64,000 nucleotides of DNA from Leptolyngbya sp. 'hensonii' (GTDB taxonomy: Bacteria > Cyanobacteriota > Cyanobacteriia > GCF-001939115). Both the position numbers and the translations under genes were made by a program. Of the stretch, positions 1 to 64,000 are shown one piece after another. Below the pieces are notes generated by a model. That model was not told the DNA's origin. It saw only the letters and a list, made by a program, of their open reading frames with translations, and did no database searches. The stretch spans positions 1 through 64,000 of the forward strand of contig NZ_MQTZ01000043.1 in assembly GCF_001939115.1 (NCBI RefSeq), given 5' to 3'. Each line of letters opens with the position of its first letter. Within the stretch, counting starts at the first letter, position 1.

Positions 1-708
1 ACTGAAGAAAGGGACACCCGCTTCTCCAGCGATCGCCTTGGCCAGCAGGGTTTTCCCAGTTCCTGGCGGCCCCACTAGCAGCACACCCTTGGGAATTTTG
101 GCTCCTACAGCCGTAAATCGCTCTGGCTTCTTCAGGAACGTCACCACTTCCTGCAGTTCTTCCTTGGCTTCTTCGATCCCCGCCACATCCTCAAACATGA
201 CGCCAGTTTTGGCCTCCATCTGGAAGCGGGCTCGGGATTTGCCAAAGCTCATCGCCTGCCCGGGACCACCAGGAACATTGCCAGAACGCCGGAACAGGAA
301 AAACAATCCAGTAATTAACAGAATGGGAAAAACCAGGTTACCCAACAGGCTCCAGATAGCACCATCATTACGAGGCGGATGGGAATCGAAACTGACATTG
401 CCATTCCGCAGTCTGGAGATCAATTCGGGTGCATTTCCAGGCAGGTCTACCCGCAACCGTTGCATCCGATTATCAATTTCTGGGTCGGTCGCTTCCACGA
501 TCGCCGTGCGACCACCATCGTAGAAGTCAACGCTGAGGACACGCCCAGCATCCAGATACTCCAGAAAACGACCATAGGTCATTCGAGTACTGGCGGTATT
601 TTTTGTCATTTCAGCGGGTGATGAGGAAAACGCACCCTGCCAGAGGAAAAAACCAATGACCAGGGCAGGTAGCATCCACAACAACACTGTTTTCCAGGAC
701 AGTTTCAT
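1..708 (-). CDS. ftsH: FtsH-type ATP-dependent zinc metalloprotease, N-terminal part (cut by window edge)
   Basis: Membrane AAA protease subunit. In cyanobacteria the FtsH2-type subunit pairs with FtsH3 in the thylakoid to degrade damaged D1 during photosystem II repair. The minus-strand reading frame from ATG at 708 runs off the left edge after about 236 codons. Visible in order: an N-terminal membrane helix, the lumenal/periplasmic FtsH extracellular domain, a second membrane helix followed by FFLFRRSGN, and the start of the AAA module with Walker A GPPGTGKT. The N-terminus ([14 protein letters not shown], then [17 protein letters not shown]) matches my memory of the Synechocystis Slr0228 (FtsH2) class rather than the FtsH at 25.3 kb. 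The protease domain with HEXXH lies outside the window. Confidence 0.93.
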
Positions 709-1149
709 AAGTTAGCGGCCTCTATCTGTATAAAAACGGAGCGCGGGGGTAATCTGTGCTTCTTATCGTGTACCCTGGTTACGGAACCCGACCAGGGTGT
801 ACACAAATTCTTGATTTCTGAGAAGTCAACTTAACTAAATTTAACTTAATTATAAGGGTCAGGGCAATTCGTGTACATGGTTTTGCCGGGATGCTAAAAA
901 CAAGTCATCCAGCATGATAATTGTTGTGACGTTATCCCAAGTCAGATCTTGTTCCCTTCTCCATGCTTTGTCAGAGACATTTTTATAGAATGCCTGTGGC
1001 GCAAGTATGGATAGGAATGACCCGATATACCCATATAGATGGGTGTCACACCCAGTTTTACTCCGAATTGGGGGTAGAGACGATGCCCCATTCAGCAAGC
1101 AGCGGTTCAACTCAGTGAAAACTGCCATCAGCGAGGTCAATCATTCCCA
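709..1149. other. Intergenic region between divergent ftsH and parM-like genes
   Basis: About 440 bp with no supported gene. The half next to ftsH is AT-rich and probably carries the ftsH promoter. The region also holds a 93-codon minus-strand frame with a TTG start, which lacks recognisable domains or a convincing ribosome site and is not called. Confidence 0.5.
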
Positions 1150-2205
1150 ATGACTGCAAGACAGCCCTCATTTTCTTCTGGTAAGGTTCCCATTCTCAGT
1201 ATTGATCTGGGTCGGACTTCCACGAAAACTTGTGTCAGTCGTGACCCGGAAGAGGTCGTTCTGATTCCGGCAAATGTGGCCCATCTGACGGTGGAGCAGG
1301 TTCGTCGGGGTGGGTTTGAATCCCGCCTGACGGATCCGTTGCTGGATATCTGGCTGGAGTACCAAGGCAAAGGGTACGCGATCGGCCAGTTGGCTGCAGA
1401 CTTTGGGGCTAACTTAGGGGTGGGCCAATCCAAAGTTGAAGATGCTCTGATCAAAGCCTTTGCCTGTGTTGGCCACTTCGACCTGCAGGATGACATTGGA
1501 GTCGTCCTGGGGTTGCCTTACCATTCTCAGGAACAGTTCGATCGAGAAAAAGAATTGGTCATTGGTTTGCTGCGGTCTCCCCATGTGATGCACTATCGGG
1601 GCGAAACCGTAAGCATCAATATTCGGCAGGTCTGGGTGGTGCCGGAAGGCTACGGCAGCCTGATCTGGTGTGAAGCCCAACAAAAAGGTACAGCAGGGGC
1701 AGGCTTGATTGATTTATCTGTAGCTGTTGTAGACATCGGGCATCAAACCACAGACTTCATCATGGCCGATCGGTTCCGGTTTGCTCGAGGGGCTTCTAAG
1801 AGTGAACCCTTTGCCATGAACCAGTTTTATGATCAGGTGGCAGCCCAGATTAGGGGAGCGGACAGCCAATCGCTGCTCCTAATTGAAGCAGTGAACCGTC
1901 CGGAAGGAGAACGGTTTTTCCGGCCCCGAGGGGAATCGCGTCCCACCGATCTGGATGAAATTCTGCCCAGCCTGCGGAAGAGTTTTGCCCGCGAGTTATG
2001 TAGCCGTCTGGTCAATTGGTTGCCAGAGCGAACCACAGATGTCGTGGTCACAGGTGGCGGCGGTGAGTTTTTCTGGGAAGACTTACAGCTTCTCCTGAAA
2101 GAGGCCCACCTACAGGCTCACCTGGCCCAGCCCTGTCGGAAGGCCAATGCCCTAGGGCAATTTATTTATGGGCAAGTGCAGATGGCAGCAGCCAGCAGAG
2201 GATAA
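1150..2205 (+). CDS. ParM/StbA-like actin-family ATPase
   Basis: Actin-fold protein of 351 residues, the usual ParM/Alp size. The nucleotide-binding signatures are visible: phosphate-1 loop SIDLGRTSTK (residues about 17-26), phosphate-2 loop VVDIGHQTTDF (about 193-203) and adenosine motif VVTGGGGEFF (about 298-307). ParM proteins polymerise with ATP and push plasmids apart through a ParR adaptor bound to parC. The next gene, 36 bp downstream on the same strand, has an N-terminal ribbon-helix-helix-like segment and a long coiled coil, so the two look like a ParM/ParR-type pair. No plasmid replication genes are nearby, so the system is chromosomal and may be repurposed, for instance as a cytoskeleton. 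No strong Shine-Dalgarno precedes the start. Confidence 0.85.
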   Translation: MTARQPSFSSGKVPILSIDLGRTSTKTCVSRDPEEVVLIPANVAHLTVEQVRRGGFESRLTDPLLDIWLEYQGKGYAIGQLAADFGANLGVGQSKVEDALIKAFACVGHFDLQDDIGVVLGLPYHSQEQFDREKELVIGLLRSPHVMHYRGETVSINIRQVWVVPEGYGSLIWCEAQQKGTAGAGLIDLSVAVVDIGHQTTDFIMADRFRFARGASKSEPFAMNQFYDQVAAQIRGADSQSLLLIEAVNRPEGERFFRPRGESRPTDLDEILPSLRKSFARELCSRLVNWLPERTTDVVVTGGGGEFFWEDLQLLLKEAHLQAHLAQPCRKANALGQFIYGQVQMAAASRG

Positions 2206-2241
2206 TCCACAGCATAATAGGGCGAGTTAGGGCAGAATCAG

Positions 2242-3198
2242 ATGGCAGCACCAACCAAAAAGACCAGTAGTAAATCCGTTACCTTCAGCCAGGATGCAGC
2301 TGATCAGACCCTTCTGGCAGCGATCGAAGAAGAGATCTCGGATGGGCATTTTGCCAGCTTTAGTGAATTGTGCAAGCAGGCCCTCCAGTATTTTCTCTTT
2401 GAGGAGGAGACTCCTGCTGCAACAGATCCGACTCAGGTAGGCCAGACCCTGGCTCAGCTACAAAGCCAGTTCACTGGCCTGGGGCAGCAGATGGAGCAGA
2501 TGGAAGCTGAACTTAAGCAATCTCTCTCTAAACCTTCATCTGATTCAGTTTCAGATGAAGTATCCCATCTCACTCAGCAAATTAAGCAGATCGATACTCG
2601 CATCAGCCAGCAACTGACCCAACTGCAGCGACAATTGGATGATTTTGAGCCAGGAGCAGGCTCGGGGATCGATCCAAAGCAATTTCGCCAGTTGGAAAAC
2701 CAGATCAGTTATTTGACGCAGCAGATCGATCAAATCGATGGCAGCACGAATCAATTGCTCTCTCAGGTGGAAAACCTGACTGGTCTTGAACCCCGTGGTG
2801 GAGTAGACGCGGGATCAGATTCCTTGAGCCAGATCGAGGATCTGGTAACAGACCTGATGCGAAAAGTGGAGCAGATGGAAGCCAAGACCGATCGCTTCCT
2901 GGGGCAGCTCCAACAGGCGCTGGCAGAACCAGAAGTGGAGGAGGAGGATACGGAGGAGATCTCGCCCGAAGCGGAACTCCTGGAGCAGGTGGAGGTTCGT
3001 CTGGCTGAGTTACTTGATCGGCTGGAGCGGACGGTAACTAGTCGTGAGGCAGGGGCAGTGCGGGCCGCCCGGCGATCGGGGGTGGAGGAACCGGAGGATC
3101 TGCAGGAGTCTCTCGTGGAACCGGAGAAATCAGAAGCGGCGGATCAGGATGCCGATCCGTTGTTGAGCCGGTTCAGCGCCCTGTTGGAGGATTTCTAG
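2242..3198 (+). CDS. ParR-like adaptor: ribbon-helix-helix-type N-terminus plus long coiled coil
   Basis: 318 residues. Residues about 12-55 follow the ribbon-helix-helix pattern: a short strand around KSVTFSQ, then two helices with the FASFSELCKQALQYFL signature seen in ParR/CopG-like DNA-binding proteins. Residues about 65-265 are a Gln/Glu-rich coiled coil with repeated QLxxQL and QMEQMEAE heptads. The tail is acidic and ends in DPLLSRFSALLEDF, a candidate amphipathic helix. ParR proteins bind the ends of ParM filaments through a C-terminal peptide, so this tail is the likely contact, or a membrane anchor. The protein is much longer than plasmid ParR (about 110 residues) because of the coiled coil. 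Function is inferred from pairing with the actin gene 36 bp upstream. Confidence 0.65.
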   Translation: MAAPTKKTSSKSVTFSQDAADQTLLAAIEEEISDGHFASFSELCKQALQYFLFEEETPAATDPTQVGQTLAQLQSQFTGLGQQMEQMEAELKQSLSKPSSDSVSDEVSHLTQQIKQIDTRISQQLTQLQRQLDDFEPGAGSGIDPKQFRQLENQISYLTQQIDQIDGSTNQLLSQVENLTGLEPRGGVDAGSDSLSQIEDLVTDLMRKVEQMEAKTDRFLGQLQQALAEPEVEEEDTEEISPEAELLEQVEVRLAELLDRLERTVTSREAGAVRAARRSGVEEPEDLQESLVEPEKSEAADQDADPLLSRFSALLEDF

Positions 3199-3220
3199 AG
3201 ACGCGATTGATCGCGTCTTT
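3199..3220 (+). terminator. Intrinsic terminator after the parM/parR-like pair
   Basis: A perfect 8-bp stem (AGACGCGA/TCGCGTCT) with a 4-nt loop ends in a short T run. It starts one base after the stop codon. This palindrome type is common between cyanobacterial genes and may serve the convergent gene as well. Confidence 0.7.
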
Positions 3221-3244
3221 ACGGCAGGGGCGGATGGTGGAATA

Positions 3245-3826
3245 TCAGGGTTTGCTGGCCGGGCGACGGCGGGGACGACGCTTGCCAGAGCGCTCGGCTT
3301 TATCCCGTTCGTAGGCGATGAGCTTGCCATAGTGTTCGTGCTTGTTCAGATTCATGGACAGGAAAATATGCCGACGGGGATTAGTAAATCCTTTGCGGGT
3401 AAAGAACTTGATAGCAGGAATATTCTTGGGATCGGTGTCCATCAACATGATTCGGACCCCATCTTCGATCATGCGCTCCACAATCTTATCGACCAGCTTA
3501 TCCGCCACACCCCGACGTTGAAACTGGGGATTAACACCCAACCAGATGATGTAGCCATACATCCAGGAGGCTTTGCTGATCACCGTTCCCAGGATAAATC
3601 CGGCCATCTTGTCTTCTACTTCGGCAATCAGGCAATATTCTGGGTCTGTGTTGTAGAGACCAATGACTTCCCACTCATCCCAGATCCGATAGAGATAGGG
3701 GTATAAATCACTTCTGAAAAGTTCTTCCCCCAGATGGTAAACCGGAGCCAGGTCGTCAATTTCCATATCCCGGATATCAACAACAACGGGAGTCGGAGGG
3801 GTTTCATTGGATTCAGAGACGGTCAT
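3245..3826 (-). CDS. GNAT family N-acetyltransferase
   Basis: 193 residues. Acetyl-CoA binding motif A is visible as NPQFQRRGVADKLV (about residues 98-111), followed by NIPAIKFFTRKGF typical of RimI-like GNATs. The C-terminal 30 residues are very basic (KRRPRRRPASKP), suggesting nucleic-acid or ribosome association, which is inference. The substrate cannot be read from sequence. The gene is convergent with the parR-like gene and separated from it by a hairpin terminator. Confidence 0.85.
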   Translation of the reverse strand: MTVSESNETPPTPVVVDIRDMEIDDLAPVYHLGEELFRSDLYPYLYRIWDEWEVIGLYNTDPEYCLIAEVEDKMAGFILGTVISKASWMYGYIIWLGVNPQFQRRGVADKLVDKIVERMIEDGVRIMLMDTDPKNIPAIKFFTRKGFTNPRRHIFLSMNLNKHEHYGKLIAYERDKAERSGKRRPRRRPASKP

Positions 3827-3942
3827 CGCTTCAGCTCTTTCGATAACGCTTCAAACAGGTCTTACATCATTCCATTTATTGGGACAAGGTTGAGACAAGG
3901 CTCTAATGACGAATGACCTATAACAGATGACCCATAACTAAA

Positions 3943-4269
3943 CTAACCCATACCCAGGGTCTTTTTACTAAAAGCCTCCTGGTCCGGAAAGATTTCAAAA
4001 ATCCGATCCATGCTGGTCAATTCAAATAACATTTTGACCTGATCACTCACCGAGCTCAGACATAGCCTTTTACCAGCAGATCGGACTGCTTTCAGAATGA
4101 TGACTAAGGCTCCCAGACCGGAGCTGTCCATAAAGGTCACATCTTTAAGATCAATCAGGATGGTATCCGCCCCATCCTCTATAAAGGTATTGACTTCCTG
4201 ACGAAGCTGGCTGGCTGCGATACCATCCAGAATTCCTGAGGGTTGGGCAATTCTGATAGTAGAACTCAT
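3943..4269 (-). CDS. STAS-domain anti-sigma factor antagonist
   Basis: 108 residues covering one STAS domain of SpoIIAA/RsbV type. The phosphorylation-site motif is intact as FMDSSGLGAL, with Ser49 and Ser50 after Asp48. Family members bind an anti-sigma kinase when unphosphorylated, freeing a sigma factor. A matching kinase (13019-13450) and PP2C phosphatase (13454-15181) are in this window, but a partnership is only inferred. The start codon overlaps that of the divergent menC (shared CATG at 4267-4270). Confidence 0.88.
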   Translation of the reverse strand: MSSTIRIAQPSGILDGIAASQLRQEVNTFIEDGADTILIDLKDVTFMDSSGLGALVIILKAVRSAGKRLCLSSVSDQVKMLFELTSMDRIFEIFPDQEAFSKKTLGMG

Positions 4270-5269
4270 GAACCCACAAACTACGCACTATCGACTGGAA
4301 CTTCGTCCATACTACCGCCAATTTTGCCAACCCCTCACAACCAGTTATGGGTTATGGGCGGTTCGGGAAGGAATTTTGCTTCAGTTGAGGGATTCTGCCG
4401 ATCGTACCGGATACGGTGAAATTGCCCCTGTTCCCTGGTTTGGGACAGAAAGTCAGGCGGAGGCGTTAGCTTTCTGCCAACAGTTGCCGGAGATCTGGTC
4501 GATCGAAGCCCTGGCTACAGTCCCACCAAGTCTGCCAGCCTGCCAGTTTGGATTGCATGCAGCTCTGGAGGATCTGGAGTCGTCAACTGTCAGGACTGGG
4601 TCAGAGCCCCTATGGCCCAATCGTTGTAGTGGGCTACTGCCAGCCGGAGAAGCCGCGTTGCACACCTGGCCTTCCCTCTGGGCACAGGGCTATCGTACTC
4701 TGAAATGGAAAATTGCGGTGCAGTCTCACGTCCAGGAGATGGGGTTGTTTCGACAATTGCTGGCAGCCTTACCGAAGGGGACAACTCTCAGGCTGGATGC
4801 CAATGGGGGCTTAACCTGGCAACAGGCTACCCAATGGTTGGAATTGTGCGATCGGGCTCAGGTTGACTGGCCCCAGATCACGATCGAATTCCTGGAACAG
4901 CCTCTCCCGCCAGATGCCTTGGCCGAGTTGCAAGATCTGAGTCAGCGATATGTCACCCCCCTGGCCCTGGACGAATCAGTGGCTACCCTGTCTCAACTGC
5001 GAACTTGCTATGAGCGGGGCTGGCGGAGCATCGTTGTGATCAAACCCGCGATCGCCGGTTCCCCAGCAGAACTGCGGCAGTTTTTCCGGCAACATCCCCT
5101 GGATGCTGTCTTCTCCTCCGTGTTTGAGACTCCGATCGGTCAACAGGCGGGGTTGAGACTGGCCGCAGAGTTGGCCAATCCAGATCGAGCCCTTGGTTAT
5201 GGGGTCAATCACTGGTTTAATCAGGATGAATTCGGCGATGACATTGAGCGCCTATGGCAGACCCTTTAG
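4268..5269 (+). CDS. menC: o-Succinylbenzoate synthase
   Basis: Enolase-superfamily dehydratase of 333 residues that converts SHCHC to o-succinylbenzoate in phylloquinone (menaquinone-type) synthesis, supplying the quinone of photosystem I. Visible catalytic elements: KWK on the second strand of the barrel, metal ligands in RLDANGG, EFLEQPL and ALDESV, and the late lysine in VVIKPAIAGS. Its last 16 bp overlap menE, a translational-coupling arrangement. The start ATG lies within CATG, whose complement is the start of the divergent STAS gene, so menC must be initiated from within or upstream of that gene. Confidence 0.95.
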   Translation: MNPQTTHYRLELRPYYRQFCQPLTTSYGLWAVREGILLQLRDSADRTGYGEIAPVPWFGTESQAEALAFCQQLPEIWSIEALATVPPSLPACQFGLHAALEDLESSTVRTGSEPLWPNRCSGLLPAGEAALHTWPSLWAQGYRTLKWKIAVQSHVQEMGLFRQLLAALPKGTTLRLDANGGLTWQQATQWLELCDRAQVDWPQITIEFLEQPLPPDALAELQDLSQRYVTPLALDESVATLSQLRTCYERGWRSIVVIKPAIAGSPAELRQFFRQHPLDAVFSSVFETPIGQQAGLRLAAELANPDRALGYGVNHWFNQDEFGDDIERLWQTL

Positions 5270-6630
5270 CCCTGTTGCAGCAACGGGGGACAGATTGGCT
5301 GATGGTGGATGGCCGCGATCGACTGCTGGACCTAGTTGAACTCCGCCTCCGAGAAATTCAACAGCACGATCGAGAATCCTTGCCCCGTATCCTTCTGGCC
5401 GCAGCCGATCCGGTGCAGTTTGTGGCCGGATTTCTGGCTGCCTCTAGCGCCTGCAGTCCAGTGTTTCTCTGCAATCCCCACTGGGCTGCCCCAGAGTGGC
5501 AACAGATTCTCCCCCTGATCCAGCCTGATCTGGTTTGGACTGACTACAATGCGACTGCGATCGACCCTGTTCCCTCTGCCCCCCATCCCGCTCCCCCAGT
5601 GCCCCCTGGGACCATCCTCATCCCTACTGGGGGTTCCTCCGGCCAGATTCGTTTTGCCATCCATACCTGGGAAACACTCCTGGCTTCCGTGACCGGTTTC
5701 AGGAAGTACTTTCAGCTCCAGCAGGTCCATAGCCTCTGTGTCCTGCCGCTCTACCATGTCAGTGGCCTGATGCAGGTGATGCGGTCTTTCATTTCTGGTG
5801 GAACCCTGTTGGTACAGCCCTTCAAAACACTGCTCACCGATCCTGGAGCAATGCTCAATCCGGAAGCATTTTTTATCTCCCTGGTACCCACTCAGTTGCA
5901 ACGCAGTCTGGAACAGGAGGGGTTGCCAGGACTGTTGTCTCGATTTCAGGCTATTCTTCTGGGGGGGGGACCGGCCTGGCCCGAACTGCTGGCGCAGGCC
6001 AGACAATTGCAGCTTCCCCTGGCTCCTACCTACGGCATGACTGAAACAGCCTCCCAGGTGGCCACCCTGAAACCTTCCGACTTTCTGGCCGGGAGTAACA
6101 GTTGTGGTCGGGTGTTGCCCCAGGCTCACATCCAAATTCTGGACCCGGATGGAAAACCTCTAGAACCTGGGCAAACAGGGACGATCGTCCTGCAGAGCCA
6201 ATCTCTGGCCCTGGGATACTATCCCCAGCTCTGGCCAACCCGGCACTTTCAGACCGATGATCTGGGCTATTTCGATGCCACAGGCTATCTCCATGTCGTT
6301 GGACGCAGCAGCGACAAAATCATTACCGGGGGTGAAAATGTTTTTCCAGTCGAAGTTGAGGCCGTTTTACGGAAGACTGGCCTGGTACGGGATGTTTGTG
6401 TGATTGGGATCCCAGAGCAGCATTGGGGGGAAGTCGTCTGTGCCTTCTATGTTCCGACGGAATCAACCGTCAGTCAGCAACAGTTAAAGGCCGCGATCGC
6501 CCCCCAACTCAGCCCGTTCAAACAACCCAAACATTGGGTTGCCTTAGCCGAACTTCCCCGCAATCCCCAGGGAAAGCTCGATCGTAACGTCCTCCGCCAA
6601 ATGCCTAAAATACCCTCAGAACCCGATTGA
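5254..6630 (+). CDS. menE: o-Succinylbenzoate-CoA ligase
   Basis: ANL-superfamily acyl-CoA ligase of 458 residues that activates o-succinylbenzoate with ATP and CoA in phylloquinone synthesis. Visible motifs: P-loop PTGGSSGQIRF, the A5 motif PTYGMTETAS, the A7 aspartate in FQTDDLGYF, A8 hinge region RSSDKIITGGENVFP and the catalytic lysine region in PQGKLDRN. It overlaps menC by 16 bp, and its 3' end overlaps the convergent exported-protein gene by 26 bp. Confidence 0.95.
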   Translation: MADPLALLQQRGTDWLMVDGRDRLLDLVELRLREIQQHDRESLPRILLAAADPVQFVAGFLAASSACSPVFLCNPHWAAPEWQQILPLIQPDLVWTDYNATAIDPVPSAPHPAPPVPPGTILIPTGGSSGQIRFAIHTWETLLASVTGFRKYFQLQQVHSLCVLPLYHVSGLMQVMRSFISGGTLLVQPFKTLLTDPGAMLNPEAFFISLVPTQLQRSLEQEGLPGLLSRFQAILLGGGPAWPELLAQARQLQLPLAPTYGMTETASQVATLKPSDFLAGSNSCGRVLPQAHIQILDPDGKPLEPGQTGTIVLQSQSLALGYYPQLWPTRHFQTDDLGYFDATGYLHVVGRSSDKIITGGENVFPVEVEAVLRKTGLVRDVCVIGIPEQHWGEVVCAFYVPTESTVSQQQLKAAIAPQLSPFKQPKHWVALAELPRNPQGKLDRNVLRQMPKIPSEPD

Positions 6631-7492
6631 TCCCCGGTTCCGGGAAGTAAATGGCGGAATTATCGGTAGGGAAACGAGCCTGGTAGAGATTCACGGCCAG
6701 AGCATTGCGACCAATTTGGGCCACGCTGGCAGCCAGACGGATGGAACCCGACTCCGGTCCAGACCAATAGAGGAGGGACATATCTCTAGAATTGGCCAGG
6801 AGGCGGCGGGTCTGTCCAGGCCGTAACACCAACGGCCCCACCCGTCCAACCAGCTCAATCTGAATGGTCCTGGAGGTTCGATTGGTCACACTTAAGGAGA
6901 CAATCTGAGCCAGTTGTACCCGTCTGAGGCTGACACCATCCGGGGCGATGACACTGAGAGAACGGCCCTGGGCTACTTTCACCTCAGATTGCTCCGTCGG
7001 GATGGAAATGGTCTGGGCTAGGGTGGACGATCGGGAGGTCAGGCCAGCCTCCTGGCGCACCAGTTGCTGCATCGGTTGCCAGGTTTCTGCCTGGGCTTCT
7101 CTGGGATGTTCTGGGGCTAGGGGCGGCAGGGTGGGAGCAAGGTTCTCCCGGGCAGTAGCCAGCAATTGATCCGGCGCAGCCGCCTCCAGGGGAACAGGCT
7201 GGGGATCCGGTGGGAGAGAACGGACTGATGCCATCGGTATGGATGGGTCAGAATGCACCGATGGTCCGGCCTGACGATCCACAGAACCTGGCCAGCCCAG
7301 GTCCGATCGTTCTACCTCTGGCTGGCTGGTTGCGGCGATTAATTCCGATGGCGCGATCGAGTCCGTTGCTGTAGTCGGTGGGATGGGATGATCCTTGGGA
7401 ACATCTGCTCCCTCATGGGCAGTTGCTGCATGGTTCATACCCTGAGCTGTCAGGGCAGCCAGAGTCAGGACGGTCAGGCCCGAAATTCGCAT
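6605..7492 (-). CDS. Exported protein of unknown function
   Basis: 295 residues starting with a likely signal peptide (MRISGLTVLTLAALTAQG, cleavage near HAATA). Residues about 30-150 are Pro/Ala/Thr-rich and low in complexity. Residues about 165-295 form a compact domain with alternating hydrophobic stretches (VSLSVTNRTSRTIQIELVGRV, then LVLRPGQTRRL) that suggests a beta-sandwich. I do not recognise the family. A Shine-Dalgarno AGGGAA precedes the ATG. The 3' end overlaps menE by 26 bp. Confidence 0.75.
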   Translation of the reverse strand: MRISGLTVLTLAALTAQGMNHAATAHEGADVPKDHPIPPTTATDSIAPSELIAATSQPEVERSDLGWPGSVDRQAGPSVHSDPSIPMASVRSLPPDPQPVPLEAAAPDQLLATARENLAPTLPPLAPEHPREAQAETWQPMQQLVRQEAGLTSRSSTLAQTISIPTEQSEVKVAQGRSLSVIAPDGVSLRRVQLAQIVSLSVTNRTSRTIQIELVGRVGPLVLRPGQTRRLLANSRDMSLLYWSGPESGSIRLAASVAQIGRNALAVNLYQARFPTDNSAIYFPEPGINRVLRVF

Positions 7493-7586
7493 AAGTTTCC
7501 CTCACACCAGAAACGACAGTGATTTTCCCTCAGTCGTTCTTTAATACAGCGTTACGGCTGTCTGTCAGGATAAAACCTGCTGTAAT

Positions 7587-8165
7587 TTAGGCGAGCAACT
7601 TAGTCAGAACAGCAGTTAACCGGCCCCCCAAAGCCTGGACCGCCGCCTGCTGATCCGCATCCTTCAGGTGGCCCTGCTCGTCAAACGCCTGATGGGCACT
7701 GCCAATCGCCTTTTGATCTGGCAGGACCAGAACCCCAATATTGCCCAAAATGGAACGGACATGCACCAGCCCCCGCAATCCTCCCAGGCCGCCGGGGGAG
7801 GCACTCATCAGGACAGCCACCTTATCTCGATAGCAGGCCAGAGCGGGCTCCCCTTCCACAGGACGAGACGCCCAATCGATCGCATTCTTCAACATGGGTG
7901 TAATCGAACTGTTGTACTCCGGGCAGGCCAGTAGTAATCCCTGATGCGCCTTCATCATCGCTCTGAACTGCAGCACACTTTCTGGAAACCCTTCAGCCGC
8001 CTCCAAATCCTGGTCAAACAGGGGCATGGGGAAGTCCCGCAAATCCAGCTCAGTCACCTCTGCACCCGCTGTTCTGGCTCCCGCTGCGGCCACTCTCATT
8101 AGCTTTTTGTTGAATGAATCCTGACGGGCACTACCTGCAAAAGCGAGAATTCTGGGAATCGTCAT
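7587..8165 (-). CDS. NADPH-dependent FMN reductase family protein
   Basis: 192-residue flavodoxin-like reductase. Visible FMN-site motifs: AGSARQDSFNKKL near the N-terminus, PEYNSSITPMLKNAIDW in the middle and SASPGGLGGLRG after it. Relatives reduce quinones, azo dyes, chromate or ferric chelates with NAD(P)H, and the substrate here is unknown. GGAGGA lies upstream of the ATG. The gene stands alone between an exported protein and a Dam-like gene. Confidence 0.88.
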   Translation of the reverse strand: MTIPRILAFAGSARQDSFNKKLMRVAAAGARTAGAEVTELDLRDFPMPLFDQDLEAAEGFPESVLQFRAMMKAHQGLLLACPEYNSSITPMLKNAIDWASRPVEGEPALACYRDKVAVLMSASPGGLGGLRGLVHVRSILGNIGVLVLPDQKAIGSAHQAFDEQGHLKDADQQAAVQALGGRLTAVLTKLLA

Positions 8166-8226
8166 ATTTCCTCCAACCTTGGTTCTTTCAGTCCCTGCCC
8201 TTGATTAAAGCGCAATTGTCAGCTTT

Positions 8227-9045
8227 TCAGGCAGGATGACTGATGGTTCCAATTTCAGCAAACACCTGCTTAAACTGCTGCACCTCAGGCCCCAGGTAAA
8301 AGATGGCACTGCCCTGCCTGTAGCCCGGTTGAGGCTGTCCCTGGTGATTCAGAAATAGGACCGGTTCTTGTAAAAAACAGGCCGGAAACTGCTGCATCAG
8401 GGATTGGAACCATGGATGACCGACCTCCGCCTTGACCAGGGTGAGTGCTGCGGTTACCCGTTTTGCCTCATACTCGGCAATCAGTTTGTTGATCCAAGGC
8501 CCTGTTTTTCCCTGACCTGGTGGGTGGAGCCAGACGCGGCCCAGCCAGGGTTGGGATAACCCATTCTCCAGAGACGTGTAATATTGCATCGCCTGCACCC
8601 ATTGCTGTCCGATTTCATCAGTGGCCGGGTCCAGGTCAATCTCCCCCAGAATCAGGCGCACCCGTGCTATCAGGTCTGGGGAGGTGTATCGGGGGAGAAT
8701 CGATTTCTTGGCGGCGGTGTCAGACGATCGCAATTCCCTACGTTGCCATTGATCCAGCTTGACGGTTAATTCCCGGATGCGTTTCTGCAGCTTCTTGACC
8801 CGCCTTCCCCGCTCGATCGCAGCCATGGCTTCCTCAAGTGCTGGCCCCTGTATACTGAGATACTCCGTTTTCTTGCCATTAAAGATAGGCTTTCTAGATT
8901 TGAGGCGAGGGTATTTGTTTTTATGACTACCGGGCTTGGCCTGGGCAATCCAGCAGTCCATCAGAACCCTACCCTCCCGGTAAATCTCCGCCAGTTCTTG
9001 CTCCAGGGTAGCTAGTTCTGTTTTGAGTTCCTCTAGCTTCAACAT
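8227..9045 (-). CDS. Phage-type DNA N6-adenine methyltransferase-like protein with altered catalytic motif
   Basis: 272 residues. Residues 1-105 are helical and basic with heptads (LKLEELKTELATLEQEL at the start, KLQKRIRELTVKLDQW later). Residues about 119-265 resemble the phage Dam family: YTSPDLIARVRLILG, DLDPAT (137-142), YYTSLENGLSQPW, GRVWLHPPG. The family's catalytic NPPY/DPPY tetrapeptide is HPPG here (174-177), losing both the Asn/Asp and the aromatic residue, so activity is doubtful and a DNA-binding role possible. A 50-bp dyad sits directly upstream. Probably phage-derived. A non-methyltransferase function cannot be excluded. Confidence 0.7.
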   Translation of the reverse strand: MLKLEELKTELATLEQELAEIYREGRVLMDCWIAQAKPGSHKNKYPRLKSRKPIFNGKKTEYLSIQGPALEEAMAAIERGRRVKKLQKRIRELTVKLDQWQRRELRSSDTAAKKSILPRYTSPDLIARVRLILGEIDLDPATDEIGQQWVQAMQYYTSLENGLSQPWLGRVWLHPPGQGKTGPWINKLIAEYEAKRVTAALTLVKAEVGHPWFQSLMQQFPACFLQEPVLFLNHQGQPQPGYRQGSAIFYLGPEVQQFKQVFAEIGTISHPA

Positions 9046-9049
9046 AAAA

Positions 9050-9099
9050 TTCGTATAGCAAAAACTGAAATGCAGCTACTATAATTGTAGCTATACGAA
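9050..9099. promoter_or_regulatory. Long dyad upstream of the Dam-like gene
   Basis: The perfect 10-bp arms TTCGTATAGC and GCTATACGAA enclose a second dyad AGCTAC/GTAGCT around TATAATT. It lies 4 bp from the start codon, where a promoter would be, so an operator is plausible. A small palindromic element is the alternative. Confidence 0.5.
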
Positions 9100-9293
9100 G
9101 AAAATATTTGAACTCTGAGTTTCCCTACCTCACCCAGCAGAATGATATTCATTTCTGATTAGGTTGATTTCGGTGGTAACCTGACGGGATTCCGGCTTCA
9201 GAGTTCACTGAACATCGTCACCTAGTAGGTCATTTGGCCGAAACATCGCCATTACCCCATCCTTTATCCTCAATCAGGCTCTCCTGATCACCT

Positions 9294-9340
9294 GATTGAA
9301 GTCCTTCTCCCTCTCGGAGAGGAATTTAGGGCGAGGGCAG
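9294..9340. repeat. Partial copy of the GGGAGAGG-type intergenic palindrome
   Basis: Contains CCTTCTCCCTCTCGGAGAGG, then TTTAGGGCGAGGGC, matching the 3' half of the fuller copies at 11178-11271 and 40210-40293. It immediately precedes the small-gene region at 9.4 kb. Confidence 0.55.
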
Positions 9341-9384
9341 CTATGGCTACAACCGTGGCAAATGACCCACTAGCTGGAGCAAGG

Positions 9385-9464
9385 ATCGATCAGGAAGCAC
9401 ATCGATCAGGAAGCACATCGATCAGGAAGCACATCGATCAGGAAGCACATCGATCAGGAAGCAC
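9385..9464. repeat. Five perfect 16-bp tandem repeats
   Basis: ATCGATCAGGAAGCAC is repeated five times without a mismatch (80 bp). It ends 28 bp before the proposed start of the next gene. As 16 is not a multiple of three, the run cannot encode a periodic peptide and changes frame with each unit. Such arrays expand and contract by slippage. Confidence 0.95.
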
Positions 9465-9492
9465 ATTGAAAGCAAAAGGCATCGGCAGGGAC

Positions 9493-9753
9493 ATGAACGA
9501 ACCAGAAATCAATAAAGACAGACTTTTATATCCACGATCGCGCTATTACGGCCATTTCAAACCAGAGTATCTGCTGTTCAATAGCAATTTGCAGGAGTTT
9601 GCCCACCGGATTGGCTACATTGCTAATTTAGAAACAGCGGGCAAGCTCTCCCCGGAAGAGTCTTTTCAGCAAATTGAAGCTCTCTGGCAAGCGTTCAATG
9701 CTAATGCCTGTGAGTTGGGGGTTTGTCAAAAAAACTGTCAACTGGAGGGGTGA
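9493..9753 (+). CDS. Small conserved cyanobacterial protein (DUF7219-like)
   Basis: 86 residues from ATG at 9493. The core YPRSRYYGHFKPEYLLFN, then LQEFAHRIGYIANLETAGKL and LSPEESFQQIEALWQ, matches a small cyanobacterial family often labelled isopropylmalate/isohomocitrate dehydrogenase-like, a name with no enzymatic basis in such a short protein. A longer upstream frame would run through the 16-bp repeats, so the start after them is preferred. Function unknown. Confidence 0.75.
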   Translation: MNEPEINKDRLLYPRSRYYGHFKPEYLLFNSNLQEFAHRIGYIANLETAGKLSPEESFQQIEALWQAFNANACELGVCQKNCQLEG

Positions 9754-9768
9754 GGGAGTACCAAGCCG

Positions 9769-10107
9769 ATGCAACCAATCAACCAGGCCGAAACCAGAAC
9801 CAACCTTGCGACCCTTCAGCAGGGGGATATTGTCCGTCTGATCCAGCCGTTCAAGCCTGATCCAGGGGCTTCCCAGGAGTACCGATTTGGGCTGGTGGTT
9901 GGGCTGAATCGTTGTAGCTTCGAAGATATGGGAGCGGTTCCAGAGCCGGAGCGGTCCCGACGCAGCCGCTATCCTGTTGGCAAGCGCATGGAAGTGATCC
10001 TGCACCTCTATGACCCTGTGACCGCTACAACCTATGTGGATGATCGCCAGGCTGGGGCGTTGTTCAGCTTCTATCTCCACGAGGTTGCCTGTATTGGGGA
10101 TCTGTAG
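9769..10107 (+). CDS. Conserved hypothetical protein
   Basis: 112 residues, 15 bp after the previous gene and likely in one operon with it. After an N-terminal linker the sequence reads LQQGDIVRLIQPF, YRFGLVVGLNRCSFE and MEVILHLYDPVTATTYVDD, suggesting a small beta-barrel (SH3/KOW-like) fold. No catalytic motif. I do not recognise the family. Confidence 0.65.
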   Translation: MQPINQAETRTNLATLQQGDIVRLIQPFKPDPGASQEYRFGLVVGLNRCSFEDMGAVPEPERSRRSRYPVGKRMEVILHLYDPVTATTYVDDRQAGALFSFYLHEVACIGDL

Positions 10108-10145
10108 GCCCAGAACCAGGGACGATTCCCATTTCTGCAGGAGGG

Positions 10146-11099
10146 TTAGATTTTGCCAGCCGATGCCAGTAAATTAGAGACACTGGCAATTTCTCGCCCC
10201 TCATGCTGGAGATACTCAAAGAAGGTACTGGCAATGATCGAGAGCTGCTTCCCAGCGGGATAAATGACATACCAGTTGCGGGAAATGGGAAATCCTTCCA
10301 CATCCAGGATGGCAAACTGACCCGTCGTGTAGTCTAGAGCCAGACTATGAATGGAGAGGACGGAAATTCCTAACCCACCGGCGATCGCCTGCTTGATGGC
10401 TTCATTGCTGCCAATTTCCAGGCGTACTTTGATCGGAATGCCCTGCTGATCAAAGAGCTGCTGGACAACTTGGCGTGTTCCCGAACCCGGCTCCCGCATA
10501 ATAAAGGGTTCCTCTGCCAGGCGGTTGAGGGGAATATTTTTTTCCCTGGCTAGTGGATGACTGCTGGGAGCCAGGACAATCAAGGGATTTTCGATAAAAA
10601 GGTAGGAGTTGAGATCAAAATTCTCTGGAGGTTGGCTGACGATGTACAGATCGTCCAGATTATCAGCCATCCGTTCCAGCACACCCTCATGGTTGGTTAC
10701 CTTGAGGGAAATGTCGATACCGGGATAGCGCTGACAGAAAGGCCCCAACAGGCGAGGAATGACATACTTGGTTGTCGTAATCACAGCCAGTCGCAGTTGA
10801 CCTTGCTTCAGGCCTTTCATGTTGGCAATGCTCATTTCCAGTAGGGCCAGCCGTTCGAAGATCTCCCGGCAGGTGACATGCAGTTCCCGACCGGCATCGG
10901 TGAGAAAAAGCCGTTTGCCCACCTGCTCAAACAGCGGCAACCCCACAGCCTGCGTTAACTGTTTAATTTGCATGGAAATCGTGGGCTGGGTTAAGAATAA
11001 CTCTTCTGCTGCACGGGTAAAACTACAGTGTCGTGCGGCTGCTTCAAACACCTTCAGTTGATGCAGGGTAATCTGCTGAGAGAGGGCCAATCCTGCCAT
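10146..11099 (-). CDS. LysR family transcriptional regulator (CcmR/CmpR/NdhR group)
   Basis: 317 residues from ATG at 11099; an upstream start at 11159 would add 20 poorly conserved residues. The N-terminal winged HTH reads LHQLKVFEAAARHCSFTRAA, then LFLTQPTISMQIKQL. The substrate-binding domain includes GLKQGQLRLAVITTTKYVIPR and EIGSNEAIKQAIAGGLGISV. Cyanobacterial relatives control inorganic-carbon uptake, NDH-1 or Rubisco genes in response to carbon metabolites. The sequence fits that group, but the exact member cannot be assigned. Upstream lies a repeat-rich 600-bp region and no obvious divergent target. Confidence 0.88.
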   Translation of the reverse strand: MAGLALSQQITLHQLKVFEAAARHCSFTRAAEELFLTQPTISMQIKQLTQAVGLPLFEQVGKRLFLTDAGRELHVTCREIFERLALLEMSIANMKGLKQGQLRLAVITTTKYVIPRLLGPFCQRYPGIDISLKVTNHEGVLERMADNLDDLYIVSQPPENFDLNSYLFIENPLIVLAPSSHPLAREKNIPLNRLAEEPFIMREPGSGTRQVVQQLFDQQGIPIKVRLEIGSNEAIKQAIAGGLGISVLSIHSLALDYTTGQFAILDVEGFPISRNWYVIYPAGKQLSIIASTFFEYLQHEGREIASVSNLLASAGKI

Positions 11100-11177
11100 A
11101 AAAGTGATACCGTTCCGATTAAGCCTGCTAGGGTCTGTAGGGGCGTCACCGGAGAGCATCCCAGTTTTGCAAGGTTG

Positions 11178-11271
11178 CCCTCATCCCCCAGCCCCTTCTC
11201 CCAAAGAGGGAGAAGGGGAGCCAGATTCAAAGTCCCTCTCCCGTTCTGGGAGAGGGATTTAGGGAGAGGGC
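11178..11271. repeat. Intergenic palindromic repeat (CCCTCATCCCC...GAGAGGGCT)
   Basis: Two back-to-back hairpins: CCCCTTCTCCC/GGGAGAAGGGG and CCCTCTCCC/GGGAGAGGG. The same arrangement recurs at 40210-40293 and inside larger elements at 34228 and 50425. It lies between the LysR gene and maf, a 600-bp stretch without a supported gene. Confidence 0.8.
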
Positions 11272-11524
11272 TACAAAAGTGGGATGCACTCGCGTCACCG
11301 ACCCTATAGATAGTTTATACAGCCGTTTCCATCTGAATGAACTCCGTACCCCCGGAGAGATGGCGAGAGTCAGGGGGGTGACCCAGGGCTGAAGGTTGCC
11401 AAAGGCACTGCCTTACCCAGTTCCATAGATAAAGGCATATTCCAATGATTAGAACTATTGACCACCAATTATAGGATTACAATCTATTATTTGACTTAAG
11501 AGCGTAGGCTCCTTCCTGTCTGTT

Positions 11525-11622
11525 GTTGCACATCAAGTCAACCTGTGAGGTGAAGTCGGCTCTGGTCTACCCGATCGGACCCCCATGCAGGGAAACTACT
11601 CGGGTCATCCTTGATGTGCAAC
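11525..11622. repeat. 98-bp element with perfect 13-bp inverted ends
   Basis: GTTGCACATCAAG at the left and CTTGATGTGCAAC at the right are perfect inverted repeats. A run of seven T follows within 4 bp. The interior has CCGATCGG. It may be a small mobile element or the closing stem of a structured RNA on the plus strand. A 64-codon frame across it has no supporting features. Confidence 0.6.
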
Positions 11623-11703
11623 GCTTTTTTTGCTGCATCCAGATTTATGCAGAAGCATGGATGGGAATGATGGCAAAGCCTGCCCTAGCTAAAGCCGAGG
11701 GCC

Positions 11704-12318
11704 TTAACCAAGGCTGAGGGAGAGGGGGTCATAGCCCAGTTCATTCAACATCTCTCGCAGCAGCGGCATACTGAGGCCAATGACATTGGTATAACAGCCT
11801 TCAATCTTGTCGATCAGCAAACTGCCCTGGCCTTCCAGGGCAAAGGCTCCGGCACATTTCAATGGTTCGCCCGTTGCGACATACGCTTCCAACTGGCGAT
11901 CGCTGACGTTGGCAAAATAGACCCGGGTCACCCCACAGCGAACCAGGGTTTTGCCTCGGCCCAGATCAATACAGGCGTGACCTGTGCACAGATCCCCTGA
12001 TTGACCCCGCATCTGTTTCCAGCGCGCCAGAGCTGCCTGGGCAGAATCTGGCTTGCCATAAGCCTCTCCCCCGAAAGCCAGGACTGAATCACACCCAATT
12101 ACAATCAGGGGAGCCCCGACGGGTTCAGCACTGAAGCGGGCTGCCACAGTCTCAGCCTTACGCAGGGCCAGGGTCTGCACCAGGTCGATCGGATCGGAGG
12201 ACTGCACCAGGGATTCATCAAAATCACTGGGCCAGATGAGCGCATTGATCCCAGCCGCCTCAAGTAGGCGAGATCGAGCCGGGGAAGCGGAAGCCAGCAC
12301 CAGTCGGGGAGTTTCCAT
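11704..12318 (-). CDS. maf: Maf-like nucleoside triphosphate pyrophosphatase
   Basis: 204 residues of the Maf/Ham1-related family, house-cleaning enzymes that hydrolyse (modified) nucleoside triphosphates to monophosphates. The N-terminal signature is [19 protein letters not shown], with SPARS in place of the usual SPRR. Further landmarks are [18 protein letters not shown] and [20 protein letters not shown], where the family has the catalytic Asp and conserved Lys. Only 4 bp separate it from psbP upstream, so the two are probably cotranscribed. Confidence 0.9.
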
Positions 12319-12322
12319 GGGG

Positions 12323-12868
12323 CTAACGAACTGAGAAAGAATGGATCATCTGGTTGAAGACGGGCTGCATCTTCGTCCAGCGGGCTTCTGTGGCAGAGGC
12401 ATTCAGGGTATACAACTTACCATGGCTAACGACAACGCTGGCCAGATTGTGTCGCTCTTGCTTCGGGAGTTTGACCGCGTACTCCAGTAGATAATAGGTT
12501 TTGCCATCTTCAGCCTGATAGGAATCTGCTGAAACCAGTTCGGCTTGGCGATTGGAATTTGGGGGTGCGATCGCGCTTTTGCCTAGCTGATAGCCAACTT
12601 CACCGGGACTGCCCAGGTCTTCCAGGGTTTTGTTGGCTGGAATCGGATTAATCACAACACTAATATTCTCTGTCTCTTCAATCAGGTCCCGGAAAACCAC
12701 ATCCGGTCCGCTAGCAACCTTCACTTCAATCCAGCCGATCGGATAGAGAAATCGATATCCATCTACGGTATCAACATGACTCTGCAACCCACCCATGGCC
12801 GAGGCTGTACAACCGACAAGACTTAAACTGAGCACCATTAGTAGGGCTACCACAAATCGCTTCAGCAT
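12323..12868 (-). CDS. psbP: PsbP family photosystem II lipoprotein (CyanoP)
   Basis: 181 residues from ATG at 12868 (a GTG two codons upstream is possible). The N-terminus has a lipoprotein signal: [18 protein letters not shown], lipobox LVGC. The mature part is a PsbP domain: [34 protein letters not shown] and [11 protein letters not shown]. Cyanobacterial PsbP is a lumenal lipoprotein that associates with photosystem II or its assembly intermediates. It is upstream of maf by 4 bp. Confidence 0.93.
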
Positions 12869-13018
12869 TTCCACTCTGCCATTAATTCTGCGGTTCTATC
12901 TTCCCATGTCAAACCGATCAAAATTCAACATTCAAATGGGTGCTGGGGTTGAAGCCTGTTCGAACAACGCAGCAGATTCAGAGTTAAAGGCCAAAATTTC
13001 TGAATTTAAATCGCTGAT

Positions 13019-13450
13019 TTAAACAACTTCCGGCTTGGCGGGCAAACTGGCTTCCAATTTGAGACAGTTACGACCATCAACCTGAAGTTGATACTCTACC
13101 CGATCCATAAGACGATTGAGAATCAGCCAGCCATAGCCATTTTCCTGCTTCGCTTCGGGGGTTGGTGGGAGGTAAGTGTCCAGATCATAGCCTTTGCCGT
13201 GATCCCAGATTTCCAGAGCCAGATCCCGATCGTCGAGGTGCAGACGAATCAGCACCGGCAGATTGGGTTGATCACGATGGGCATGCCGAACCACATTGGA
13301 ATAAGCTTCGACCAGAACCAGACGTAACCGATTAGACTGTCGGGGCCAATCCACCTGATCCCCTAATTCCACTTCCAACGCTCCCAGAAGCCAGTTCTCC
13401 ACAATGCTGAGAAACTTTAAATCACTGGGAATATGCAATTCAGTTTTCAT
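13019..13450 (-). CDS. Anti-sigma regulatory factor, RsbW-like serine kinase
   Basis: 143-residue GHKL ATP-binding protein. Visible motifs: the N box LVLVEAYSNVVRHAH and the G1 box IWDHGKGYDL, followed by ENGYGWLILNRLMDRVEY. RsbW/SpoIIAB kinases phosphorylate a STAS antagonist and sequester a sigma factor. It starts 3 bp after the stop of the PP2C gene, so the two are cotranscribed. A STAS protein at 3943-4269 could be its substrate, by inference only. Confidence 0.9.
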   Translation of the reverse strand: MKTELHIPSDLKFLSIVENWLLGALEVELGDQVDWPRQSNRLRLVLVEAYSNVVRHAHRDQPNLPVLIRLHLDDRDLALEIWDHGKGYDLDTYLPPTPEAKQENGYGWLILNRLMDRVEYQLQVDGRNCLKLEASLPAKPEVV

Positions 13451-13453
13451 GGA

Positions 13454-15181
13454 TTAAAGAACCTCCAGGGAGAGTATGGTTTGGTCGTCTTCTTGAACTT
13501 GATTGTGCGCTTGAATTTTGGTCAGAATATTAGCCAACAGTAAGGGGGAAGGCTCTTGCTTCAAAAGTTGCCACAGTCCGGCCTGCTGCAACATGGCACT
13601 GGTAATCTGACCATTCCCAGCATGATCACTGGGCACGGTTGCTTCTGTGATCCCATCACTGGTCAGCAGAAACACATCTCCTGAATTGAGGGCAATCTTA
13701 TCGCCCGTCCCTTTCCAGGCCGGTCGAATGCCCAGGGGAATGCCCCGTGTCTTCAGGTAATTGGGTTCAATGGATATGCTTTCCTGATTGGCAACCTGGG
13801 AAGTTAATGTCCGGTGAGACCAAACCATGGGATAAACATGTCCAGCGTTGGCATAGGCTAACTGCTGGGTGGTTGGGGTATAGCGGGCCAACACCATGGT
13901 AATAAAGCGGTTATTGCTGATCAGATCATCGGAGAGACTGCCATTCAGGTTGTACATCACCACATCTGGTTCGGGTGGAACTTCCTGGGAGAGTTCTCGC
14001 CGTAAGACTGAAATCAGGCTGGCCATAAAGAGGGCAGCAGGAACCCCCTTACCAGAAACGTCTCCAACGGTGACCCAGATATCTCCCTGCGGGTGGACAA
14101 ACACCTCAAAGAAGTCACCCCCGACCTCCCGGGCCGGAATACAACTCGCCTGCACTTTAATCCCTTCCAGGTCGGGCCAACTCTGGCGCAGGAGGTTGGT
14201 CTGAATCTGGCGGGCCACCTCCAACTCCGCCCGCATTTGCTGAGTTTGTTGCTGAATTTGCTGATAAAGCTTGGCCTGGGAGATGGCCAGGGCAGCCTGC
14301 TCAGCCACCCCTTCGATTAACTCAATGTCTTCCGATTTCCAGGATTGGGTTCCTGGCGATCGATAAAGGGACAATACTGCCAGAAAACTTTGCTGGTAAG
14401 TCAGGGGCACAACCAGTTGAATTGGCTTCTCGGAAACAGCTTCAGCCTGTGGATCTGGATTTTGACTGGCATCAACCACCTGGGTTTTCCAGGTCTCCAG
14501 GGCAGCCTGCACGGCTTCATCCTGCTCAAAGCTGGGGATAGAAGATTGTCCAATGGCCAACTCTACCCCTGGACCTACTTGGGCCTGATAGGAAAAAACC
14601 TCTGAGGTGAGATGACTTCCTTCCAACGGACGTAAAATTCCCGAACTGGCTTCAAAGGTGCGCCCCAGGGTCTCGATAATGGTTTGTAGCATGCTGTGGT
14701 AGTCCAGAGACTCCCGAATGGCTGTCGTAACTGCATTCAGGATCGACTCCCGACGTAAAGCTCGATTCAGCTCATTCGTGCGTTGCTTCAGAACCTTATA
14801 GGTATCAGCCGCCTGATTGACTACGGCTTTGAGATCGTCAGGCATCCAGGGTTTGGTGATGTACTTGAAGACCTTACCCGTATTGATCGCACCCACCAGG
14901 TCTTCCACATCGGTATAACCCGTCAGAACAATCCGAATCGTGTCAGGGAATCGATCGACAGTCCGACTGAGAAATTCTGTCCCATTCATACCCGGCATCC
15001 GCTGATCGGAGATGATAATGGCCATTTCCCCTTCCTGATCCAGGGTTTGCAAAGCATTATGGCCACTGACTGCCTTGAATACCGTAAATTCACGGCGAAA
15101 AGTCCGATAAAGTAGGTCCAGGTTGTCAGGCTCATCATCAACGACCATTAGTCTGAGCTTGCCACCATTACCCTGACTCAT
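13454..15181 (-). CDS. Response regulator with GAF and SpoIIE-type PP2C phosphatase domain
   Basis: 575 residues. Residues about 8-125 are a receiver domain with acidic pocket VVDDEPDN, phospho-Asp in IISDQRMPGMNG and YITKPW. Residues about 160-305 form a GAF-like domain. A short coiled coil (QQIQQQTQQMRAELEVARQ) leads to the PP2C domain with GGDFFEVF, GDVSGKGVPAALFMA, YANAGHVYPMV and LLTSDGITEA, which hold the metal-binding Asp residues. This is the RsbU/RsbP layout: the input controls dephosphorylation of a STAS protein and hence release of a sigma factor. It is followed at 3 bp by an anti-sigma kinase. Confidence 0.93.
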   Translation of the reverse strand: MSQGNGGKLRLMVVDDEPDNLDLLYRTFRREFTVFKAVSGHNALQTLDQEGEMAIIISDQRMPGMNGTEFLSRTVDRFPDTIRIVLTGYTDVEDLVGAINTGKVFKYITKPWMPDDLKAVVNQAADTYKVLKQRTNELNRALRRESILNAVTTAIRESLDYHSMLQTIIETLGRTFEASSGILRPLEGSHLTSEVFSYQAQVGPGVELAIGQSSIPSFEQDEAVQAALETWKTQVVDASQNPDPQAEAVSEKPIQLVVPLTYQQSFLAVLSLYRSPGTQSWKSEDIELIEGVAEQAALAISQAKLYQQIQQQTQQMRAELEVARQIQTNLLRQSWPDLEGIKVQASCIPAREVGGDFFEVFVHPQGDIWVTVGDVSGKGVPAALFMASLISVLRRELSQEVPPEPDVVMYNLNGSLSDDLISNNRFITMVLARYTPTTQQLAYANAGHVYPMVWSHRTLTSQVANQESISIEPNYLKTRGIPLGIRPAWKGTGDKIALNSGDVFLLTSDGITEATVPSDHAGNGQITSAMLQQAGLWQLLKQEPSPLLLANILTKIQAHNQVQEDDQTILSLEVL

Positions 15182-15576
15182 GCGATGCTCCAGTTCCTAA
15201 TAAATTCGCCATCAATCAAATAATTGAAGACTGAGTCTCAGATTTATAAATTCCCAGCGTAGAAAGGCATGGGAGAGCAAAGTCTTTAAGCAAAAAACAA
15301 CCCTTCAGAAAACAGACCTTTATCTATATTCAAGTGTGTGCATTCAAGTGTGTGCATGATTTGGATTCAAAAAATATAGCGGTAGCCCTGGGACTGGGAG
15401 AGGGAAAGTCGGATTGGACACCTGTACAATCTCTGTCCTGAGTCCAGTAGCAATCGCTATAAATGTCAGCTTATTAACACAACTTGCTCAATAAAAAGTA
15501 CCCTGGGTAGAGTTTACCCTAACAGGCGTGGCTTAAGGATTGGAAAGGAGATTTTATTGGGGCGAAAGATGCCCCC
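15182..15576. other. Intergenic region with two tandem 14-bp repeats
   Basis: 395 bp between the NarL-type regulator and the PP2C gene. At 15328-15355 the unit ATTCAAGTGTGTGC occurs twice in tandem, perfect. Being about 150 bp upstream of the PP2C start, it could be a regulator-binding site. No ORF or RNA is supported here. Confidence 0.6.
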
Positions 15577-16284
15577 TTAAACCAACCCCGATCGCAGGGC
15601 TCTAACCGCAGCCTGAGTTCGATCGTCAGCGCTTAACTTACTCAAAATATTCCGCACATGGGTTTTTACAGTCCCAACCGTAATGTGGAGCTTCTCTGAG
15701 ATCACGGCATTGCTGCACCCGGCCACAATCAACTTCAGGACTTCTAATTCTCGATCCGTCAACGCATAATCTGGGCCGGAGTCCTCAGGTAAATCCAACC
15801 GCTCGTTGGTACGATCGCTGGCTGCCTGTAACGGTAACCCCTGGTGTTGGACCTGACGCAGCACCACCCGCGCGATCGTCGGATCAATCCAGCTATTGCC
15901 TTCGGTAGTTGTCTGCAAAGCCTCCAGCAACCATTCCAGACTGGCATCTTTAACGCAGTAAGAGTCAGCACCAGCAGCAAAAGCAGCCAGTACAGCCTCT
16001 TCATTCTCCTGCATGGTCAAAATCAGAACTCTGGGCTTTGGGGAGTCCAGGTCTTCTAGTCCAGTCAGGGATTGTTTGAGGCGACGCGTAATTTCAACGC
16101 CATCAATATCGGGTAGACCAATATCGACGATCGCCACGTCTGGTCTAGCTTTCGCCAGCACCTTCAACCCTTCAATTCCAGTAGCAGCCTCTCCGACAAC
16201 AGTGACCTTGCCGCTTTGCTGGAGGGCAATGCGCAAGCCAATCCGTGTCAGGTCGTGGTCTTCAATCAAGACAACAGTAATCAT
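15577..16284 (-). CDS. NarL/FixJ-type response regulator
   Basis: 235 residues. Receiver domain at about 1-125: VVLIEDHDLTRIGLR, phospho-Asp in VAIVDIGLPDIDGVE, then VLILTMQ and CVKDASLEWLL. LuxR-type HTH at about 165-230: LTDRELEVLKLIVAGCSN, then EKLHITVGTVKTHVRNILSKL. It should bind DNA as a phosphorylation-induced dimer. No cognate histidine kinase is adjacent, so the signal is unknown. Confidence 0.92.
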   Translation of the reverse strand: MITVVLIEDHDLTRIGLRIALQQSGKVTVVGEAATGIEGLKVLAKARPDVAIVDIGLPDIDGVEITRRLKQSLTGLEDLDSPKPRVLILTMQENEEAVLAAFAAGADSYCVKDASLEWLLEALQTTTEGNSWIDPTIARVVLRQVQHQGLPLQAASDRTNERLDLPEDSGPDYALTDRELEVLKLIVAGCSNAVISEKLHITVGTVKTHVRNILSKLSADDRTQAAVRALRSGLV

Positions 16285-16353
16285 GTGGTCAGAGATTCTA
16301 CTTTCCTGAGAATGATTGTAACGTTGTCTATCTGTGAACGAAGGGCACGGTTG

Positions 16354-17001
16354 TTAGCCCCGCCGCTCCTGGAGTTTCCGGTAAACGGCTTTTAAATCGA
16401 CCTTGTGCTGCGCCAGAGCCACCAGGGTATGGTAAAACAGATCCGCAACTTCCCCTGCGATCGCCTCGGCCTGATCATCCTTGCAGGCCATCACAACCTC
16501 AACTGCTTCTTCGCCAATCTTCTTCAGAATGCGGTTGTCTCCCCCTTCAAACAGACGACAGGTGTAGGATCCTTCGACAGGGTTGATCTGCCGATCGCAA
16601 ATTACCGCAAATACCTGGGAGAGCGTATCCGCAGGAGGAGCCACGATCGTGCCCGGTTCCACCTGATGGAAACAACTGCGTTCTCCCGTATGACAGGCGA
16701 TATCCCCGACCTGCTCTACCGTCACCAGAAGGGCATCACTATCACAGTCATAGCGGATGGATTGCACCTGCTGGATATGGCCAGAGGTAGCTCCCTTGGG
16801 CCAGAGGGATTCGCGAGATCGACTCCAGAACCAAGTCTGTCCGGTTTCTAGCGTCTTTTTCAAGGACTCTTGATTCATCCAGGCCATCATCAGGACGGTC
16901 CCATCCAGGTAATCCTGAACGATTGCAGGCACCAGACCCCGATCGTCATAGCGGATCTGGTCAATTGGAATTGCAGGGGATAGATAAAGGGGTTTAGACA
17001 C
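16354..17001 (-). CDS. hisIE: Bifunctional phosphoribosyl-AMP cyclohydrolase / phosphoribosyl-ATP pyrophosphatase
   Basis: 215 residues, the normal size for the HisIE fusion catalysing steps two and three of histidine synthesis. The HisI half (about 1-115) shows [10 protein letters not shown], the metal ligands in [14 protein letters not shown] and CHTGERSCF. The HisE half (about 120-212) shows [20 protein letters not shown]. Translation probably starts at GTG (MSKPLYLSP). Confidence 0.95.
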
Positions 17002-17183
17002 GGGCTCCGTTAAATCTCAATCAATGTTGAGGGATTTCATTGTAGTCATTGATAATTATCTACAATAATTCTGCTCAGATCTTGTAATTGACAGGCAGGC
17101 CAGAGCATCCCTCGCCCGATAGATGCATCTTAATAGATGGGTGAGTTTGTCCATACCTGTGTCTGCCCTGTCAGGCCATTGGA

Positions 17184-17190
17184 TAAGGAG
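17184..17190 (+). promoter_or_regulatory. Shine-Dalgarno that decides a TTG start for hemL
   Basis: TAAGGAG ends 6 bases before TTG at 17197. No ribosome site precedes the longer in-frame ATG at 17137. The TTG start yields the usual HemL N-terminus and length. Confidence 0.8.
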
Positions 17191-17196
17191 AGAACT

Positions 17197-18495
17197 TTGA
17201 TCGGCACCACGTTAAAAACCTCAAAATCAGAAGAAATTTTTGCTGCTGCCCAGAAATTAATGCCGGGGGGAGTGAGTTCCCCCGTGCGGGCTTTTCGTTC
17301 TGTTGGCGGCAATCCGATCGTGTTCGATCGGGTTCAGGGAGCTTATGTCTGGGATGTGGATGGCAACCAATATATCGACTACGTGGGTAGTTGGGGACCG
17401 GCCATTTGTGGTCATAGCCATCCGGATGTCATCAAAGCGCTACATGAGGCCCTGGAGAAAGGAACCAGTTTTGGGGCTCCCTGCATGCTGGAAAATGTTC
17501 TGGCCGAAATGGTGATTGATGCGGTGCCCAGTGTGGAAATGGTCCGCTTCGTGAATTCTGGGACGGAAGCCTGCATGTCCGTGTTGCGTCTAATGCGGGC
17601 TTTCACCGGACGGGAAAAACTGATCAAATTTGAGGGCTGCTACCACGGCCATGCGGATATGTTTCTGGTCAAGGCCGGATCTGGCGTCGCCACCCTGGGG
17701 CTGCCCGACTCCCCTGGTGTCCCCAGTTCAGTAGCCAGCAACACCCTGACCGCTCCCTTCAATAACCTGGAAGCGGTAAAGATCCTGTTTGAAGAAAATC
17801 CTGACCAAATTGCCGGAGTGATTCTGGAGCCGATCGTGGGTAATGCCGGGTTCATTCCCCCGGATGCCGGTTTCCTGGCAGGGCTGCGGGAACTAACCCG
17901 CGAACACAAAGCCCTGCTGGTGTTTGATGAGGTGATGACCGGTTTCCGGATCGCCTATGGCGGGGTGCAGGAAAAATTTGGTATCACCCCCGATCTGACC
18001 ACCCTGGGGAAAGTAATTGGGGGCGGCTTACCGGTGGGAGCCTATGGCGGACGCAAGGACATTATGGCCATGGTGGCCCCAGCGGGTCCCATGTATCAAG
18101 CTGGCACCCTATCCGGGAATCCCCTGGCCATGACTGCCGGGATTAAAACCCTGGAGTTACTGCGGCAACCAGGGACCTATGAACAACTGGAACAAATCAC
18201 CAAGCGGCTGATCGACGGGCTCCTGCAAATTGCCAGGGATGCAGGCCATGCCGCCTGTGGGGGCAACATCAGCGGCATGTTCGGTCTGTTCTTTACGGAA
18301 GGCCCGGTGCACAACTTCGAGGATGCCAAAAAATCCGATGTGAACAAATTCAAAGGGTTTCATCGGGGCATGCTGGAACAGGGCATTTACCTGGCTCCCT
18401 CCCAATTTGAAGCCGGGTTTACCTCCCTGGCTCACACGGATGCGGACATCGATCGCACCCTGGAGGCAGCTCGCACGGTGATGGGTCAGATCTAA
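17197..18495 (+). CDS. hemL: Glutamate-1-semialdehyde 2,1-aminomutase
   Basis: PLP-dependent enzyme that forms 5-aminolevulinate, the entry to heme, chlorophyll and bilin synthesis. From TTG at 17197 the protein has 432 residues, the family's normal length. Landmarks: [20 protein letters not shown] near the start, [15 protein letters not shown] (cofactor phosphate site), [30 protein letters not shown] and the PLP lysine in [18 protein letters not shown]. The upstream ATG at 17137 would add 20 unconserved residues and is rejected. Monocistronic by context. Confidence 0.96.
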
Positions 18496-18510
18496 CCTTG
18501 GGAATTGGTG

Positions 18511-18562
18511 GGAGTCAGAACTAAGAATTCAGGGCTTCTCCTGGCTTCTGACTCCTGAATTC
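18511..18562. repeat. Interleaved inverted repeats between convergent hemL and glycosyltransferase
   Basis: GGAGTCAGAA/TTCTGACTCC (10 bp) and GAATTCAGG/CCTGAATTC (9 bp) are both perfect and share the same interval, so only one hairpin can form at a time. The position at two gene ends fits a bidirectional terminator. The glycosyltransferase stop lies inside it. Confidence 0.55.
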
Positions 18563-19870
18563 TCCCTCTGCTCTTCTCTCGGTAATCTGCTCCAGCAGGG
18601 TTCGGGCCAGAGTTTCACGGGTGTATTGCTGCAGAACAGCCCGATCGGGGGCATAGGGGAGCCCCTCTCCCCTCAACAATTGCTGCAGAAGCTCAGCCAT
18701 CCGATCGACCGATTTCCCGATCAGGAAGCCTGTTCGGGTAGACTCCAGAAGTTGACCAGCAGCAGTGTCTGGGGTGACGCCAATCCCCAGAATTGGCCGA
18801 CCTGAAAACAGGTACTCAAACAGTTTGCCCGTCAGGATGCCAGACACCTGGGGCACATCCCAATCCAGAAAGATCAGGGCATCCACCCACCGTTGAACCT
18901 GCAATGCCTCCGATCGCGGAACGAATCCTGCGATTTTGACAATAGCCTGCAGATCGTGGGCGACAATCGCAGGCGTGAGACTGGAAAAATCGGGACCATA
19001 GAGGAGAATTTCTAGTTTATCCGCAACCGGAAATCCCTCAGCTCTGAGCCGATCGATCGCCTGCCACAGGAGGGAGAGATCCTGTTTCCCCGGATACAGC
19101 AACCCGGTATAGGCCAGCCTGATTTTGCCATTGGACGGAAAAGGATCAGGCGGAAACCCTTCCCCATCCTCCGGATCAAAGCCATTGGCGATCGTCAGGA
19201 CCGGCTGGGGGAAGCGCTGCTGCAAAGCGGATTGCAATGGATCGGACACTGTAGTGATCAAATCGGCCTGGGAGACAACGTAATCCTCCAGGGATTGCTC
19301 CAGCCAGGAAAATGGCCATTTTGCCGTAACCAGGTGACTGCCGAACCACAGGTCCCGATAATCTGCCACCCAGAAAATATTGAACTGGCGTTTCAAGGCT
19401 CCGGCAATGATGTGGGCTGCGGGCGGACCAAAGGTACTCACGACCACCTCGAAAGGCCAATAGGGATAGAGGGCCTGAGCCCGTTTCAGGGCTGGTACAA
19501 TCCACAGGGAACTGGCATAGAGAAAAGAACCAGTCCCCAGAAATTCACTGAATCGGCGGAGCCAAGTTCTGGCAACCTGATAGGAGGATTTCCCGATAGA
19601 TGAAGGAGGAAGAGCAGGGGGCGTGCTCTCTGGATGGGGGTTGAACGATCGGGATTTCAGGGGTACATAGGGGACCTCTTCCAGTCGGACCCCCTGCAGG
19701 CTCCTATACTCGGTCTGCAAATCCAGGGGAGCCCTGAAGGCATCTTTTCGGGTTGTCAGAACACCAATCTCATGGCCCATCTGGTGCCAGTACTTGGCCC
19801 AGGCATAGGGCCGGAGGGAGGCAACCCGATTCACGGGCGGGAAATCATGGGCAATGATGAGAATTCGCAT
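18521..19870 (-). CDS. Glycosyltransferase family 4-like protein
   Basis: 449 residues, GT-B fold. The N-terminal half opens with MRILIIAHDFPPVNRVASLRP, a donor-fold start common in GT4 proteins. The C-terminal half carries KIRLAYTGLLYPGKQDLSLLW and GKLFEYLFSGRPILGIG, the region that binds the sugar nucleotide. It is the last gene of a five-gene minus-strand operon (flippase, methyltransferase, three transferases); its ATG begins one base after the previous stop. Role: addition of a sugar during exopolysaccharide or O-antigen assembly, substrate unknown. Confidence 0.88.
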   Translation of the reverse strand: MRILIIAHDFPPVNRVASLRPYAWAKYWHQMGHEIGVLTTRKDAFRAPLDLQTEYRSLQGVRLEEVPYVPLKSRSFNPHPESTPPALPPSSIGKSSYQVARTWLRRFSEFLGTGSFLYASSLWIVPALKRAQALYPYWPFEVVVSTFGPPAAHIIAGALKRQFNIFWVADYRDLWFGSHLVTAKWPFSWLEQSLEDYVVSQADLITTVSDPLQSALQQRFPQPVLTIANGFDPEDGEGFPPDPFPSNGKIRLAYTGLLYPGKQDLSLLWQAIDRLRAEGFPVADKLEILLYGPDFSSLTPAIVAHDLQAIVKIAGFVPRSEALQVQRWVDALIFLDWDVPQVSGILTGKLFEYLFSGRPILGIGVTPDTAAGQLLESTRTGFLIGKSVDRMAELLQQLLRGEGLPYAPDRAVLQQYTRETLARTLLEQITERRAEGEFRSQKPGEALNS

Positions 19871-19871
19871 G

Positions 19872-21038
19872 TTAATGGTTTAAGACAGAACGAACCAGCC
19901 CCAGCAAATTTTTTTGATTGGTCTCAGAGGACATCGAATGGGCGATTTGATGGGAGCGTTGTTTGTAATCGTTAATCTTTTGCCGATCGAGCCTCATGAG
20001 GGCAGTGGCCATGGCTGCAGGCGAAAAATTTTCTGCGACGAGGCCACAGCCATAGGTTTGGACAATGCGGGCCATTTCGATCGATGGACCAATCGCGATC
20101 GCCAGCCGGGCCTGAATAAATTCAAACAACTTATTCGGCAAGGCATGGCGGTAGTTGAAGTTAATCGGTTCCAGGAGAAACAGGCCAATGTCGAATTGAT
20201 TCAGATATTGGGGTAGGGTTCGCATCGGCACAGGGGGCAGAAAGCTGATGTTAGGGTAAGTTGCTGCCAACCGTTGCAGATGATTCAAATAGGCTGGATC
20301 GTTATTCGTCAGGAGAAACGTTAACTCAAACCGGGAATCCAGATGGTCCATGACGCGAATCATGTTTTCGAGTTTGCGAGAGACGATCGCTGCCCCATGA
20401 TGGACTAAGCGAATTTTGGCTGCAGGTTCAGACCGTAATTGAGGCTGGATTTCCTCATAGTCGGGAGCATTGGTAATCACCAGGGGGCACACCCCGGTAT
20501 CCTGCTCGTAGCGATCGGCAATACTCTGACAAACGGTAATCATGCCATCAACTTGAGGAATATAGGTCTTGCATAGATAGGTCCGATAATGCTGGAAAAA
20601 AATCCTGAAAATCAGCCGATCTTCAAACTGCAAAGGAGCATATTCATGGGCATCAAAAATAACTTTTGTATCCGGTTTAGCCAGTTTCAAAGCCAGGGGT
20701 AGGGTATCAATATCATTGGCCAGAATCAGATCGGCTTGGATGTCAGAGAGTTTTTCTAGAGATTGTGTAATGTCGCTTTTTTGCCAGTAATACGGTTCAT
20801 ATTTTCTCAGCAATAATTGCAGGAAATTCCAAAGTTTGAGCAGCAGACTCTTTCGCTTTTGAGGGATCTGGATAAATTCGATATTGTCTAGTTCAGATCG
20901 AGTTCGACCCACAGAAATGATTTGGTAGTGATTCTGCAAAAAATGAATCTGGCGATTGACCCTGGGATCACTGGCCAGATTTGTAAAAGAAATAATGATG
21001 ATTTTCTTCTTTTGATTTTCTGGATAAGTCTCAGACAT
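19872..21038 (-). CDS. Glycosyltransferase (GT-B fold)
   Basis: 388 residues from ATG at 21038, which overlaps the upstream stop codon by the 8-base ATGTCTGA; a start at 21116 would add 26 residues and a long overlap. Landmarks: KIIIISFTNLASDPRVNRQI at the N-terminus, DLILANDIDTLPLALKLA, VIFDAHEYAP, IRLVHHGAAIVSRKLENMI and NKLFEFIQARLAIAIGPS. The pattern matches group 1 transferases of polysaccharide clusters. Sugar donor and acceptor unknown. Confidence 0.86.
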   Translation of the reverse strand: MSETYPENQKKKIIIISFTNLASDPRVNRQIHFLQNHYQIISVGRTRSELDNIEFIQIPQKRKSLLLKLWNFLQLLLRKYEPYYWQKSDITQSLEKLSDIQADLILANDIDTLPLALKLAKPDTKVIFDAHEYAPLQFEDRLIFRIFFQHYRTYLCKTYIPQVDGMITVCQSIADRYEQDTGVCPLVITNAPDYEEIQPQLRSEPAAKIRLVHHGAAIVSRKLENMIRVMDHLDSRFELTFLLTNNDPAYLNHLQRLAATYPNISFLPPVPMRTLPQYLNQFDIGLFLLEPINFNYRHALPNKLFEFIQARLAIAIGPSIEMARIVQTYGCGLVAENFSPAAMATALMRLDRQKINDYKQRSHQIAHSMSSETNQKNLLGLVRSVLNH

Positions 21039-22200
21039 GGCGGGCGTAAATTTCCAATAAACGGCTGACCACTGCTTTTTCGCCAAATCGGGCAATACAA
21101 TCCTGGCGGATAGCAAGGGGATTGTATTGGTTGATCTGTTCCATAATTTTGACCATTGCAGCTCCTAATGCAGGCTCATTTTGAGTTGGCACAAGGATGC
21201 CATTCCCTGAATTCACCATACATTCAGGTCCCCCACAGGCGGTGGCAATAACGGGTTTACCACAGGCCAGAGCTTCAATTAAAACGACCCCAAAAGTTTC
21301 ATAGTTGCTGGATAAAACAAAAGCATCACAGGCTTGCATGGCCGTCAAAACTTGTCTGCGATCGAGGTCACCTAAAAAGAAAACCTGCTGCTCAATTCCT
21401 AGGGTTCTGATTTTTTCTTCCAGAAGATGTCGCTGCGAACCCTCTCCCCCAATCCGGAGTTGTATCTCTGAGCGTCCTCTAAACTGTGTTGCAAAAGCTT
21501 CTAATAACAGAGCGTGACTTTTATTAGGATGTAACGTTGCCACATTCAGAAAGCGAAACTCTTTTCTCCGATCGGATCGGATCGGTAGTTCCTGCGTTTC
21601 AAAAGTTTGGCTCAAAAGATTGGGAACCCATTCCCAGTTCTGGAAAGATGAACCAAATTTTGCCGAGAGTAAACTACCAAGGTTTGGACTCACAGGCAAC
21701 AGCGCATTTGCATTTTTATAGGAATTTTTAATATCGGGAATGATGAAGTCCGGAATTTTGCCAATCATGAACCTGGAACTATGTTCAGTAATGACATAAG
21801 GAATCTGGAATTTCTCTGATAGTTGGGTTGCTAAAAGACCCGCATTTAAAACATCATGGGCATGAATAATATCGGGTTTTCCCTGTTGATCGATGTAGTG
21901 TTTGAACAGGGCGATACCGGCCTGAATCCAAACTCGGACATCAGCCCTGTAAGAACGAGGAACCCAGACCAGTTTTCTTAACTTATAGACAGGAATTTCC
22001 CCATCTTTGAGGACAACAATCCCATCCTCCCAACCGAAGAGTTGCTGCCGCAGCATGCCCAACTTCCGAATTCTGGGAGAGATAATCCCAATCTGACAGC
22101 CCGATCGCTTGAGGGCATGGGCCTGATCCTGCTGGAAAATCCCGGGCAGATGCGACTCTTCCTGGAGATAACCTGAAGAGGGAATCAGGAGAATATGCAT
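21031..22200 (-). CDS. Glycosyltransferase family 4
   Basis: 389 residues. N-terminal acceptor domain has PDIIHAHDVLNAGLLATQL. The C-terminal GT4 domain has the classic FRFLNVATLHPNKSHALLLE, LRIGGEGSQRHLLEEKI and the EX7E-type motif SNYETFGVVLIEALACGKPV. It cleaves an activated sugar and transfers it with retention. The stop overlaps the next gene's start (ATGTCTGA), and only 3 bp separate it from the methyltransferase upstream. Confidence 0.92.
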   Translation of the reverse strand: MHILLIPSSGYLQEESHLPGIFQQDQAHALKRSGCQIGIISPRIRKLGMLRQQLFGWEDGIVVLKDGEIPVYKLRKLVWVPRSYRADVRVWIQAGIALFKHYIDQQGKPDIIHAHDVLNAGLLATQLSEKFQIPYVITEHSSRFMIGKIPDFIIPDIKNSYKNANALLPVSPNLGSLLSAKFGSSFQNWEWVPNLLSQTFETQELPIRSDRRKEFRFLNVATLHPNKSHALLLEAFATQFRGRSEIQLRIGGEGSQRHLLEEKIRTLGIEQQVFFLGDLDRRQVLTAMQACDAFVLSSNYETFGVVLIEALACGKPVIATACGGPECMVNSGNGILVPTQNEPALGAAMVKIMEQINQYNPLAIRQDCIARFGEKAVVSRLLEIYARHV

Positions 22201-22203
22201 AGT

Positions 22204-22860
22204 TCACACAACACGCACGTAAACATAAAAATCTGACATCGTATCCTTGCCTTTATGGGGATTAGAGATAATTTCTTCCAAAGTAAAATTAGTGATTTCC
22301 TGGCCAATATAATCCGTAAATTTTCTGTCGATTTGATGAGGGGAATCATAAATCCGATCGAAGTTAGTGGAGTATATAATTACGTATTTTTCTGAATACG
22401 AAAACAAGTCCTGGAGATAACTTTTGAAGACTCTGTCTTCTACAAGATGAAATAAAACGTCGATGGAAAGGGTTAAATCGGCTGGTTCTAAATCCTGCAA
22501 GCCTTTGTTATAAAGCAGAAATTTTTTCCTGTGATCCTGATGAAATTTTTCCTGGCAAGCTGCGATCGCAGTCTTTGAAACATCCAAACCAATGTAGTCA
22601 GAAAATTGGTAATAGGCGAGTTGATGGCCATCGCCACAGCCAAATTCAATGACTGTTGTAATTCCCTGGCGTTGAACAAATGAGTTGAGGACATCAGCCT
22701 TATACTGAGCCAGTTTTCCATAGGAGCCAATGCCCGAGTTTCCACCAGCCTGATATCGCTGTTCCCAATAGCTGTTCGAATTGAAAAAAAATCGTCGCAG
22801 TTGCTGCAGAAGAGATTTCACGGTGTTTTTAATAGGTGGAGGAATGATTCTTTTAAGCAT
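22204..22860 (-). CDS. Class I SAM-dependent methyltransferase
   Basis: 218 residues from ATG at 22860, whose ATGCTTAA overlaps the flippase stop, the same 8-base coupling used further down the operon. In-frame starts at 22875 and 22893 are possible. Motif I is VIEFGCGDGHQLAYY, followed by YIGLDVSKTAI and the post-I/IV region DLTLSIDVLFHLVED. In a polysaccharide cluster it probably methylates a sugar or caps a growing chain. The substrate is not readable. Confidence 0.85.
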   Translation of the reverse strand: MLKRIIPPPIKNTVKSLLQQLRRFFFNSNSYWEQRYQAGGNSGIGSYGKLAQYKADVLNSFVQRQGITTVIEFGCGDGHQLAYYQFSDYIGLDVSKTAIAACQEKFHQDHRKKFLLYNKGLQDLEPADLTLSIDVLFHLVEDRVFKSYLQDLFSYSEKYVIIYSTNFDRIYDSPHQIDRKFTDYIGQEITNFTLEEIISNPHKGKDTMSDFYVYVRVV

Positions 22861-24172
22861 TTGCGCCATAGCCATGGGTCTGTAACTGATCACTTTTAAT
22901 CGAGATGGTTCGAATCCAGATCAGAGCAGCAATTAAATAAAGGCTGCCAATCAGGGAAATTGCCCATAGGACAATGGAAATATTATGGGTTATTTGTGAA
23001 CTGATCAAAACGCTTGCTGGTAACAACAGATTATTGGTCAGCCCGACAAAGAAAAAGGCTTTTTGCTGTCGCAGGACGATCGGAATTGTAGATAGAGGAG
23101 ATGCAATAAAGCCAATCAATAACCAAGGGGCAAGAATTTGGGCATAGCTGCCCGCAGCGGTCCATTCTGGACCAAAAAATAGAGGAAATAGGGGCGGGGC
23201 AGCCATGAGCAAAATCAAGAGCGGGGGCAAAGAGATGAGCGTCAGATGGGAGAGAAGTTTTTTTCCTAAAGGCCAGATGGCTTGTTTGGAATGGTAAGCC
23301 TCGGCAATGGTTTGATAGAACACTTGAAAGACGGAAGCCCCAATAAAACTTAAAGGAGTCTGAATAATTTTAAGCGTGAAGGAGTAATATCCCAGGATGG
23401 CCGGATTGAAATAGGAAGAAATGAGCAAGATAACACTGCTATTGCGTAAATTATCCAGGAAGATTTGGGGGCCACTGAATTTAGGGAAATCCTGATATTT
23501 TCTCAGGATGACAACCATTTGGTCGGGCCGAATCCTTCGCATCAGCGTCCGATCTCGACCCCAAAACTGCCAGACCAGATAGCCTGTGGCAATGCCCTGA
23601 CCGATGAAACTACTGAGAATCAGTCCAGCAACACCAAACCCACTGAAACCAGCAATCACATTCGCTGCTGCGGTAAAAATGGACTGCACCACTCTTCCCT
23701 TGGCCAGATCGGCGTAGTAGCGGTGGCGGTTGAACCAGTAATTCAAGGTTTGGGACAGGCCCGTCAGAAAGGTTGTGCCAGGGATCAAATACAGCCAGAT
23801 AGAAATTTCAGGATGCTTGAGTAAAAGGGTCAGGGGAGCGTTGCATCCCGACACAATCAGCAGAACAACCCCACTGATCCCGAGGGAGAATAGGATAGCC
23901 AGCCCTGCCACCTGAATAGCTTCCTCATCCTTTTCCGGCAGGGTGACGGCATTGGCATACTGAGCTGTGGCAATCACCGAGAGCAGAGAGGCCAGACTGA
24001 GGTAGAGGGCTAAACCGCCAAAGTCCTCCGGCTTATAGATTCTGGAGAGAATGGGAGCCACAAGGAACGGGATCACCTGAGCTATAGTGGTTCCAGTGGT
24101 TAGGGTCAGGACACCCCTGGTAAAGCTGCCAGCAGCAAGGTTTCTCTTCAGCCGATCAGGGATGATATGCAT
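22853..24172 (-). CDS. Wzx-like oligosaccharide flippase
   Basis: 439 residues with about twelve hydrophobic segments, typical of the polysaccharide transporter/MATE-like superfamily. It starts FTRGVLTLTTGTTIAQVIPF and has ILSRIYKPEDFGGLALYLSL, a hallmark of Wzx/RfbX proteins. The family moves lipid-linked oligosaccharides across the inner membrane. It is the first gene of the cluster, with its promoter in the 130 bp shared with the divergent 24305 gene. No polymerase (Wzy) or chain-length protein is in the window. Confidence 0.9.
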   Translation of the reverse strand: MHIIPDRLKRNLAAGSFTRGVLTLTTGTTIAQVIPFLVAPILSRIYKPEDFGGLALYLSLASLLSVIATAQYANAVTLPEKDEEAIQVAGLAILFSLGISGVVLLIVSGCNAPLTLLLKHPEISIWLYLIPGTTFLTGLSQTLNYWFNRHRYYADLAKGRVVQSIFTAAANVIAGFSGFGVAGLILSSFIGQGIATGYLVWQFWGRDRTLMRRIRPDQMVVILRKYQDFPKFSGPQIFLDNLRNSSVILLISSYFNPAILGYYSFTLKIIQTPLSFIGASVFQVFYQTIAEAYHSKQAIWPLGKKLLSHLTLISLPPLLILLMAAPPLFPLFFGPEWTAAGSYAQILAPWLLIGFIASPLSTIPIVLRQQKAFFFVGLTNNLLLPASVLISSQITHNISIVLWAISLIGSLYLIAALIWIRTISIKSDQLQTHGYGANA

Positions 24173-24304
24173 GCAGACTCAAACATGACGGGATGGCAAT
24201 ATGCTTATACTTCCCCCTGATCCTGATCAAGCCAGCAGAGTCCAGGGCTAATCCTGAAGGGCCCATGACCCTGTTCGTCGATCGGTCCGTTACCCAGATA
24301 CCCT

Positions 24305-25108
24305 ATGTCTTTCTTCCTTCCCAAACGACATCCTGGCCAAATGATTGGTGCTTTTGTTGTGGCGATAGCCTGTACAGCAGCGCTCGGGAGCATGCAGATA
24401 CCACAACTCCACCAACTCAGCTCCAAACCCACCGATCTATCCACTGAGCAGGTGAAACAGGCGGTAGAAGCGGAAACCCTTTATCTTCGCCTGCTGCGTC
24501 AGTTGCCTTCCTTTGGGTTTGAGAATCTGGTCGCCGATTGGACCTTTCTCAATTTCCTGCAATACTTTGGGGATGATCCCGCAAGGCTGAAGAGTGATTA
24601 TCGACTGAGTCCGGAGTACTTTGAGATTATCCTGAGACGGGATCCCCGATTTTTACTGGCTTACTTCTTCCTTTCAGGCAGCACCTCGATTTATGCGGGG
24701 ATGCCAGAGCGGACGATCGAAATCATGGATATGGGGTTAAAGTTTGTCTCGCCTCGAAATCCCCCCAAGTCCTATTACATCTGGCGCTATAGGGGCGTGG
24801 ATGAACTGCTGTTTCTGGGGGATCCCCAGGCTTCCCAACGATCGTTTGAGAAGGCAGCCGAATGGGCCAGTTCCTACTCCGATCCAGAAAGTCAGTTTAT
24901 TGCTGCCGTTTCTCAACGAACCGCCCAGTTTTTGGCTCGCAACCCCAGGAGCAAACTGGCCCAATTTTCCGCCTGGACCATGATTCTGACCAGTGCTGTA
25001 GACGAACGTACCCGCAAAAGGGCTGTGATTGAGATCCAGGCCCTGGGGGGAAAGGTTTTCATTGGACCGGATGGGCGCTATCAGGTTCGCCCTCCAACGA
25101 GTGACTGA
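24305..25108 (+). CDS. Conserved membrane-anchored protein with TPR-like helices
   Basis: 267 residues. One N-terminal hydrophobic segment (about 11-30, MIGAFVVAIACTAALGSM) is followed by a soluble helical domain. NLVADWTFLNFLQYFGDD and RDPRFLLAYFFLSGS resemble paired TPR-like helices, and PQASQRSFEKAAEWASSY a later one. The family appears conserved in cyanobacteria, but I cannot name a function. It is transcribed away from the polysaccharide operon and lies 161 bp upstream of ftsH. Confidence 0.72.
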   Translation: MSFFLPKRHPGQMIGAFVVAIACTAALGSMQIPQLHQLSSKPTDLSTEQVKQAVEAETLYLRLLRQLPSFGFENLVADWTFLNFLQYFGDDPARLKSDYRLSPEYFEIILRRDPRFLLAYFFLSGSTSIYAGMPERTIEIMDMGLKFVSPRNPPKSYYIWRYRGVDELLFLGDPQASQRSFEKAAEWASSYSDPESQFIAAVSQRTAQFLARNPRSKLAQFSAWTMILTSAVDERTRKRAVIEIQALGGKVFIGPDGRYQVRPPTSD

Positions 25109-25269
25109 TGGTGCAGTTATGAAACGAATCAGCCAGAATAGAGTACAGGATGGCGGAGACTGAATAATCTGGACCTGGGCTATAGGTCAATTCTGAGGAT
25201 TAAGTTAATATTAGTTAACATAGTAAAACAAAGGTCTCCGCACCATAACGAGAAGGAGGATAGACCTCG

Positions 25270-27111
25270 GTGAATAAACGGTGGAGAAATGCAGGATTAT
25301 ATGCCCTGCTGGCTATAGTTGTCGTTGCACTGGCAACTGCATTGCTGGATAAACCCAATTCCTCTGCCCAGGAAAAGTGGCGGTATAGCCAATTTATTCA
25401 AGCAGTCGAAAATAATAAAGTTGCGAAGGTCGAGCTCAGCAGCGATCGATCGTTCGCCAAGGTAAAAACTCAGGATGGCAGTACGGTTTCGGTTAACCTG
25501 CTCAACGATCCGGAACTGATTGATACCCTGTATCGCAAGAATGTCGAGATTTCAGTGTCTCGTCAACAGGATGACGGGTTCTGGTTAAAAGCCCTGAGCA
25601 GCTTGTTCTTCCCAATCCTGCTCCTAGTGGGTCTATTTTTCCTGTTACGACGGGCCCAAAGCGGTCCGGGTAGTCAGGCGATGAATTTTGGCAAGTCCAA
25701 AGCCAGAGTTCAGATGGAGCCCCAGACTCAGGTAACGTTCGGAGATGTGGCCGGGATTGACCAGGCCAAGCTGGAACTGACCGAAGTGGTGGACTTCCTC
25801 AAGAATGCTGATCGCTTCACTGCGATCGGAGCCAAGATTCCCAAGGGCGTGCTGCTGGTTGGGCCTCCGGGTACCGGAAAAACCCTGCTGGCCCGTGCGG
25901 TTGCGGGTGAAGCTGGGGTGCCTTTCTTCTCGATTTCTGGATCCGAGTTTGTGGAGATGTTTGTCGGGGTCGGGGCTTCCCGCGTGCGAGACCTGTTTGA
26001 GCAGGCGAAGGCCAATGCACCCTGTATTGTCTTCATTGATGAAATTGATGCCGTTGGGCGGCAACGGGGTGCTGGTCTGGGTGGCGGCAATGATGAGCGG
26101 GAACAAACCCTCAACCAGTTACTGACGGAGATGGATGGCTTCGAGGGCAACACGGGGATTATCGTGATTGCTGCGACCAACCGCCCTGATGTTCTGGATG
26201 CTGCCCTGCTGCGACCAGGGCGATTCGATCGCCAGGTGGTGGTTGATCGGCCTGATTATGCCGGTCGTCTGGAAATTCTGCAAGTTCACTCTCGTGGCAA
26301 GATCCTGTCCAAGGATGTGGATCTGGAGAAGATCGCCCGTCGGACCCCTGGCTTCACGGGGGCAGATCTATCCAACCTGCTGAATGAGGCTGCGATTCTG
26401 GCGGCCCGTCGGAACCTGACCGAAATCTCCATGGATGAGGTGAATGACGCGATCGATCGGGTGCTCGCCGGTCCAGAGAAGAAAGATCGGGTGATGAGCG
26501 AAAAGCGGAAGCAATTGGTGGCTTACCACGAAGCAGGCCATGCGATCGTCGGTGCCCTGATGCCTGATTATGATCCGGTGCAGAAGATCAGTATTATTCC
26601 CCGTGGTCGGGCTGGTGGTCTGACCTGGTTCACCCCCAGTGAAGATCGGGTGGATTCCGGCCTCTTCAGTCGTTCCTACCTGCAAAACCAAATGGCCGTG
26701 GCCCTGGGCGGTCGGATTGCAGAAGAGATTATCTTTGGGGAAGAGGAAGTCACCACCGGGGCTTCCGATGACCTGCAGCGGGTGGCCCGTTGTGCCCGTC
26801 AGATGGTGACCCGTTTCGGCATGAGCGACAAACTGGGGCCTGTGGCTCTAGGACGCCAGCAGGGCAACATGTTTCTGGGCCGGGATATCGCCGCTGAGCG
26901 GGATTTTTCGGAGGAGACCGCCGCCATGATCGACGAAGAAGTCCAGGTTCTGGTCGAAGAAGCCTACAAGCGGGCGAAGGCGGTGTTGATTCGGAACCGG
27001 GCGGTGCTAGACCAATTGGCTGCCATGCTGGTAGACAAGGAAACCGTAGACTCGGAAGAGTTACAGGAACTTCTGACCAACAATGATGTTCAGGTCGCAG
27101 CTCTGGCCTAG
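25270..27111 (+). CDS. ftsH: FtsH3-type ATP-dependent zinc metalloprotease
   Basis: 613 residues, complete. GTG start with AGAAGGAGG just upstream. Order: membrane helix at about 8-25, FtsH extracellular domain, membrane helix at about 105-125, AAA domain with Walker A GPPGTGKT and Walker [36 protein letters not shown], then the peptidase with zinc site HEAGH and the later Asp in [11 protein letters not shown]. The N-terminus [18 protein letters not shown] matches my recollection of Synechocystis Slr1604 (FtsH3), the common partner of both the thylakoid FtsH2 and plasma-membrane FtsH1 hexamers. The window thus holds a likely FtsH2 and FtsH3 pair 25 kb apart. Confidence 0.95.
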
Positions 27112-27142
27112 ACTCTCCTGACCATTGTCCGAGGTTTTCCCT

Positions 27143-27171
27143 GGGGGCTGGTGTTGACCGGCCCCCTTTTT
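27143..27171 (+). terminator. Intrinsic terminator after ftsH3-type gene
   Basis: A GC-rich stem, GGGGGC/GCCCCC extended by GG/CC around the loop TGTTGA, is followed by TTTTT. It lies 32 bp after the ftsH stop and between convergent genes. Confidence 0.85.
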
Positions 27172-27209
27172 GATGGCAGGAACTTCCCCAAATGCCGAGG
27201 TAGAGAGAA

Positions 27210-28310
27210 CTATAGGATCTGTTTTCTACCGCGCAAGAAATAGGTGGTCATTTCGCCTTTACCTTTGACCTGAATCGGACCCCGCTCTTCCAGCACATAC
27301 TGGTCCTTCAAGCGATCGTAGGTGGCTGCCGTCACCTGAATAGAGTTGGTCAAGCCCTGAGATTCCATACGGCTGGCTACATTGACCGCATCCCCCCAGA
27401 GATCGTAGATAAACTTCTTGAGGCCAATCACGCCAGCCACCACCGGGCCTGTGTTGATACCAATGCGAATACTGAAAGGTTGACTCTCTCCCACCTGGAA
27501 CTGGTTGATTTGCTGTTGCATATCCAACGCCATCTCCGCGATCGCTGCTGCATGATCAGGTCGGGGGGCAGGCAGTCCGCCCACCACCATGTAAGCATCC
27601 CCGATCGTTTTAATTTTTTCCAGGCCATGCTGTTCGGCCAAATGATCAAACACGGAGAAAATCTCATTCAGAAGCCCTACCAATTCCGTGGGGGGAGTAT
27701 GAGCCGCCAGTTTGGTAAAGTCCACGATATCGGCAAAGAGGATCGTCGCTTCCTCAAACCGATGGGCGATCGCCCCCTGATTTTGTTTTAACTGGTCTGC
27801 GATCGATCGGGGCAGGACATTCAGGAGCAACCGTTCTGATTTCTCCTGCTCCGATCTCAGAGCAGCTTCCGCCTGTTTGCGTTCGGTAATATCCCGCACA
27901 ATTAAAATAGCTTCATCACTGCCGCTGGCGACCACCCTGGCTTCATACTCTCCAGAAACACCCTGAATCTCCAGTTGATACTCAAACACCTGGGTCAGTC
28001 CGGTATAGACCGCCTTCTGAATCGCCTCCCGATACTGCTGGGCCAAGGGAGCCGGGAGAATATCATCCACCCGCTTGCCAATACGATTCTGAAACGGCAC
28101 CACAAGCTGAATGTTTTTGGCTTCAATGAAATCTCGATAGATGCCGTCCTGGCTGATGCGCATGATCAGATCGGGGATGGCCGTCAGTAAGGCCCGGTTC
28201 TGGGCTTCGCTTTGCCGCAGAGCGATCTCCATCTGCTCCAGTTCCTGGACCCGCGATCGCAGGGCGGCCAATTCCTGAATCAGAGACTCATTGGTTAGAG
28301 GGTTGGTCAT
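27210..28310 (-). CDS. PAS-domain class III adenylate cyclase
   Basis: 366 residues from ATG at 28310. A short coiled coil (LRSRVQELEQMEIALRQSE), a PAS domain (about 40-150, ending LIVRDITERKQAE) and the signalling linker ERLLLNVLPRSIADQL precede the cyclase domain. Visible catalytic residues: metal-binding Asp in LFADIVDFTKL and IGDAYMV, the adenine-selecting Lys in KIKTIGDAYM and Asp in IYDLWGDAVN, and the transition-state NVASRMES. The Lys/Asp pair indicates ATP rather than GTP. No membrane segment, so a soluble sensor. A second cyclase with nearly the same catalytic domain is at 36657. Confidence 0.93.
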   Translation of the reverse strand: MTNPLTNESLIQELAALRSRVQELEQMEIALRQSEAQNRALLTAIPDLIMRISQDGIYRDFIEAKNIQLVVPFQNRIGKRVDDILPAPLAQQYREAIQKAVYTGLTQVFEYQLEIQGVSGEYEARVVASGSDEAILIVRDITERKQAEAALRSEQEKSERLLLNVLPRSIADQLKQNQGAIAHRFEEATILFADIVDFTKLAAHTPPTELVGLLNEIFSVFDHLAEQHGLEKIKTIGDAYMVVGGLPAPRPDHAAAIAEMALDMQQQINQFQVGESQPFSIRIGINTGPVVAGVIGLKKFIYDLWGDAVNVASRMESQGLTNSIQVTAATYDRLKDQYVLEERGPIQVKGKGEMTTYFLRGRKQIL

Positions 28311-28440
28311 CACAGTCTACCCATCTGCATTTATGAGAATTGGTACCAGGCTTAGGGTACCCCGTCAGGATTGAAAAATTGGTGCCATGGGCCGGTATGG
28401 TAGACATAGCATCCCCCACCCTCAAATCAAGCTCATCATC

Positions 28441-28548
28441 ATGGAAAACAATTTGGGTTCTCTGCAGGAGTGGCTCACCGTTCTGGGATATCTTTTCTTT
28501 GCCGGGTTTGTTGCGTGGCAAGTTTTTCGGCCAAGATCAAAGGAATAA
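28441..28548 (+). CDS. 35-residue single-membrane-span protein
   Basis: A short frame from ATG to TAA encodes MENNLGSLQEWLTVLGYLFF followed by AGFVAWQVFRPRSKE: a polar N-terminus, one hydrophobic segment of about 18 residues and a basic end, the layout of small photosynthetic or NDH-1 complex subunits. It ends 21 bp before the ATG of the YdeP-type oxidoreductase. No good Shine-Dalgarno is visible. I do not recognise it, and it could be chance coding. Confidence 0.45.
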   Translation: MENNLGSLQEWLTVLGYLFFAGFVAWQVFRPRSKE

Positions 28549-28569
28549 TGCTGCATTTTGAATCCGGCC

Positions 28570-30813
28570 ATGACCGATCCCACCTCCCCTGAACTCAGTC
28601 CCAATACTCCCGGTGCGGGTGGGGGCTTGCCCCTGGTCCAGTACTGGGCCGAACAGACCCTTTCGCCCCAAGGCCCCCAGATCTGGAAAACCCTGACCCA
28701 CAAGAGCGCCTGCCTGTCCTGCGCCTGGGGCACTGGGGGACAGCAGGGGGGCTTTGTCAATGAGTCTGGGGAAACGCTGCAACGCTGTTCCAAAAGTGTG
28801 GAAGCGATCGCCGCCGAATTAAAACCGGGCCTGTCCCCTACTTTCTTCGCCCAGAATAGTGTGGCCGACCTGCAGCGCTTCACCTCCCAGGAGGCCGATC
28901 GGCTGGGTCGCTGGAGCTACCCCGTAATCCGACGGGCAGGCCAATCTCACTTTGAGCGCATCTCCTGGTCCGAGGTCTATTCGATCGCCGAGCATGCCTT
29001 TCGCAGGCCCCCAGAACGGATTGCCTCCTACAGTTCGGGCCGATCGTCCAACGAGGCCGCATACCTGCTGCAACTGCTGATCCGATCGCTGGGGTCCAAC
29101 AACCTGGCCGACTGTTCTGACCTCTGCCATGCCGCTTCCACTGTTGGCTTGAAGCAAATGTTTGGTTCTGGCACCTCCATGGTCAGCCTGGAAGGACTGA
29201 AACAGGCGGATGGAGTGGTACTGGTGGGGTCCAATGCTCCGGCCAACCATCCCCGGTTGATGAACGAGCTGATCAAGCTGCGGGAACGGGGCGGTAAGGT
29301 AATCGTGGTCAACCCGACGATCGAAGTGGGCTTGGTCCGATTTGCCTCCCCTGCCTATCCGATCAAGTCCTTGCTGCGCGGCTCCGAGATTTCCTCCCTC
29401 TACCTGCAGCCAATTCCCGGCAGTGATGTGGCTCTGTTTGTTGGTATCCAGAAAGCCTTGCTGGAGAGCCATCAGATTCACTGGGACTATCTGCAGGCCC
29501 ATACGGAGGGCTGGGAGGCGGTGGTCGAACAAGCCCAGAAGACGGATTGGGAAAGCATTACTAAAACCTGTGGTGTTTCCCAGGAAGAGATCGAAATTGC
29601 TGCTGCCATGATCGCGGCCTGCGATCGGGTCGTGTTTGCCTGGGCCATGGGGGCAACTCAGCATCAGAATGGGGTGGACAATATTCTGAGTATTGCCAAT
29701 ACGGCTCTGCTGACAGGCAATGCGGGAAAAGAGGGCGCTGGGACGATGCCGATCCGGGGCCATTCCAACGTGCAAGGTTTTGGCTCCATGGGCGTCACCA
29801 TTCGCCTGCGGAAGGAGATCCAGGAGGCTCTGGAGATCTTGCTGCAGCGGCCCCTAAGCCGGGTTCCTGGCTATGATACCCGCGCTCTGATCGAAGCCGC
29901 TGATGCGGGTCAGATCGATACCCTGCTCTGTCTGGGGGGCAACCTGTACGCCGCCAATCCTGACCTGACCCAGGCGAAACGGGCTTTATCCCAGGTGGAG
30001 ACCATTATTTACCTGGCGACAAAACCGAACCTGGGCCACTTTCACGGACTGGCCGTCCAGAATACCCTGATCCTGCCCGTGTTCACCCGGTTTGAGAATC
30101 CCCACCGAACGACCGTAGAGTCGGGCAACAATTTTGTCCGCCTGAACGATCCGGGGGAGACCCACCTCAAGAACGGGAACCTGGTTTCGGAAGTGGAATT
30201 TCTGACGGAACTGGCCCACCGGTTGCAGGGCGATCGGCCTGTGGATTGGCGCAATCTGCAGGATACCCGCTATGTGCGTCAGTTGATTGCCCGCACCATT
30301 CCCGGTTATGAGCCGATGGCAGCGATCGATGAGACCGGTGCAGAGTTCACGATCGGGGGACGGATTTTCACCAAACCCCAGTTCTCTACCCCCAGCGGCA
30401 AAGCCCAGATGTTTGCCACGCCCCTACCCCAGTTGAGCCTGCCCACCAGAGCAGGGTTTGGTCTGCCAGATGATGTTCCGGGTCTGGTGGTGATCCTGGG
30501 TACGGGTCGCAGCTATGCCCAACATAATACGGTGGTTTACAAACCAGGAGACCATTATCGAGGCATGCCCCACCGCAACTGCATTCTGATGTGTCGATCG
30601 GATGTGGAGCAGGCCGGATTACGAGAGCACCAGCGGGTCACTGTGCGAGGCGATGCGGGCCAACTGGAGCAGGTAGAAATTATCTATGGGTCCATCCGCC
30701 CTGGGGCGGCATTGATGTTCTATCCCGAAGTGAATGCCATTTTTAAAGCCAGAGTGGACGAACGATCGGGCACTCCAGCCTATAAGCGCGTGCCTGTGGT
30801 GGTGTATGGGTAG
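28570..30813 (+). CDS. FdhF/YdeP-type molybdopterin oxidoreductase
   Basis: 747 residues from ATG at 28570 (TTG at 28558 would add four). It belongs to the molybdopterin oxidoreductase superfamily; the YdeP group carries the Mo-bis-MGD domains but usually lacks the N-terminal 4Fe-4S Cys set. Only CLSC is visible near residue 55 (SACLSCAWGTGG). Landmarks: YSSGRSSNEAAYLLQLLIR, GVVLVGSNAPANHPRLMNEL, GNAGKEGAGTMPIRGHSNVQ and the C-terminal dinucleotide-binding domain with LGTGRSYAQHNT. Substrate unknown; the name formate dehydrogenase should not be assumed. Confidence 0.9.
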   Translation: MTDPTSPELSPNTPGAGGGLPLVQYWAEQTLSPQGPQIWKTLTHKSACLSCAWGTGGQQGGFVNESGETLQRCSKSVEAIAAELKPGLSPTFFAQNSVADLQRFTSQEADRLGRWSYPVIRRAGQSHFERISWSEVYSIAEHAFRRPPERIASYSSGRSSNEAAYLLQLLIRSLGSNNLADCSDLCHAASTVGLKQMFGSGTSMVSLEGLKQADGVVLVGSNAPANHPRLMNELIKLRERGGKVIVVNPTIEVGLVRFASPAYPIKSLLRGSEISSLYLQPIPGSDVALFVGIQKALLESHQIHWDYLQAHTEGWEAVVEQAQKTDWESITKTCGVSQEEIEIAAAMIAACDRVVFAWAMGATQHQNGVDNILSIANTALLTGNAGKEGAGTMPIRGHSNVQGFGSMGVTIRLRKEIQEALEILLQRPLSRVPGYDTRALIEAADAGQIDTLLCLGGNLYAANPDLTQAKRALSQVETIIYLATKPNLGHFHGLAVQNTLILPVFTRFENPHRTTVESGNNFVRLNDPGETHLKNGNLVSEVEFLTELAHRLQGDRPVDWRNLQDTRYVRQLIARTIPGYEPMAAIDETGAEFTIGGRIFTKPQFSTPSGKAQMFATPLPQLSLPTRAGFGLPDDVPGLVVILGTGRSYAQHNTVVYKPGDHYRGMPHRNCILMCRSDVEQAGLREHQRVTVRGDAGQLEQVEIIYGSIRPGAALMFYPEVNAIFKARVDERSGTPAYKRVPVVVYG

Positions 30814-30859
30814 GGGGCGATCGACTTATTAGAACCAGCACCTCTTTGTTCGTCGCCCT

Positions 30860-31498
30860 CTACAGGTCCAGGGACTGGATGGCCAGATCTTTCAAGGTGA
30901 GGGTGAAGTTGCGACAATCCCCAGTAGCGACAAAAGTGACGATCGTCTCACAGACCACCGCCACTGTCAGCATCACCAGATTGCGGGCCAGGGGATAGTC
31001 GCACACATCATCGTTGGCATCGGAGGGCACCCGATACCCGTCATTCCAGATCACTTCGGCATAATCCGAGGCCAGACCAGCATGGAGGCAGGGTGTGCCG
31101 CTTTGCTCAGCGAAGGATTTGAGCACCTGACGGGCCGTACTATTGTCAAAGGCATCCACAATCAACGGGCTGCCCTTAAGCAATTGAGCCGCATTGGCAG
31201 CGGTCAGGGCTTTGGTTTCGGCCCCGATCTTGATCCCGATCGCCCGGTACAAACTATTCGCCAGAATTTTAGCCTTGAAAGCACCCACATCAGACCGGTA
31301 ATAGGGCTGGGTGGATAGGTTGCGCTCCTCAATTCGATCGTAGTCAATCACGGTCAACTGCCCAAACCCCGATCGGGCCAGGGTTTCTGTGATATTTGCC
31401 CCCAATGCCCCTGCGCCGCAGATGGTTACAGGAAAAGTCCTGAGTCTGGCCATCACGGTTTCGGAGCGGTAAAGCTGCTCATGGAAAAAGATGCTCAT
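30860..31498 (-). CDS. ThiF/E1-like adenylyltransferase
   Basis: 212 residues, the size of a minimal E1 Rossmann domain. Visible: nucleotide loop GAGALGANITETLARSG, ribose-binding Asp in VIDYDRIEERNLSTQ, the Lys in DVGAFKAKIL and the Mg-binding Asp in VDAFDNSTAR. The usual NLxRQ arginine is replaced (NLSTQ), and the zinc CxxC pairs of MoeB/ThiF are absent; one Cys remains in NDDVCDYPLA. Relatives adenylate the C-terminus of a ubiquitin-like or peptide substrate. It starts 6 bp after the stop of an unknown gene, a likely two-gene operon. No ubiquitin-like protein is visible here. Confidence 0.82.
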   Translation of the reverse strand: MSIFFHEQLYRSETVMARLRTFPVTICGAGALGANITETLARSGFGQLTVIDYDRIEERNLSTQPYYRSDVGAFKAKILANSLYRAIGIKIGAETKALTAANAAQLLKGSPLIVDAFDNSTARQVLKSFAEQSGTPCLHAGLASDYAEVIWNDGYRVPSDANDDVCDYPLARNLVMLTVAVVCETIVTFVATGDCRNFTLTLKDLAIQSLDL

Positions 31499-31504
31499 GG
31501 TTTT

Positions 31505-32338
31505 CTACCACTCTCGTTGTTCGATGACCCCGACCAGGGATTGCAGGTCAAAGTCCCGATCTCGTCCATCCAGACAGATTCCGGAACTGATCACGGTCAG
31601 ATCATTTTTCCCGATCGCACTGGTGTGTCGCTCTCCATTAGCGGTGGTCCAATCCACAGTCCAGTAGTCGCCCCGGTCCTGGACCTGCTGTAAGTCTCCG
31701 CCCCCTATCTGCAAAGCCCGGCGCAGCCGGTTTTCATCCTGCTGAGGCTGGGAGAATCCCTCAATCCGCTGGGTGACCAGGTCATAGAGGGTTTTCATCT
31801 CCGGGGTCATGCCCTTAAATTGTAAGTTCTGGAGGGGGGTCCGCTGCTGCAGGGCTGTCTGCAACGCCGCAGTTAGATCGGGATCGGAGCGGCGATCGAT
31901 CGCCTCAAACCAGCAGGAATAGCCATTCCAGCGGACGACGACCTGCTCAAAAGGGACTCCCTCTGTGACCAGATGCACCAGGACAGGCTTCACCCGCTTC
32001 AGACGCTGCCGGATGTCCGCCTCATTCACCGGATAGGCAAGCCAGGTTTGCCCCCGGAGCAAACTGGCCAGTCGCAGGCGCACGATCGGGAAATGCTGCA
32101 AATACTCCGTCACCTGGGGTAAATCTGCTCCTTCGATCAGGGTGGCTATCTGATCATTGATGGGTTGAAAGATACCCCAGCCCTCAAAATTTTGAGGCTG
32201 GGGCTTGAAGGTATAGACCATCCCAGCCAGGCGCGTCCGCACCTGCCCTCCCAGAACACAGGGAGCCAGAAATTGGGTGGAGCGCACCTGGGTTTCCTGG
32301 GCTGCCATCTGCTGGATTAGCTTGCGAATATCTGTCAT
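31505..32338 (-). CDS. Unknown protein cotranscribed with E1-like enzyme
   Basis: 277 residues with a strong GGAGGGAGG site before the ATG. Soluble. Features: IRKLIQQMAAQETQVRSTQF at the N-terminus, FEGWGIFQPINDQIATL, a middle segment with VRWNGYSCWFEAIDRRSDPD and a C-terminal VDWTTANGERHTSAIGKNDL followed by VISSGICLDGRDRDFDLQSL. I recognise no family. As it is upstream of the E1-like gene by 6 bp, it may be its substrate adaptor or target. Related gene pairs may exist in other cyanobacteria. Confidence 0.65.
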   Translation of the reverse strand: MTDIRKLIQQMAAQETQVRSTQFLAPCVLGGQVRTRLAGMVYTFKPQPQNFEGWGIFQPINDQIATLIEGADLPQVTEYLQHFPIVRLRLASLLRGQTWLAYPVNEADIRQRLKRVKPVLVHLVTEGVPFEQVVVRWNGYSCWFEAIDRRSDPDLTAALQTALQQRTPLQNLQFKGMTPEMKTLYDLVTQRIEGFSQPQQDENRLRRALQIGGGDLQQVQDRGDYWTVDWTTANGERHTSAIGKNDLTVISSGICLDGRDRDFDLQSLVGVIEQREW

Positions 32339-32380
32339 AAACCTCCCTCCTCAACTTGATTGAAAGCGGAGCCAAGAGTT

Positions 32381-32421
32381 AGAAGTCAGCCCGTACTCCT
32401 ACTTCCTGGATCCTGACTTCT
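32381..32421. terminator. Hairpin downstream of the NADAR gene
   Basis: AGAAGTCAG and CTGACTTCT form a perfect 9-bp stem with a 23-nt loop, 14 bp beyond the NADAR stop. The long loop and lack of a T run make it a weak terminator. It resembles the GTCAGAA-type repeat near 18.5 kb. Confidence 0.45.
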
Positions 32422-32434
32422 CTCCGGGTCCGCA

Positions 32435-32881
32435 TCAAGGGGATTGCTGCTGCAAAATCTTCCGGACTTCCATTAACGTCTGTCCTAACCGATTCTTGCC
32501 AGAGCCATCTTTGCCGCATCCCCAGTAATTATCGATCGGAGAATTTTCAACCAGCAGTTCTTCCCCTGTGGACAGTAGAATGGCCCGAATATCGGCATGG
32601 GTCTGGAACTTTTGTAACACCGCCCGGTACATGACCCCATCTTTCACCTGGTTCCAATCCAAACGTAAGGGCAGGGAGCGATCTCGGCCTAGGTTGGCAG
32701 CTTCCTTGGGTTGCTTGGCCTGCCGAATTTTTTCCAGGAAAGGAGTGCCGACAAATTTTTGCGCCTGGAAGTAATGTTCACTGGTTGGCCAGTACAGCTC
32801 ATCTAGCATGAAGCCATGGGCTGAGAAATTGGAGAAACATCCGTAGGGCTTTTCCCGTTCCACATAAAAGTAAATGGGCAT
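32435..32881 (-). CDS. NADAR family protein (YbiA/DUF1768-like)
   Basis: 148 residues, full length for the family. Landmarks: YGCFSNFSAHGF, WPTSEHYFQAQKF, the QAKQPKEAANLGRD segment and DNYWGCGKDGSGKNRLGQ. NADAR proteins are N-glycosidases acting on ADP-ribose-linked or riboflavin-pathway intermediates; some reverse guanine ADP-ribosylation or belong to phage-defence loci. No DarT-like toxin is adjacent. It is on the same strand as the E1-like pair but separated by a hairpin. Confidence 0.9.
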   Translation of the reverse strand: MPIYFYVEREKPYGCFSNFSAHGFMLDELYWPTSEHYFQAQKFVGTPFLEKIRQAKQPKEAANLGRDRSLPLRLDWNQVKDGVMYRAVLQKFQTHADIRAILLSTGEELLVENSPIDNYWGCGKDGSGKNRLGQTLMEVRKILQQQSP

Positions 32882-33240
32882 GGTTATCGACCTGAATCAG
32901 GACATCCAGTTATACTACAAATACTACAATCGTAGATCCAGATTGTCTACATAAACTTCCAGGGGGGCATCTCAGGGATATCAACATCAGGGATATCAAC
33001 ATCAGGATTGAGGCTCTGATTTTACATCTTGTTTAATTGCTAGAAGTGCTGCCAGAAGACGGTTTTTGTCAAATCTTCACCTTCTCCAACCAGTGATTTT
33101 GCAGCAATCTTCTTGAGATTTTCATGATTTAGCCTGTTGTCTTTATCACAAGTACAATCGACCTTCCCTATGCTACTTACATATCAAAGTTTGAGTGGCT
33201 TCACGGATTCACATAACTGGTAACTAAGGCTGGGAGTTAT
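32882..33240. other. Intergenic region with short tandem repeats
   Basis: 359 bp between divergent NADAR and PEP-CTERM genes. At 32972-33001 the unit TCAGGGATATCAACA is repeated twice and begins a third time. At about 32914-32930 TACTACAA recurs in tandem. These may be regulatory direct repeats. No gene is seen. Confidence 0.55.
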
Positions 33241-33951
33241 ATGGTGGCTAAGACTTTTTCAAGCAAATTACTGACGGCTCTAGGTGTAGGTGTACTGTCC
33301 ATGGGCACCCTGGTTGTATCCAATGGGCGTGCTGATGCGTTTACCTTTGGTGCAACCTGGGATGCAAATTGTGTTGGCAATCCCAGCCCTGATTCCTGCT
33401 CCCTACAAAAGTTGCTGGATAGTCAGGGAATTACGGTAGATACAACCAATCCCACCCCCGTTGAGCTTTTTGGCCCAGGAGCATCGACCGGTAAAGTTCT
33501 GTTTAGTGTGGCTCAAAATGCACCTAAGAACAAGTTTGGGGTTTACGATCCGACAACTCTGGCCTTAACCCAACTGATTGCTGGTACGCCCAATTCTCCC
33601 AACCTCTTACCGGGAATCTATACCTTTGCCTATGAATCTGCCAGCCAATTCGGCTTTTATCTGGGGGCGGATGATCAGATTTTCTATAGCCAAAGCGCTT
33701 TGAATTCTGGTCAGAAGCAGCAATTCCTCGCCTACAAACTGAGTTCCAGCACAGCCACAAAGCAGGACTATGCGATTGCTTTTGAAGATCTAGAAATTAA
33801 TAAGGCCAGTGATTCTGATTTCAATGACTTCGTAGCCCTGGTTTCAATTCAGACGACCGCTGTTCCTGAACCCGCTGTAGTGGGAAGCTTGGGCCTGATG
33901 GCCGGGATGTTAACCCTGACTCGGCGGCGGCGGCGATCGATCGAAGGCTAA
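33241..33951 (+). CDS. PEP-CTERM exported protein with DUF4114-like domain
   Basis: 236 residues. Signal peptide at about 1-33 (LLTALGVGVLSMGTLVV, cleavage near GRADA). The C-terminus is a textbook PEP-CTERM sorting signal: VPEPAVVGSLGLMAG, hydrophobic stretch, then TRRRRRS. Such tails are processed by an exosortase and sort proteins to the surface or matrix. Just before it, FEDLEINKASDSDFNDFVAL matches the end of DUF4114 domains, with acidic residues that may bind calcium. No exosortase is in the window. Confidence 0.88.
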   Translation: MVAKTFSSKLLTALGVGVLSMGTLVVSNGRADAFTFGATWDANCVGNPSPDSCSLQKLLDSQGITVDTTNPTPVELFGPGASTGKVLFSVAQNAPKNKFGVYDPTTLALTQLIAGTPNSPNLLPGIYTFAYESASQFGFYLGADDQIFYSQSALNSGQKQQFLAYKLSSSTATKQDYAIAFEDLEINKASDSDFNDFVALVSIQTTAVPEPAVVGSLGLMAGMLTLTRRRRRSIEG

Positions 33952-34032
33952 GGCTTTCAGCTTGAATGAGCGGGCATGCTTTTTGAAGACCGCTGATTAT
34001 CATGCCTTCAAGAAACCATGGATTGCAATTGC

Positions 34033-34066
34033 AGGCTATCTCCTGAGGGGGGTAGCCTCTTTATTT
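34033..34066 (+). terminator. Terminator after the PEP-CTERM gene
   Basis: AGGCTA and TAGCCT pair around a G-rich loop and are followed by CTCTTTATTTT. It lies about 80 bp after the stop codon. Confidence 0.6.
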
Positions 34067-34227
34067 TGATCCATTTCTTGCCCTAACCCCTTCCACTGTA
34101 GCAGCGCAACACTTTACAATTGGCAACGTTGCTATTGACCTGGCAAAAATTTGTCGGGGTTTTGCATGACTGAAATTCAGCCTGTCCTGGCTACAAAAGC
34201 AGTACTCATTGTCTCTGAGGTACGCTA

Positions 34228-34361
34228 AGGATCGTGGATTAAATAACCTGGAGTTCTTCAGCCCTCACCCCCAACCTCTTCCCTTCTCCCAAATTTGGGG
34301 ATGAGAGGGCAGGGGGGTGAAGGTCGTCAGGGGTTTAGCACTTTATTTAATCCATGATCCT
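34228..34361. mobile_element. MITE-like palindromic element upstream of fusA
   Basis: 134 bp with 18-bp terminal inverted repeats AGGATCGTGGATTAAATA and TATTTAATCCATGATCCT (one mismatch). The centre holds the CCCTCACCCCC...GGGGGGTGA palindrome found elsewhere in the window. No coding capacity, so mobilisation would need a transposase in trans. A related, more diverged copy is at 50425-50563. Confidence 0.75.
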
Positions 34362-34421
34362 CAGTAATGCTTGAAGGTGGTCATTAACTGTTTGTCGCAT
34401 TGAAAACTCTAGAGAGTAATT

Positions 34422-36506
34422 ATGAAAGACCTCACTCGGTATCGAAACATCGGCATCTTTGCTCACGTAGATGCAGGTAAGACGACCACAACTGAAAGAA
34501 TCCTGAAACTGACTGGCAAGATCCACAAAATTGGTGAGGTGCACGAAGGGGCTGCGACAACAGACTTCATGGAGCAGGAGCAGGAACGCGGGATTACAAT
34601 CCAATCTGCTGCCACAACCTGTTTCTGGAAAGATCACCAACTGAATATCATCGATACCCCAGGGCACGTTGACTTCACGATCGAGGTGTACCGCTCCCTG
34701 AAGGTGCTGGATGGTGGCATCGGGGTTTTCTGCGGTTCTGGTGGGGTGGAACCCCAATCTGAGACCAACTGGCGCTACGCCAATGATTCCAAGGTGGCCC
34801 GGGTCATCTATGTCAACAAGCTTGATCGGACCGGAGCAGATTTCTTTCGGGTGGTGAAGCAGGTTGATGCAGTCCTGGCAGCCAAACCTCTGGTGATGGT
34901 GCTGCCCATCGGTGTAGAAGAACAGTTCGTCGGTGTGGTTGATCTGCTCACCCGCAAAGCCTGGGTCTGGGATGACTCTGGTGATCCGATGAACTACCAG
35001 ATCCAGGAAGTTCCCGCTGACATGAAGGATCAGGTCGAAACCTATCGCGAACAGTTAATTGAACTGGCCGTTGAGCAGGATGACGCGGTCATGGAAAAGT
35101 ATCTGGAAGGGGAAGAGCTGACCATTGATGAAATCAAGCATTGTATCCGTAAGGGTACGCGCGACATGGCCTTCTTCCCCACCTACTGCGGCTCATCCTT
35201 TAAGAACAAGGGGGTCCAGCTTGTCCTGGATGCGGTGGTGGATTATCTGCCGAACCCCATGGAGGTTAATCCCCAGCCAGAGGTTGATTTGGAAGGCCAT
35301 GAAACGGGTAACTTTGCGATCGTAGACCCAGAGAAACCTCTACGGGCCTTGGCTTTTAAGATCATGGACGATCGCTTTGGAGCACTCACCTTTACCCGCC
35401 TGTACTCCGGCAAGCTGGCCAAAGGGGACACTGTGCTGAACACGGCTACGGGTAAAACTGAGCGGATCAGCCGTCTGGTGGAAATGCATGCCAACTCTCG
35501 AGAAGAAATTGAGTCGGCTCAGGCTGGGGATATTGTGGCGATCGTGGGCATGAAGAATGTCCAGACGGGGCACACCCTCTGTGATCCCAAAAACCCAGCC
35601 ACCCTGGAACCGATGGTGTTCCCAGAACCAGTGATCTCTATTGCGGTCAAACCCAAGACCAAAGGTGGGGATGAGAAGATGGCCATGGCCCTCCTGAAAA
35701 TGGTGCAGGAAGATCCATCCTTCCACATGGTGACGGATGAGGAAAGCGGCGAAACCATTCTGAAAGGGATGGGTGAGCTTCACCTGGACATTAAGGTGGA
35801 CATCCTGAAGCGGACTCATGGCATCGAGGTTGAGGTGGGTAAACCCCAGGTGGCCTACCGTGAATCTATCACCAAGCGTCTTGAAGACGGCTATACCCAT
35901 AAGAAGCAGTCGGGTGGTTCGGGGCAGTACGCTAAAATCGACTACATTGTTGAGCCGGGTGAGGCGGGGACTGGCTTCCAGTTTGAATCCCAGGTGGTTG
36001 GTGGGGCTGTTCCGAGGGAATACTGGGCTGCGGTTGAAAAAGGTTTTGAAACCAGTATCACCAAGGGAGTCCTGGCTGGCTTCCCCTGTGTGGATTTGAA
36101 ATTCACCCTGGTTGGTGGTGGCTTCCACCCGGTTGACTCCTCCGCCCTAGCCTTTGAGATTGCGGCCAAAGCGGCTTATCGGCAATCAATTCCCAAGGCT
36201 GGTCCCCAATTGTTGGAGCCGATCATGAATGTGGACGTGTTCACACCCGATGATTACATGGGAGATGTGATTGGTGACCTAAACCGCCGTCGGGGAATGA
36301 TGAAGTCCCAGGAGACGGGTCCGACCGGAGCGCGGATCAAGGCGGATGTCCCGCTGAGTGAGATGTTTGGCTACATTGGAGATCTGCGGACCATGACCTC
36401 TGGTCGGGGACAGTTCTCCATGTCCTTCTCCCATTACGCGCCCTGTCCCAACAATGTGGCGGAAGAAGTCATCCGTGAGACCAAAGAACGGCAGGCTGCC
36501 TCATAG
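34422..36506 (+). CDS. fusA: Elongation factor G, Sll1098-type paralogue
   Basis: 694 residues, full length. Translational GTPase with G1 [12 protein letters not shown], switch [17 protein letters not shown]3 [10 protein letters not shown] and G4 [11 protein letters not shown], followed by domains II-V ([10 protein letters not shown] in domain [17 protein letters not shown] and [10 protein letters not shown] in V). It catalyses ribosomal translocation and, with RRF, recycling. The N-terminus [17 protein letters not shown] resembles Synechocystis Sll1098 rather than the str-operon EF-G, and no rpsL/rpsG/tufA is adjacent, so this is probably a second EF-G. AGAGAG precedes the ATG. Confidence 0.93.
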
Positions 36507-36610
36507 GCCATCCGTGCAATCAGCCTAAACCCGGTGCCCCATGGTCCCAATCCCCAATTGTTGGGTAAGACAAATGAGCAGCGGGTTTTCGGCTGGGCAT
36601 TCTGAAACCG

Positions 36611-36642
36611 CCTGCTGGCTTCGACTCCGCTCAGCCAGCAGG
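36611..36642. terminator. Bidirectional hairpin between convergent fusA and cyclase genes
   Basis: CCTGCTGGCT and AGCCAGCAGG are perfect 10-bp arms around TCGACTCCGCTC. The loop resembles the CTTCGACTCCGCTCAGC palindromic repeat widespread in bacteria. It lies 15 bp from the cyclase stop. Confidence 0.65.
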
Positions 36643-36656
36643 GATACTCCCTTGGA

Positions 36657-38078
36657 CTAAAGAGAGCTGATTAACCAGTAGGTCACCATGTTGCCTCGAC
36701 CTTTGATCGGAATCTCACCCCGGCGCTCAAATTTGAAATGGTCTTTCAGATATTCATAGGTTTGAGCTGTGACTTGAATTTTCCCGGCTTCCCCAGTAGA
36801 TTCCATCCGACTGGCAATATTGACCGTATCTCCCCAGAGGTCATAAATAAACTTTTTGATCCCAATCACCCCAGCAATCACAGAGCCGCTGTTAATCCCG
36901 ATTCGAAGCTGGAAGGGATTGCCATTCGGATGATAGAAGTGACGGATTTCCTGCTGCATCTCCAGAGCCATCTTAGCCATGGCGGCTGCATGATTGGCCA
37001 TGGGAATAGGTAAGCCTGCTGCCACCATATAGGCATCTCCGATCGTCTTAATCTTTTCGATGCCATACTGCTCGGCCAACTGGTCAAAGGCGGAAAAGAT
37101 TCGGTTCAGCATTTTTACCAGATCGGAAGGTGGAATTTGGGCGGAGACAGCGGTAAAGTCCACCAGATCCGCAAACAAAACCGTGACTTCCTCATAATGA
37201 TCAGCGATCGTCTGCGGCCCCATCTTGAGGCGGCGGGCAATTTTATAGGGCAGAATATTTGTCAGAAGTTGTTCGGCCTGTCGGCGTTCTCGCCGCAGTT
37301 CCACCTCCATAGAATGGCGATCGGTGACATCCTGGACAGTCCCTTCATAGTAAATCAGGCGATTGGTTTTATCCCGGACCTCCCGAATATTCTCAGAAAT
37401 CCAGATACGAGTGCCATCTTTGCAGGTCACTTCCGACTCAGCCCCTGAAATATGGCCATACTGATGGAGATAAACGCTCAGTTCCTCCCGCCGCCCCGGT
37501 TGAACATAGAGCTGCTGGCTGATGTCTGTCAGGTTTGTAATCAGATCTGCAGCAGAATCATAGCCCAAGAGCATTGCCAGAGCAGGATTAGCACTGAGAT
37601 ACCGACCATCTGGACTGATCTGAAAAATCCCTTCGGTCGCATTTTCAAACATGCTCCGATATTTAGCCTCTGCCTGTTTGAGCTGCTGCTGTTGCTGGGA
37701 CAGGATAAGTTGATGCTTGACCCGCATCAGGACTTCTTCCATGTGGAAGGGTTTGCTAATGTAATCTGCTCCACCGACAGCAAATGCCCTTGCCTTATCT
37801 AAAACATCATTTAGGGCACTGACGAAAATGATAGGAATATCCTGGGTTGACTCGGTGCTCTTTAACTTCTGACAAACCTCATAGCCATCCATTTCAGGCA
37901 TGGAAACATCCAGCAGAATCAAGTCTGGTTGTTCGGCGGCAGCTATCATCAGCGCCATAGAACCACTGATTGCTTTTTTGACCTGATATCCTTCCCCAAT
38001 CAGCAATTCAGAGAGCAGGTAAAGATTCTCAAGTTGATTATCCACAACTAAAATGTTGGCGGTTGGAAGCAAGGACAT
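36657..38078 (-). CDS. Response regulator-PAS-class III adenylate cyclase
   Basis: 473 residues. Receiver domain at about 8-125 (phospho-Asp in LILLDVSMPEMDGYE, then FVSAL and YISKPF). PAS at about 140-265 (MFENATEGIFQISPDGRYLS through GTVQDVTDRH). Linker EQLLTNILPYKIARRL, then the cyclase domain with LFADLVDFTAV, KIKTIGDAYMVAAG and IYDLWGDTVNIASRMES. The Lys/Asp specificity pair predicts ATP. The catalytic domain is very similar to that at 27210-28310, implying gene duplication with a receiver added or lost. A separate histidine kinase should phosphorylate it; none is adjacent. Confidence 0.94.
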   Translation of the reverse strand: MSLLPTANILVVDNQLENLYLLSELLIGEGYQVKKAISGSMALMIAAAEQPDLILLDVSMPEMDGYEVCQKLKSTESTQDIPIIFVSALNDVLDKARAFAVGGADYISKPFHMEEVLMRVKHQLILSQQQQQLKQAEAKYRSMFENATEGIFQISPDGRYLSANPALAMLLGYDSAADLITNLTDISQQLYVQPGRREELSVYLHQYGHISGAESEVTCKDGTRIWISENIREVRDKTNRLIYYEGTVQDVTDRHSMEVELRRERRQAEQLLTNILPYKIARRLKMGPQTIADHYEEVTVLFADLVDFTAVSAQIPPSDLVKMLNRIFSAFDQLAEQYGIEKIKTIGDAYMVAAGLPIPMANHAAAMAKMALEMQQEIRHFYHPNGNPFQLRIGINSGSVIAGVIGIKKFIYDLWGDTVNIASRMESTGEAGKIQVTAQTYEYLKDHFKFERRGEIPIKGRGNMVTYWLISSL

Positions 38079-38374
38079 GACTTTAAGACAAGCCTGTGTG
38101 ACTAGAAATTGTCAAAAGCAAACCGGTTAGAAGCAGAACAAAATCGAGTCAGATTCTGGCTTCTCCAAGTAATCTTTTCTCTGTGATGAGATTTATGCTC
38201 TTCTAAGATAAAACCAGTTCTCCAAATTTACAGTAGTTCTTTCATGAATTAGTTCCATTTCCAAAGTTGGGTGTAAGGATCATACTAACAAGACCAATTT
38301 GACCGGAAGTGGGAAACCTCAGATTGTCCCAAAACAGGGAGATTTCCAATATGGGGATCCAGTTGGAAATGGCC

Positions 38375-39343
38375 TTAAGGATCTCCTACTGATAGCAAAT
38401 GACAGGCACAACTTGATGGCGTCAGTTCGATCTGCAGGGTCGTATGTTTGATCCTGAAATGATCCCTCAAATCATGGCAAATTTGAGCCAGGTATTCGTC
38501 TCCAGGGTGCCCTGCCGGAATGACCAGATGAGCTGTCAGAGCTGCTTCAGTGGTACTCATACCCCAGATATGGAGGTCATGCACATCGGCGACTCCAGGG
38601 CGTTCAGCCAGGAAAGTTCGAACTGCCCGTTCATCGATATGGGCAGGGACTGCATCGATCGCCAAGTTAAAAGACTCCTTCAACAAACCCCAGGTGTTGA
38701 TCATAATGGCAAAACTGATCAATAGGCTGAAGGCTGGGTCTACCCAGGTCCAGCCACTGAAGAGAATCACAACCCCGGCCAGCACCACACCCAAAGAGAC
38801 CAGGGCATCGGCAGCCATGTGCAGGAAAGCAGCCCGGATATTGATGTCCTTTTCCCGATCGGCCATAAACATGAGGGCTGTAATCCCGTTAATCCCAATT
38901 CCCACCGTTGCGACCGCAATCATTGTGCCCCCAGCCACCTCAGGTGCAGATTGGAAACGGTGTACCGCTTCCCAGGCAATCCCCCCTGTGACCACCAGGA
39001 GCAGCAGTGAATTCATCAATGCGGCCAGAATGGACGATCGTCGCCAGCCATAGGTTCGGCGCGGGGAAGGCTGGCGAGCAGACAACAGGATAGCCACCCA
39101 GGCCAGTACCAAACCCACCGCATCATTCAGATTATGGCCAGCATCGGCAATCAGGGCGATGGAATGGGCCAGGATACCATAGACAAACTCCACCACAACA
39201 AAGCCCAGGTTCAGCCCCAGACCGATGATGAACGCCCGATTGTACCCGATGGGAAGGGGGGAATGGCCATGCCCATAATGCCCGTGGCGGTGCTCGTGAG
39301 ATTGGTCAGGGGGATGGTGGGAATGATCCTGGGGATGAGCCAT
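38375..39343 (-). CDS. Cation diffusion facilitator, CzcD/ZitB type
   Basis: 322 residues. His-rich N-terminus (HPQDHSHHPPDQSHEHRHGH) followed by six predicted membrane segments. Metal-site motifs: ALIADAGHNLNDAVG in TM2 and HMAADALVSLG in TM5. The C-terminal ferredoxin-like domain has VADVHDLHIWGMS. The family exports Zn, Co or Cd in exchange for protons. It follows the DUF305 gene by 3 bp, forming a probable metal-tolerance operon. Confidence 0.92.
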   Translation of the reverse strand: MAHPQDHSHHPPDQSHEHRHGHYGHGHSPLPIGYNRAFIIGLGLNLGFVVVEFVYGILAHSIALIADAGHNLNDAVGLVLAWVAILLSARQPSPRRTYGWRRSSILAALMNSLLLLVVTGGIAWEAVHRFQSAPEVAGGTMIAVATVGIGINGITALMFMADREKDINIRAAFLHMAADALVSLGVVLAGVVILFSGWTWVDPAFSLLISFAIMINTWGLLKESFNLAIDAVPAHIDERAVRTFLAERPGVADVHDLHIWGMSTTEAALTAHLVIPAGHPGDEYLAQICHDLRDHFRIKHTTLQIELTPSSCACHLLSVGDP

Positions 39344-39346
39344 AGA

Positions 39347-40057
39347 TTAAGGGGTTTTCCGATACCATTGCAGGTACCACTGCTGCATCTGTTCAATTTC
39401 CCTGGTTTGGGTCTTGACGATCGCCTGGGCCAGATCACGGATTTCCGGGCGTGGATTCTGACTCAAAACCATTTGAGCCATGCGGACTCCCATCCTATGA
39501 TGGAGAATCATCTTCTCCAGAAAAGTCTGATCAAAATCTGGAGCAGTTTTCAGAGCTTCCAGGTCAAGGGACCGACATTTGCTGCTCGGCATCATTCCCA
39601 TCCTCAAGCTTCTACCCGGCTGGCTGTAGGCTCCGGGCGAAGAAAATCGACCTCGACCCATGCCAGGGACCCAATCAGGTATCTCAGTACCATACCACTG
39701 TTGATACCAGGTCCGCATCTGATGATTTTCCTGGGTCTGGGTTGTTCGAATGGACTGGGCCAATGCCCTGATTTCCGGATGCTGGGCCTGACTTAAAGCC
39801 AGTTCCGCCATGGCGATCGCAGCCTGATGGTGAGGGATCATCATCAGAATGAAATGCTGCTCAACCTGGGCCATCATCCCCAGAGAACCGGGGGGTGAGC
39901 GGTCGGGATCGGCCAGGGGAACTTCGGAGATCGCCAGAGATCGGTCCGAAAAAGCTGGTGTTGCCTGCAGGGGAGCTTTTCTGGCGATCGTCAGAGTAAT
40001 CGCGATGCTCCCAATGAAAAGACCTGCGACTCCACCCATCACTAAGTTCCGATTCAT
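39347..40057 (-). CDS. DUF305 family protein with duplicated domain
   Basis: 236 residues from ATG at 40057, which has GAGGTG just upstream; a start at 40087 is less likely. One N-terminal hydrophobic segment (LVMGGVAGLFIGSIAITLTI) is a signal or anchor. Two copies of the four-helix DUF305 motif follow: MIPHHQAAIAMAELALSQA and MILHHRMGVRMAQMVLSQN, each ending with TQTxE and a QWY segment. Family members sit in copper and other metal-handling loci and may bind metals through the HH pairs. It is upstream of the CDF exporter by 3 bp. Confidence 0.85.
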   Translation of the reverse strand: MNRNLVMGGVAGLFIGSIAITLTIARKAPLQATPAFSDRSLAISEVPLADPDRSPPGSLGMMAQVEQHFILMMIPHHQAAIAMAELALSQAQHPEIRALAQSIRTTQTQENHQMRTWYQQWYGTEIPDWVPGMGRGRFSSPGAYSQPGRSLRMGMMPSSKCRSLDLEALKTAPDFDQTFLEKMILHHRMGVRMAQMVLSQNPRPEIRDLAQAIVKTQTREIEQMQQWYLQWYRKTP

Positions 40058-40209
40058 CAGCCACACCTCGCTGTGAGATGGTCCCATCCATAGATGGGGG
40101 GCGGATCTTCTGTAAGAAGTGCAAAAGAGCGCTTACAACTTGAACCTAGCAAAAAAAGTTGAGGATTTTGTGAGGGTCTGGATTCTTTGCTGAATGCAAA
40201 TATGAATTA

Positions 40210-40293
40210 CCCTCATCCCCAACCCTTCTCCCGCAGGAGAAGGGAGCTAAAACTCTTGTTCCCTCTCCTTTGGGAGAGGGCTAGGGTGAGGGC
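40210..40293. repeat. Intergenic palindromic repeat, 84-bp copy
   Basis: Bounded by CCCTCAT and GTGAGGGC, with the internal hairpins CTTCTCC/GGAGAAG and CCCTCTCC/GGGAGAGGG. Same family as 11178-11271. It sits in the 385-bp gap between the DUF305 gene and the next gene, in which no other feature is seen. Confidence 0.8.
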
Positions 40294-40442
40294 TGCATAA
40301 GGCTCAAGCACGAAAATCATACTTCTGCCTGGATTCTTTGCTAGCTGAGCATTTTCAGATAACCCAAAAAGATGTTGATAATCCTTTGGAGAAGGGTGGA
40401 AATCTACTAGATTTAAGGTTGGATTGACAGGAGACATAAGTA

Positions 40443-40943
40443 ATGGAAAATCGGATTCAACCGCAAATTGCCAAAGTCTGGCAGTCCCTTACCGATCCCA
40501 GTGTATTGGACACTTACAGACAGACTGTGGCTGTGACCTGGAAGCTCCTCAAAGAGCTTGTGCTTCTTGTCTGGTTACTGCTTTGTTTAGTTCTGGTCTT
40601 AGGGGATTGGTTCTGGGCCAACTCGATTTTGGCTGGGCGTAATTTTCGGGATTGGCTTAATTCAAGAAAGGAAGTAGACAGTCAGGAACTGGCCTCCAAT
40701 GCGGGTAAAGCCCTCCTCAATGCAGGGGTTTCCAGTGTGTTTTCCATTATGGCAACAGCCCGCAACCAGGTTGGCCTGGAAGGAGAGCCTCAGGTCGCCA
40801 CCCTGCTGCAGGAGTCTGAAGCAGAGGCACCCACAGCCCCCCCTGCTAAGCCTGCATCCCCTTCCGTGGCCACCAAACCCCCGGTGGTTCCCTCTGCGCC
40901 TCCGGTGCCTCCCCCAGCATCCTCTGGGGACTCTGACGCTTGA
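40443..40943 (+). CDS. Membrane protein of unknown function with Pro-rich tail
   Basis: 166 residues; AGGAG lies 9 bp before the ATG. One strongly hydrophobic segment at about 39-57 (ELVLLVWLLLCLVLVLGDWF) follows a soluble N-terminus. A helical linker (DWLNSRKEVDSQELASNAGK) and a Pro/Ala/Ser-rich C-terminal tail of about 35 residues complete it. I do not recognise the family. Confidence 0.7.
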   Translation: MENRIQPQIAKVWQSLTDPSVLDTYRQTVAVTWKLLKELVLLVWLLLCLVLVLGDWFWANSILAGRNFRDWLNSRKEVDSQELASNAGKALLNAGVSSVFSIMATARNQVGLEGEPQVATLLQESEAEAPTAPPAKPASPSVATKPPVVPSAPPVPPPASSGDSDA

Positions 40944-40970
40944 GCCTATCTGAAAAACGTAATAACGTTA

Positions 40971-41063
40971 TAGCCGTCCCCATCTGGATTAGGATGGGGT
41001 GTAGGGTTCCACTCCTACATGGAGGTTCCGCCCTCCCTGTTCTAACTCATGCGGTGACGGCTA
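40971..41063. ncRNA. Cloverleaf-like structured element between convergent genes
   Basis: Closing stem TAGCCGTC (40971-40978) / GACGGCTA (41056-41063), perfect over 8 bp. Inside are three consecutive perfect hairpins: CCCCATC/GATGGGG (40978-40999), TGTAGG/CCTACA (41000-41019) and GGAGG/CCTCC (41021-41036). The arrangement is a four-way junction. It could be a folded 3' UTR RNA or a palindromic mobile element. Strand cannot be decided. Confidence 0.45.
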
Positions 41064-41160
41064 CAGATACAACGGTCCTACGGCAGGTATAAAACCAAGG
41101 CAGACCTTAGGGTGGGCAGCCTACTTTACCTCGTAGTTTGTTTTTTGGAAACTGCCTCAA

Positions 41161-41748
41161 TTAGCCGCGAATAGCGCGAAGAAAGTCCTTGATCGCTTGG
41201 GGCTGCTCTTGAGGCCGTACATGTTGGGCCAGAACCTGTAAATTTAGGGCCGGGAAGAACTGGCTGTGAGAGACTTCCCGATAGAGTTGTTGACGTAAGT
41301 CGTAAAGAGTGAGCTGCTGATTCTGCCAGATCAGTACTTCCGGAATCCCCAACCCCTGGTAAACAGCCAGCTTATCCACGCCGCCACTGGTCAAATTCAC
41401 TTCGATCGCAAAATCAGGAAATTCTTTGAGCGTCCCCACACAGTAACATTCGTCGGGTTCTAACCCACGAGCCTGCGCTTCCCGGCGAAATGTGGTTGAG
41501 CCATACCCATGTAAAGGAATATCAACCTCCTCTGCATAGCGTTCCAGCAGTCTGGCAATGATCTTTTTGATCATTTCATGTTCCGCAGAAGGCATAAAGA
41601 TTTCTAGCGTTCCTTCCAGGTAGATGAGTCGCAAGCCGGGATAGTCCCCCAAGGTTGCTAACAGACTCTCGTATTGCGGCCAGGTCACACCCGGTAAGAC
41701 CAGTCGTTGTTCTTCGGTGGGAGAGGACGGTTGAATTATTGTGGCCAT
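41161..41748 (-). CDS. Uma2 family (DUF820) putative nuclease
   Basis: 195 residues, full length. PD-(D/E)XK-like fold features: YLEGTLEIFMPSAEHEMIKK, LEPDECYCVG, DFAIEVNLTSGGVDKLAVY and GIPEVLIWQNQQL. The acidic D...E-V series fits the restriction-endonuclease-like core. The family is hugely expanded in cyanobacteria and of unknown role. A broken member lies at 63401-63700. Confidence 0.88.
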   Translation of the reverse strand: MATIIQPSSPTEEQRLVLPGVTWPQYESLLATLGDYPGLRLIYLEGTLEIFMPSAEHEMIKKIIARLLERYAEEVDIPLHGYGSTTFRREAQARGLEPDECYCVGTLKEFPDFAIEVNLTSGGVDKLAVYQGLGIPEVLIWQNQQLTLYDLRQQLYREVSHSQFFPALNLQVLAQHVRPQEQPQAIKDFLRAIRG

Positions 41749-41914
41749 GGGTTTATGGGTCAGCCTTCAATCCATTGTATAGTGCCCCAGGTCGGTACTG
41801 GAGTAGGCGAAACGTCGCCTCTTTTCTCCTGGAGAGATCTGGAGGTGGGTTAAAGACTCGCCCTCGCAAACCCATGCCGGCCCTGGGGGCCATCCCTCCA
41901 AGAAAAGAAAAGGA

Positions 41915-44575
41915 TTACAGCCAATTCCCCACCAGGATATAGGGAGCCCAGAAGAAAGGATGTTCGTGCTCTGGAACCTTGAGTAGGGAAAGCTGCGCCT
42001 GTCGCAGGGCCTCCGATTTGTTCAGGCGACCGCCACTGAACTCCTGATAGAACTGGATCATCAAGGAACTGGTGGCTTCATCACTCACATACCAGAGGGT
42101 GCCAAGGGTGCTGCGGGCACCAGCTCGGACCGCCACCCCAGCCAGCCCCAGGGCTGCCCGCCGATCGCCCACTGCCGTGCGACAGGCACTCAACACCAGC
42201 AATTCGATCACGGTCTGCTGTTGACCTTGCCTTGTGCGTAACAGGTCAGTTAACTGGGTTACATTCAAGCGCTCATCCCAGGTCAGAATAAAAGTCCGAT
42301 CGGCCCTGGAACTGAACTCTCCATGGGTGGCCAGGTGCACCACAGGCGCATTGGAAGTCTGTAACTCTTGCTGGAAGTTCTTCACCGTAAAGTTGTTGTT
42401 CAGCAAGACTTCACTGGGAATGTTGCTCTGGATTTTGGCGATTTCGGCCTGGACACTGGGGAGGGGGGTAAACCCCTGGCTGGCTTCACTGACCCCAGCC
42501 GCTAGAACTTTGATTTTCTCCCGTTGCAGAGGCTTCAAGTCCACCAGTTGTAAACCCGGAGCTACCGCCACCGCATACTTTTCAATCAGGTAATTCTGAC
42601 CATCGAACAGGGCCGCCATGGGCACATTTCGCATCGGTCCATCTAGAACAAAGACCAGAGTTTTGATGTTCTGGACCTTGAGATCTTGCTCCACCGGTTT
42701 AATTAGCCAGTTGTAGACCTCCTGGGCAATCTCGAAATACTCCAGCGAGTTCTGATTCGAGAGGGAGACCCGGAGGGATTTCAGTGTAGCCTCGATCGTC
42801 TCCCGGGGAACTGCCGTGGCATAGTGGCGCAAGGGTTGTTTGGCCAGACTGAAGATGACTTCAATCCGATCATTGAGCAGAATCGGGTAAATCACGGCTG
42901 CTGATCGGTCCACCTGGTCAATCTGGGCAGGCACCCCTTCCAGACAAGCCTGACGGAAAAAGTCCTCCAGTTCGGCCATTTGCAAGGACTCGATCGCTGT
43001 GCGGGCCTGATTCAGATTTTGCTGGCTGGTTTCTGGCCCAGGCTGGAGCAGCAGGCTCACCAGTTCACGATAAATCGGCTCCACACTGTCCCGAAACGAG
43101 AACTGCACATCGGGATTCATGGAAACCAAGTCACTGCGAAGCGTATTCAAGGTCTTGACGGCTTCGCTGTAGGCAGCGATCGCCACTGTCGTTTCTCCAG
43201 TTGCCTGGGCTAACCGCCCCGCCTGCCATTGCCAGCGATAGGTGATATCCCTGGCCTGGATCGCCTGGGCCTGGAGCAGGGCTTGCTGGGTCAACTGTTT
43301 CGCCGATCGCCAATCCTGCATTTGCTCATATAAATGGCCCAGACTGCCAATCGCAAAAGTTTCAGCCCGTTGATCACCCAGTTCCTGGGCCTGCTTCACC
43401 GTGGCCTGAGCAAATTGGAGCAGGGTGGACCAGGATGGAATCGCCGGGCTCTGAGCCACTTCCAGAACCTGGCGCAGGCGCTCCAGATTCTGGACAAAAT
43501 TGATCCGGGCATAGATCGCCTGACGACTGGCTGGAAGATCCCTCAACTGGGTTTGCAGGGGCAACACCATCGCCAGGGCGTCGGACCATTGTTCCTTCTC
43601 TAGCAATAGACTGAACTGGTTTAACCGGGCCTGCACCTGGGTGGCCGGGACGGGGGATAGCTCGGCAGCCTGCTGATAGGAAGTGAGGGCGGTCGCATGG
43701 TTTTGCAGAGCACGGGTGGTATTGCCCAGGCTCAGGAGCGTTTCTGCAACCAGGGGATCAGAGTTTAGCGCTTTCAGGATAGTTAAGCTCTGAGTTAAGA
43801 CTTGCTTGGATAACTGTAAGTCTCCTGCCGCCCGCAGGGTGTTCCCCAGGCTGCGGAGCGCCACCCCTTTGGTGACGGAATCTGGCTGTTTTTCCAGAAC
43901 CTGATAGACTTCGGTCAGTTTCTCCAGAGCTCGATCGTAAAACCCCAGGGTCTGCAACGCCTGGGCCTGGTTAATCGAAGCCAGGGTGACGCCTTCCGTA
44001 TCACCGGCCTGGGCATAGAGGAGGGTAGCCTGTTTCCAGTCCTGGAGAGCCAACTCCGCCCGCCCCGTTTTCAGCAGCAATTGCCCACGGGTGTTGAGCA
44101 GCTTGGCTTTGATCAGGGGCAGATCGGGACGATCGAGGCTGGGGATCGCGATCGTGGTCAACCCGATCTCAACGGCAGACTCGGCCTCAGACCATCGATC
44201 CAGTTTCTGGTAAACCAGGGAGAGGACATTTTGGGCCAGGGCCTGGACAATTGGATCGCCCCCGCTGGTTGCGATCGCCTGCTGCAAGACCTGCGCCGCT
44301 TCTCCATAACGCTGGGCACCGTAGAGCTGAAGGCCCATCTGTAACTGTGCCATTGCTTCTCCGTTAGAGGCGACCAGAGCACTGGAGCCTGGGGTGACTG
44401 GAGCTTGGGCCAGTAGCGGCGGAGCCTGGAGAAACAGTCCCAACTGCACGGTCAGGCTGAAGGTCAGCAATCCCCACAGGCAAAGCCGGATGCCCCGCCA
44501 TAGTTGACGCGACCCTTGCCTTAAAAGGTGAAGGGGGTGTAGACGATGGAGAAATAAAGACCGTTTTCTTGCCAT
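41915..44575 (-). CDS. Exported TPR-CHAT domain protein
   Basis: 886 residues from ATG at 44575, inside the end of the TpsB gene (55-bp overlap). N-terminal basic region and hydrophobic segment LCLWGLLTFSLTVQLGLFL with LLAQA form an export signal. Residues about 70-560 are TPR repeats (for example GVALRSLGNTLRAAGDLQLS). The C-terminal CHAT caspase-like domain has the catalytic His in VVHLATHGEFSS and Cys in LLVLSACRTAVGD, then GLAGVAVRAGARSTLGTLW. The dyad is intact, so a protease is plausible. It is the third gene of a TpsA-TpsB-CHAT operon common in filamentous cyanobacteria. Confidence 0.9.
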   Translation of the reverse strand: MARKRSLFLHRLHPLHLLRQGSRQLWRGIRLCLWGLLTFSLTVQLGLFLQAPPLLAQAPVTPGSSALVASNGEAMAQLQMGLQLYGAQRYGEAAQVLQQAIATSGGDPIVQALAQNVLSLVYQKLDRWSEAESAVEIGLTTIAIPSLDRPDLPLIKAKLLNTRGQLLLKTGRAELALQDWKQATLLYAQAGDTEGVTLASINQAQALQTLGFYDRALEKLTEVYQVLEKQPDSVTKGVALRSLGNTLRAAGDLQLSKQVLTQSLTILKALNSDPLVAETLLSLGNTTRALQNHATALTSYQQAAELSPVPATQVQARLNQFSLLLEKEQWSDALAMVLPLQTQLRDLPASRQAIYARINFVQNLERLRQVLEVAQSPAIPSWSTLLQFAQATVKQAQELGDQRAETFAIGSLGHLYEQMQDWRSAKQLTQQALLQAQAIQARDITYRWQWQAGRLAQATGETTVAIAAYSEAVKTLNTLRSDLVSMNPDVQFSFRDSVEPIYRELVSLLLQPGPETSQQNLNQARTAIESLQMAELEDFFRQACLEGVPAQIDQVDRSAAVIYPILLNDRIEVIFSLAKQPLRHYATAVPRETIEATLKSLRVSLSNQNSLEYFEIAQEVYNWLIKPVEQDLKVQNIKTLVFVLDGPMRNVPMAALFDGQNYLIEKYAVAVAPGLQLVDLKPLQREKIKVLAAGVSEASQGFTPLPSVQAEIAKIQSNIPSEVLLNNNFTVKNFQQELQTSNAPVVHLATHGEFSSRADRTFILTWDERLNVTQLTDLLRTRQGQQQTVIELLVLSACRTAVGDRRAALGLAGVAVRAGARSTLGTLWYVSDEATSSLMIQFYQEFSGGRLNKSEALRQAQLSLLKVPEHEHPFFWAPYILVGNWL

Positions 44576-46275
44576 GATTGTCGAGTTGCAGGTACGGAGA
44601 TGAATGGAATGCCCCACTGAAAACGGGCAGTCAGATAATCGCCCTGACGCCACAGGAGGCCGAACCCTCCGGCAAACAGGGTATTGGGTTGCAGGTCGGC
44701 TCGACCGGTATTCCAAACGGTGCCAAAGTCTAAAAAGGGCGTGAGCTGGAGCAGGCCATCTACCTCAGGCACTCGCAGCACGGGGATGCGAAACTCAGCC
44801 GAGATCAGCGCCCCGTTGTCCCCGAGAACGAAGTCTCGCCGGTATCCTCGGACGGTGCTGGGGCCGCCAAAACTGATTTGCTCCAGGGGCACCAAAGCCC
44901 GATCGGCCAGTTGCAAATCCGTGCGCAGAATGGCCAGGGTATCGGGGGCCAGCAACCGGATGTACTGAGCCTGCCCTCGCCAACTGAAGAAACGGCTATC
45001 GGGCGGGGTGGCATTGATCGTATCCCCCAGCAGGTTCAGGCCCAGGCTGAACTGGGAATAGGCTGCAAATACCTCCTCGCTACCCCGCTGGGAATATTCC
45101 TGGAAGAAGCGCAGGGCTGAGATCCGGGTTTCCCCCCGATCGTTGGCTCCGATCGCCAGGGGAAAGGGAAAGCCCAGGAGAGCGGTTTCGGTTTCCTGAT
45201 GGTTCACGGTCATGCCCACCGCAATTTCCTGGGAGGGGGTTCTCAGCACAGGCTGCCGCACACTCAGTTCATAGATGCGGGAGGCCGCAGTGATATCCAG
45301 GATGCTGAAGGGGGTTTCAATCACCCTGCTGGAGGTGGTGGCATACAGCAGCCTCAGGCTGGTGTTGTAGGGACTGAGGGGGATGTTATAGCTGACGGTC
45401 AGACCGTTGCTACCATCCGTATTGGTGTAGTCCAGGCTGATGCTGTCTCCCAAGCCCAGCAGATTGGCCTGGGAAACCTGAATTCCCCGTTGTTCACTGC
45501 CAACACCGGGGGAGCGGCTATTGTCGAAACTCAGTTGGGCTCGGAAGGTTTTCGCTTCACTCACTTGAACATTGAGAATGCTTTTCCCCGGCGTGGGACT
45601 GGCCGACAATTCCGCCGAGATGTTGGCAATCAGGGGATCCAGCTTCAGCAATTGTAACGCTTCCATCACCCGGTTGATATTGAGGGGAGGATCTGCCGCG
45701 ATCGCCAGACGACTCTCGATATAGCCTGGGTCTAACCGCTGGGTTCCTTTGACCTGAATGGATTCCAGACTTCCCTCCAGAACCTGGATTTTGACCACTC
45801 CCCCCTGGGGCTGGAAAGACTGATTCGTGGGGATAAAAGCCCCTGAATTCACATATCCCTGGCTGGTATAGAGCCGGGTCACGGCATCGGCTGCCTGGAT
45901 CAGCTCCGTAGTGGTCAGGGTCCTGTTGGTGAACTGAGCCGTCACCTCTGCAAGTTTTTCTGGAGGAAAGAGGGTGCTGCCCACCACCTCAAAGCGGGTG
46001 ACGGTGATGGCACTGGGTGGGGCAATGGGAGGCTGCCCCAGAATGGACTGTCCCACTATCTGACCTACGACTTGGCCTGCAATCAACGAATCCCGCTCCA
46101 GAAACTGGCTGAAATAGATGGGTTGAAAGGAAGGTTGAGGCTGTAGATTGTTCGTGACAGGGTTAGAAATCCCTGATTCAGCCCAGGCTGGCTGCCTCTG
46201 ACCACTGCAGGCCAGCACTATTAGCCATCCCAGGACGTAAAGCCAGTAGTTGTGGCCAGAGCTATTCACGGTCAT
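44521..46275 (-). CDS. TpsB outer-membrane transporter (ShlB/FhaC family)
   Basis: 584 residues from ATG at 46275; a TTG start eight codons upstream is also possible. Signal peptide LYVLGWLIVLACSG. POTRA-type domains at about 90-240 (ITVTRFEVVGSTLFPPEKL, SIQVKGTQRLDPGYIESRL), then a 16-stranded FhaC-type barrel with the lid-lock motif STVRGYRRDF. It should secrete the TpsA protein encoded just upstream, with which it overlaps by 14 bp. The CHAT gene follows with overlap. Confidence 0.92.
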   Translation of the reverse strand: MTVNSSGHNYWLYVLGWLIVLACSGQRQPAWAESGISNPVTNNLQPQPSFQPIYFSQFLERDSLIAGQVVGQIVGQSILGQPPIAPPSAITVTRFEVVGSTLFPPEKLAEVTAQFTNRTLTTTELIQAADAVTRLYTSQGYVNSGAFIPTNQSFQPQGGVVKIQVLEGSLESIQVKGTQRLDPGYIESRLAIAADPPLNINRVMEALQLLKLDPLIANISAELSASPTPGKSILNVQVSEAKTFRAQLSFDNSRSPGVGSEQRGIQVSQANLLGLGDSISLDYTNTDGSNGLTVSYNIPLSPYNTSLRLLYATTSSRVIETPFSILDITAASRIYELSVRQPVLRTPSQEIAVGMTVNHQETETALLGFPFPLAIGANDRGETRISALRFFQEYSQRGSEEVFAAYSQFSLGLNLLGDTINATPPDSRFFSWRGQAQYIRLLAPDTLAILRTDLQLADRALVPLEQISFGGPSTVRGYRRDFVLGDNGALISAEFRIPVLRVPEVDGLLQLTPFLDFGTVWNTGRADLQPNTLFAGGFGLLWRQGDYLTARFQWGIPFISVPATRQSWQENGLYFSIVYTPFTF

Positions 46276-49200
46276 AACAACGCTTTTTCGCAGCTTCAAT
46301 CATCCAGGCAACCTTTCCCTGATCAGGCAGCAGAGCCGTTGGTTGAACCGGAATAGCGATGCCAGGCAGCCGGGTGTCTTCCAAAGTCGCATCACTGGTA
46401 AGCAATTCACCAGGATTCGCGGGCAGTCCCCCCTGCCCCAACAGAACAAAGCGACCTGTAGTTGCCACAGCCGGTCCTCCACAACCCTGCGCCACCAACC
46501 GGGAAGCATCCACCAGATCCCCAGGTAAAGGCCCCAAGCCCTTGCTGGGGTCAACGCCCGGTGTGTTGATGATGACCACACCGTTCACCCCAAAGGTTGA
46601 GCTGGCAGTGATGTCGTTCGTAGTATTGACTTGAGGGGTGGTCAGGGCAGATTGATAAGCAATCCCAAAAAGAGCCTGGGCGGTGATCTGGATATTCCCC
46701 CCCTTGCCCAAGAAGGCATTGGCGGTGATGTCGCTATTTTGATTGGGCAGGGCTACCAGAAACAGGGTAGAGATGGTGATATTCCCCCCGTCTCCTGCAC
46801 CGCCGGTAATCCCCGATGTGGCTGAAATCTGACTGTTATTGGTCATCTGGATAATCCCCGGGACAGTCAGGAAAATATTGCCCCCCTGGGTACTGGAACT
46901 GGTGGCAACAATCTTGCCATTGTTCAGCGTCAGATTATTAGCCTGCAGGAAAATACTGCCCCCCGGTCCCGATCCCTGGCTGTTCACAGAAATTGTGGCT
47001 CCATTGGTGAGGATGACCAGGTTGGGGTCAATTTTGATATCTCCCCCCTTGCCGGTAGCCCCTGCGATCGTATTGGCAAAAATCCCGGTGCCGTCCCCAT
47101 CGATGGCAATTTGATCCGTCACATTGATAACAATCGTGCCCGCATCCCCCTGCCCTGCTGTCCTGGCAATGATTTTGGCTCCACTGTCCAGCTTGAGGGT
47201 GTTGGCCTGGACCTGAATCATCCCGCCCATCCCGGACTTGCCATTACTGACACTGGAATCGATCGAAGATTGGTCAGACAGGTAAACCTGGTTAGCCCAC
47301 ACTGAAACTTGACTGGCTGTGCCTGTCCCCTCGGTCTGGGAGAACAGGGTGGAAACCTTGCTAAGGGTGAGGGTGCCGGTCTGGATCGTGACAGTTCCGC
47401 CGCTGCCACTGGCATCCAGAGCCACCCGGTTTCTGATGGTGGCATTGTTCAGCTCGATCGAGGTGGTGCCTTTGAGCAGGATATCGCCAGACTTGCCTGT
47501 GCCCAACTGGGCATTCTCAGAACTCACGGTTGCCCCATCCAGCAGTTGAATCTGGTTGGCCTGGATTTCAATTTTACCGGCGTTGCCCGTGCCGCCCTGA
47601 ATGGCCACATTACTGGCCACCGATCCTCCAATCAGTTGCAACGTTCCATCCACCTGGATATTGATATTGCTGGCGTTGGCCGCACCGGTTCCCGTACTGC
47701 TGGTGGAGATCAGGGTACCGGTACCATAGAAATTCTTGGCCTGGATGATGATGTCACTTCCCTGAGAACCCTGACTCTCGTTGGCGATCTGGTTCTTACC
47801 TTTGGCCAGAATATCGCCCTGACTCTGCAGGGTAATCAGGCCACCCTGAACCCCGGCACTGGTAATCCCACTGGCTGCCCCTGGATTGGCCAGCATCTCG
47901 ATATTCCCACCGCTCAGAACCGTGACCGTTCCTCCATTGCCCGGATTTTGGGTCTGCAGGGCGGAGGCATTAATCACCCGCAGGGTAATCCCGCTCTTGG
48001 ACTGCATCAGCACGTTGCCCCCATTCCCGGCAAAACTGCTGACGTTGGTTGTTGCAGTCGAGATCGGTCCATTGGCCAGCACGGTGACCTGACCTCCATT
48101 GCGAACGGTTGCAGCACCAACTGTAGCAGCGGCTGAGATTGATCCGTTAGTACTCAGCCCCGTTGCCCCCAGGGTTGTCACAGCGCCACGGGAGTCAATC
48201 ACCACCGTGCCCCCATTGGTGGCATTGCTGCTGACATTGATATTGTTAGTTGTGATATCCCCCGATAGCAGGGGATTGGCACTGTACTGATTGGTCAGAT
48301 AGACCAGGGCTGGATTAGCAACAGGTGCATTCGAAATGGTAATCGCACCGGTTTTAATATTGGATCCCGTCAGGGTTGGCGTCTGGAGCGTATTGGGGGT
48401 AAAACCAGCCAGGGGAGGAGCCGTTGACGTGGGCTGCTGTCCATTAAAGGGGGCCTGGTTCCAATCAATTCCGGCCCGGATGTCGAGGGTACGCTGGGTA
48501 TCACCGCCGATCGTCAAATCGGTGCCATTAGAGAGCTTGACCGCGCTGAGGGCATTATAGGGAATCGTTGTCCCCGGCAGTAAGTTGGTATTGCTGGGGT
48601 TAATCGTGGTGGTCTGAGTCCCGATCGCATTAATGGTAATGTTGCCGGTTTCTACACTCCCACCTGCCAGGATGTGCAGAGAGGCCCCCACGTAATTGCC
48701 AAGCTTCACATTCCCGATTGCCAGAATGATGGGGTCATTCGGGCTGATAACATCGCCCTGGCTGCCATCCAGTTGTTCCACTTTCAGATCCCGACCAGCA
48801 AAGAAACGGCCATCCCCTGTGACCGGATTGGCCGATCGTAGTATTAAATCTTGCCCTGCCACCAGGATGCTACCAGGATGCTGCAGGGCTGTGATATCTA
48901 GACTGCTGTTGCCCTGAATCTGTAAGTTCTCCCCGGCAAAGATCTGCAGGGGCGCGATCGGACTGTCGCTGATTTTGACCATGCCCTGGGCCTGCAGGGT
49001 GAGGTTTCCGGTGGTATTGAGGGTACTGCTGGGCAGAATCAGGTCTTGCTGAGCGGTCAGGGTGGCAGTTTGAGCAGTCAGAGTCTGGACCTGCACATTC
49101 CCCACCACGGATTCCACAGTGACCTGGCCCTGCAGGGCGGTCAACTGGCCTGTACTGGTCACTGAACTACCGGACAGGGTCAGGTCCTGACCCACTTTTA

Positions 49201-49813
49201 AGTCCCCTGCGTTGACGATCGCCCCCGTGGGCAGATTGCCAAACTGCACCCCGATCGGGACGTTCACGGTCAGCAGGGGCGGAGCCTGGGGATTAACTGC
49301 ACTGAATTCCCCGCTACTGCCCAGGGTGAGGCGATCGGCAGTGCTGGCGACAAAGGAACCACTGATATCCAGGCGAGAATTTGGTCCAAAGTAAATGCCA
49401 TTGGGATTAATCAGAAACAAATTGGCATTGCCCAGCACACCCAGGGTGCCTAAGATTTGAGAGGCCTGAGAGCCCGTAACCCGGCTGAGGATATTCTGGA
49501 TCCCAGCCGGATTATTGAAATAGACTTGCTGGCCATTGCCCACATTAAACTGTTGAAAGCTTTGAAACAGAAAGCTCCCCTGTTGCGCCCCTCCCTGAAT
49601 TAGGGTGGATGGGAGTCCTTTGATCTCAACACCGGGGGTCACGATGGAGGGGGTTGAACCCAAGGTATTATCTGGGACAATCTGAGCAAGGGCGCTCATC
49701 TGCACATTGAGCAGAAAACCGGAAATCAGGGCAGTACTGAGGGCCAGAGACAGCCGATGAAACCTGTTCCCATCGATCGGAGTGCTGAAGCCAGCTAATT
49801 TTCCGGAAATCAT
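46262..49813 (-). CDS. TpsA filamentous haemagglutinin-like exoprotein
   Basis: 1183 residues. Extended signal peptide (LSLALSTALISGFLLNVQMS, cleavage near ALAQ). The TPS secretion domain at about 45-260 has FQQFNVGNGQQVYFNNPAGI, ILSRVTG and the hallmark NLFLINPNGIYFGPN. The rest is a long right-handed beta-helix of repeats rich in Gly, Asn, Thr and Ser (GSGGTVTIQTGTLTL, GGNIFLTVPGIIQMTNN). The C-terminal region has LVAQGCGG and LPANPGELL, typical of cyanobacterial TpsA. It is exported by the downstream TpsB to the cell surface. Confidence 0.93.
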   Translation of the reverse strand: MISGKLAGFSTPIDGNRFHRLSLALSTALISGFLLNVQMSALAQIVPDNTLGSTPSIVTPGVEIKGLPSTLIQGGAQQGSFLFQSFQQFNVGNGQQVYFNNPAGIQNILSRVTGSQASQILGTLGVLGNANLFLINPNGIYFGPNSRLDISGSFVASTADRLTLGSSGEFSAVNPQAPPLLTVNVPIGVQFGNLPTGAIVNAGDLKVGQDLTLSGSSVTSTGQLTALQGQVTVESVVGNVQVQTLTAQTATLTAQQDLILPSSTLNTTGNLTLQAQGMVKISDSPIAPLQIFAGENLQIQGNSSLDITALQHPGSILVAGQDLILRSANPVTGDGRFFAGRDLKVEQLDGSQGDVISPNDPIILAIGNVKLGNYVGASLHILAGGSVETGNITINAIGTQTTTINPSNTNLLPGTTIPYNALSAVKLSNGTDLTIGGDTQRTLDIRAGIDWNQAPFNGQQPTSTAPPLAGFTPNTLQTPTLTGSNIKTGAITISNAPVANPALVYLTNQYSANPLLSGDITTNNINVSSNATNGGTVVIDSRGAVTTLGATGLSTNGSISAAATVGAATVRNGGQVTVLANGPISTATTNVSSFAGNGGNVLMQSKSGITLRVINASALQTQNPGNGGTVTVLSGGNIEMLANPGAASGITSAGVQGGLITLQSQGDILAKGKNQIANESQGSQGSDIIIQAKNFYGTGTLISTSSTGTGAANASNINIQVDGTLQLIGGSVASNVAIQGGTGNAGKIEIQANQIQLLDGATVSSENAQLGTGKSGDILLKGTTSIELNNATIRNRVALDASGSGGTVTIQTGTLTLSKVSTLFSQTEGTGTASQVSVWANQVYLSDQSSIDSSVSNGKSGMGGMIQVQANTLKLDSGAKIIARTAGQGDAGTIVINVTDQIAIDGDGTGIFANTIAGATGKGGDIKIDPNLVILTNGATISVNSQGSGPGGSIFLQANNLTLNNGKIVATSSSTQGGNIFLTVPGIIQMTNNSQISATSGITGGAGDGGNITISTLFLVALPNQNSDITANAFLGKGGNIQITAQALFGIAYQSALTTPQVNTTNDITASSTFGVNGVVIINTPGVDPSKGLGPLPGDLVDASRLVAQGCGGPAVATTGRFVLLGQGGLPANPGELLTSDATLEDTRLPGIAIPVQPTALLPDQGKVAWMIEAAKKRCYDRE

Positions 49814-50249
49814 AACTGTATTAAGGGATCACACTCAAGAGGCAGGACATCAGTCTCACCCATTAGTCTGGGGAAAATTACAGATCAGACGCAACAATCA
49901 GTGTTTCGGTGATACTATCGCAGTCTTTCCGCAAAGAAAAGGGATTAAGGTTACAAAAACCAGGCCAATAGCACCTGAGTTTCTGTGAATCTGCTGAGAG
50001 AGAACAACTTACGAAACTTTTCCCTTTTACAATCTCGACGCGAAGCGGTCTGGAAACCGCATTATTACTTAATGAATTAGCCTTAACCAGACCTTGGCGG
50101 GGCTTCAAATTATCACTTCGTAAGTTGATAGTTATTGAGCGTTTTTTTTGGATTGCTTTAAATCTTTGACTTTCTGAAGAGGCCGAAGATCATTCCTCAG
50201 GGCAGCAAAAAGTCAGGATTATGATTGACTGACGACAGTTTTCACGTAG
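49814..50249. other. Upstream region of the two-partner secretion operon
   Basis: About 435 bp without a supported gene, presumably carrying the TpsA promoter. A 68- and a 76-codon frame occur but have no domain, ribosome site or composition supporting them. Confidence 0.4.
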
Positions 50250-50340
50250 TAGCACGGCAAATCTAATTTGTTAGGTCAAACGTCTCTAAAACGCTTGAAC
50301 TGTCCCGTGATCAAACCAACAGTTTAAGCTTGCCGTGCTA
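50250..50340. mobile_element. 91-bp element with TAGCACGGCAA inverted ends
   Basis: Left end TAGCACGGCAAATCTAA and right end TTAAGCTTGCCGTGCTA are inverted repeats, 11 bp perfect then imperfect. There is no coding capacity. It looks like a MITE or a large hairpin and is the first of three palindromic elements in a row. Confidence 0.65.
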
Positions 50341-50418
50341 ATAGGTTGGGTGGAGCAAAGGGAAACCCGACATTGTCAAGGGTTTTGCGTTGGGTTTCGG
50401 ACCTCAACCCAACCTATA
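50341..50418. repeat. Palindromic repeat of the TAGGTTGGGT family
   Basis: ATAGGTTGGGTGGAG at the left pairs with CCTCAACCCAACCTAT at the right. The interior contains GAAACCC and GGGTTTC. This repeat type (TAGGTTGGGTT...AACCCAACCTA) is familiar from many cyanobacterial genomes. It directly abuts the preceding element. Confidence 0.7.
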
Positions 50419-50424
50419 GATTTT

Positions 50425-50563
50425 AAGGAGCGTGGATTTAATAACTCCGAGATTTTCAGCCCTCACCCCCAACCCCCAACCCCTCCCCCTCTCCCGCCGG
50501 GAGAGGGGGCAGGGGGGTGAGGGCAAGCAGAAGTTTATCGGTGTTATTTAATTCTCATTCCTA
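50425..50563. mobile_element. Diverged second copy of the fusA-upstream MITE
   Basis: Left end AAGGAGCGTGGATTTAATAAC and right end GTTATTTAATTCTCATTCCT mirror each other imperfectly. The centre has CCCTCACCCCC and GGGGGGTGAGGGC, as in 34228-34361. It follows the TAGGTTGGGT repeat by 6 bp. Confidence 0.65.
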
Positions 50564-50648
50564 AGGGTTTCAGGCGTTTTATCAGTCAATCCAGTTAGGG
50601 TTCAATGTTGTGCTTTGAAATTCAAAACTACTATCTCAATGATTGCTT

Positions 50649-50798
50649 TTCAAGATTCAATCATTCTGCTCTGAACTTTGCACGTTTTTCATCAAGATGA
50701 AGCTGCTTCAAAGAACATTAAACTGCTGATCCTGAACAGTACAGTTCAAGATTCAATCACCCCACTCTGAACTTTGCACCTTTTTCATCAAGATGAAG
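50649..50798. repeat. Two 54-bp direct repeats each ending in a dyad
   Basis: Copies at 50649-50702 and 50745-50798 differ at five positions (period 96 bp). Each ends with TTCATCAAGATGAA, a dyad with TTCATC/GATGAA arms. They lie 380-530 bp upstream of the exported-protein gene at 51176 and could bind a regulator; 50564-51175 otherwise holds no gene. Confidence 0.7.
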
Positions 50799-51175
50799 TT
50801 TCCTTGAAGGATAGAACAGGCTTTATTCAAGCTTTAATTAAGCCCAGTTCAGACTGCAAATCCTGAACCCGTTGACTTAGGACCTTCTGCCCTGTGATCC
50901 CTCTGCCATGCCGGTTTCAGTCCATGTTTTTTCTGTGAAGTCAGACCGCTCCTCCTTGATCTTCCTTATTCCAGAAGAATATGCTCTGCCTTATGATGTC
51001 TGATCTGGTAATTCTGCAGAGAAGGCATCCCAGTGTTTTCCCTGTAATTGGAAATGGTTTTCTTGAAGTGAAAGGATTTGCTTCGAGTTGGGAACGGATG
51101 TTGCTGGTTTTTTGATGAGTGCTCCAATAACTTTTGACTTATTAACTCTACATTCAGGCTAGGAGATGTTCAGGT

Positions 51176-52081
51176 ATGGATCAGGGCAGAGCAAATTTTA
51201 ATGTTCGACAGTGGGTTGTGCTGGCAGCTTCCGCATTGGGTGGGGTTTGTCTCAGTTCTGACCCATCCCAGGCGGCATTGATCTTAAACTTCAATAACGC
51301 CTACGATCAGGACAATAATCCCATTACTGAAATCAGTGAAGCGACGGGTGCGGTGAATTTAGCCGATGACCCCACGGCTGAGACCACATTCTTCTTTGAA
51401 AATATTATTCTCGATGATGGCGTTAACGAAGCCACGGTGACTGGTTTCGCCACAGCCAAGCAAGGTAACGTTTTACTCTCCACCCAGACCGGTGGCACTC
51501 TGCCAGGGGTGTTTATCAGCCTGTCTGGATTTAAGATTCAAGCAGCGGCAGGAAATACGGGTAATTTGAATCTCGCTGATTTTCTGACAGTCTCCGAAAC
51601 CTTTGAGGGCTTCCCCTTCGGTCCCTATGCCGTTGGCCAGTCCTACATGGATGGCAATGTTTTAAACTCCAATGCGACCGACAAGCTCCAGATCGACTTT
51701 GCAGCTCAGTCGCCCGCAGGTGGAAACCTGGGCAATATTCTGACCTACATTGCGCCAACCTCTGCACCGAAATTGCCCATTGCTACGGGTAAAACCGCCG
51801 CTGGGGATTTTCCGCTACCGATTAACTTTAACAGCCCCACCCTCACCATGGTTGCAGACATCAATCTGGCTCCCGGTGGGACGTTTGACCTGCCAAATAC
51901 GGTCTGTTTTGCGATCGCCAGTTTTGACACCATCACTACCGATGGCACCAACGAAACGAAGTTCACCCAGAATGATGCCCGCAATAGCTGTAAGAAATCT
52001 ACCCCTGAAGCATCTCCTCTGGCTGGTTTGGCTGCCATCATTACCCTGGCCGGGGTGGGAATTGTAAAGCGTCACTCCTGA
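51176..52081 (+). CDS. Exported protein with PEP-CTERM-like sorting tail
   Basis: 301 residues. Signal region at about 10-35 (QWVVLAASALGGVCLSS, cleavage near SQAAL). The mature part is acidic, Thr/Asn-rich and likely beta-sheet. The C-terminus is TPEASPLAGLAAI, a hydrophobic stretch, then VKRHS: the layout of a PEP-CTERM-type signal, though with PEAS rather than PEP. It has its own terminator. Function unknown; likely surface or matrix located. Confidence 0.75.
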   Translation: MDQGRANFNVRQWVVLAASALGGVCLSSDPSQAALILNFNNAYDQDNNPITEISEATGAVNLADDPTAETTFFFENIILDDGVNEATVTGFATAKQGNVLLSTQTGGTLPGVFISLSGFKIQAAAGNTGNLNLADFLTVSETFEGFPFGPYAVGQSYMDGNVLNSNATDKLQIDFAAQSPAGGNLGNILTYIAPTSAPKLPIATGKTAAGDFPLPINFNSPTLTMVADINLAPGGTFDLPNTVCFAIASFDTITTDGTNETKFTQNDARNSCKKSTPEASPLAGLAAIITLAGVGIVKRHS

Positions 52082-52165
52082 TAGGGGATGGCAAGCAAGT
52101 CGGTTGAAATCGGCTGATTTGCAGTTCAGTGGAATGTTCTCTCTATTCTCTTAAGTCAACGGGAC

Positions 52166-52197
52166 AGGGTCATGGCATAGCCATGACCCTATTTTTT
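52166..52197. terminator. Strong intrinsic terminator
   Basis: A perfect 11-bp stem AGGGTCATGGC/GCCATGACCCT with a 3-nt loop is followed by ATTTTTT. It lies between the convergent exported-protein and glutathione peroxidase genes and overlaps the latter's stop region. Confidence 0.9.
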
Positions 52198-52695
52198 GGG
52201 CATCAATAATCCTTGAATGTCCTTTTCCAATTCCTCTGGCTTTGTGGTAGGTGGATATCGTTTAACCACCGTGCCATTCCGATCGACCAGGAACTTGGTG
52301 AAATTCCACTTAATCCCCTCCGTCCCGAAAATTCCTGGTGCCGCCTTTTTCAGATATTGATACAGCGGATGGGCATTACTCCCATTGACCTCAATTTTCT
52401 GGAAAAGGGGGAAGGAAACCCCAAAACGAGTTTCACAAAAGGACTGAATCTGATCAGCGTTTCCTGGTTCCTGCTGACCGAACTGGTTACAGGGAAATCC
52501 CAGAATCACCAGTCCCTGACCAGCATACTGATCGTAGAGGGCCTGCAGCCCCTGATATTGGGGTGTAAAGCCGCACTGACTGGCCGTATTCACAATCAGT
52601 AAAACTTTGTCTTTATACGTGTTGAATGAGACTGAAGTTCCATCTAGACCTGTGGCAGAAACGTCGTAGATTGATGCAGGGATCTGTGCCGTCAT
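52189..52695 (-). CDS. Glutathione peroxidase family (thiol peroxidase)
   Basis: 168 residues from ATG at 52695 (an upstream ATG adds four). Catalytic tetrad positions are visible: Cys in NTASQCGFTPQY, Gln in CNQFGQQEPG, Trp and Asn in IKWNFTKFLVDRNG. Cys replaces selenocysteine, as in BtuE-like enzymes. It reduces hydrogen and lipid peroxides, with thioredoxin or NADPH-dependent donors in cyanobacteria. Single-gene unit by context. Confidence 0.94.
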   Translation of the reverse strand: MTAQIPASIYDVSATGLDGTSVSFNTYKDKVLLIVNTASQCGFTPQYQGLQALYDQYAGQGLVILGFPCNQFGQQEPGNADQIQSFCETRFGVSFPLFQKIEVNGSNAHPLYQYLKKAAPGIFGTEGIKWNFTKFLVDRNGTVVKRYPPTTKPEELEKDIQGLLMPKK

Positions 52696-52762
52696 GGAGC
52701 CTAACACTCTCTAAAATGGAAATATTACTTAATGATCTTACTACGATCGCTGCTGGTGGTGC

Positions 52763-53971
52763 ATGCTCCCAACGTCAATGAATCTTTGGGCTGGTGATCA
52801 GCCACCCATGCAACCTCCGTCACTGTCTCTGCCTTTGCCACCGCCATTGAGGATGTCGGAACCAGGGTCCTTTGCCCATCACACCCTGACCCACCGCTGG
52901 CCCACGATCGCCCACCGTGTGATCCCAGAAAATAACTTTTCATCGGAGATTGGGGCCAGGCTGATCGCTCTGACCGAGGACTTATCGAGGGGCCGGGTCC
53001 GTCCCCTGCAGGATCAGGCACCGGACACAGCAGCTTGGCGATCGTATCTACAACCCTGGCTGGGAAAGCCCTGGCTGGAACTGCCCTGGTTTTTTGCTGA
53101 GGTTTACTTTTACCGTCGCCTGCTGGAAGCCACCCGCTATTTTGAGCCAGAGGAGGGGCAGGGCATCGATCCGTTCCGATCTCAGAAGCAGGCTGCGCTG
53201 CATACGGCTTTGGTGGATATTCAGGGCATGGGAGACTCTTGGAACGACTTGATTTACAGCAGCTTATGGGGCAACCGGGCTGACCTCAGCCTGCGGCCAG
53301 AGACTACAGTTCCAGCATTTCTGGGCCAGACTATGCACCAGAATCGAATTCTGGTCGATGATACGCCAGCATTGCAGGCTATCCTGCTCGATCGGTCCCA
53401 TGCTCGACTGGATTGGATTGCCGACAATGCTGGATTTGAACTAATCTGTGACCTGTTGCTGATCGATCTACTGCTGAGGGACGCGATCGCCCAGACCGTA
53501 CATCTGCATCTGAAATCCCACCCCACCTTTGTTTCGGATGCCACGATCGGGGATCTGCACCACACCCTCACGGCTCTGGCTGCCGATGTGGCTACCCGGT
53601 CTGTGGCCGAACGCTTGCAAGGCTTCCTGGAACAGGGACAGTTGCGTCTTGTTGCAGATCCCTTCTGGACTGCCCCCCTGGTATTCTGGGAAATGCCCGC
53701 TAACCTGCACCAGGATCTGAGCCAGTCCAATCTGGTGGTAATCAAAGGGGATGCGAACTACCGTCGCCTCCTGGGCGATCGTCACTGGCCCTTTACCACC
53801 CCTCTGGCAGACATTCTGGCCTACTTCCCTACTTCCCTGGTAGCCCTGCGAATTCTGAAATCTGAGATTGTGGTTGGCCTGGACTCTGAACAACTGAGAA
53901 CCTTACCCCAGAAGGATCAGAGCTGGCTGGTTAATGGCAAGTGGGGTCTTATTCAGGGTTACTTTTGCTGA
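52763..53971 (+). CDS. DUF89/ARMT1-like damage-control phosphatase
   Basis: 402 residues from ATG at 52763; ATGs at 52778 and 52808 are alternatives. PLPPPLRMSEPGSFAHHTL opens the conserved region. The metal site appears as WIADNAGFELICDLLLID (Asp-Asn pair) and the later KGDANYRRLLGDRHW. Family members hydrolyse damaged phosphometabolites; ARMT1 in eukaryotes was also reported as a carboxyl methyltransferase. It is divergent from glutathione peroxidase. Confidence 0.85.
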   Translation: MLPTSMNLWAGDQPPMQPPSLSLPLPPPLRMSEPGSFAHHTLTHRWPTIAHRVIPENNFSSEIGARLIALTEDLSRGRVRPLQDQAPDTAAWRSYLQPWLGKPWLELPWFFAEVYFYRRLLEATRYFEPEEGQGIDPFRSQKQAALHTALVDIQGMGDSWNDLIYSSLWGNRADLSLRPETTVPAFLGQTMHQNRILVDDTPALQAILLDRSHARLDWIADNAGFELICDLLLIDLLLRDAIAQTVHLHLKSHPTFVSDATIGDLHHTLTALAADVATRSVAERLQGFLEQGQLRLVADPFWTAPLVFWEMPANLHQDLSQSNLVVIKGDANYRRLLGDRHWPFTTPLADILAYFPTSLVALRILKSEIVVGLDSEQLRTLPQKDQSWLVNGKWGLIQGYFC

Positions 53972-54100
53972 GAACAGCCCTGATTTTGTGAACGAATGTC
54001 GAGTCTGCGTTAAGAAGGGCAAACTCCCATCAAGAATGGTGTGATCCCAGGTTGGATGGAAAAAGAGCGGATTACCATAGGAGTATTGAGTTAGGTATTA

Positions 54101-54325
54101 ATGCTTATGTCTGCTGCCACCCTATCTCGCCCTTCAATGACCCTGGAAGATGCTTACCGCGATACCAGAATTCAACAATGGTTGAAAAGCAAAGGCTGGA
54201 AGTTAGAAGCTCCCTGCTTCGGCTGGAACTACTGGCACATTGAACTGGGGCAAGGGGCCGTTCTGCCAGTGACACCCTTTTTGCTGATGAAGATGTACCT
54301 GAAAGACTGTCCTACCAGGGGTTAG
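54101..54325 (+). CDS. Small hypothetical protein
   Basis: 74 residues (MLMSAATLSRPSMTLEDAYR at the start; ATG at 54107 also possible). The middle has IQQWLKSKGWKLEAP and FGWNYWHIELGQG, aromatic-rich and protein-like. The end is LLMKMYLKDCPTRG. No family recognised. The gene is flanked by a palindrome that could terminate it. Confidence 0.5.
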   Translation: MLMSAATLSRPSMTLEDAYRDTRIQQWLKSKGWKLEAPCFGWNYWHIELGQGAVLPVTPFLLMKMYLKDCPTRG

Positions 54326-54380
54326 GGGTGGAATGGCGTTATTACCTCCCAACCAGACTAGCCACCGCTATGAACATAGG

Positions 54381-54405
54381 TAAGGGCGCAACCTCTGCGC
54401 CCTTA
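54381..54405. terminator. GC-rich palindrome between convergent genes
   Basis: TAAGGGCGCA and TGCGCCCTTA are perfect 10-bp arms around ACCTC. No T run follows. It resembles the GGGCGC palindromes found between many cyanobacterial genes, so it may be a dispersed repeat acting as terminator. Confidence 0.6.
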
Positions 54406-54468
54406 CAGAATCAATCCCCTGTGATAGCCAGATATTCAGATGGGGTTTCTCTCTCCTCCCCTCTTCTT

Positions 54469-54897
54469 TCAGGAATTGTGAGGACAGGTTTGCAAATCCT
54501 GTTGCATCAGGTGATCGCGAATGGCCCGCTGTTCTGGGCTGGCAGCTTCTAGCCCAATCCAGGCTTGAACAACTTCAGGATTAAACCCCACAAGATAACG
54601 ATCGCCCACTCGCAGCAGCGGTCGTCGAATCAGCAAGGGGTTTGCCATCATCAGAGTCAGGGCTGTGGCTGCATCAACTTGCTCTGGAATAACTTCACCC
54701 ACTTGAACCGCTGGGGCTGTGGGGTTAAACCATTCTGCTACCGGCAAATCTCCAAAAAACGGACGTAATCTCTCCGCTGTCCAGTTTTCCGTGAGGAGAT
54801 TGCGTGCTTCCACCAGATGACCGGCAGCTTGTAATAGGGCTTTTTGGCGGGTGTTGTTAATACAACCTGGTTTTTCATAGAAAATTACCTTTGCCAT
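54469..54897 (-). CDS. ArsC/Spx-like nitrogenase-associated protein
   Basis: 142 residues with a thioredoxin-like ArsC fold start: VIFYEKPGCINNTRQKALLQ. The active-site Cys is present in PGCINN, and the later RRPLLRVGDRYLVGF matches the family's catalytic-Arg region. This subfamily is annotated as nitrogenase-associated because members lie in nif clusters (NifO-like). No nif gene is in this window, so a role in nitrogen fixation is unproven. The gene precedes the ArsC-like family's usual metal motifs of none. Confidence 0.8.
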   Translation of the reverse strand: MAKVIFYEKPGCINNTRQKALLQAAGHLVEARNLLTENWTAERLRPFFGDLPVAEWFNPTAPAVQVGEVIPEQVDAATALTLMMANPLLIRRPLLRVGDRYLVGFNPEVVQAWIGLEAASPEQRAIRDHLMQQDLQTCPHNS

Positions 54898-54910
54898 ACT
54901 ATTCTCTTCC

Positions 54911-55276
54911 TCAATTCAGGCCAGAATCGCTCTGACTGATGATCCATTGCAGCTCCAGCCAAAACCGGGGGTCAGAGGTTCTCAGCTTGGACATGGGGTC
55001 CCGCACAATGCGGGTAGCATTAATGCAAACGACATCCTGCAACCCAATGATTTGAGCAACTCGGCGCAACTTGCTCTTCTGCAACTGCATGGTGGGCAGA
55101 GCATCGCCAGGAGAATAAACGCCAATATACTGCAATCGTTTGGGCGGATTTCCCCAAGTGGAGAAGATGACTTTTACATAGCATTGCTGTAACAATGCCC
55201 CCACACTGGGATAAACAAAGTCAACAAGATCTCTAAATTCCTGGCTCAGCCCTTCCTCACCGACCCATTGCATCAT
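54911..55276 (-). CDS. Hypothetical protein cotranscribed with the ArsC-like gene
   Basis: 121 residues, 13 bp upstream of the ArsC-like gene. MMQWVGEEGLSQEFRDLVDF begins the protein; later FSTWGNPPKRLQYIGVYSPG and RVAQIIGLQDVVCINATRIV. No signal, membrane segment or known motif. The close spacing suggests a shared operon. Family not recognised. Confidence 0.6.
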   Translation of the reverse strand: MMQWVGEEGLSQEFRDLVDFVYPSVGALLQQCYVKVIFSTWGNPPKRLQYIGVYSPGDALPTMQLQKSKLRRVAQIIGLQDVVCINATRIVRDPMSKLRTSDPRFWLELQWIISQSDSGLN

Positions 55277-55531
55277 TGATCTGATTTTGGTGTTACTTTT
55301 ACAGCTATATATAGCAAGTCGTTTGAAATCTGAAGAACTCCCTCATCGGCTTTTGCAGCAAACTAAAAAATGTACTCAAAGCTACAAATAACCTGCAACG
55401 CTCTAGTTCTGGAGATCGAGGGAGATGGGGGTCTGGTATTTTATTCTGATTTTGTGAGTACTTCTGGGGTAGGGGATTGAGAGTTTGGATTGGATTGCTA
55501 TACATTGATCTCAATCTATTCCGTAGCTGTT

Positions 55532-56884
55532 ATGCCATCAATCTCTGACAATTTTTTGAGGGGCTTTCGTGGTGCATTTCTGGATTTTATCAATGACCCC
55601 TTTTATGGTTCTGAATTGGCCAATGTGCGCTACGTTCCAGATGGGTTACTGGTCTGTTCAGAGGGCATGATTCAGGCGTTCGGCCCTTATTCAGAACTGC
55701 AGGAAAAATATACCAAAATTCCGATTACGACCTGCCCTGGCCAGTTGATTATGCCAGGATTTATTGATACCCATATTCATTATGCTCAACTGGAAATGAT
55801 TGCCAGCTATGGCGAACAATTACTGGAGTGGCTGAATAAATATACATTTCCTGTGGAAGGAAAGTTCAAAGATCAGACCTATGCCAGCAAGATGGCCTCC
55901 CTATTTCTGGATGAATTATTGAAAAATGGCACGACAACTGCTCTGGTTTTTGCCACCGTTCATCCCGAATCGGTCGAGGCCTTTTTTGCAGAGGCCAGTC
56001 AGCGCAATTTGAGGATGATTGCAGGCAAAGTTTTGATGGATCGAAATGCGCCGGAGTTTTTAAGAGATACCCCCGATCGGGCCTATGAAGAGAGCAAACA
56101 CCTGATTCAGAAGTGGCATAAAAAGGGACGATTGCTGTATGCAGTTACCCCTCGATTTGCGATTACATCAACCCCAGAACAACTCCAGCTTGCGGGTAAA
56201 TTGTTGCAAGAATTCCCTGATGTTTATTTGCATACGCATCTGTCTGAAAATGTGAAAGAAGTGGCGGTGGTGGCAGAGCTGTTTCCTGAGAGCACTGGAT
56301 ATCTGGATGTGTACGATCGAGCAGGTTTGGTGGGGGAACGATCGGTCTTTGCCCATGGAGTGCAATTAACGGAACAGGAGTTTCAGCGCCTGTCTGAGGC
56401 AAAATCGGCCATCTCCTTTTGCCCCACCTCCAACTTGTTTTTAGGCAGTGGGCTGTTTAAGTTACACCGGGCCAAATCGGCGGCCTGTCCTGTCAAAGTG
56501 GGCCTGGGCACAGATGTGGGGGCGGGAACCAGTTTTTCCCTACTCCAAACGGCCAACGAAGCCTACAAGGTGGCTCAACTGCAGGGAGAAGCGCTTTCTG
56601 CGTTCAAAGCCTTATACTTGGCTACTCTGGGGGGGGCAAGAGCCCTGACGATCGACGACAAAATTGGCAACTTTGACGTTGGTAAAGAGGCAGATTTTGT
56701 TGTGCTGGATTTGCAGGCCACGCCCCTGATGGCTGTTCGAAATCAGGGTATGCCCGCCCCCTCCCTGGAAGCTCTGGCTGAACAGTTGTTTGGCCTGATT
56801 ATGCTGGGAGACGATCGGGCCATTCAGGCGACCTACGTGGCAGGGGAATTAGCGTATCAGCGCCCTAGTTCCAGCCTATCCTAG
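55532..56884 (+). CDS. guaD: Guanine deaminase
   Basis: 450 residues from ATG at 55532; an upstream start at 55490 adds 14 unconserved residues. Amidohydrolase metal site: PGFIDTHIHYAQ, HTHLSE, FAHGVQLT and GTDVGAGTSFS. EQLLEWLNKYTFPVEGKF is typical of guanine deaminases. It converts guanine to xanthine and ammonia in purine salvage or catabolism. The stop codon TAG at 56882-56884 belongs to the first unit of the adjacent 105-bp repeat array, so the last residues depend on that insertion. Confidence 0.93.
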   Translation: MPSISDNFLRGFRGAFLDFINDPFYGSELANVRYVPDGLLVCSEGMIQAFGPYSELQEKYTKIPITTCPGQLIMPGFIDTHIHYAQLEMIASYGEQLLEWLNKYTFPVEGKFKDQTYASKMASLFLDELLKNGTTTALVFATVHPESVEAFFAEASQRNLRMIAGKVLMDRNAPEFLRDTPDRAYEESKHLIQKWHKKGRLLYAVTPRFAITSTPEQLQLAGKLLQEFPDVYLHTHLSENVKEVAVVAELFPESTGYLDVYDRAGLVGERSVFAHGVQLTEQEFQRLSEAKSAISFCPTSNLFLGSGLFKLHRAKSAACPVKVGLGTDVGAGTSFSLLQTANEAYKVAQLQGEALSAFKALYLATLGGARALTIDDKIGNFDVGKEADFVVLDLQATPLMAVRNQGMPAPSLEALAEQLFGLIMLGDDRAIQATYVAGELAYQRPSSSLS

Positions 56885-57200
56885 TGGTCAGTCAATCAAT
56901 GATTGACGGGCAGCCAAAATCCAGGTTGTTGCTTGGGGTTAAATTTTGTGGGTCTTCGACCCACCAAAATTTTCCTGACGGAACACTAGTGGTCAGTCAA
57001 TCAATGATTGACGGGCAGCCAAAATCCAGGTTGTTGCTTGGGGTTAATTTTTGTGGGTCTTCGACCCACCAAAATTTTCCTGACGGAACACTAGTGGTCA
57101 GTCAATCAATGATTGACGGGCAGCCAAAATCCAGGTTGTTGCTTGGGGTTAATTTTTGCGGGTCTTCGACCCACCAAAATTTTCCTGACGGAACACTAGT
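56881..57200. mobile_element. Three tandem 105-bp MITE-like units between guaD and a Rieske gene
   Basis: Units begin at 56881, 56986 and 57091 and differ by only a couple of substitutions; a fourth CTAGT closes the array. Each has ends GTGGTCAGTCA and TGACGGAACAC (inverted, 9 of 11 matching) flanked by TA within CTAG, as in IS630/mariner-type elements. Inside are the dyad TCAATCA/TGATTGA and a long hairpin with loop TTC around GTGGGTC/GACCCAC. CTAG gives TAG on both strands, supplying the stop codons of both convergent neighbours. Confidence 0.85.
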
Positions 57201-58302
57201 TAGCCGTAAGACTGGCCTCCGGCAGAACCCGTACCAGATCTTCGATCGTCAGCCCCTGGCTATCCATCAGGTTTTGCAAAGCCAGCAGATTGTTGGTCCT
57301 GGTTTGCTCTACCTCACCGTGAGCCTTGAGGAAGGCAGCCATTTTCTTTCGCATTAAAATTCCGGGTTTATCCGTCATCATGTGTTCCTCTTTGGTCAGG
57401 CTGAGGGGAACGTCGTAGTCTGTAGTTTCCAGAATCCGTCTATCTTCTAAGGTCACAGCCCGATCGAAGGCAATGATAGCTTGAGTGCTGGTATCCGCTT
57501 CCGTGTCATTCCGCAAGCAAAACTGCACCATCTGGGAGACCCCATCAGCAATAGGGGTCATGGTGTTAACGATGATGTGCTCCAGACCATTGGGGTAAGC
57601 AATCCGGAGCCTGACTGTAAAGGGCAGGTACCAGACCATATCCAGAGTCCGCTCCGTTTGGGCCGAATCCATTTTCAGATTTTGCTGTTGCAGTTCCGGG
57701 TTGACCACACCCAGCACACTGTGAACCTGCAAGCCCCACTCTGTTTCTGTCAATTCCAGGGATGCGGGAGTGGGGTGGTCCTCGCTGCCAAAGGTGCCTG
57801 TGTGGACAAAAGTGGGATGGGCCATGTCCATTTCATTCTCCATCACCCGTAATCCGGCGCAATTCCAGGGTTCATAGAATTCGTGGATCAGACGATAGGC
57901 TGGATCGGCGGCCTCGGCAATCTCCGGAATCTCGGTGAGGGGCTCTCCCAGGCAGACCCAGACATAACCGTAGCGTGCTGAACAACGGAACGCCTCCACT
58001 TTATAACTGGGGGAAATGGGGCCTTCAGGGAGCTGGGGCACATGGACACAGTTGCCATGGCTGTCAAATTGCCAGCCATGATAAGGGCAGGTGATGCAGC
58101 CCTCCTCTACTTTACCGAGGGACAGTTTGGCCGATCGATGACAGCAACGATCGCGGGCAGCAGCGGGATTTCCCTCGGCATCAAGCCAGAGAACGATCGG
58201 TTGCCCCAGGAGTTGAAATGATTTCGGTCCACCCCGCAACTCATGGGCTGGCATGACGGGATACCAGAATCGTTGGAGGACAGGCTGTTTTGTTACCAGC
58301 AT
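57196..58302 (-). CDS. Rieske non-haem iron oxygenase
   Basis: 368 residues. Rieske 2Fe-2S centre at about 53-76: CCHRSAKLSLG then GCITCPYHGW (Cys-His, Cys-His ligands). Catalytic mononuclear iron motif in ENEMDMAHPTFVHTGTF (Asp-x2-His-x4-His type). Such two-domain oxygenases include pheophorbide a oxygenase-like and ring-hydroxylating alpha subunits; the substrate is unknown. No dedicated reductase is adjacent. The final stop codon lies in the terminal CTAG of the MITE-like array. Confidence 0.9.
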   Translation of the reverse strand: MLVTKQPVLQRFWYPVMPAHELRGGPKSFQLLGQPIVLWLDAEGNPAAARDRCCHRSAKLSLGKVEEGCITCPYHGWQFDSHGNCVHVPQLPEGPISPSYKVEAFRCSARYGYVWVCLGEPLTEIPEIAEAADPAYRLIHEFYEPWNCAGLRVMENEMDMAHPTFVHTGTFGSEDHPTPASLELTETEWGLQVHSVLGVVNPELQQQNLKMDSAQTERTLDMVWYLPFTVRLRIAYPNGLEHIIVNTMTPIADGVSQMVQFCLRNDTEADTSTQAIIAFDRAVTLEDRRILETTDYDVPLSLTKEEHMMTDKPGILMRKKMAAFLKAHGEVEQTRTNNLLALQNLMDSQGLTIEDLVRVLPEASLTAN

Positions 58303-58511
58303 AAATCTAGGCTCATCAATTGTATACAGTATACATTTGGACCAAAAAAGGGTTTTGTCACTTTAGATACAATCCTCCCTATCGTCACCACAGAGGTATC
58401 GCAGACTGCACTTTGGTCAGAGCCCGTTCCTTAGAATTTTGGGATCTGAACCGTTTGTTTTGGGATTAGAGCAGAACGGATCAGAGGGTTAACCCTTCCT
58501 ACATAACACCT

Positions 58512-59582
58512 ATGCTGCTAAAACAGGATATCTCCAAGTCACCGCTGTTTCTGGTGGCTCCCTTTTTCTTTCTGGGCACCTCCATGGTGGTCATGAAGGC
58601 GGTGATTCCCAACACGACACCGCTCTTCCTGGCTGGGTTTCGACTGGTGCCTGCTGGAATTCTGATTCTGGCCCTGACGCTGTTTTTGAAGTTACCTCAA
58701 CCGAAAACCTGGAAAGCATGGCTCTGGATTGCCCTGTTTTCTCTGGTGGATGGAGCCCTGTTTCAGGGGTTTCTCACCACTGGATTGGTGAGTACAGGGG
58801 CCGGTTTGGGAGCCGTGCTCATTGATGCTCAGCCCCTGGTTGTAGCAGTGCTGGCCCGGTTTCTCTTTGGGGATGTGATCGGGCTGTGGGGCTGGCTGGG
58901 GCTGGCGATCGGGCTGGCTGGTATTGGCCTCTGTGGGTTACCAGATCTATGGCTGATGCAGATTTTTAGTGGCAAAATCGATTTTCTCCAAAGTGGGATG
59001 TCTGCCTTCAGTTGGGAGGGGCTGCTCCAGAGTGGAGAACTGCTAATGTTGCTGGCAGCCCTTTCTATGTCTTTGGGCACCATTATCATCCGCTATGTCA
59101 AACAGCATGCAGATGCCGTTGTGGCTACAGGCTGGCACATGCTGCTGGGAGGCTTACCCCTGTTTGCCCTGTCTGCCCTGGGTGAGGCCAACCAGTGGAG
59201 CGATCTCAATCCCGGGGGATGGGTTTCTCTGGGTTATGCCACTCTATTTGGAACTGCATTGACCTACGGCATGTTCTTCTACCTGGCTTCAGTCGGGAAT
59301 CTCACCAGTGTCAGCTCCCTAATTTTTCTGACACCGGTCTTTGCCCTGCTATTCAGCAGCCTGTTTTTGGGGGAAACTCTGACTTCCTTCCAGTGGATCG
59401 GGGTAGGGTTGACCCTGATCAGTGTCTACCTGGTGATTCAGCGGCAGGAGATTGCCTCCCAGATAGCCAAGCTGTGGAGCCGGTTGAGCCCTCAGGCTGT
59501 CCAGATGGCTGCGGCAGAGGCAACTGAAGCAGCACGGGTTGAGGGGAACAGCGCTGATGCCCCTGTTTCGACAGAGGTCTAA
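58512..59582 (+). CDS. EamA/DMT family transporter
   Basis: 356 residues with about ten membrane segments in two EamA repeats: FFLGTSMVVMKAVIPNTTPL in the first and GWVSLGYATLFGTALTYGMF in the second, which ends with the Pro-containing TPVFALLFSSLFLGE. A soluble Ala/Glu-rich tail of about 40 residues follows. DMT transporters export metabolites or amino acids; the substrate is unknown. It is divergent from the Rieske gene with about 210 bp between them. Confidence 0.9.
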   Translation: MLLKQDISKSPLFLVAPFFFLGTSMVVMKAVIPNTTPLFLAGFRLVPAGILILALTLFLKLPQPKTWKAWLWIALFSLVDGALFQGFLTTGLVSTGAGLGAVLIDAQPLVVAVLARFLFGDVIGLWGWLGLAIGLAGIGLCGLPDLWLMQIFSGKIDFLQSGMSAFSWEGLLQSGELLMLLAALSMSLGTIIIRYVKQHADAVVATGWHMLLGGLPLFALSALGEANQWSDLNPGGWVSLGYATLFGTALTYGMFFYLASVGNLTSVSSLIFLTPVFALLFSSLFLGETLTSFQWIGVGLTLISVYLVIQRQEIASQIAKLWSRLSPQAVQMAAAEATEAARVEGNSADAPVSTEV

Positions 59583-59592
59583 AGGATGTTTG

Positions 59593-59676
59593 CCAGGGTT
59601 CTGGTGGTTAAAACCGGGACTCAATGACTCAGGTTTACCGATATGGCGGTCTCGGTTTTAGCAACCAGAACCCTGG
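59593..59676. repeat. 84-bp imperfect inverted repeat after the EamA gene
   Basis: CCAGGGTTCTGGT and ACCAGAACCCTGG are perfect 13-bp arms, extended by the near-matching TTAAAACCGGGAC and GTCTCGGTTTTAG. It begins 10 bp after the EamA stop. It may be a terminator or a palindromic element. The 480-bp gap to the HD gene contains no other gene. Confidence 0.65.
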
Positions 59677-59997
59677 TTCGGCTCCGCTTCCCGGACCAGC
59701 GTCGAAGGGAACTGTTGACTCACCAGAGCAGGATTCGCGTTGCTCAATTTGTTGATTTGAGGGGTGCGACGAACATCGGATCTGAAGCGTAGGCGCTTGC
59801 TTCCCGCCCCGCCCCCTCCCCGATGTTCCGCTCCAGGCTGCCTGGGGCTGGACATCCTGACTTCCAGTCTTGGTCATACAACATTAAGAAAGCATTAAAA
59901 AGCTGGTCTGATCCCGAAAATCCTGTAACACTGATTACAGTTTGAAATGGGGTCAGCTAAATAAAGACCCTAAAAATAAATCTCTATAGATACGTTG

Positions 59998-60031
59998 AAA
60001 GCCAGTTCTGGAGTTTCCAGGGCTGGCTTTT
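59998..60031. terminator. Hairpin terminator downstream of the HD gene
   Basis: AAAGCCAG and CTGGCTTT form the outer stem; CTGGA and TCCAG the inner one. It ends in TTTT on the plus strand and begins with AAA, so it may work in both directions. It lies 35 bp beyond the HD gene's stop. Confidence 0.7.
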
Positions 60032-60066
60032 GCCATAGGTCTTCCATTCCTCAGCCCACCCTGACC

Positions 60067-60726
60067 TTACGACCCCCCGCTTCCAAGCGGGGATAAAAGG
60101 CGAATTTCCTCTTCCAAGTTTTGGCGCGCGATCGCTTCCATCTGCTCGTACATCAACGGTGTGAAGTAAATCTGGGGACGCTGTAAAAAACTTTTTAGGA
60201 CCTGTTTTCGGGCCATTTGATAGCGGGCTTCTGGAACCCACCCATACTCCTGACGAATGGCCTGGGCATAGTCCCGGTATTCCTCAGGGTTGCTCCCTAA
60301 AATAGCCAAGTCAGCATCCAGTAAGACCTGGCCATCCCGGTCCCCAGTATCAGGGAGATGGGGTTTCGTCTGCAGAATCAGGTGGCCAATCCTTGCAATC
60401 ACCCGATCGGTCAGGCCCAGAGTTCGCAAAACAGTCACCGCATAGTCCCGACTCCGTTCTTCGTTATCCCCAACCTGGGTGTCATAGACAATATCGTGAA
60501 ACCAGGCTGCCAGTTGCACGATCTCCAGGTTAGGAGCATAGTCCTGCAAACAATCGATCATCTGCAGGACATGTCCGATGTGCTGCAAGGTGTGGTAAGA
60601 CCGATGGGGACTGGTGTATGCCTGTGCCAGGGCCTCAAATGCTGATTGAGCGGCTGTAGGGGAGACTCCAAACGATCGTAAAAGCTGCTGCCAGCGGTCT
60701 TCAAGCTTCGGTATGAGTGGATGCAT
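60067..60726 (-). CDS. HD-domain metal-dependent phosphohydrolase
   Basis: 219 residues from ATG at 60726, which has AGGTGG upstream; the longer frame to 60822 has no conserved N-terminus. The HD signature is visible: HRSYHTLQHIGHVLQMID, then the metal His-Asp in LAAWFHDIVYDTQVGDNEER and a later Asp in VLLDADLAILG. The family is annotated as predicted metal-dependent HD phosphohydrolases with nucleotide-like substrates; the exact one is unknown. Confidence 0.88.
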   Translation of the reverse strand: MHPLIPKLEDRWQQLLRSFGVSPTAAQSAFEALAQAYTSPHRSYHTLQHIGHVLQMIDCLQDYAPNLEIVQLAAWFHDIVYDTQVGDNEERSRDYAVTVLRTLGLTDRVIARIGHLILQTKPHLPDTGDRDGQVLLDADLAILGSNPEEYRDYAQAIRQEYGWVPEARYQMARKQVLKSFLQRPQIYFTPLMYEQMEAIARQNLEEEIRLLSPLGSGGS

Positions 60727-60882
60727 TAGAGAACCACCTGGCAGTTGCAAGGTATGTGATGATTCTGGCCCCAGACTCATTGACTCGCAAAAAACAATCA
60801 TTGGAGTGGCGATCGTCCTCATGCTATCAGCTCAGCTTATAGGAAATAGGGAAAAAGCTAATATCACATCCATGTAGATATG

Positions 60883-60910
60883 TTGCAATATTTCTAGAAT
60901 CTGTTACATT
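60883..60910 (+). promoter_or_regulatory. Possible promoter of the psb34-type gene
   Basis: TTGCAA and TACATT are spaced by 16 bp, about 45 bp upstream of the ATG. Fit to the sigma-70 consensus is moderate. Confidence 0.3.
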
Positions 60911-60954
60911 AGTTAACAGAGAGATGTAATTCACCCTATCACCCGGAGAGAGCC

Positions 60955-61122
60955 ATGAATACTATCAGCAACGAAGGTTTGACTAACATCTACGCTTCTG
61001 AGCCTTCCGTTTACTACGCCGAATATCCTTCCCAAGAGCAGCAGAACCGCTATCTCGTGCAAGGCGCGATCGCAACCCTGTTTGTCAGCCTGCTGATTCT
61101 GACTTCTCTGGCTGTGAGCTAA
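60955..61122 (+). CDS. psb34: Psb34 / Ssl1498-family light-harvesting-like small protein
   Basis: 55 residues with one C-terminal membrane helix. The soluble part contains YAEYPSQEQQNRYLVQGAIA, the conserved segment of the Ssl1498 family, and the helix is TLFVSLLILTSLAVS. Psb34 binds a photosystem II assembly intermediate and is thought to compete with or replace Hli proteins during PSII maturation. GGAGAG precedes the ATG by a few bases, and a terminator follows. The gene is isolated between an HD gene and a small conserved gene. Confidence 0.88.
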   Translation: MNTISNEGLTNIYASEPSVYYAEYPSQEQQNRYLVQGAIATLFVSLLILTSLAVS

Positions 61123-61170
61123 GTTTTCACTTGTGACGCATTGAGATCAAAGTTTCTCCTAATCATTTCA

Positions 61171-61194
61171 CCTCGGTTAACGCCGGGGTTTTTT
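61171..61194 (+). terminator. Intrinsic terminator after psb34
   Basis: CCTCGG and CCGGGG pair (one G-T wobble) around TTAACG, followed by six T. It ends the psb34 transcript about 50 bp past the stop. Confidence 0.8.
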
Positions 61195-61279
61195 GTTGCT
61201 TTTAACGGAGTCGTTTGAACCAATCAGGCATTCATCCCGATCTCTACCGGGATCCAAGATTTTTGGAGAACCGGCTTGA

Positions 61280-61570
<291 letters not shown>

Positions 61571-61603
61571 GCCTTTTGCACTTCGTGCCCCGATCGAAAA
61601 AGC

Positions 61604-61678
61604 TTACATACTTAGCCTAATGGAAAAGGCACTTGACTTAGGATCAAGCAATTGCAGGTTCAAATCCTGTAGTGTGAC
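61604..61678 (+). ncRNA. tRNA-like RNA with UAG in the anticodon position
   Basis: A canonical TPsiC arm is present: GCAGG, loop TTCAAAT, CCTGT (61654-61670). The anticodon arm is CTTGA, 7-nt loop CTTAGGA, TCAAG (61632-61648), with TAG at positions 34-36. A 5-nt variable loop and a D-like arm GCC/GGC with GG in its loop complete the shape. The acceptor stem TTACATA/AGTGTGA is imperfect, begins with T and has an A-A mismatch. UAG would read Leu, but Leu tRNAs have a long variable arm. Flanking AAAAAGCT (61597-61604) and AGCTTTTT (61685-61692) can pair, followed by a T run. It looks like a tRNA mimic rather than a decoding tRNA. Confidence 0.55.
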
Positions 61679-61682
61679 CCGA

Positions 61683-63338
<1,656 letters not shown>

Positions 63339-63348
63339 GGTTAGAATA

Positions 63349-63383
63349 GGGCATTACTCGTCGATCGATGGGTAATGCCCTTT
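63349..63383 (+). terminator. Intrinsic terminator after the TROVE-like gene
   Basis: GGGCATTAC and GTAATGCCC form a perfect 9-bp stem, followed by TTT. It is 11 bp after the stop codon. Confidence 0.85.
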
Positions 63384-63400
63384 CCATTGGTGCTCCTTAA

Positions 63401-63700
63401 CCCAGGAAAGAACTGTATGCTCCAAATACCAATATTTTCCAAACTCATCCAGACTAGACAATTGAGATTCTTGCTCCTGATCAAAATCAGAACAGAGTCA
63501 CGGGCAATATTCTGCATTATCTGAATTTTGGCTGTCCTTCAGGTTGGTTGATTGATCCAGAGAGCCGATCGCTGCTCATTTACTTACCCCACCAGCAACC
63601 TCTATTTTTTGAAGCTGTCCAGGAAGTCTTGCCCATCCCCGACCAGATGGCTGATTTCCACCTCACTGTTGGAGAATTATTTGGCTGGCTGCAGCTCTAG
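63401..63700 (+). pseudogene. Uma2 family pseudogene, C-terminal remnant with an amber codon
   Basis: One reading frame encodes the C-terminal half of a DUF820/Uma2 protein: TIEILAPDQNQNRVTGNILH, then GWLIDPESRSLLIYLPHQQP and FHLTVGELFGWLQL before a TAG. The amber TAG at 63455-63457 falls where relatives have Trp in PDWTIEILSPDQ, consistent with TGG to TAG. The N-terminal half and any start codon are missing. An intact relative is at 41161-41748. Confidence 0.75.
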
Positions 63701-63736
63701 GCTGTATTCTTGCTATCGCAGCCCTTTCGCTGAATT

Positions 63737-64000
63737 ATGGGTAATGTTCTGAACACCAGTTCTCCATTTCAAGGTAAAGTTATCGCAATTACTGGGGCAT
63801 CGGGCACTCTGGGACGGGCTCTGATCCGGGAACTGAGCGATCGGGGGGCCAGGGTGATTGGCCTAACCACTTCTGCGGAGGCTACGTTCGATCGCCCGAT
63901 CGAGGTGCTCCAGTGGCACCTGGGTCAGGAGGCTGAGTTGGGATCCCACCTGGAAACAGTGGATATTTTGATTCTGAACCACGGTATTAATGTGTACAGT
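63737..64000 (+). CDS. Short-chain dehydrogenase/reductase, N-terminal part (cut by window edge)
   Basis: 88 codons from ATG at 63737 to the right edge. Rossmann start KVIAITGASGTLGRALIREL has the TGxxGxLG cofactor loop, and VDILILNHGINVYS holds the NHG motif of the SDR family (NNAG position). Cofactor preference and substrate cannot be told; some cyanobacterial relatives are fused to a sterol-desaturase-like domain. Continues beyond the window. Confidence 0.85.
   Translation, partial: MGNVLNTSSPFQGKVIAITGASGTLGRALIRELSDRGARVIGLTTSAEATFDRPIEVLQWHLGQEAELGSHLETVDILILNHGINVYS

Follow-up and report, generated by a model that had tools for sequence, protein, structure and literature searches.

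One question raised by the locus described here is whether a bacterial actin of the ParM type, encoded directly upstream of a ParR-like partner in the cyanobacterium Leptolyngbya sp. 'hensonii', segregates DNA, as plasmid partition pairs do, or serves as a cytoskeleton of the cell. The window, by which we mean the whole stretch of 64,000 nucleotides that was analysed (assembly GCF_001939115.1, contig NZ_MQTZ01000043.1, positions 1 to 64,000), carries the pair near its start. A sequence-only reading had taken the two genes for a DNA-segregation pair domesticated on the chromosome, possibly as a cytoskeleton, and had pointed to recent work on a chromosomal ParMR-type pair acting in cell shape in a multicellular cyanobacterium.

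Identity of the gene pair

The two open reading frames lie next to each other on the same strand with a 36-bp gap between them, just as they had been read:

1150–2205, + strand: fcmB/corM, ParM-type bacterial actin of 351 aa
2242–3198, + strand: fcmC/corR, ParR-derived partner of 318 aa

FcmB scores 639 bits against the NCBIfam equivalog NF052678, far over the cut-off of 300, and the whole FcmC protein scores 98.9 bits against the equivalog NF052682, a narrow pass (cut-off 90) that counts slightly against the assignment; in the genome search the best single stretch of FcmC reached 70.4 bits and so stayed under the cut-off of 90, because the spacer of this protein is expanded. On these sequence matches the window pair are orthologues of FcmB/FcmC of Nostoc punctiforme and of CorM/CorR of Anabaena PCC 7120. 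The best match of FcmB in a sequence search of the PDB is CorM from Anabaena PCC 7120 (9rmi, E = 2.1e-155), the entry of which is described as 'CorM filament in the presence of CorR'. CorMR of this strain, described by Springstein et al. 2025 (doi 10.1101/2025.06.27.661541), is reportedly the same kind of system as FcmBC, and, given the cross-matches, the names CorM/CorR and FcmB/FcmC would seem to denote a single system. The passing of both equivalog cut-offs and the match to the CorM filament together uphold the proposal of a ParMR-type pair that the chromosome has taken over to serve as a cytoskeleton.

FcmB and FcmC were published for N. punctiforme in mSphere in 2025 (PMC12645912), and this is the cell-shape pair to which the earlier reading had pointed. 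Deletion of either fcmB or fcmC in N. punctiforme gives wide, round cells, showing that the pair is needed for rod shape; at the membrane, FcmB assembles into filaments that encircle the cell, while FcmC interacts with FcmB and is needed for its membrane localisation (PMC12645912). The window pair is thus an orthologue of an already known system, its adaptor being expanded.

FcmB and the other actins of the genome

The nucleotide-binding motifs of an actin are all intact in FcmB, viz. phosphate-1 (IDLGRTSTK), phosphate-2 (VVDIGHQTTDF) and adenosine (VTGGGGEFF), and their key residues are invariant in 27 orthologues, which confirms what had been noticed in the translation. Identity of FcmB among orthologues is 64–78%, and the protein matches Pfam ALP_N with E = 7.5e-17. 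The AlphaFold2 model has the actin fold on which the earlier reading depended (mean pLDDT 85), and its first PDB match in a fold search is again CorM 9rmi, with 66% identity in the fold alignment, followed by ParM and Alp7A at 14–18% identity.

Two further actins are encoded in the same genome. A search for MreB returned a protein on contig C21 with 497.5 bits (cut-off 365.75), and the window locus was not among the matches of this search, so that FcmB is not a member of the MreB family. A separate plasmid-type ParM of 394 aa is encoded on the 26.9-kb contig C23 (L090, 7051–10022) together with a 131-aa downstream partner, a nearby ParA and an integrase-like gene; this contig is probably a plasmid or an integrated element. 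In a maximum-likelihood tree the window FcmB groups with those of Moorena and of a Xenococcaceae metagenome-assembled genome (MAG) (support 100/98), and the plasmid-type ParM of the same genome falls far outside this group. Two ParM sequences on extremely long branches (length 10) land within FcmB in this tree, a misplacement that is to be disregarded.

Architecture of the partner FcmC

Three regions can be distinguished in FcmC:

2272–2403, + strand: N-terminal ribbon-helix-helix (RHH)-like domain, about residues 11–54, a conserved block with helices at 19–33 and 40–53 (pLDDT 81–90)
2428–3075, + strand: helical, coiled-coil-like spacer, about residues 63–278, with internal repeats of about 48 aa
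3154–3195, + strand: C-terminal amphipathic helix DPLLSRFSALLEDF with conserved residues (helix 306–317, hydrophobic moment 0.60)

Among FcmC orthologues the two ends of the protein are conserved, in contrast to the middle. At the N-terminus, a conserved block of about 45 residues (with V13, F15, L24, F40 and C44 conserved) runs from a strand-like KSVTF into two helices, a pattern compatible with an RHH fold, and the modelled helices fit the RHH-like N-terminus that had been proposed; Pfam and PDB profile searches, however, gave no RHH match to this region, and the monomer model has no strand there. Judged from the pattern and the ParR ancestry, the N-terminus is likely a ribbon-helix-helix. 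In the tail, D305, P306, R310 and L315 are near-invariant and F318 is invariant. The Pfam and PDB matches of full-length FcmC (baculovirus PEP, LXG, spike S2, a potassium channel and others) were rejected as coiled-coil cross-matches, and a fold search with the full model returned only helical bundles (best E 0.03), which is uninformative.

The earlier description of some 200 residues of coiled coil followed by an amphipathic tail is a fair one, since the AlphaFold2 model contains, besides the two short N-terminal helices, five long helices within residues 63–278 and one helix at the C-terminus. The spacer is similar to itself at an offset of 48 residues, the best pair of 30-aa segments scoring 61 compared to at most 51 in 100 shuffles that preserved hydrophobic class. 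Across the family FcmC ranges from 115 to about 350 aa, with most orthologues at 130–250 aa; it has about 160 aa in Nostocaceae, 240–245 in Moorena and 287–307 in others, and the window protein ranks with the longest sampled. The contrast drawn with plasmid ParR, of about 110 residues and without such a coiled coil, is real but not diagnostic: as most orthologues are of 130–250 aa and differ in the length of this region, the family as a whole is not marked by a long coiled coil. The coiled coil of FcmC is a length-variable spacer, built here from repeats of about 48 aa, which is a new detail.

The expanded FcmC could be taken to mean that the orthologous pair has diverged in function, the longer coiled coil making FcmC a scaffold that serves a different cargo or location and no longer a rod-shape factor. 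In favour of this, the 318-aa protein is long for the family and repeat-built, and it lacks the aromatic MFxW-type N-terminal segment present in Nostocaceae FcmC. We nevertheless regard such a change of function as very unlikely, considering the strong conservation of FcmB and of both ends of FcmC, and the existence of intermediate lengths in Moorena and other groups, which suggests that the spacer is tolerant.

Chromosomal setting

The locus lies on a contig of 279,282 bp in a genome of 5.94 Mb, together with ftsH, menC, menE, hemL, a second ftsH and the gene for EF-G. It is chromosomal, a plasmid location being rejected on account of the size and content of the contig, and the earlier statement that no replication gene is nearby holds among the window genes that were scanned. 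Further along the window (46262–49813, − strand) is a gene for a protein of 1183 aa, likely a large secreted adhesin, whose N-terminal domain is of the filamentous-haemagglutinin type.

The divergent neighbour of the pair is the following gene:

1–708, − strand: 5' part of ftsH, 236 aa, running off the window; its product is 76–88% identical in 21 other loci

In these 21 loci, which include Planktothrix, Lyngbya, Geitlerinema and several further families, ftsH is likewise divergent from fcmB. This synteny on chromosomes, that of Planktothrix rubescens included, answers the check on conservation that had been put forward and indicates a long residence there. Loci of the Nostocaceae type, of Moorena, of the Leptolyngbya PCC 7375 type and of the small-genome family yielded no ftsH next to fcmB. 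The conserved divergent ftsH–fcmBC neighbourhood is a new detail; the text of the paper that described FcmBC makes no mention of ftsH (PMC12645912).

Downstream of fcmB, an ORF of the fcmC type with the conserved C-terminal tail is present in 69 of 73 loci, the four exceptions being L012 and L068 (one organism), L086 (at a contig end) and L014. At L012 (2603–3892) and L068, fcmB has no adjacent fcmC and is followed instead by a gene for a helix-rich PRC-barrel protein of 430 aa, which could be a replacement partner.

The upstream gap and the question of a parC site

Partition by a ParMRC system would depend on a parC site near the genes, and the gap at 709–1149 had been singled out as the place to look for its direct repeats. 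Repeats in this gap are at or near chance, with no exact 8-mers observed and three 10-mers with one mismatch (mean 0.7 in shuffles, reached in 5 of 60), and no parC-like iterons are common to the window and six orthologous fcmB upstream regions. The expected iteron array was not found; the only repeat of note is an imperfect 15-bp direct repeat in two copies at 823–852, which coincides with a conserved element:

831–850, + strand: HLR1-like element TTAACTAAATTTAACNTAAT, overlapping the repeat and tied to ftsH, not to parC

With up to three mismatches, TTAACTAAATTTAACNTAAT is present in 20 of the 21 other loci that have an adjacent ftsH and in none of the loci without one. Elsewhere in the genome, at up to two mismatches, it recurs only once, at 25199–25218 (− strand); this copy precedes the second ftsH (at 25270) by 52 bp. 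In the direction of ftsH the element reads GTTAAATT-TA-GTTAAGTT, close to the HLR1 consensus of RpaB (KTTACAWW-N2-KTTACAWW), and ftsH2 and ftsH3 are RpaB targets (PMC13421787). Owing to its linkage to ftsH, the copy at the second ftsH and its likeness to HLR1, TTAACTAAATTTAACNTAAT is best read as a promoter element of the divergent ftsH.

That the pair is a functional ParMRC system, using a nearby parC to partition either the chromosome or a plasmid that has integrated, is highly improbable, for although the ParM homology of FcmB (PF17989; PRK13917 at 46 bits), the RHH-like N-terminus of FcmC and the upstream repeat would all suit it, that repeat has only two copies and falls on a promoter element confined to ftsH-adjacent loci, other fcmB upstream regions have no iterons in common, the contig of the locus is large and carries core genes, and nucleoid distribution is not altered in FcmBC mutants of N. 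punctiforme (PMC12645912).

Proposed function and comparison with known systems

Very probably, then, the window pair makes up the cell-shape cytoskeleton known as FcmBC (= CorMR) and not a device for DNA segregation, its filament, membrane and rod-shape functions being transferred by homology from N. punctiforme and Anabaena. None of the results obtained here speaks against this reading. FcmB, with its actin fold and nucleotide motifs, would bind ATP and, by analogy with CorM, polymerise into filaments. FcmC would dimerise or multimerise through its RHH-like domain and coiled coil. In plasmid ParR it is the C-terminal helix that contacts the actin, and the invariant C-terminal helix of FcmC may touch FcmB in the same manner. 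As in N. punctiforme, FcmC would anchor or cap the filaments and recruit them to the cell membrane, where, lying around the circumference, they may promote a rod shape, either by directing wall synthesis along the sides of the cell or through constriction. In the window FcmC, which lacks the MFxW-type segment, membrane contact may use another surface. The length of the spacer, we suggest, might set the reach between the anchoring N-terminal end and the filament-binding tail.

The window pair resembles FcmB/FcmC of N. punctiforme in gene order, chromosomal location and the conserved ends of FcmC, and CorM of Anabaena is its closest match in both sequence and structure. It departs from the FcmC model NF052682, which has 159 positions, in its 318 aa, repeat-built spacer and lack of an MFxW-like N-terminus, and from Nostocaceae loci in adjoining ftsH. 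With the plasmid systems ParM/ParR/parC (R1, pSK41, AlfA/Alp7A) it shares the actin fold, an operon of actin and small adaptor, probably of RHH type, and an adaptor tail that would bind the actin; unlike these, it is chromosomal, lacks parC and has a long adaptor spacer, and the proteins are only 12–18% identical in fold alignments. MreB, too, is folded as an actin and takes part in rod shape; FcmB is a distinct family in a genome that has its own MreB besides.

Distribution

The FcmB cut-off was passed in 62 of the 386 genomes sampled in the phylum. A diverged fcmBC pair, 58–60% identical, is found at five loci of a family with small genomes (G015, G034 and G048; 2.2–3.0 Mb). One of these, G034, is a single contig of 3,049,282 bp with a GC content of 52% at the locus, and a search of it for nifH gave nothing over the cut-off; we take these features to fit Gloeomargarita lithophora. 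Pairs were also seen on MAG contigs labelled Gloeomargaritaceae, Xenococcaceae and Thiomargarita (L065, L066 and L073), the first of them a 6-kb contig of low coverage (L065), and the Thiomargarita-labelled contig is presumably cyanobacterial contamination.

The FcmBC paper states that the system is absent from unicellular strains (PMC12645912), a statement that would be contradicted if the small-genome family is, as it may be, the unicellular Gloeomargarita; as MAG contigs can be misbinned, this is a lead only. More tentatively, and with rather less than even confidence, we propose that FcmBC extends beyond filamentous cyanobacteria to the small-genome family and the Gloeomargaritaceae and Xenococcaceae MAGs, which would be unicellular, that it predates or is independent of multicellularity, and that FcmC is a modular ruler whose length is set by duplication of the repeat of about 48 aa.

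Significance

The window pair provides an independent confirmation, far from the Nostoc lineage, of the conversion of a plasmid partition machine into a cell-shape cytoskeleton. The variation in spacer length, the ftsH neighbourhood and the possible unicellular carriers offer concrete, testable starting points for tracing the remodelling of the adaptor and the origin of the system in time.
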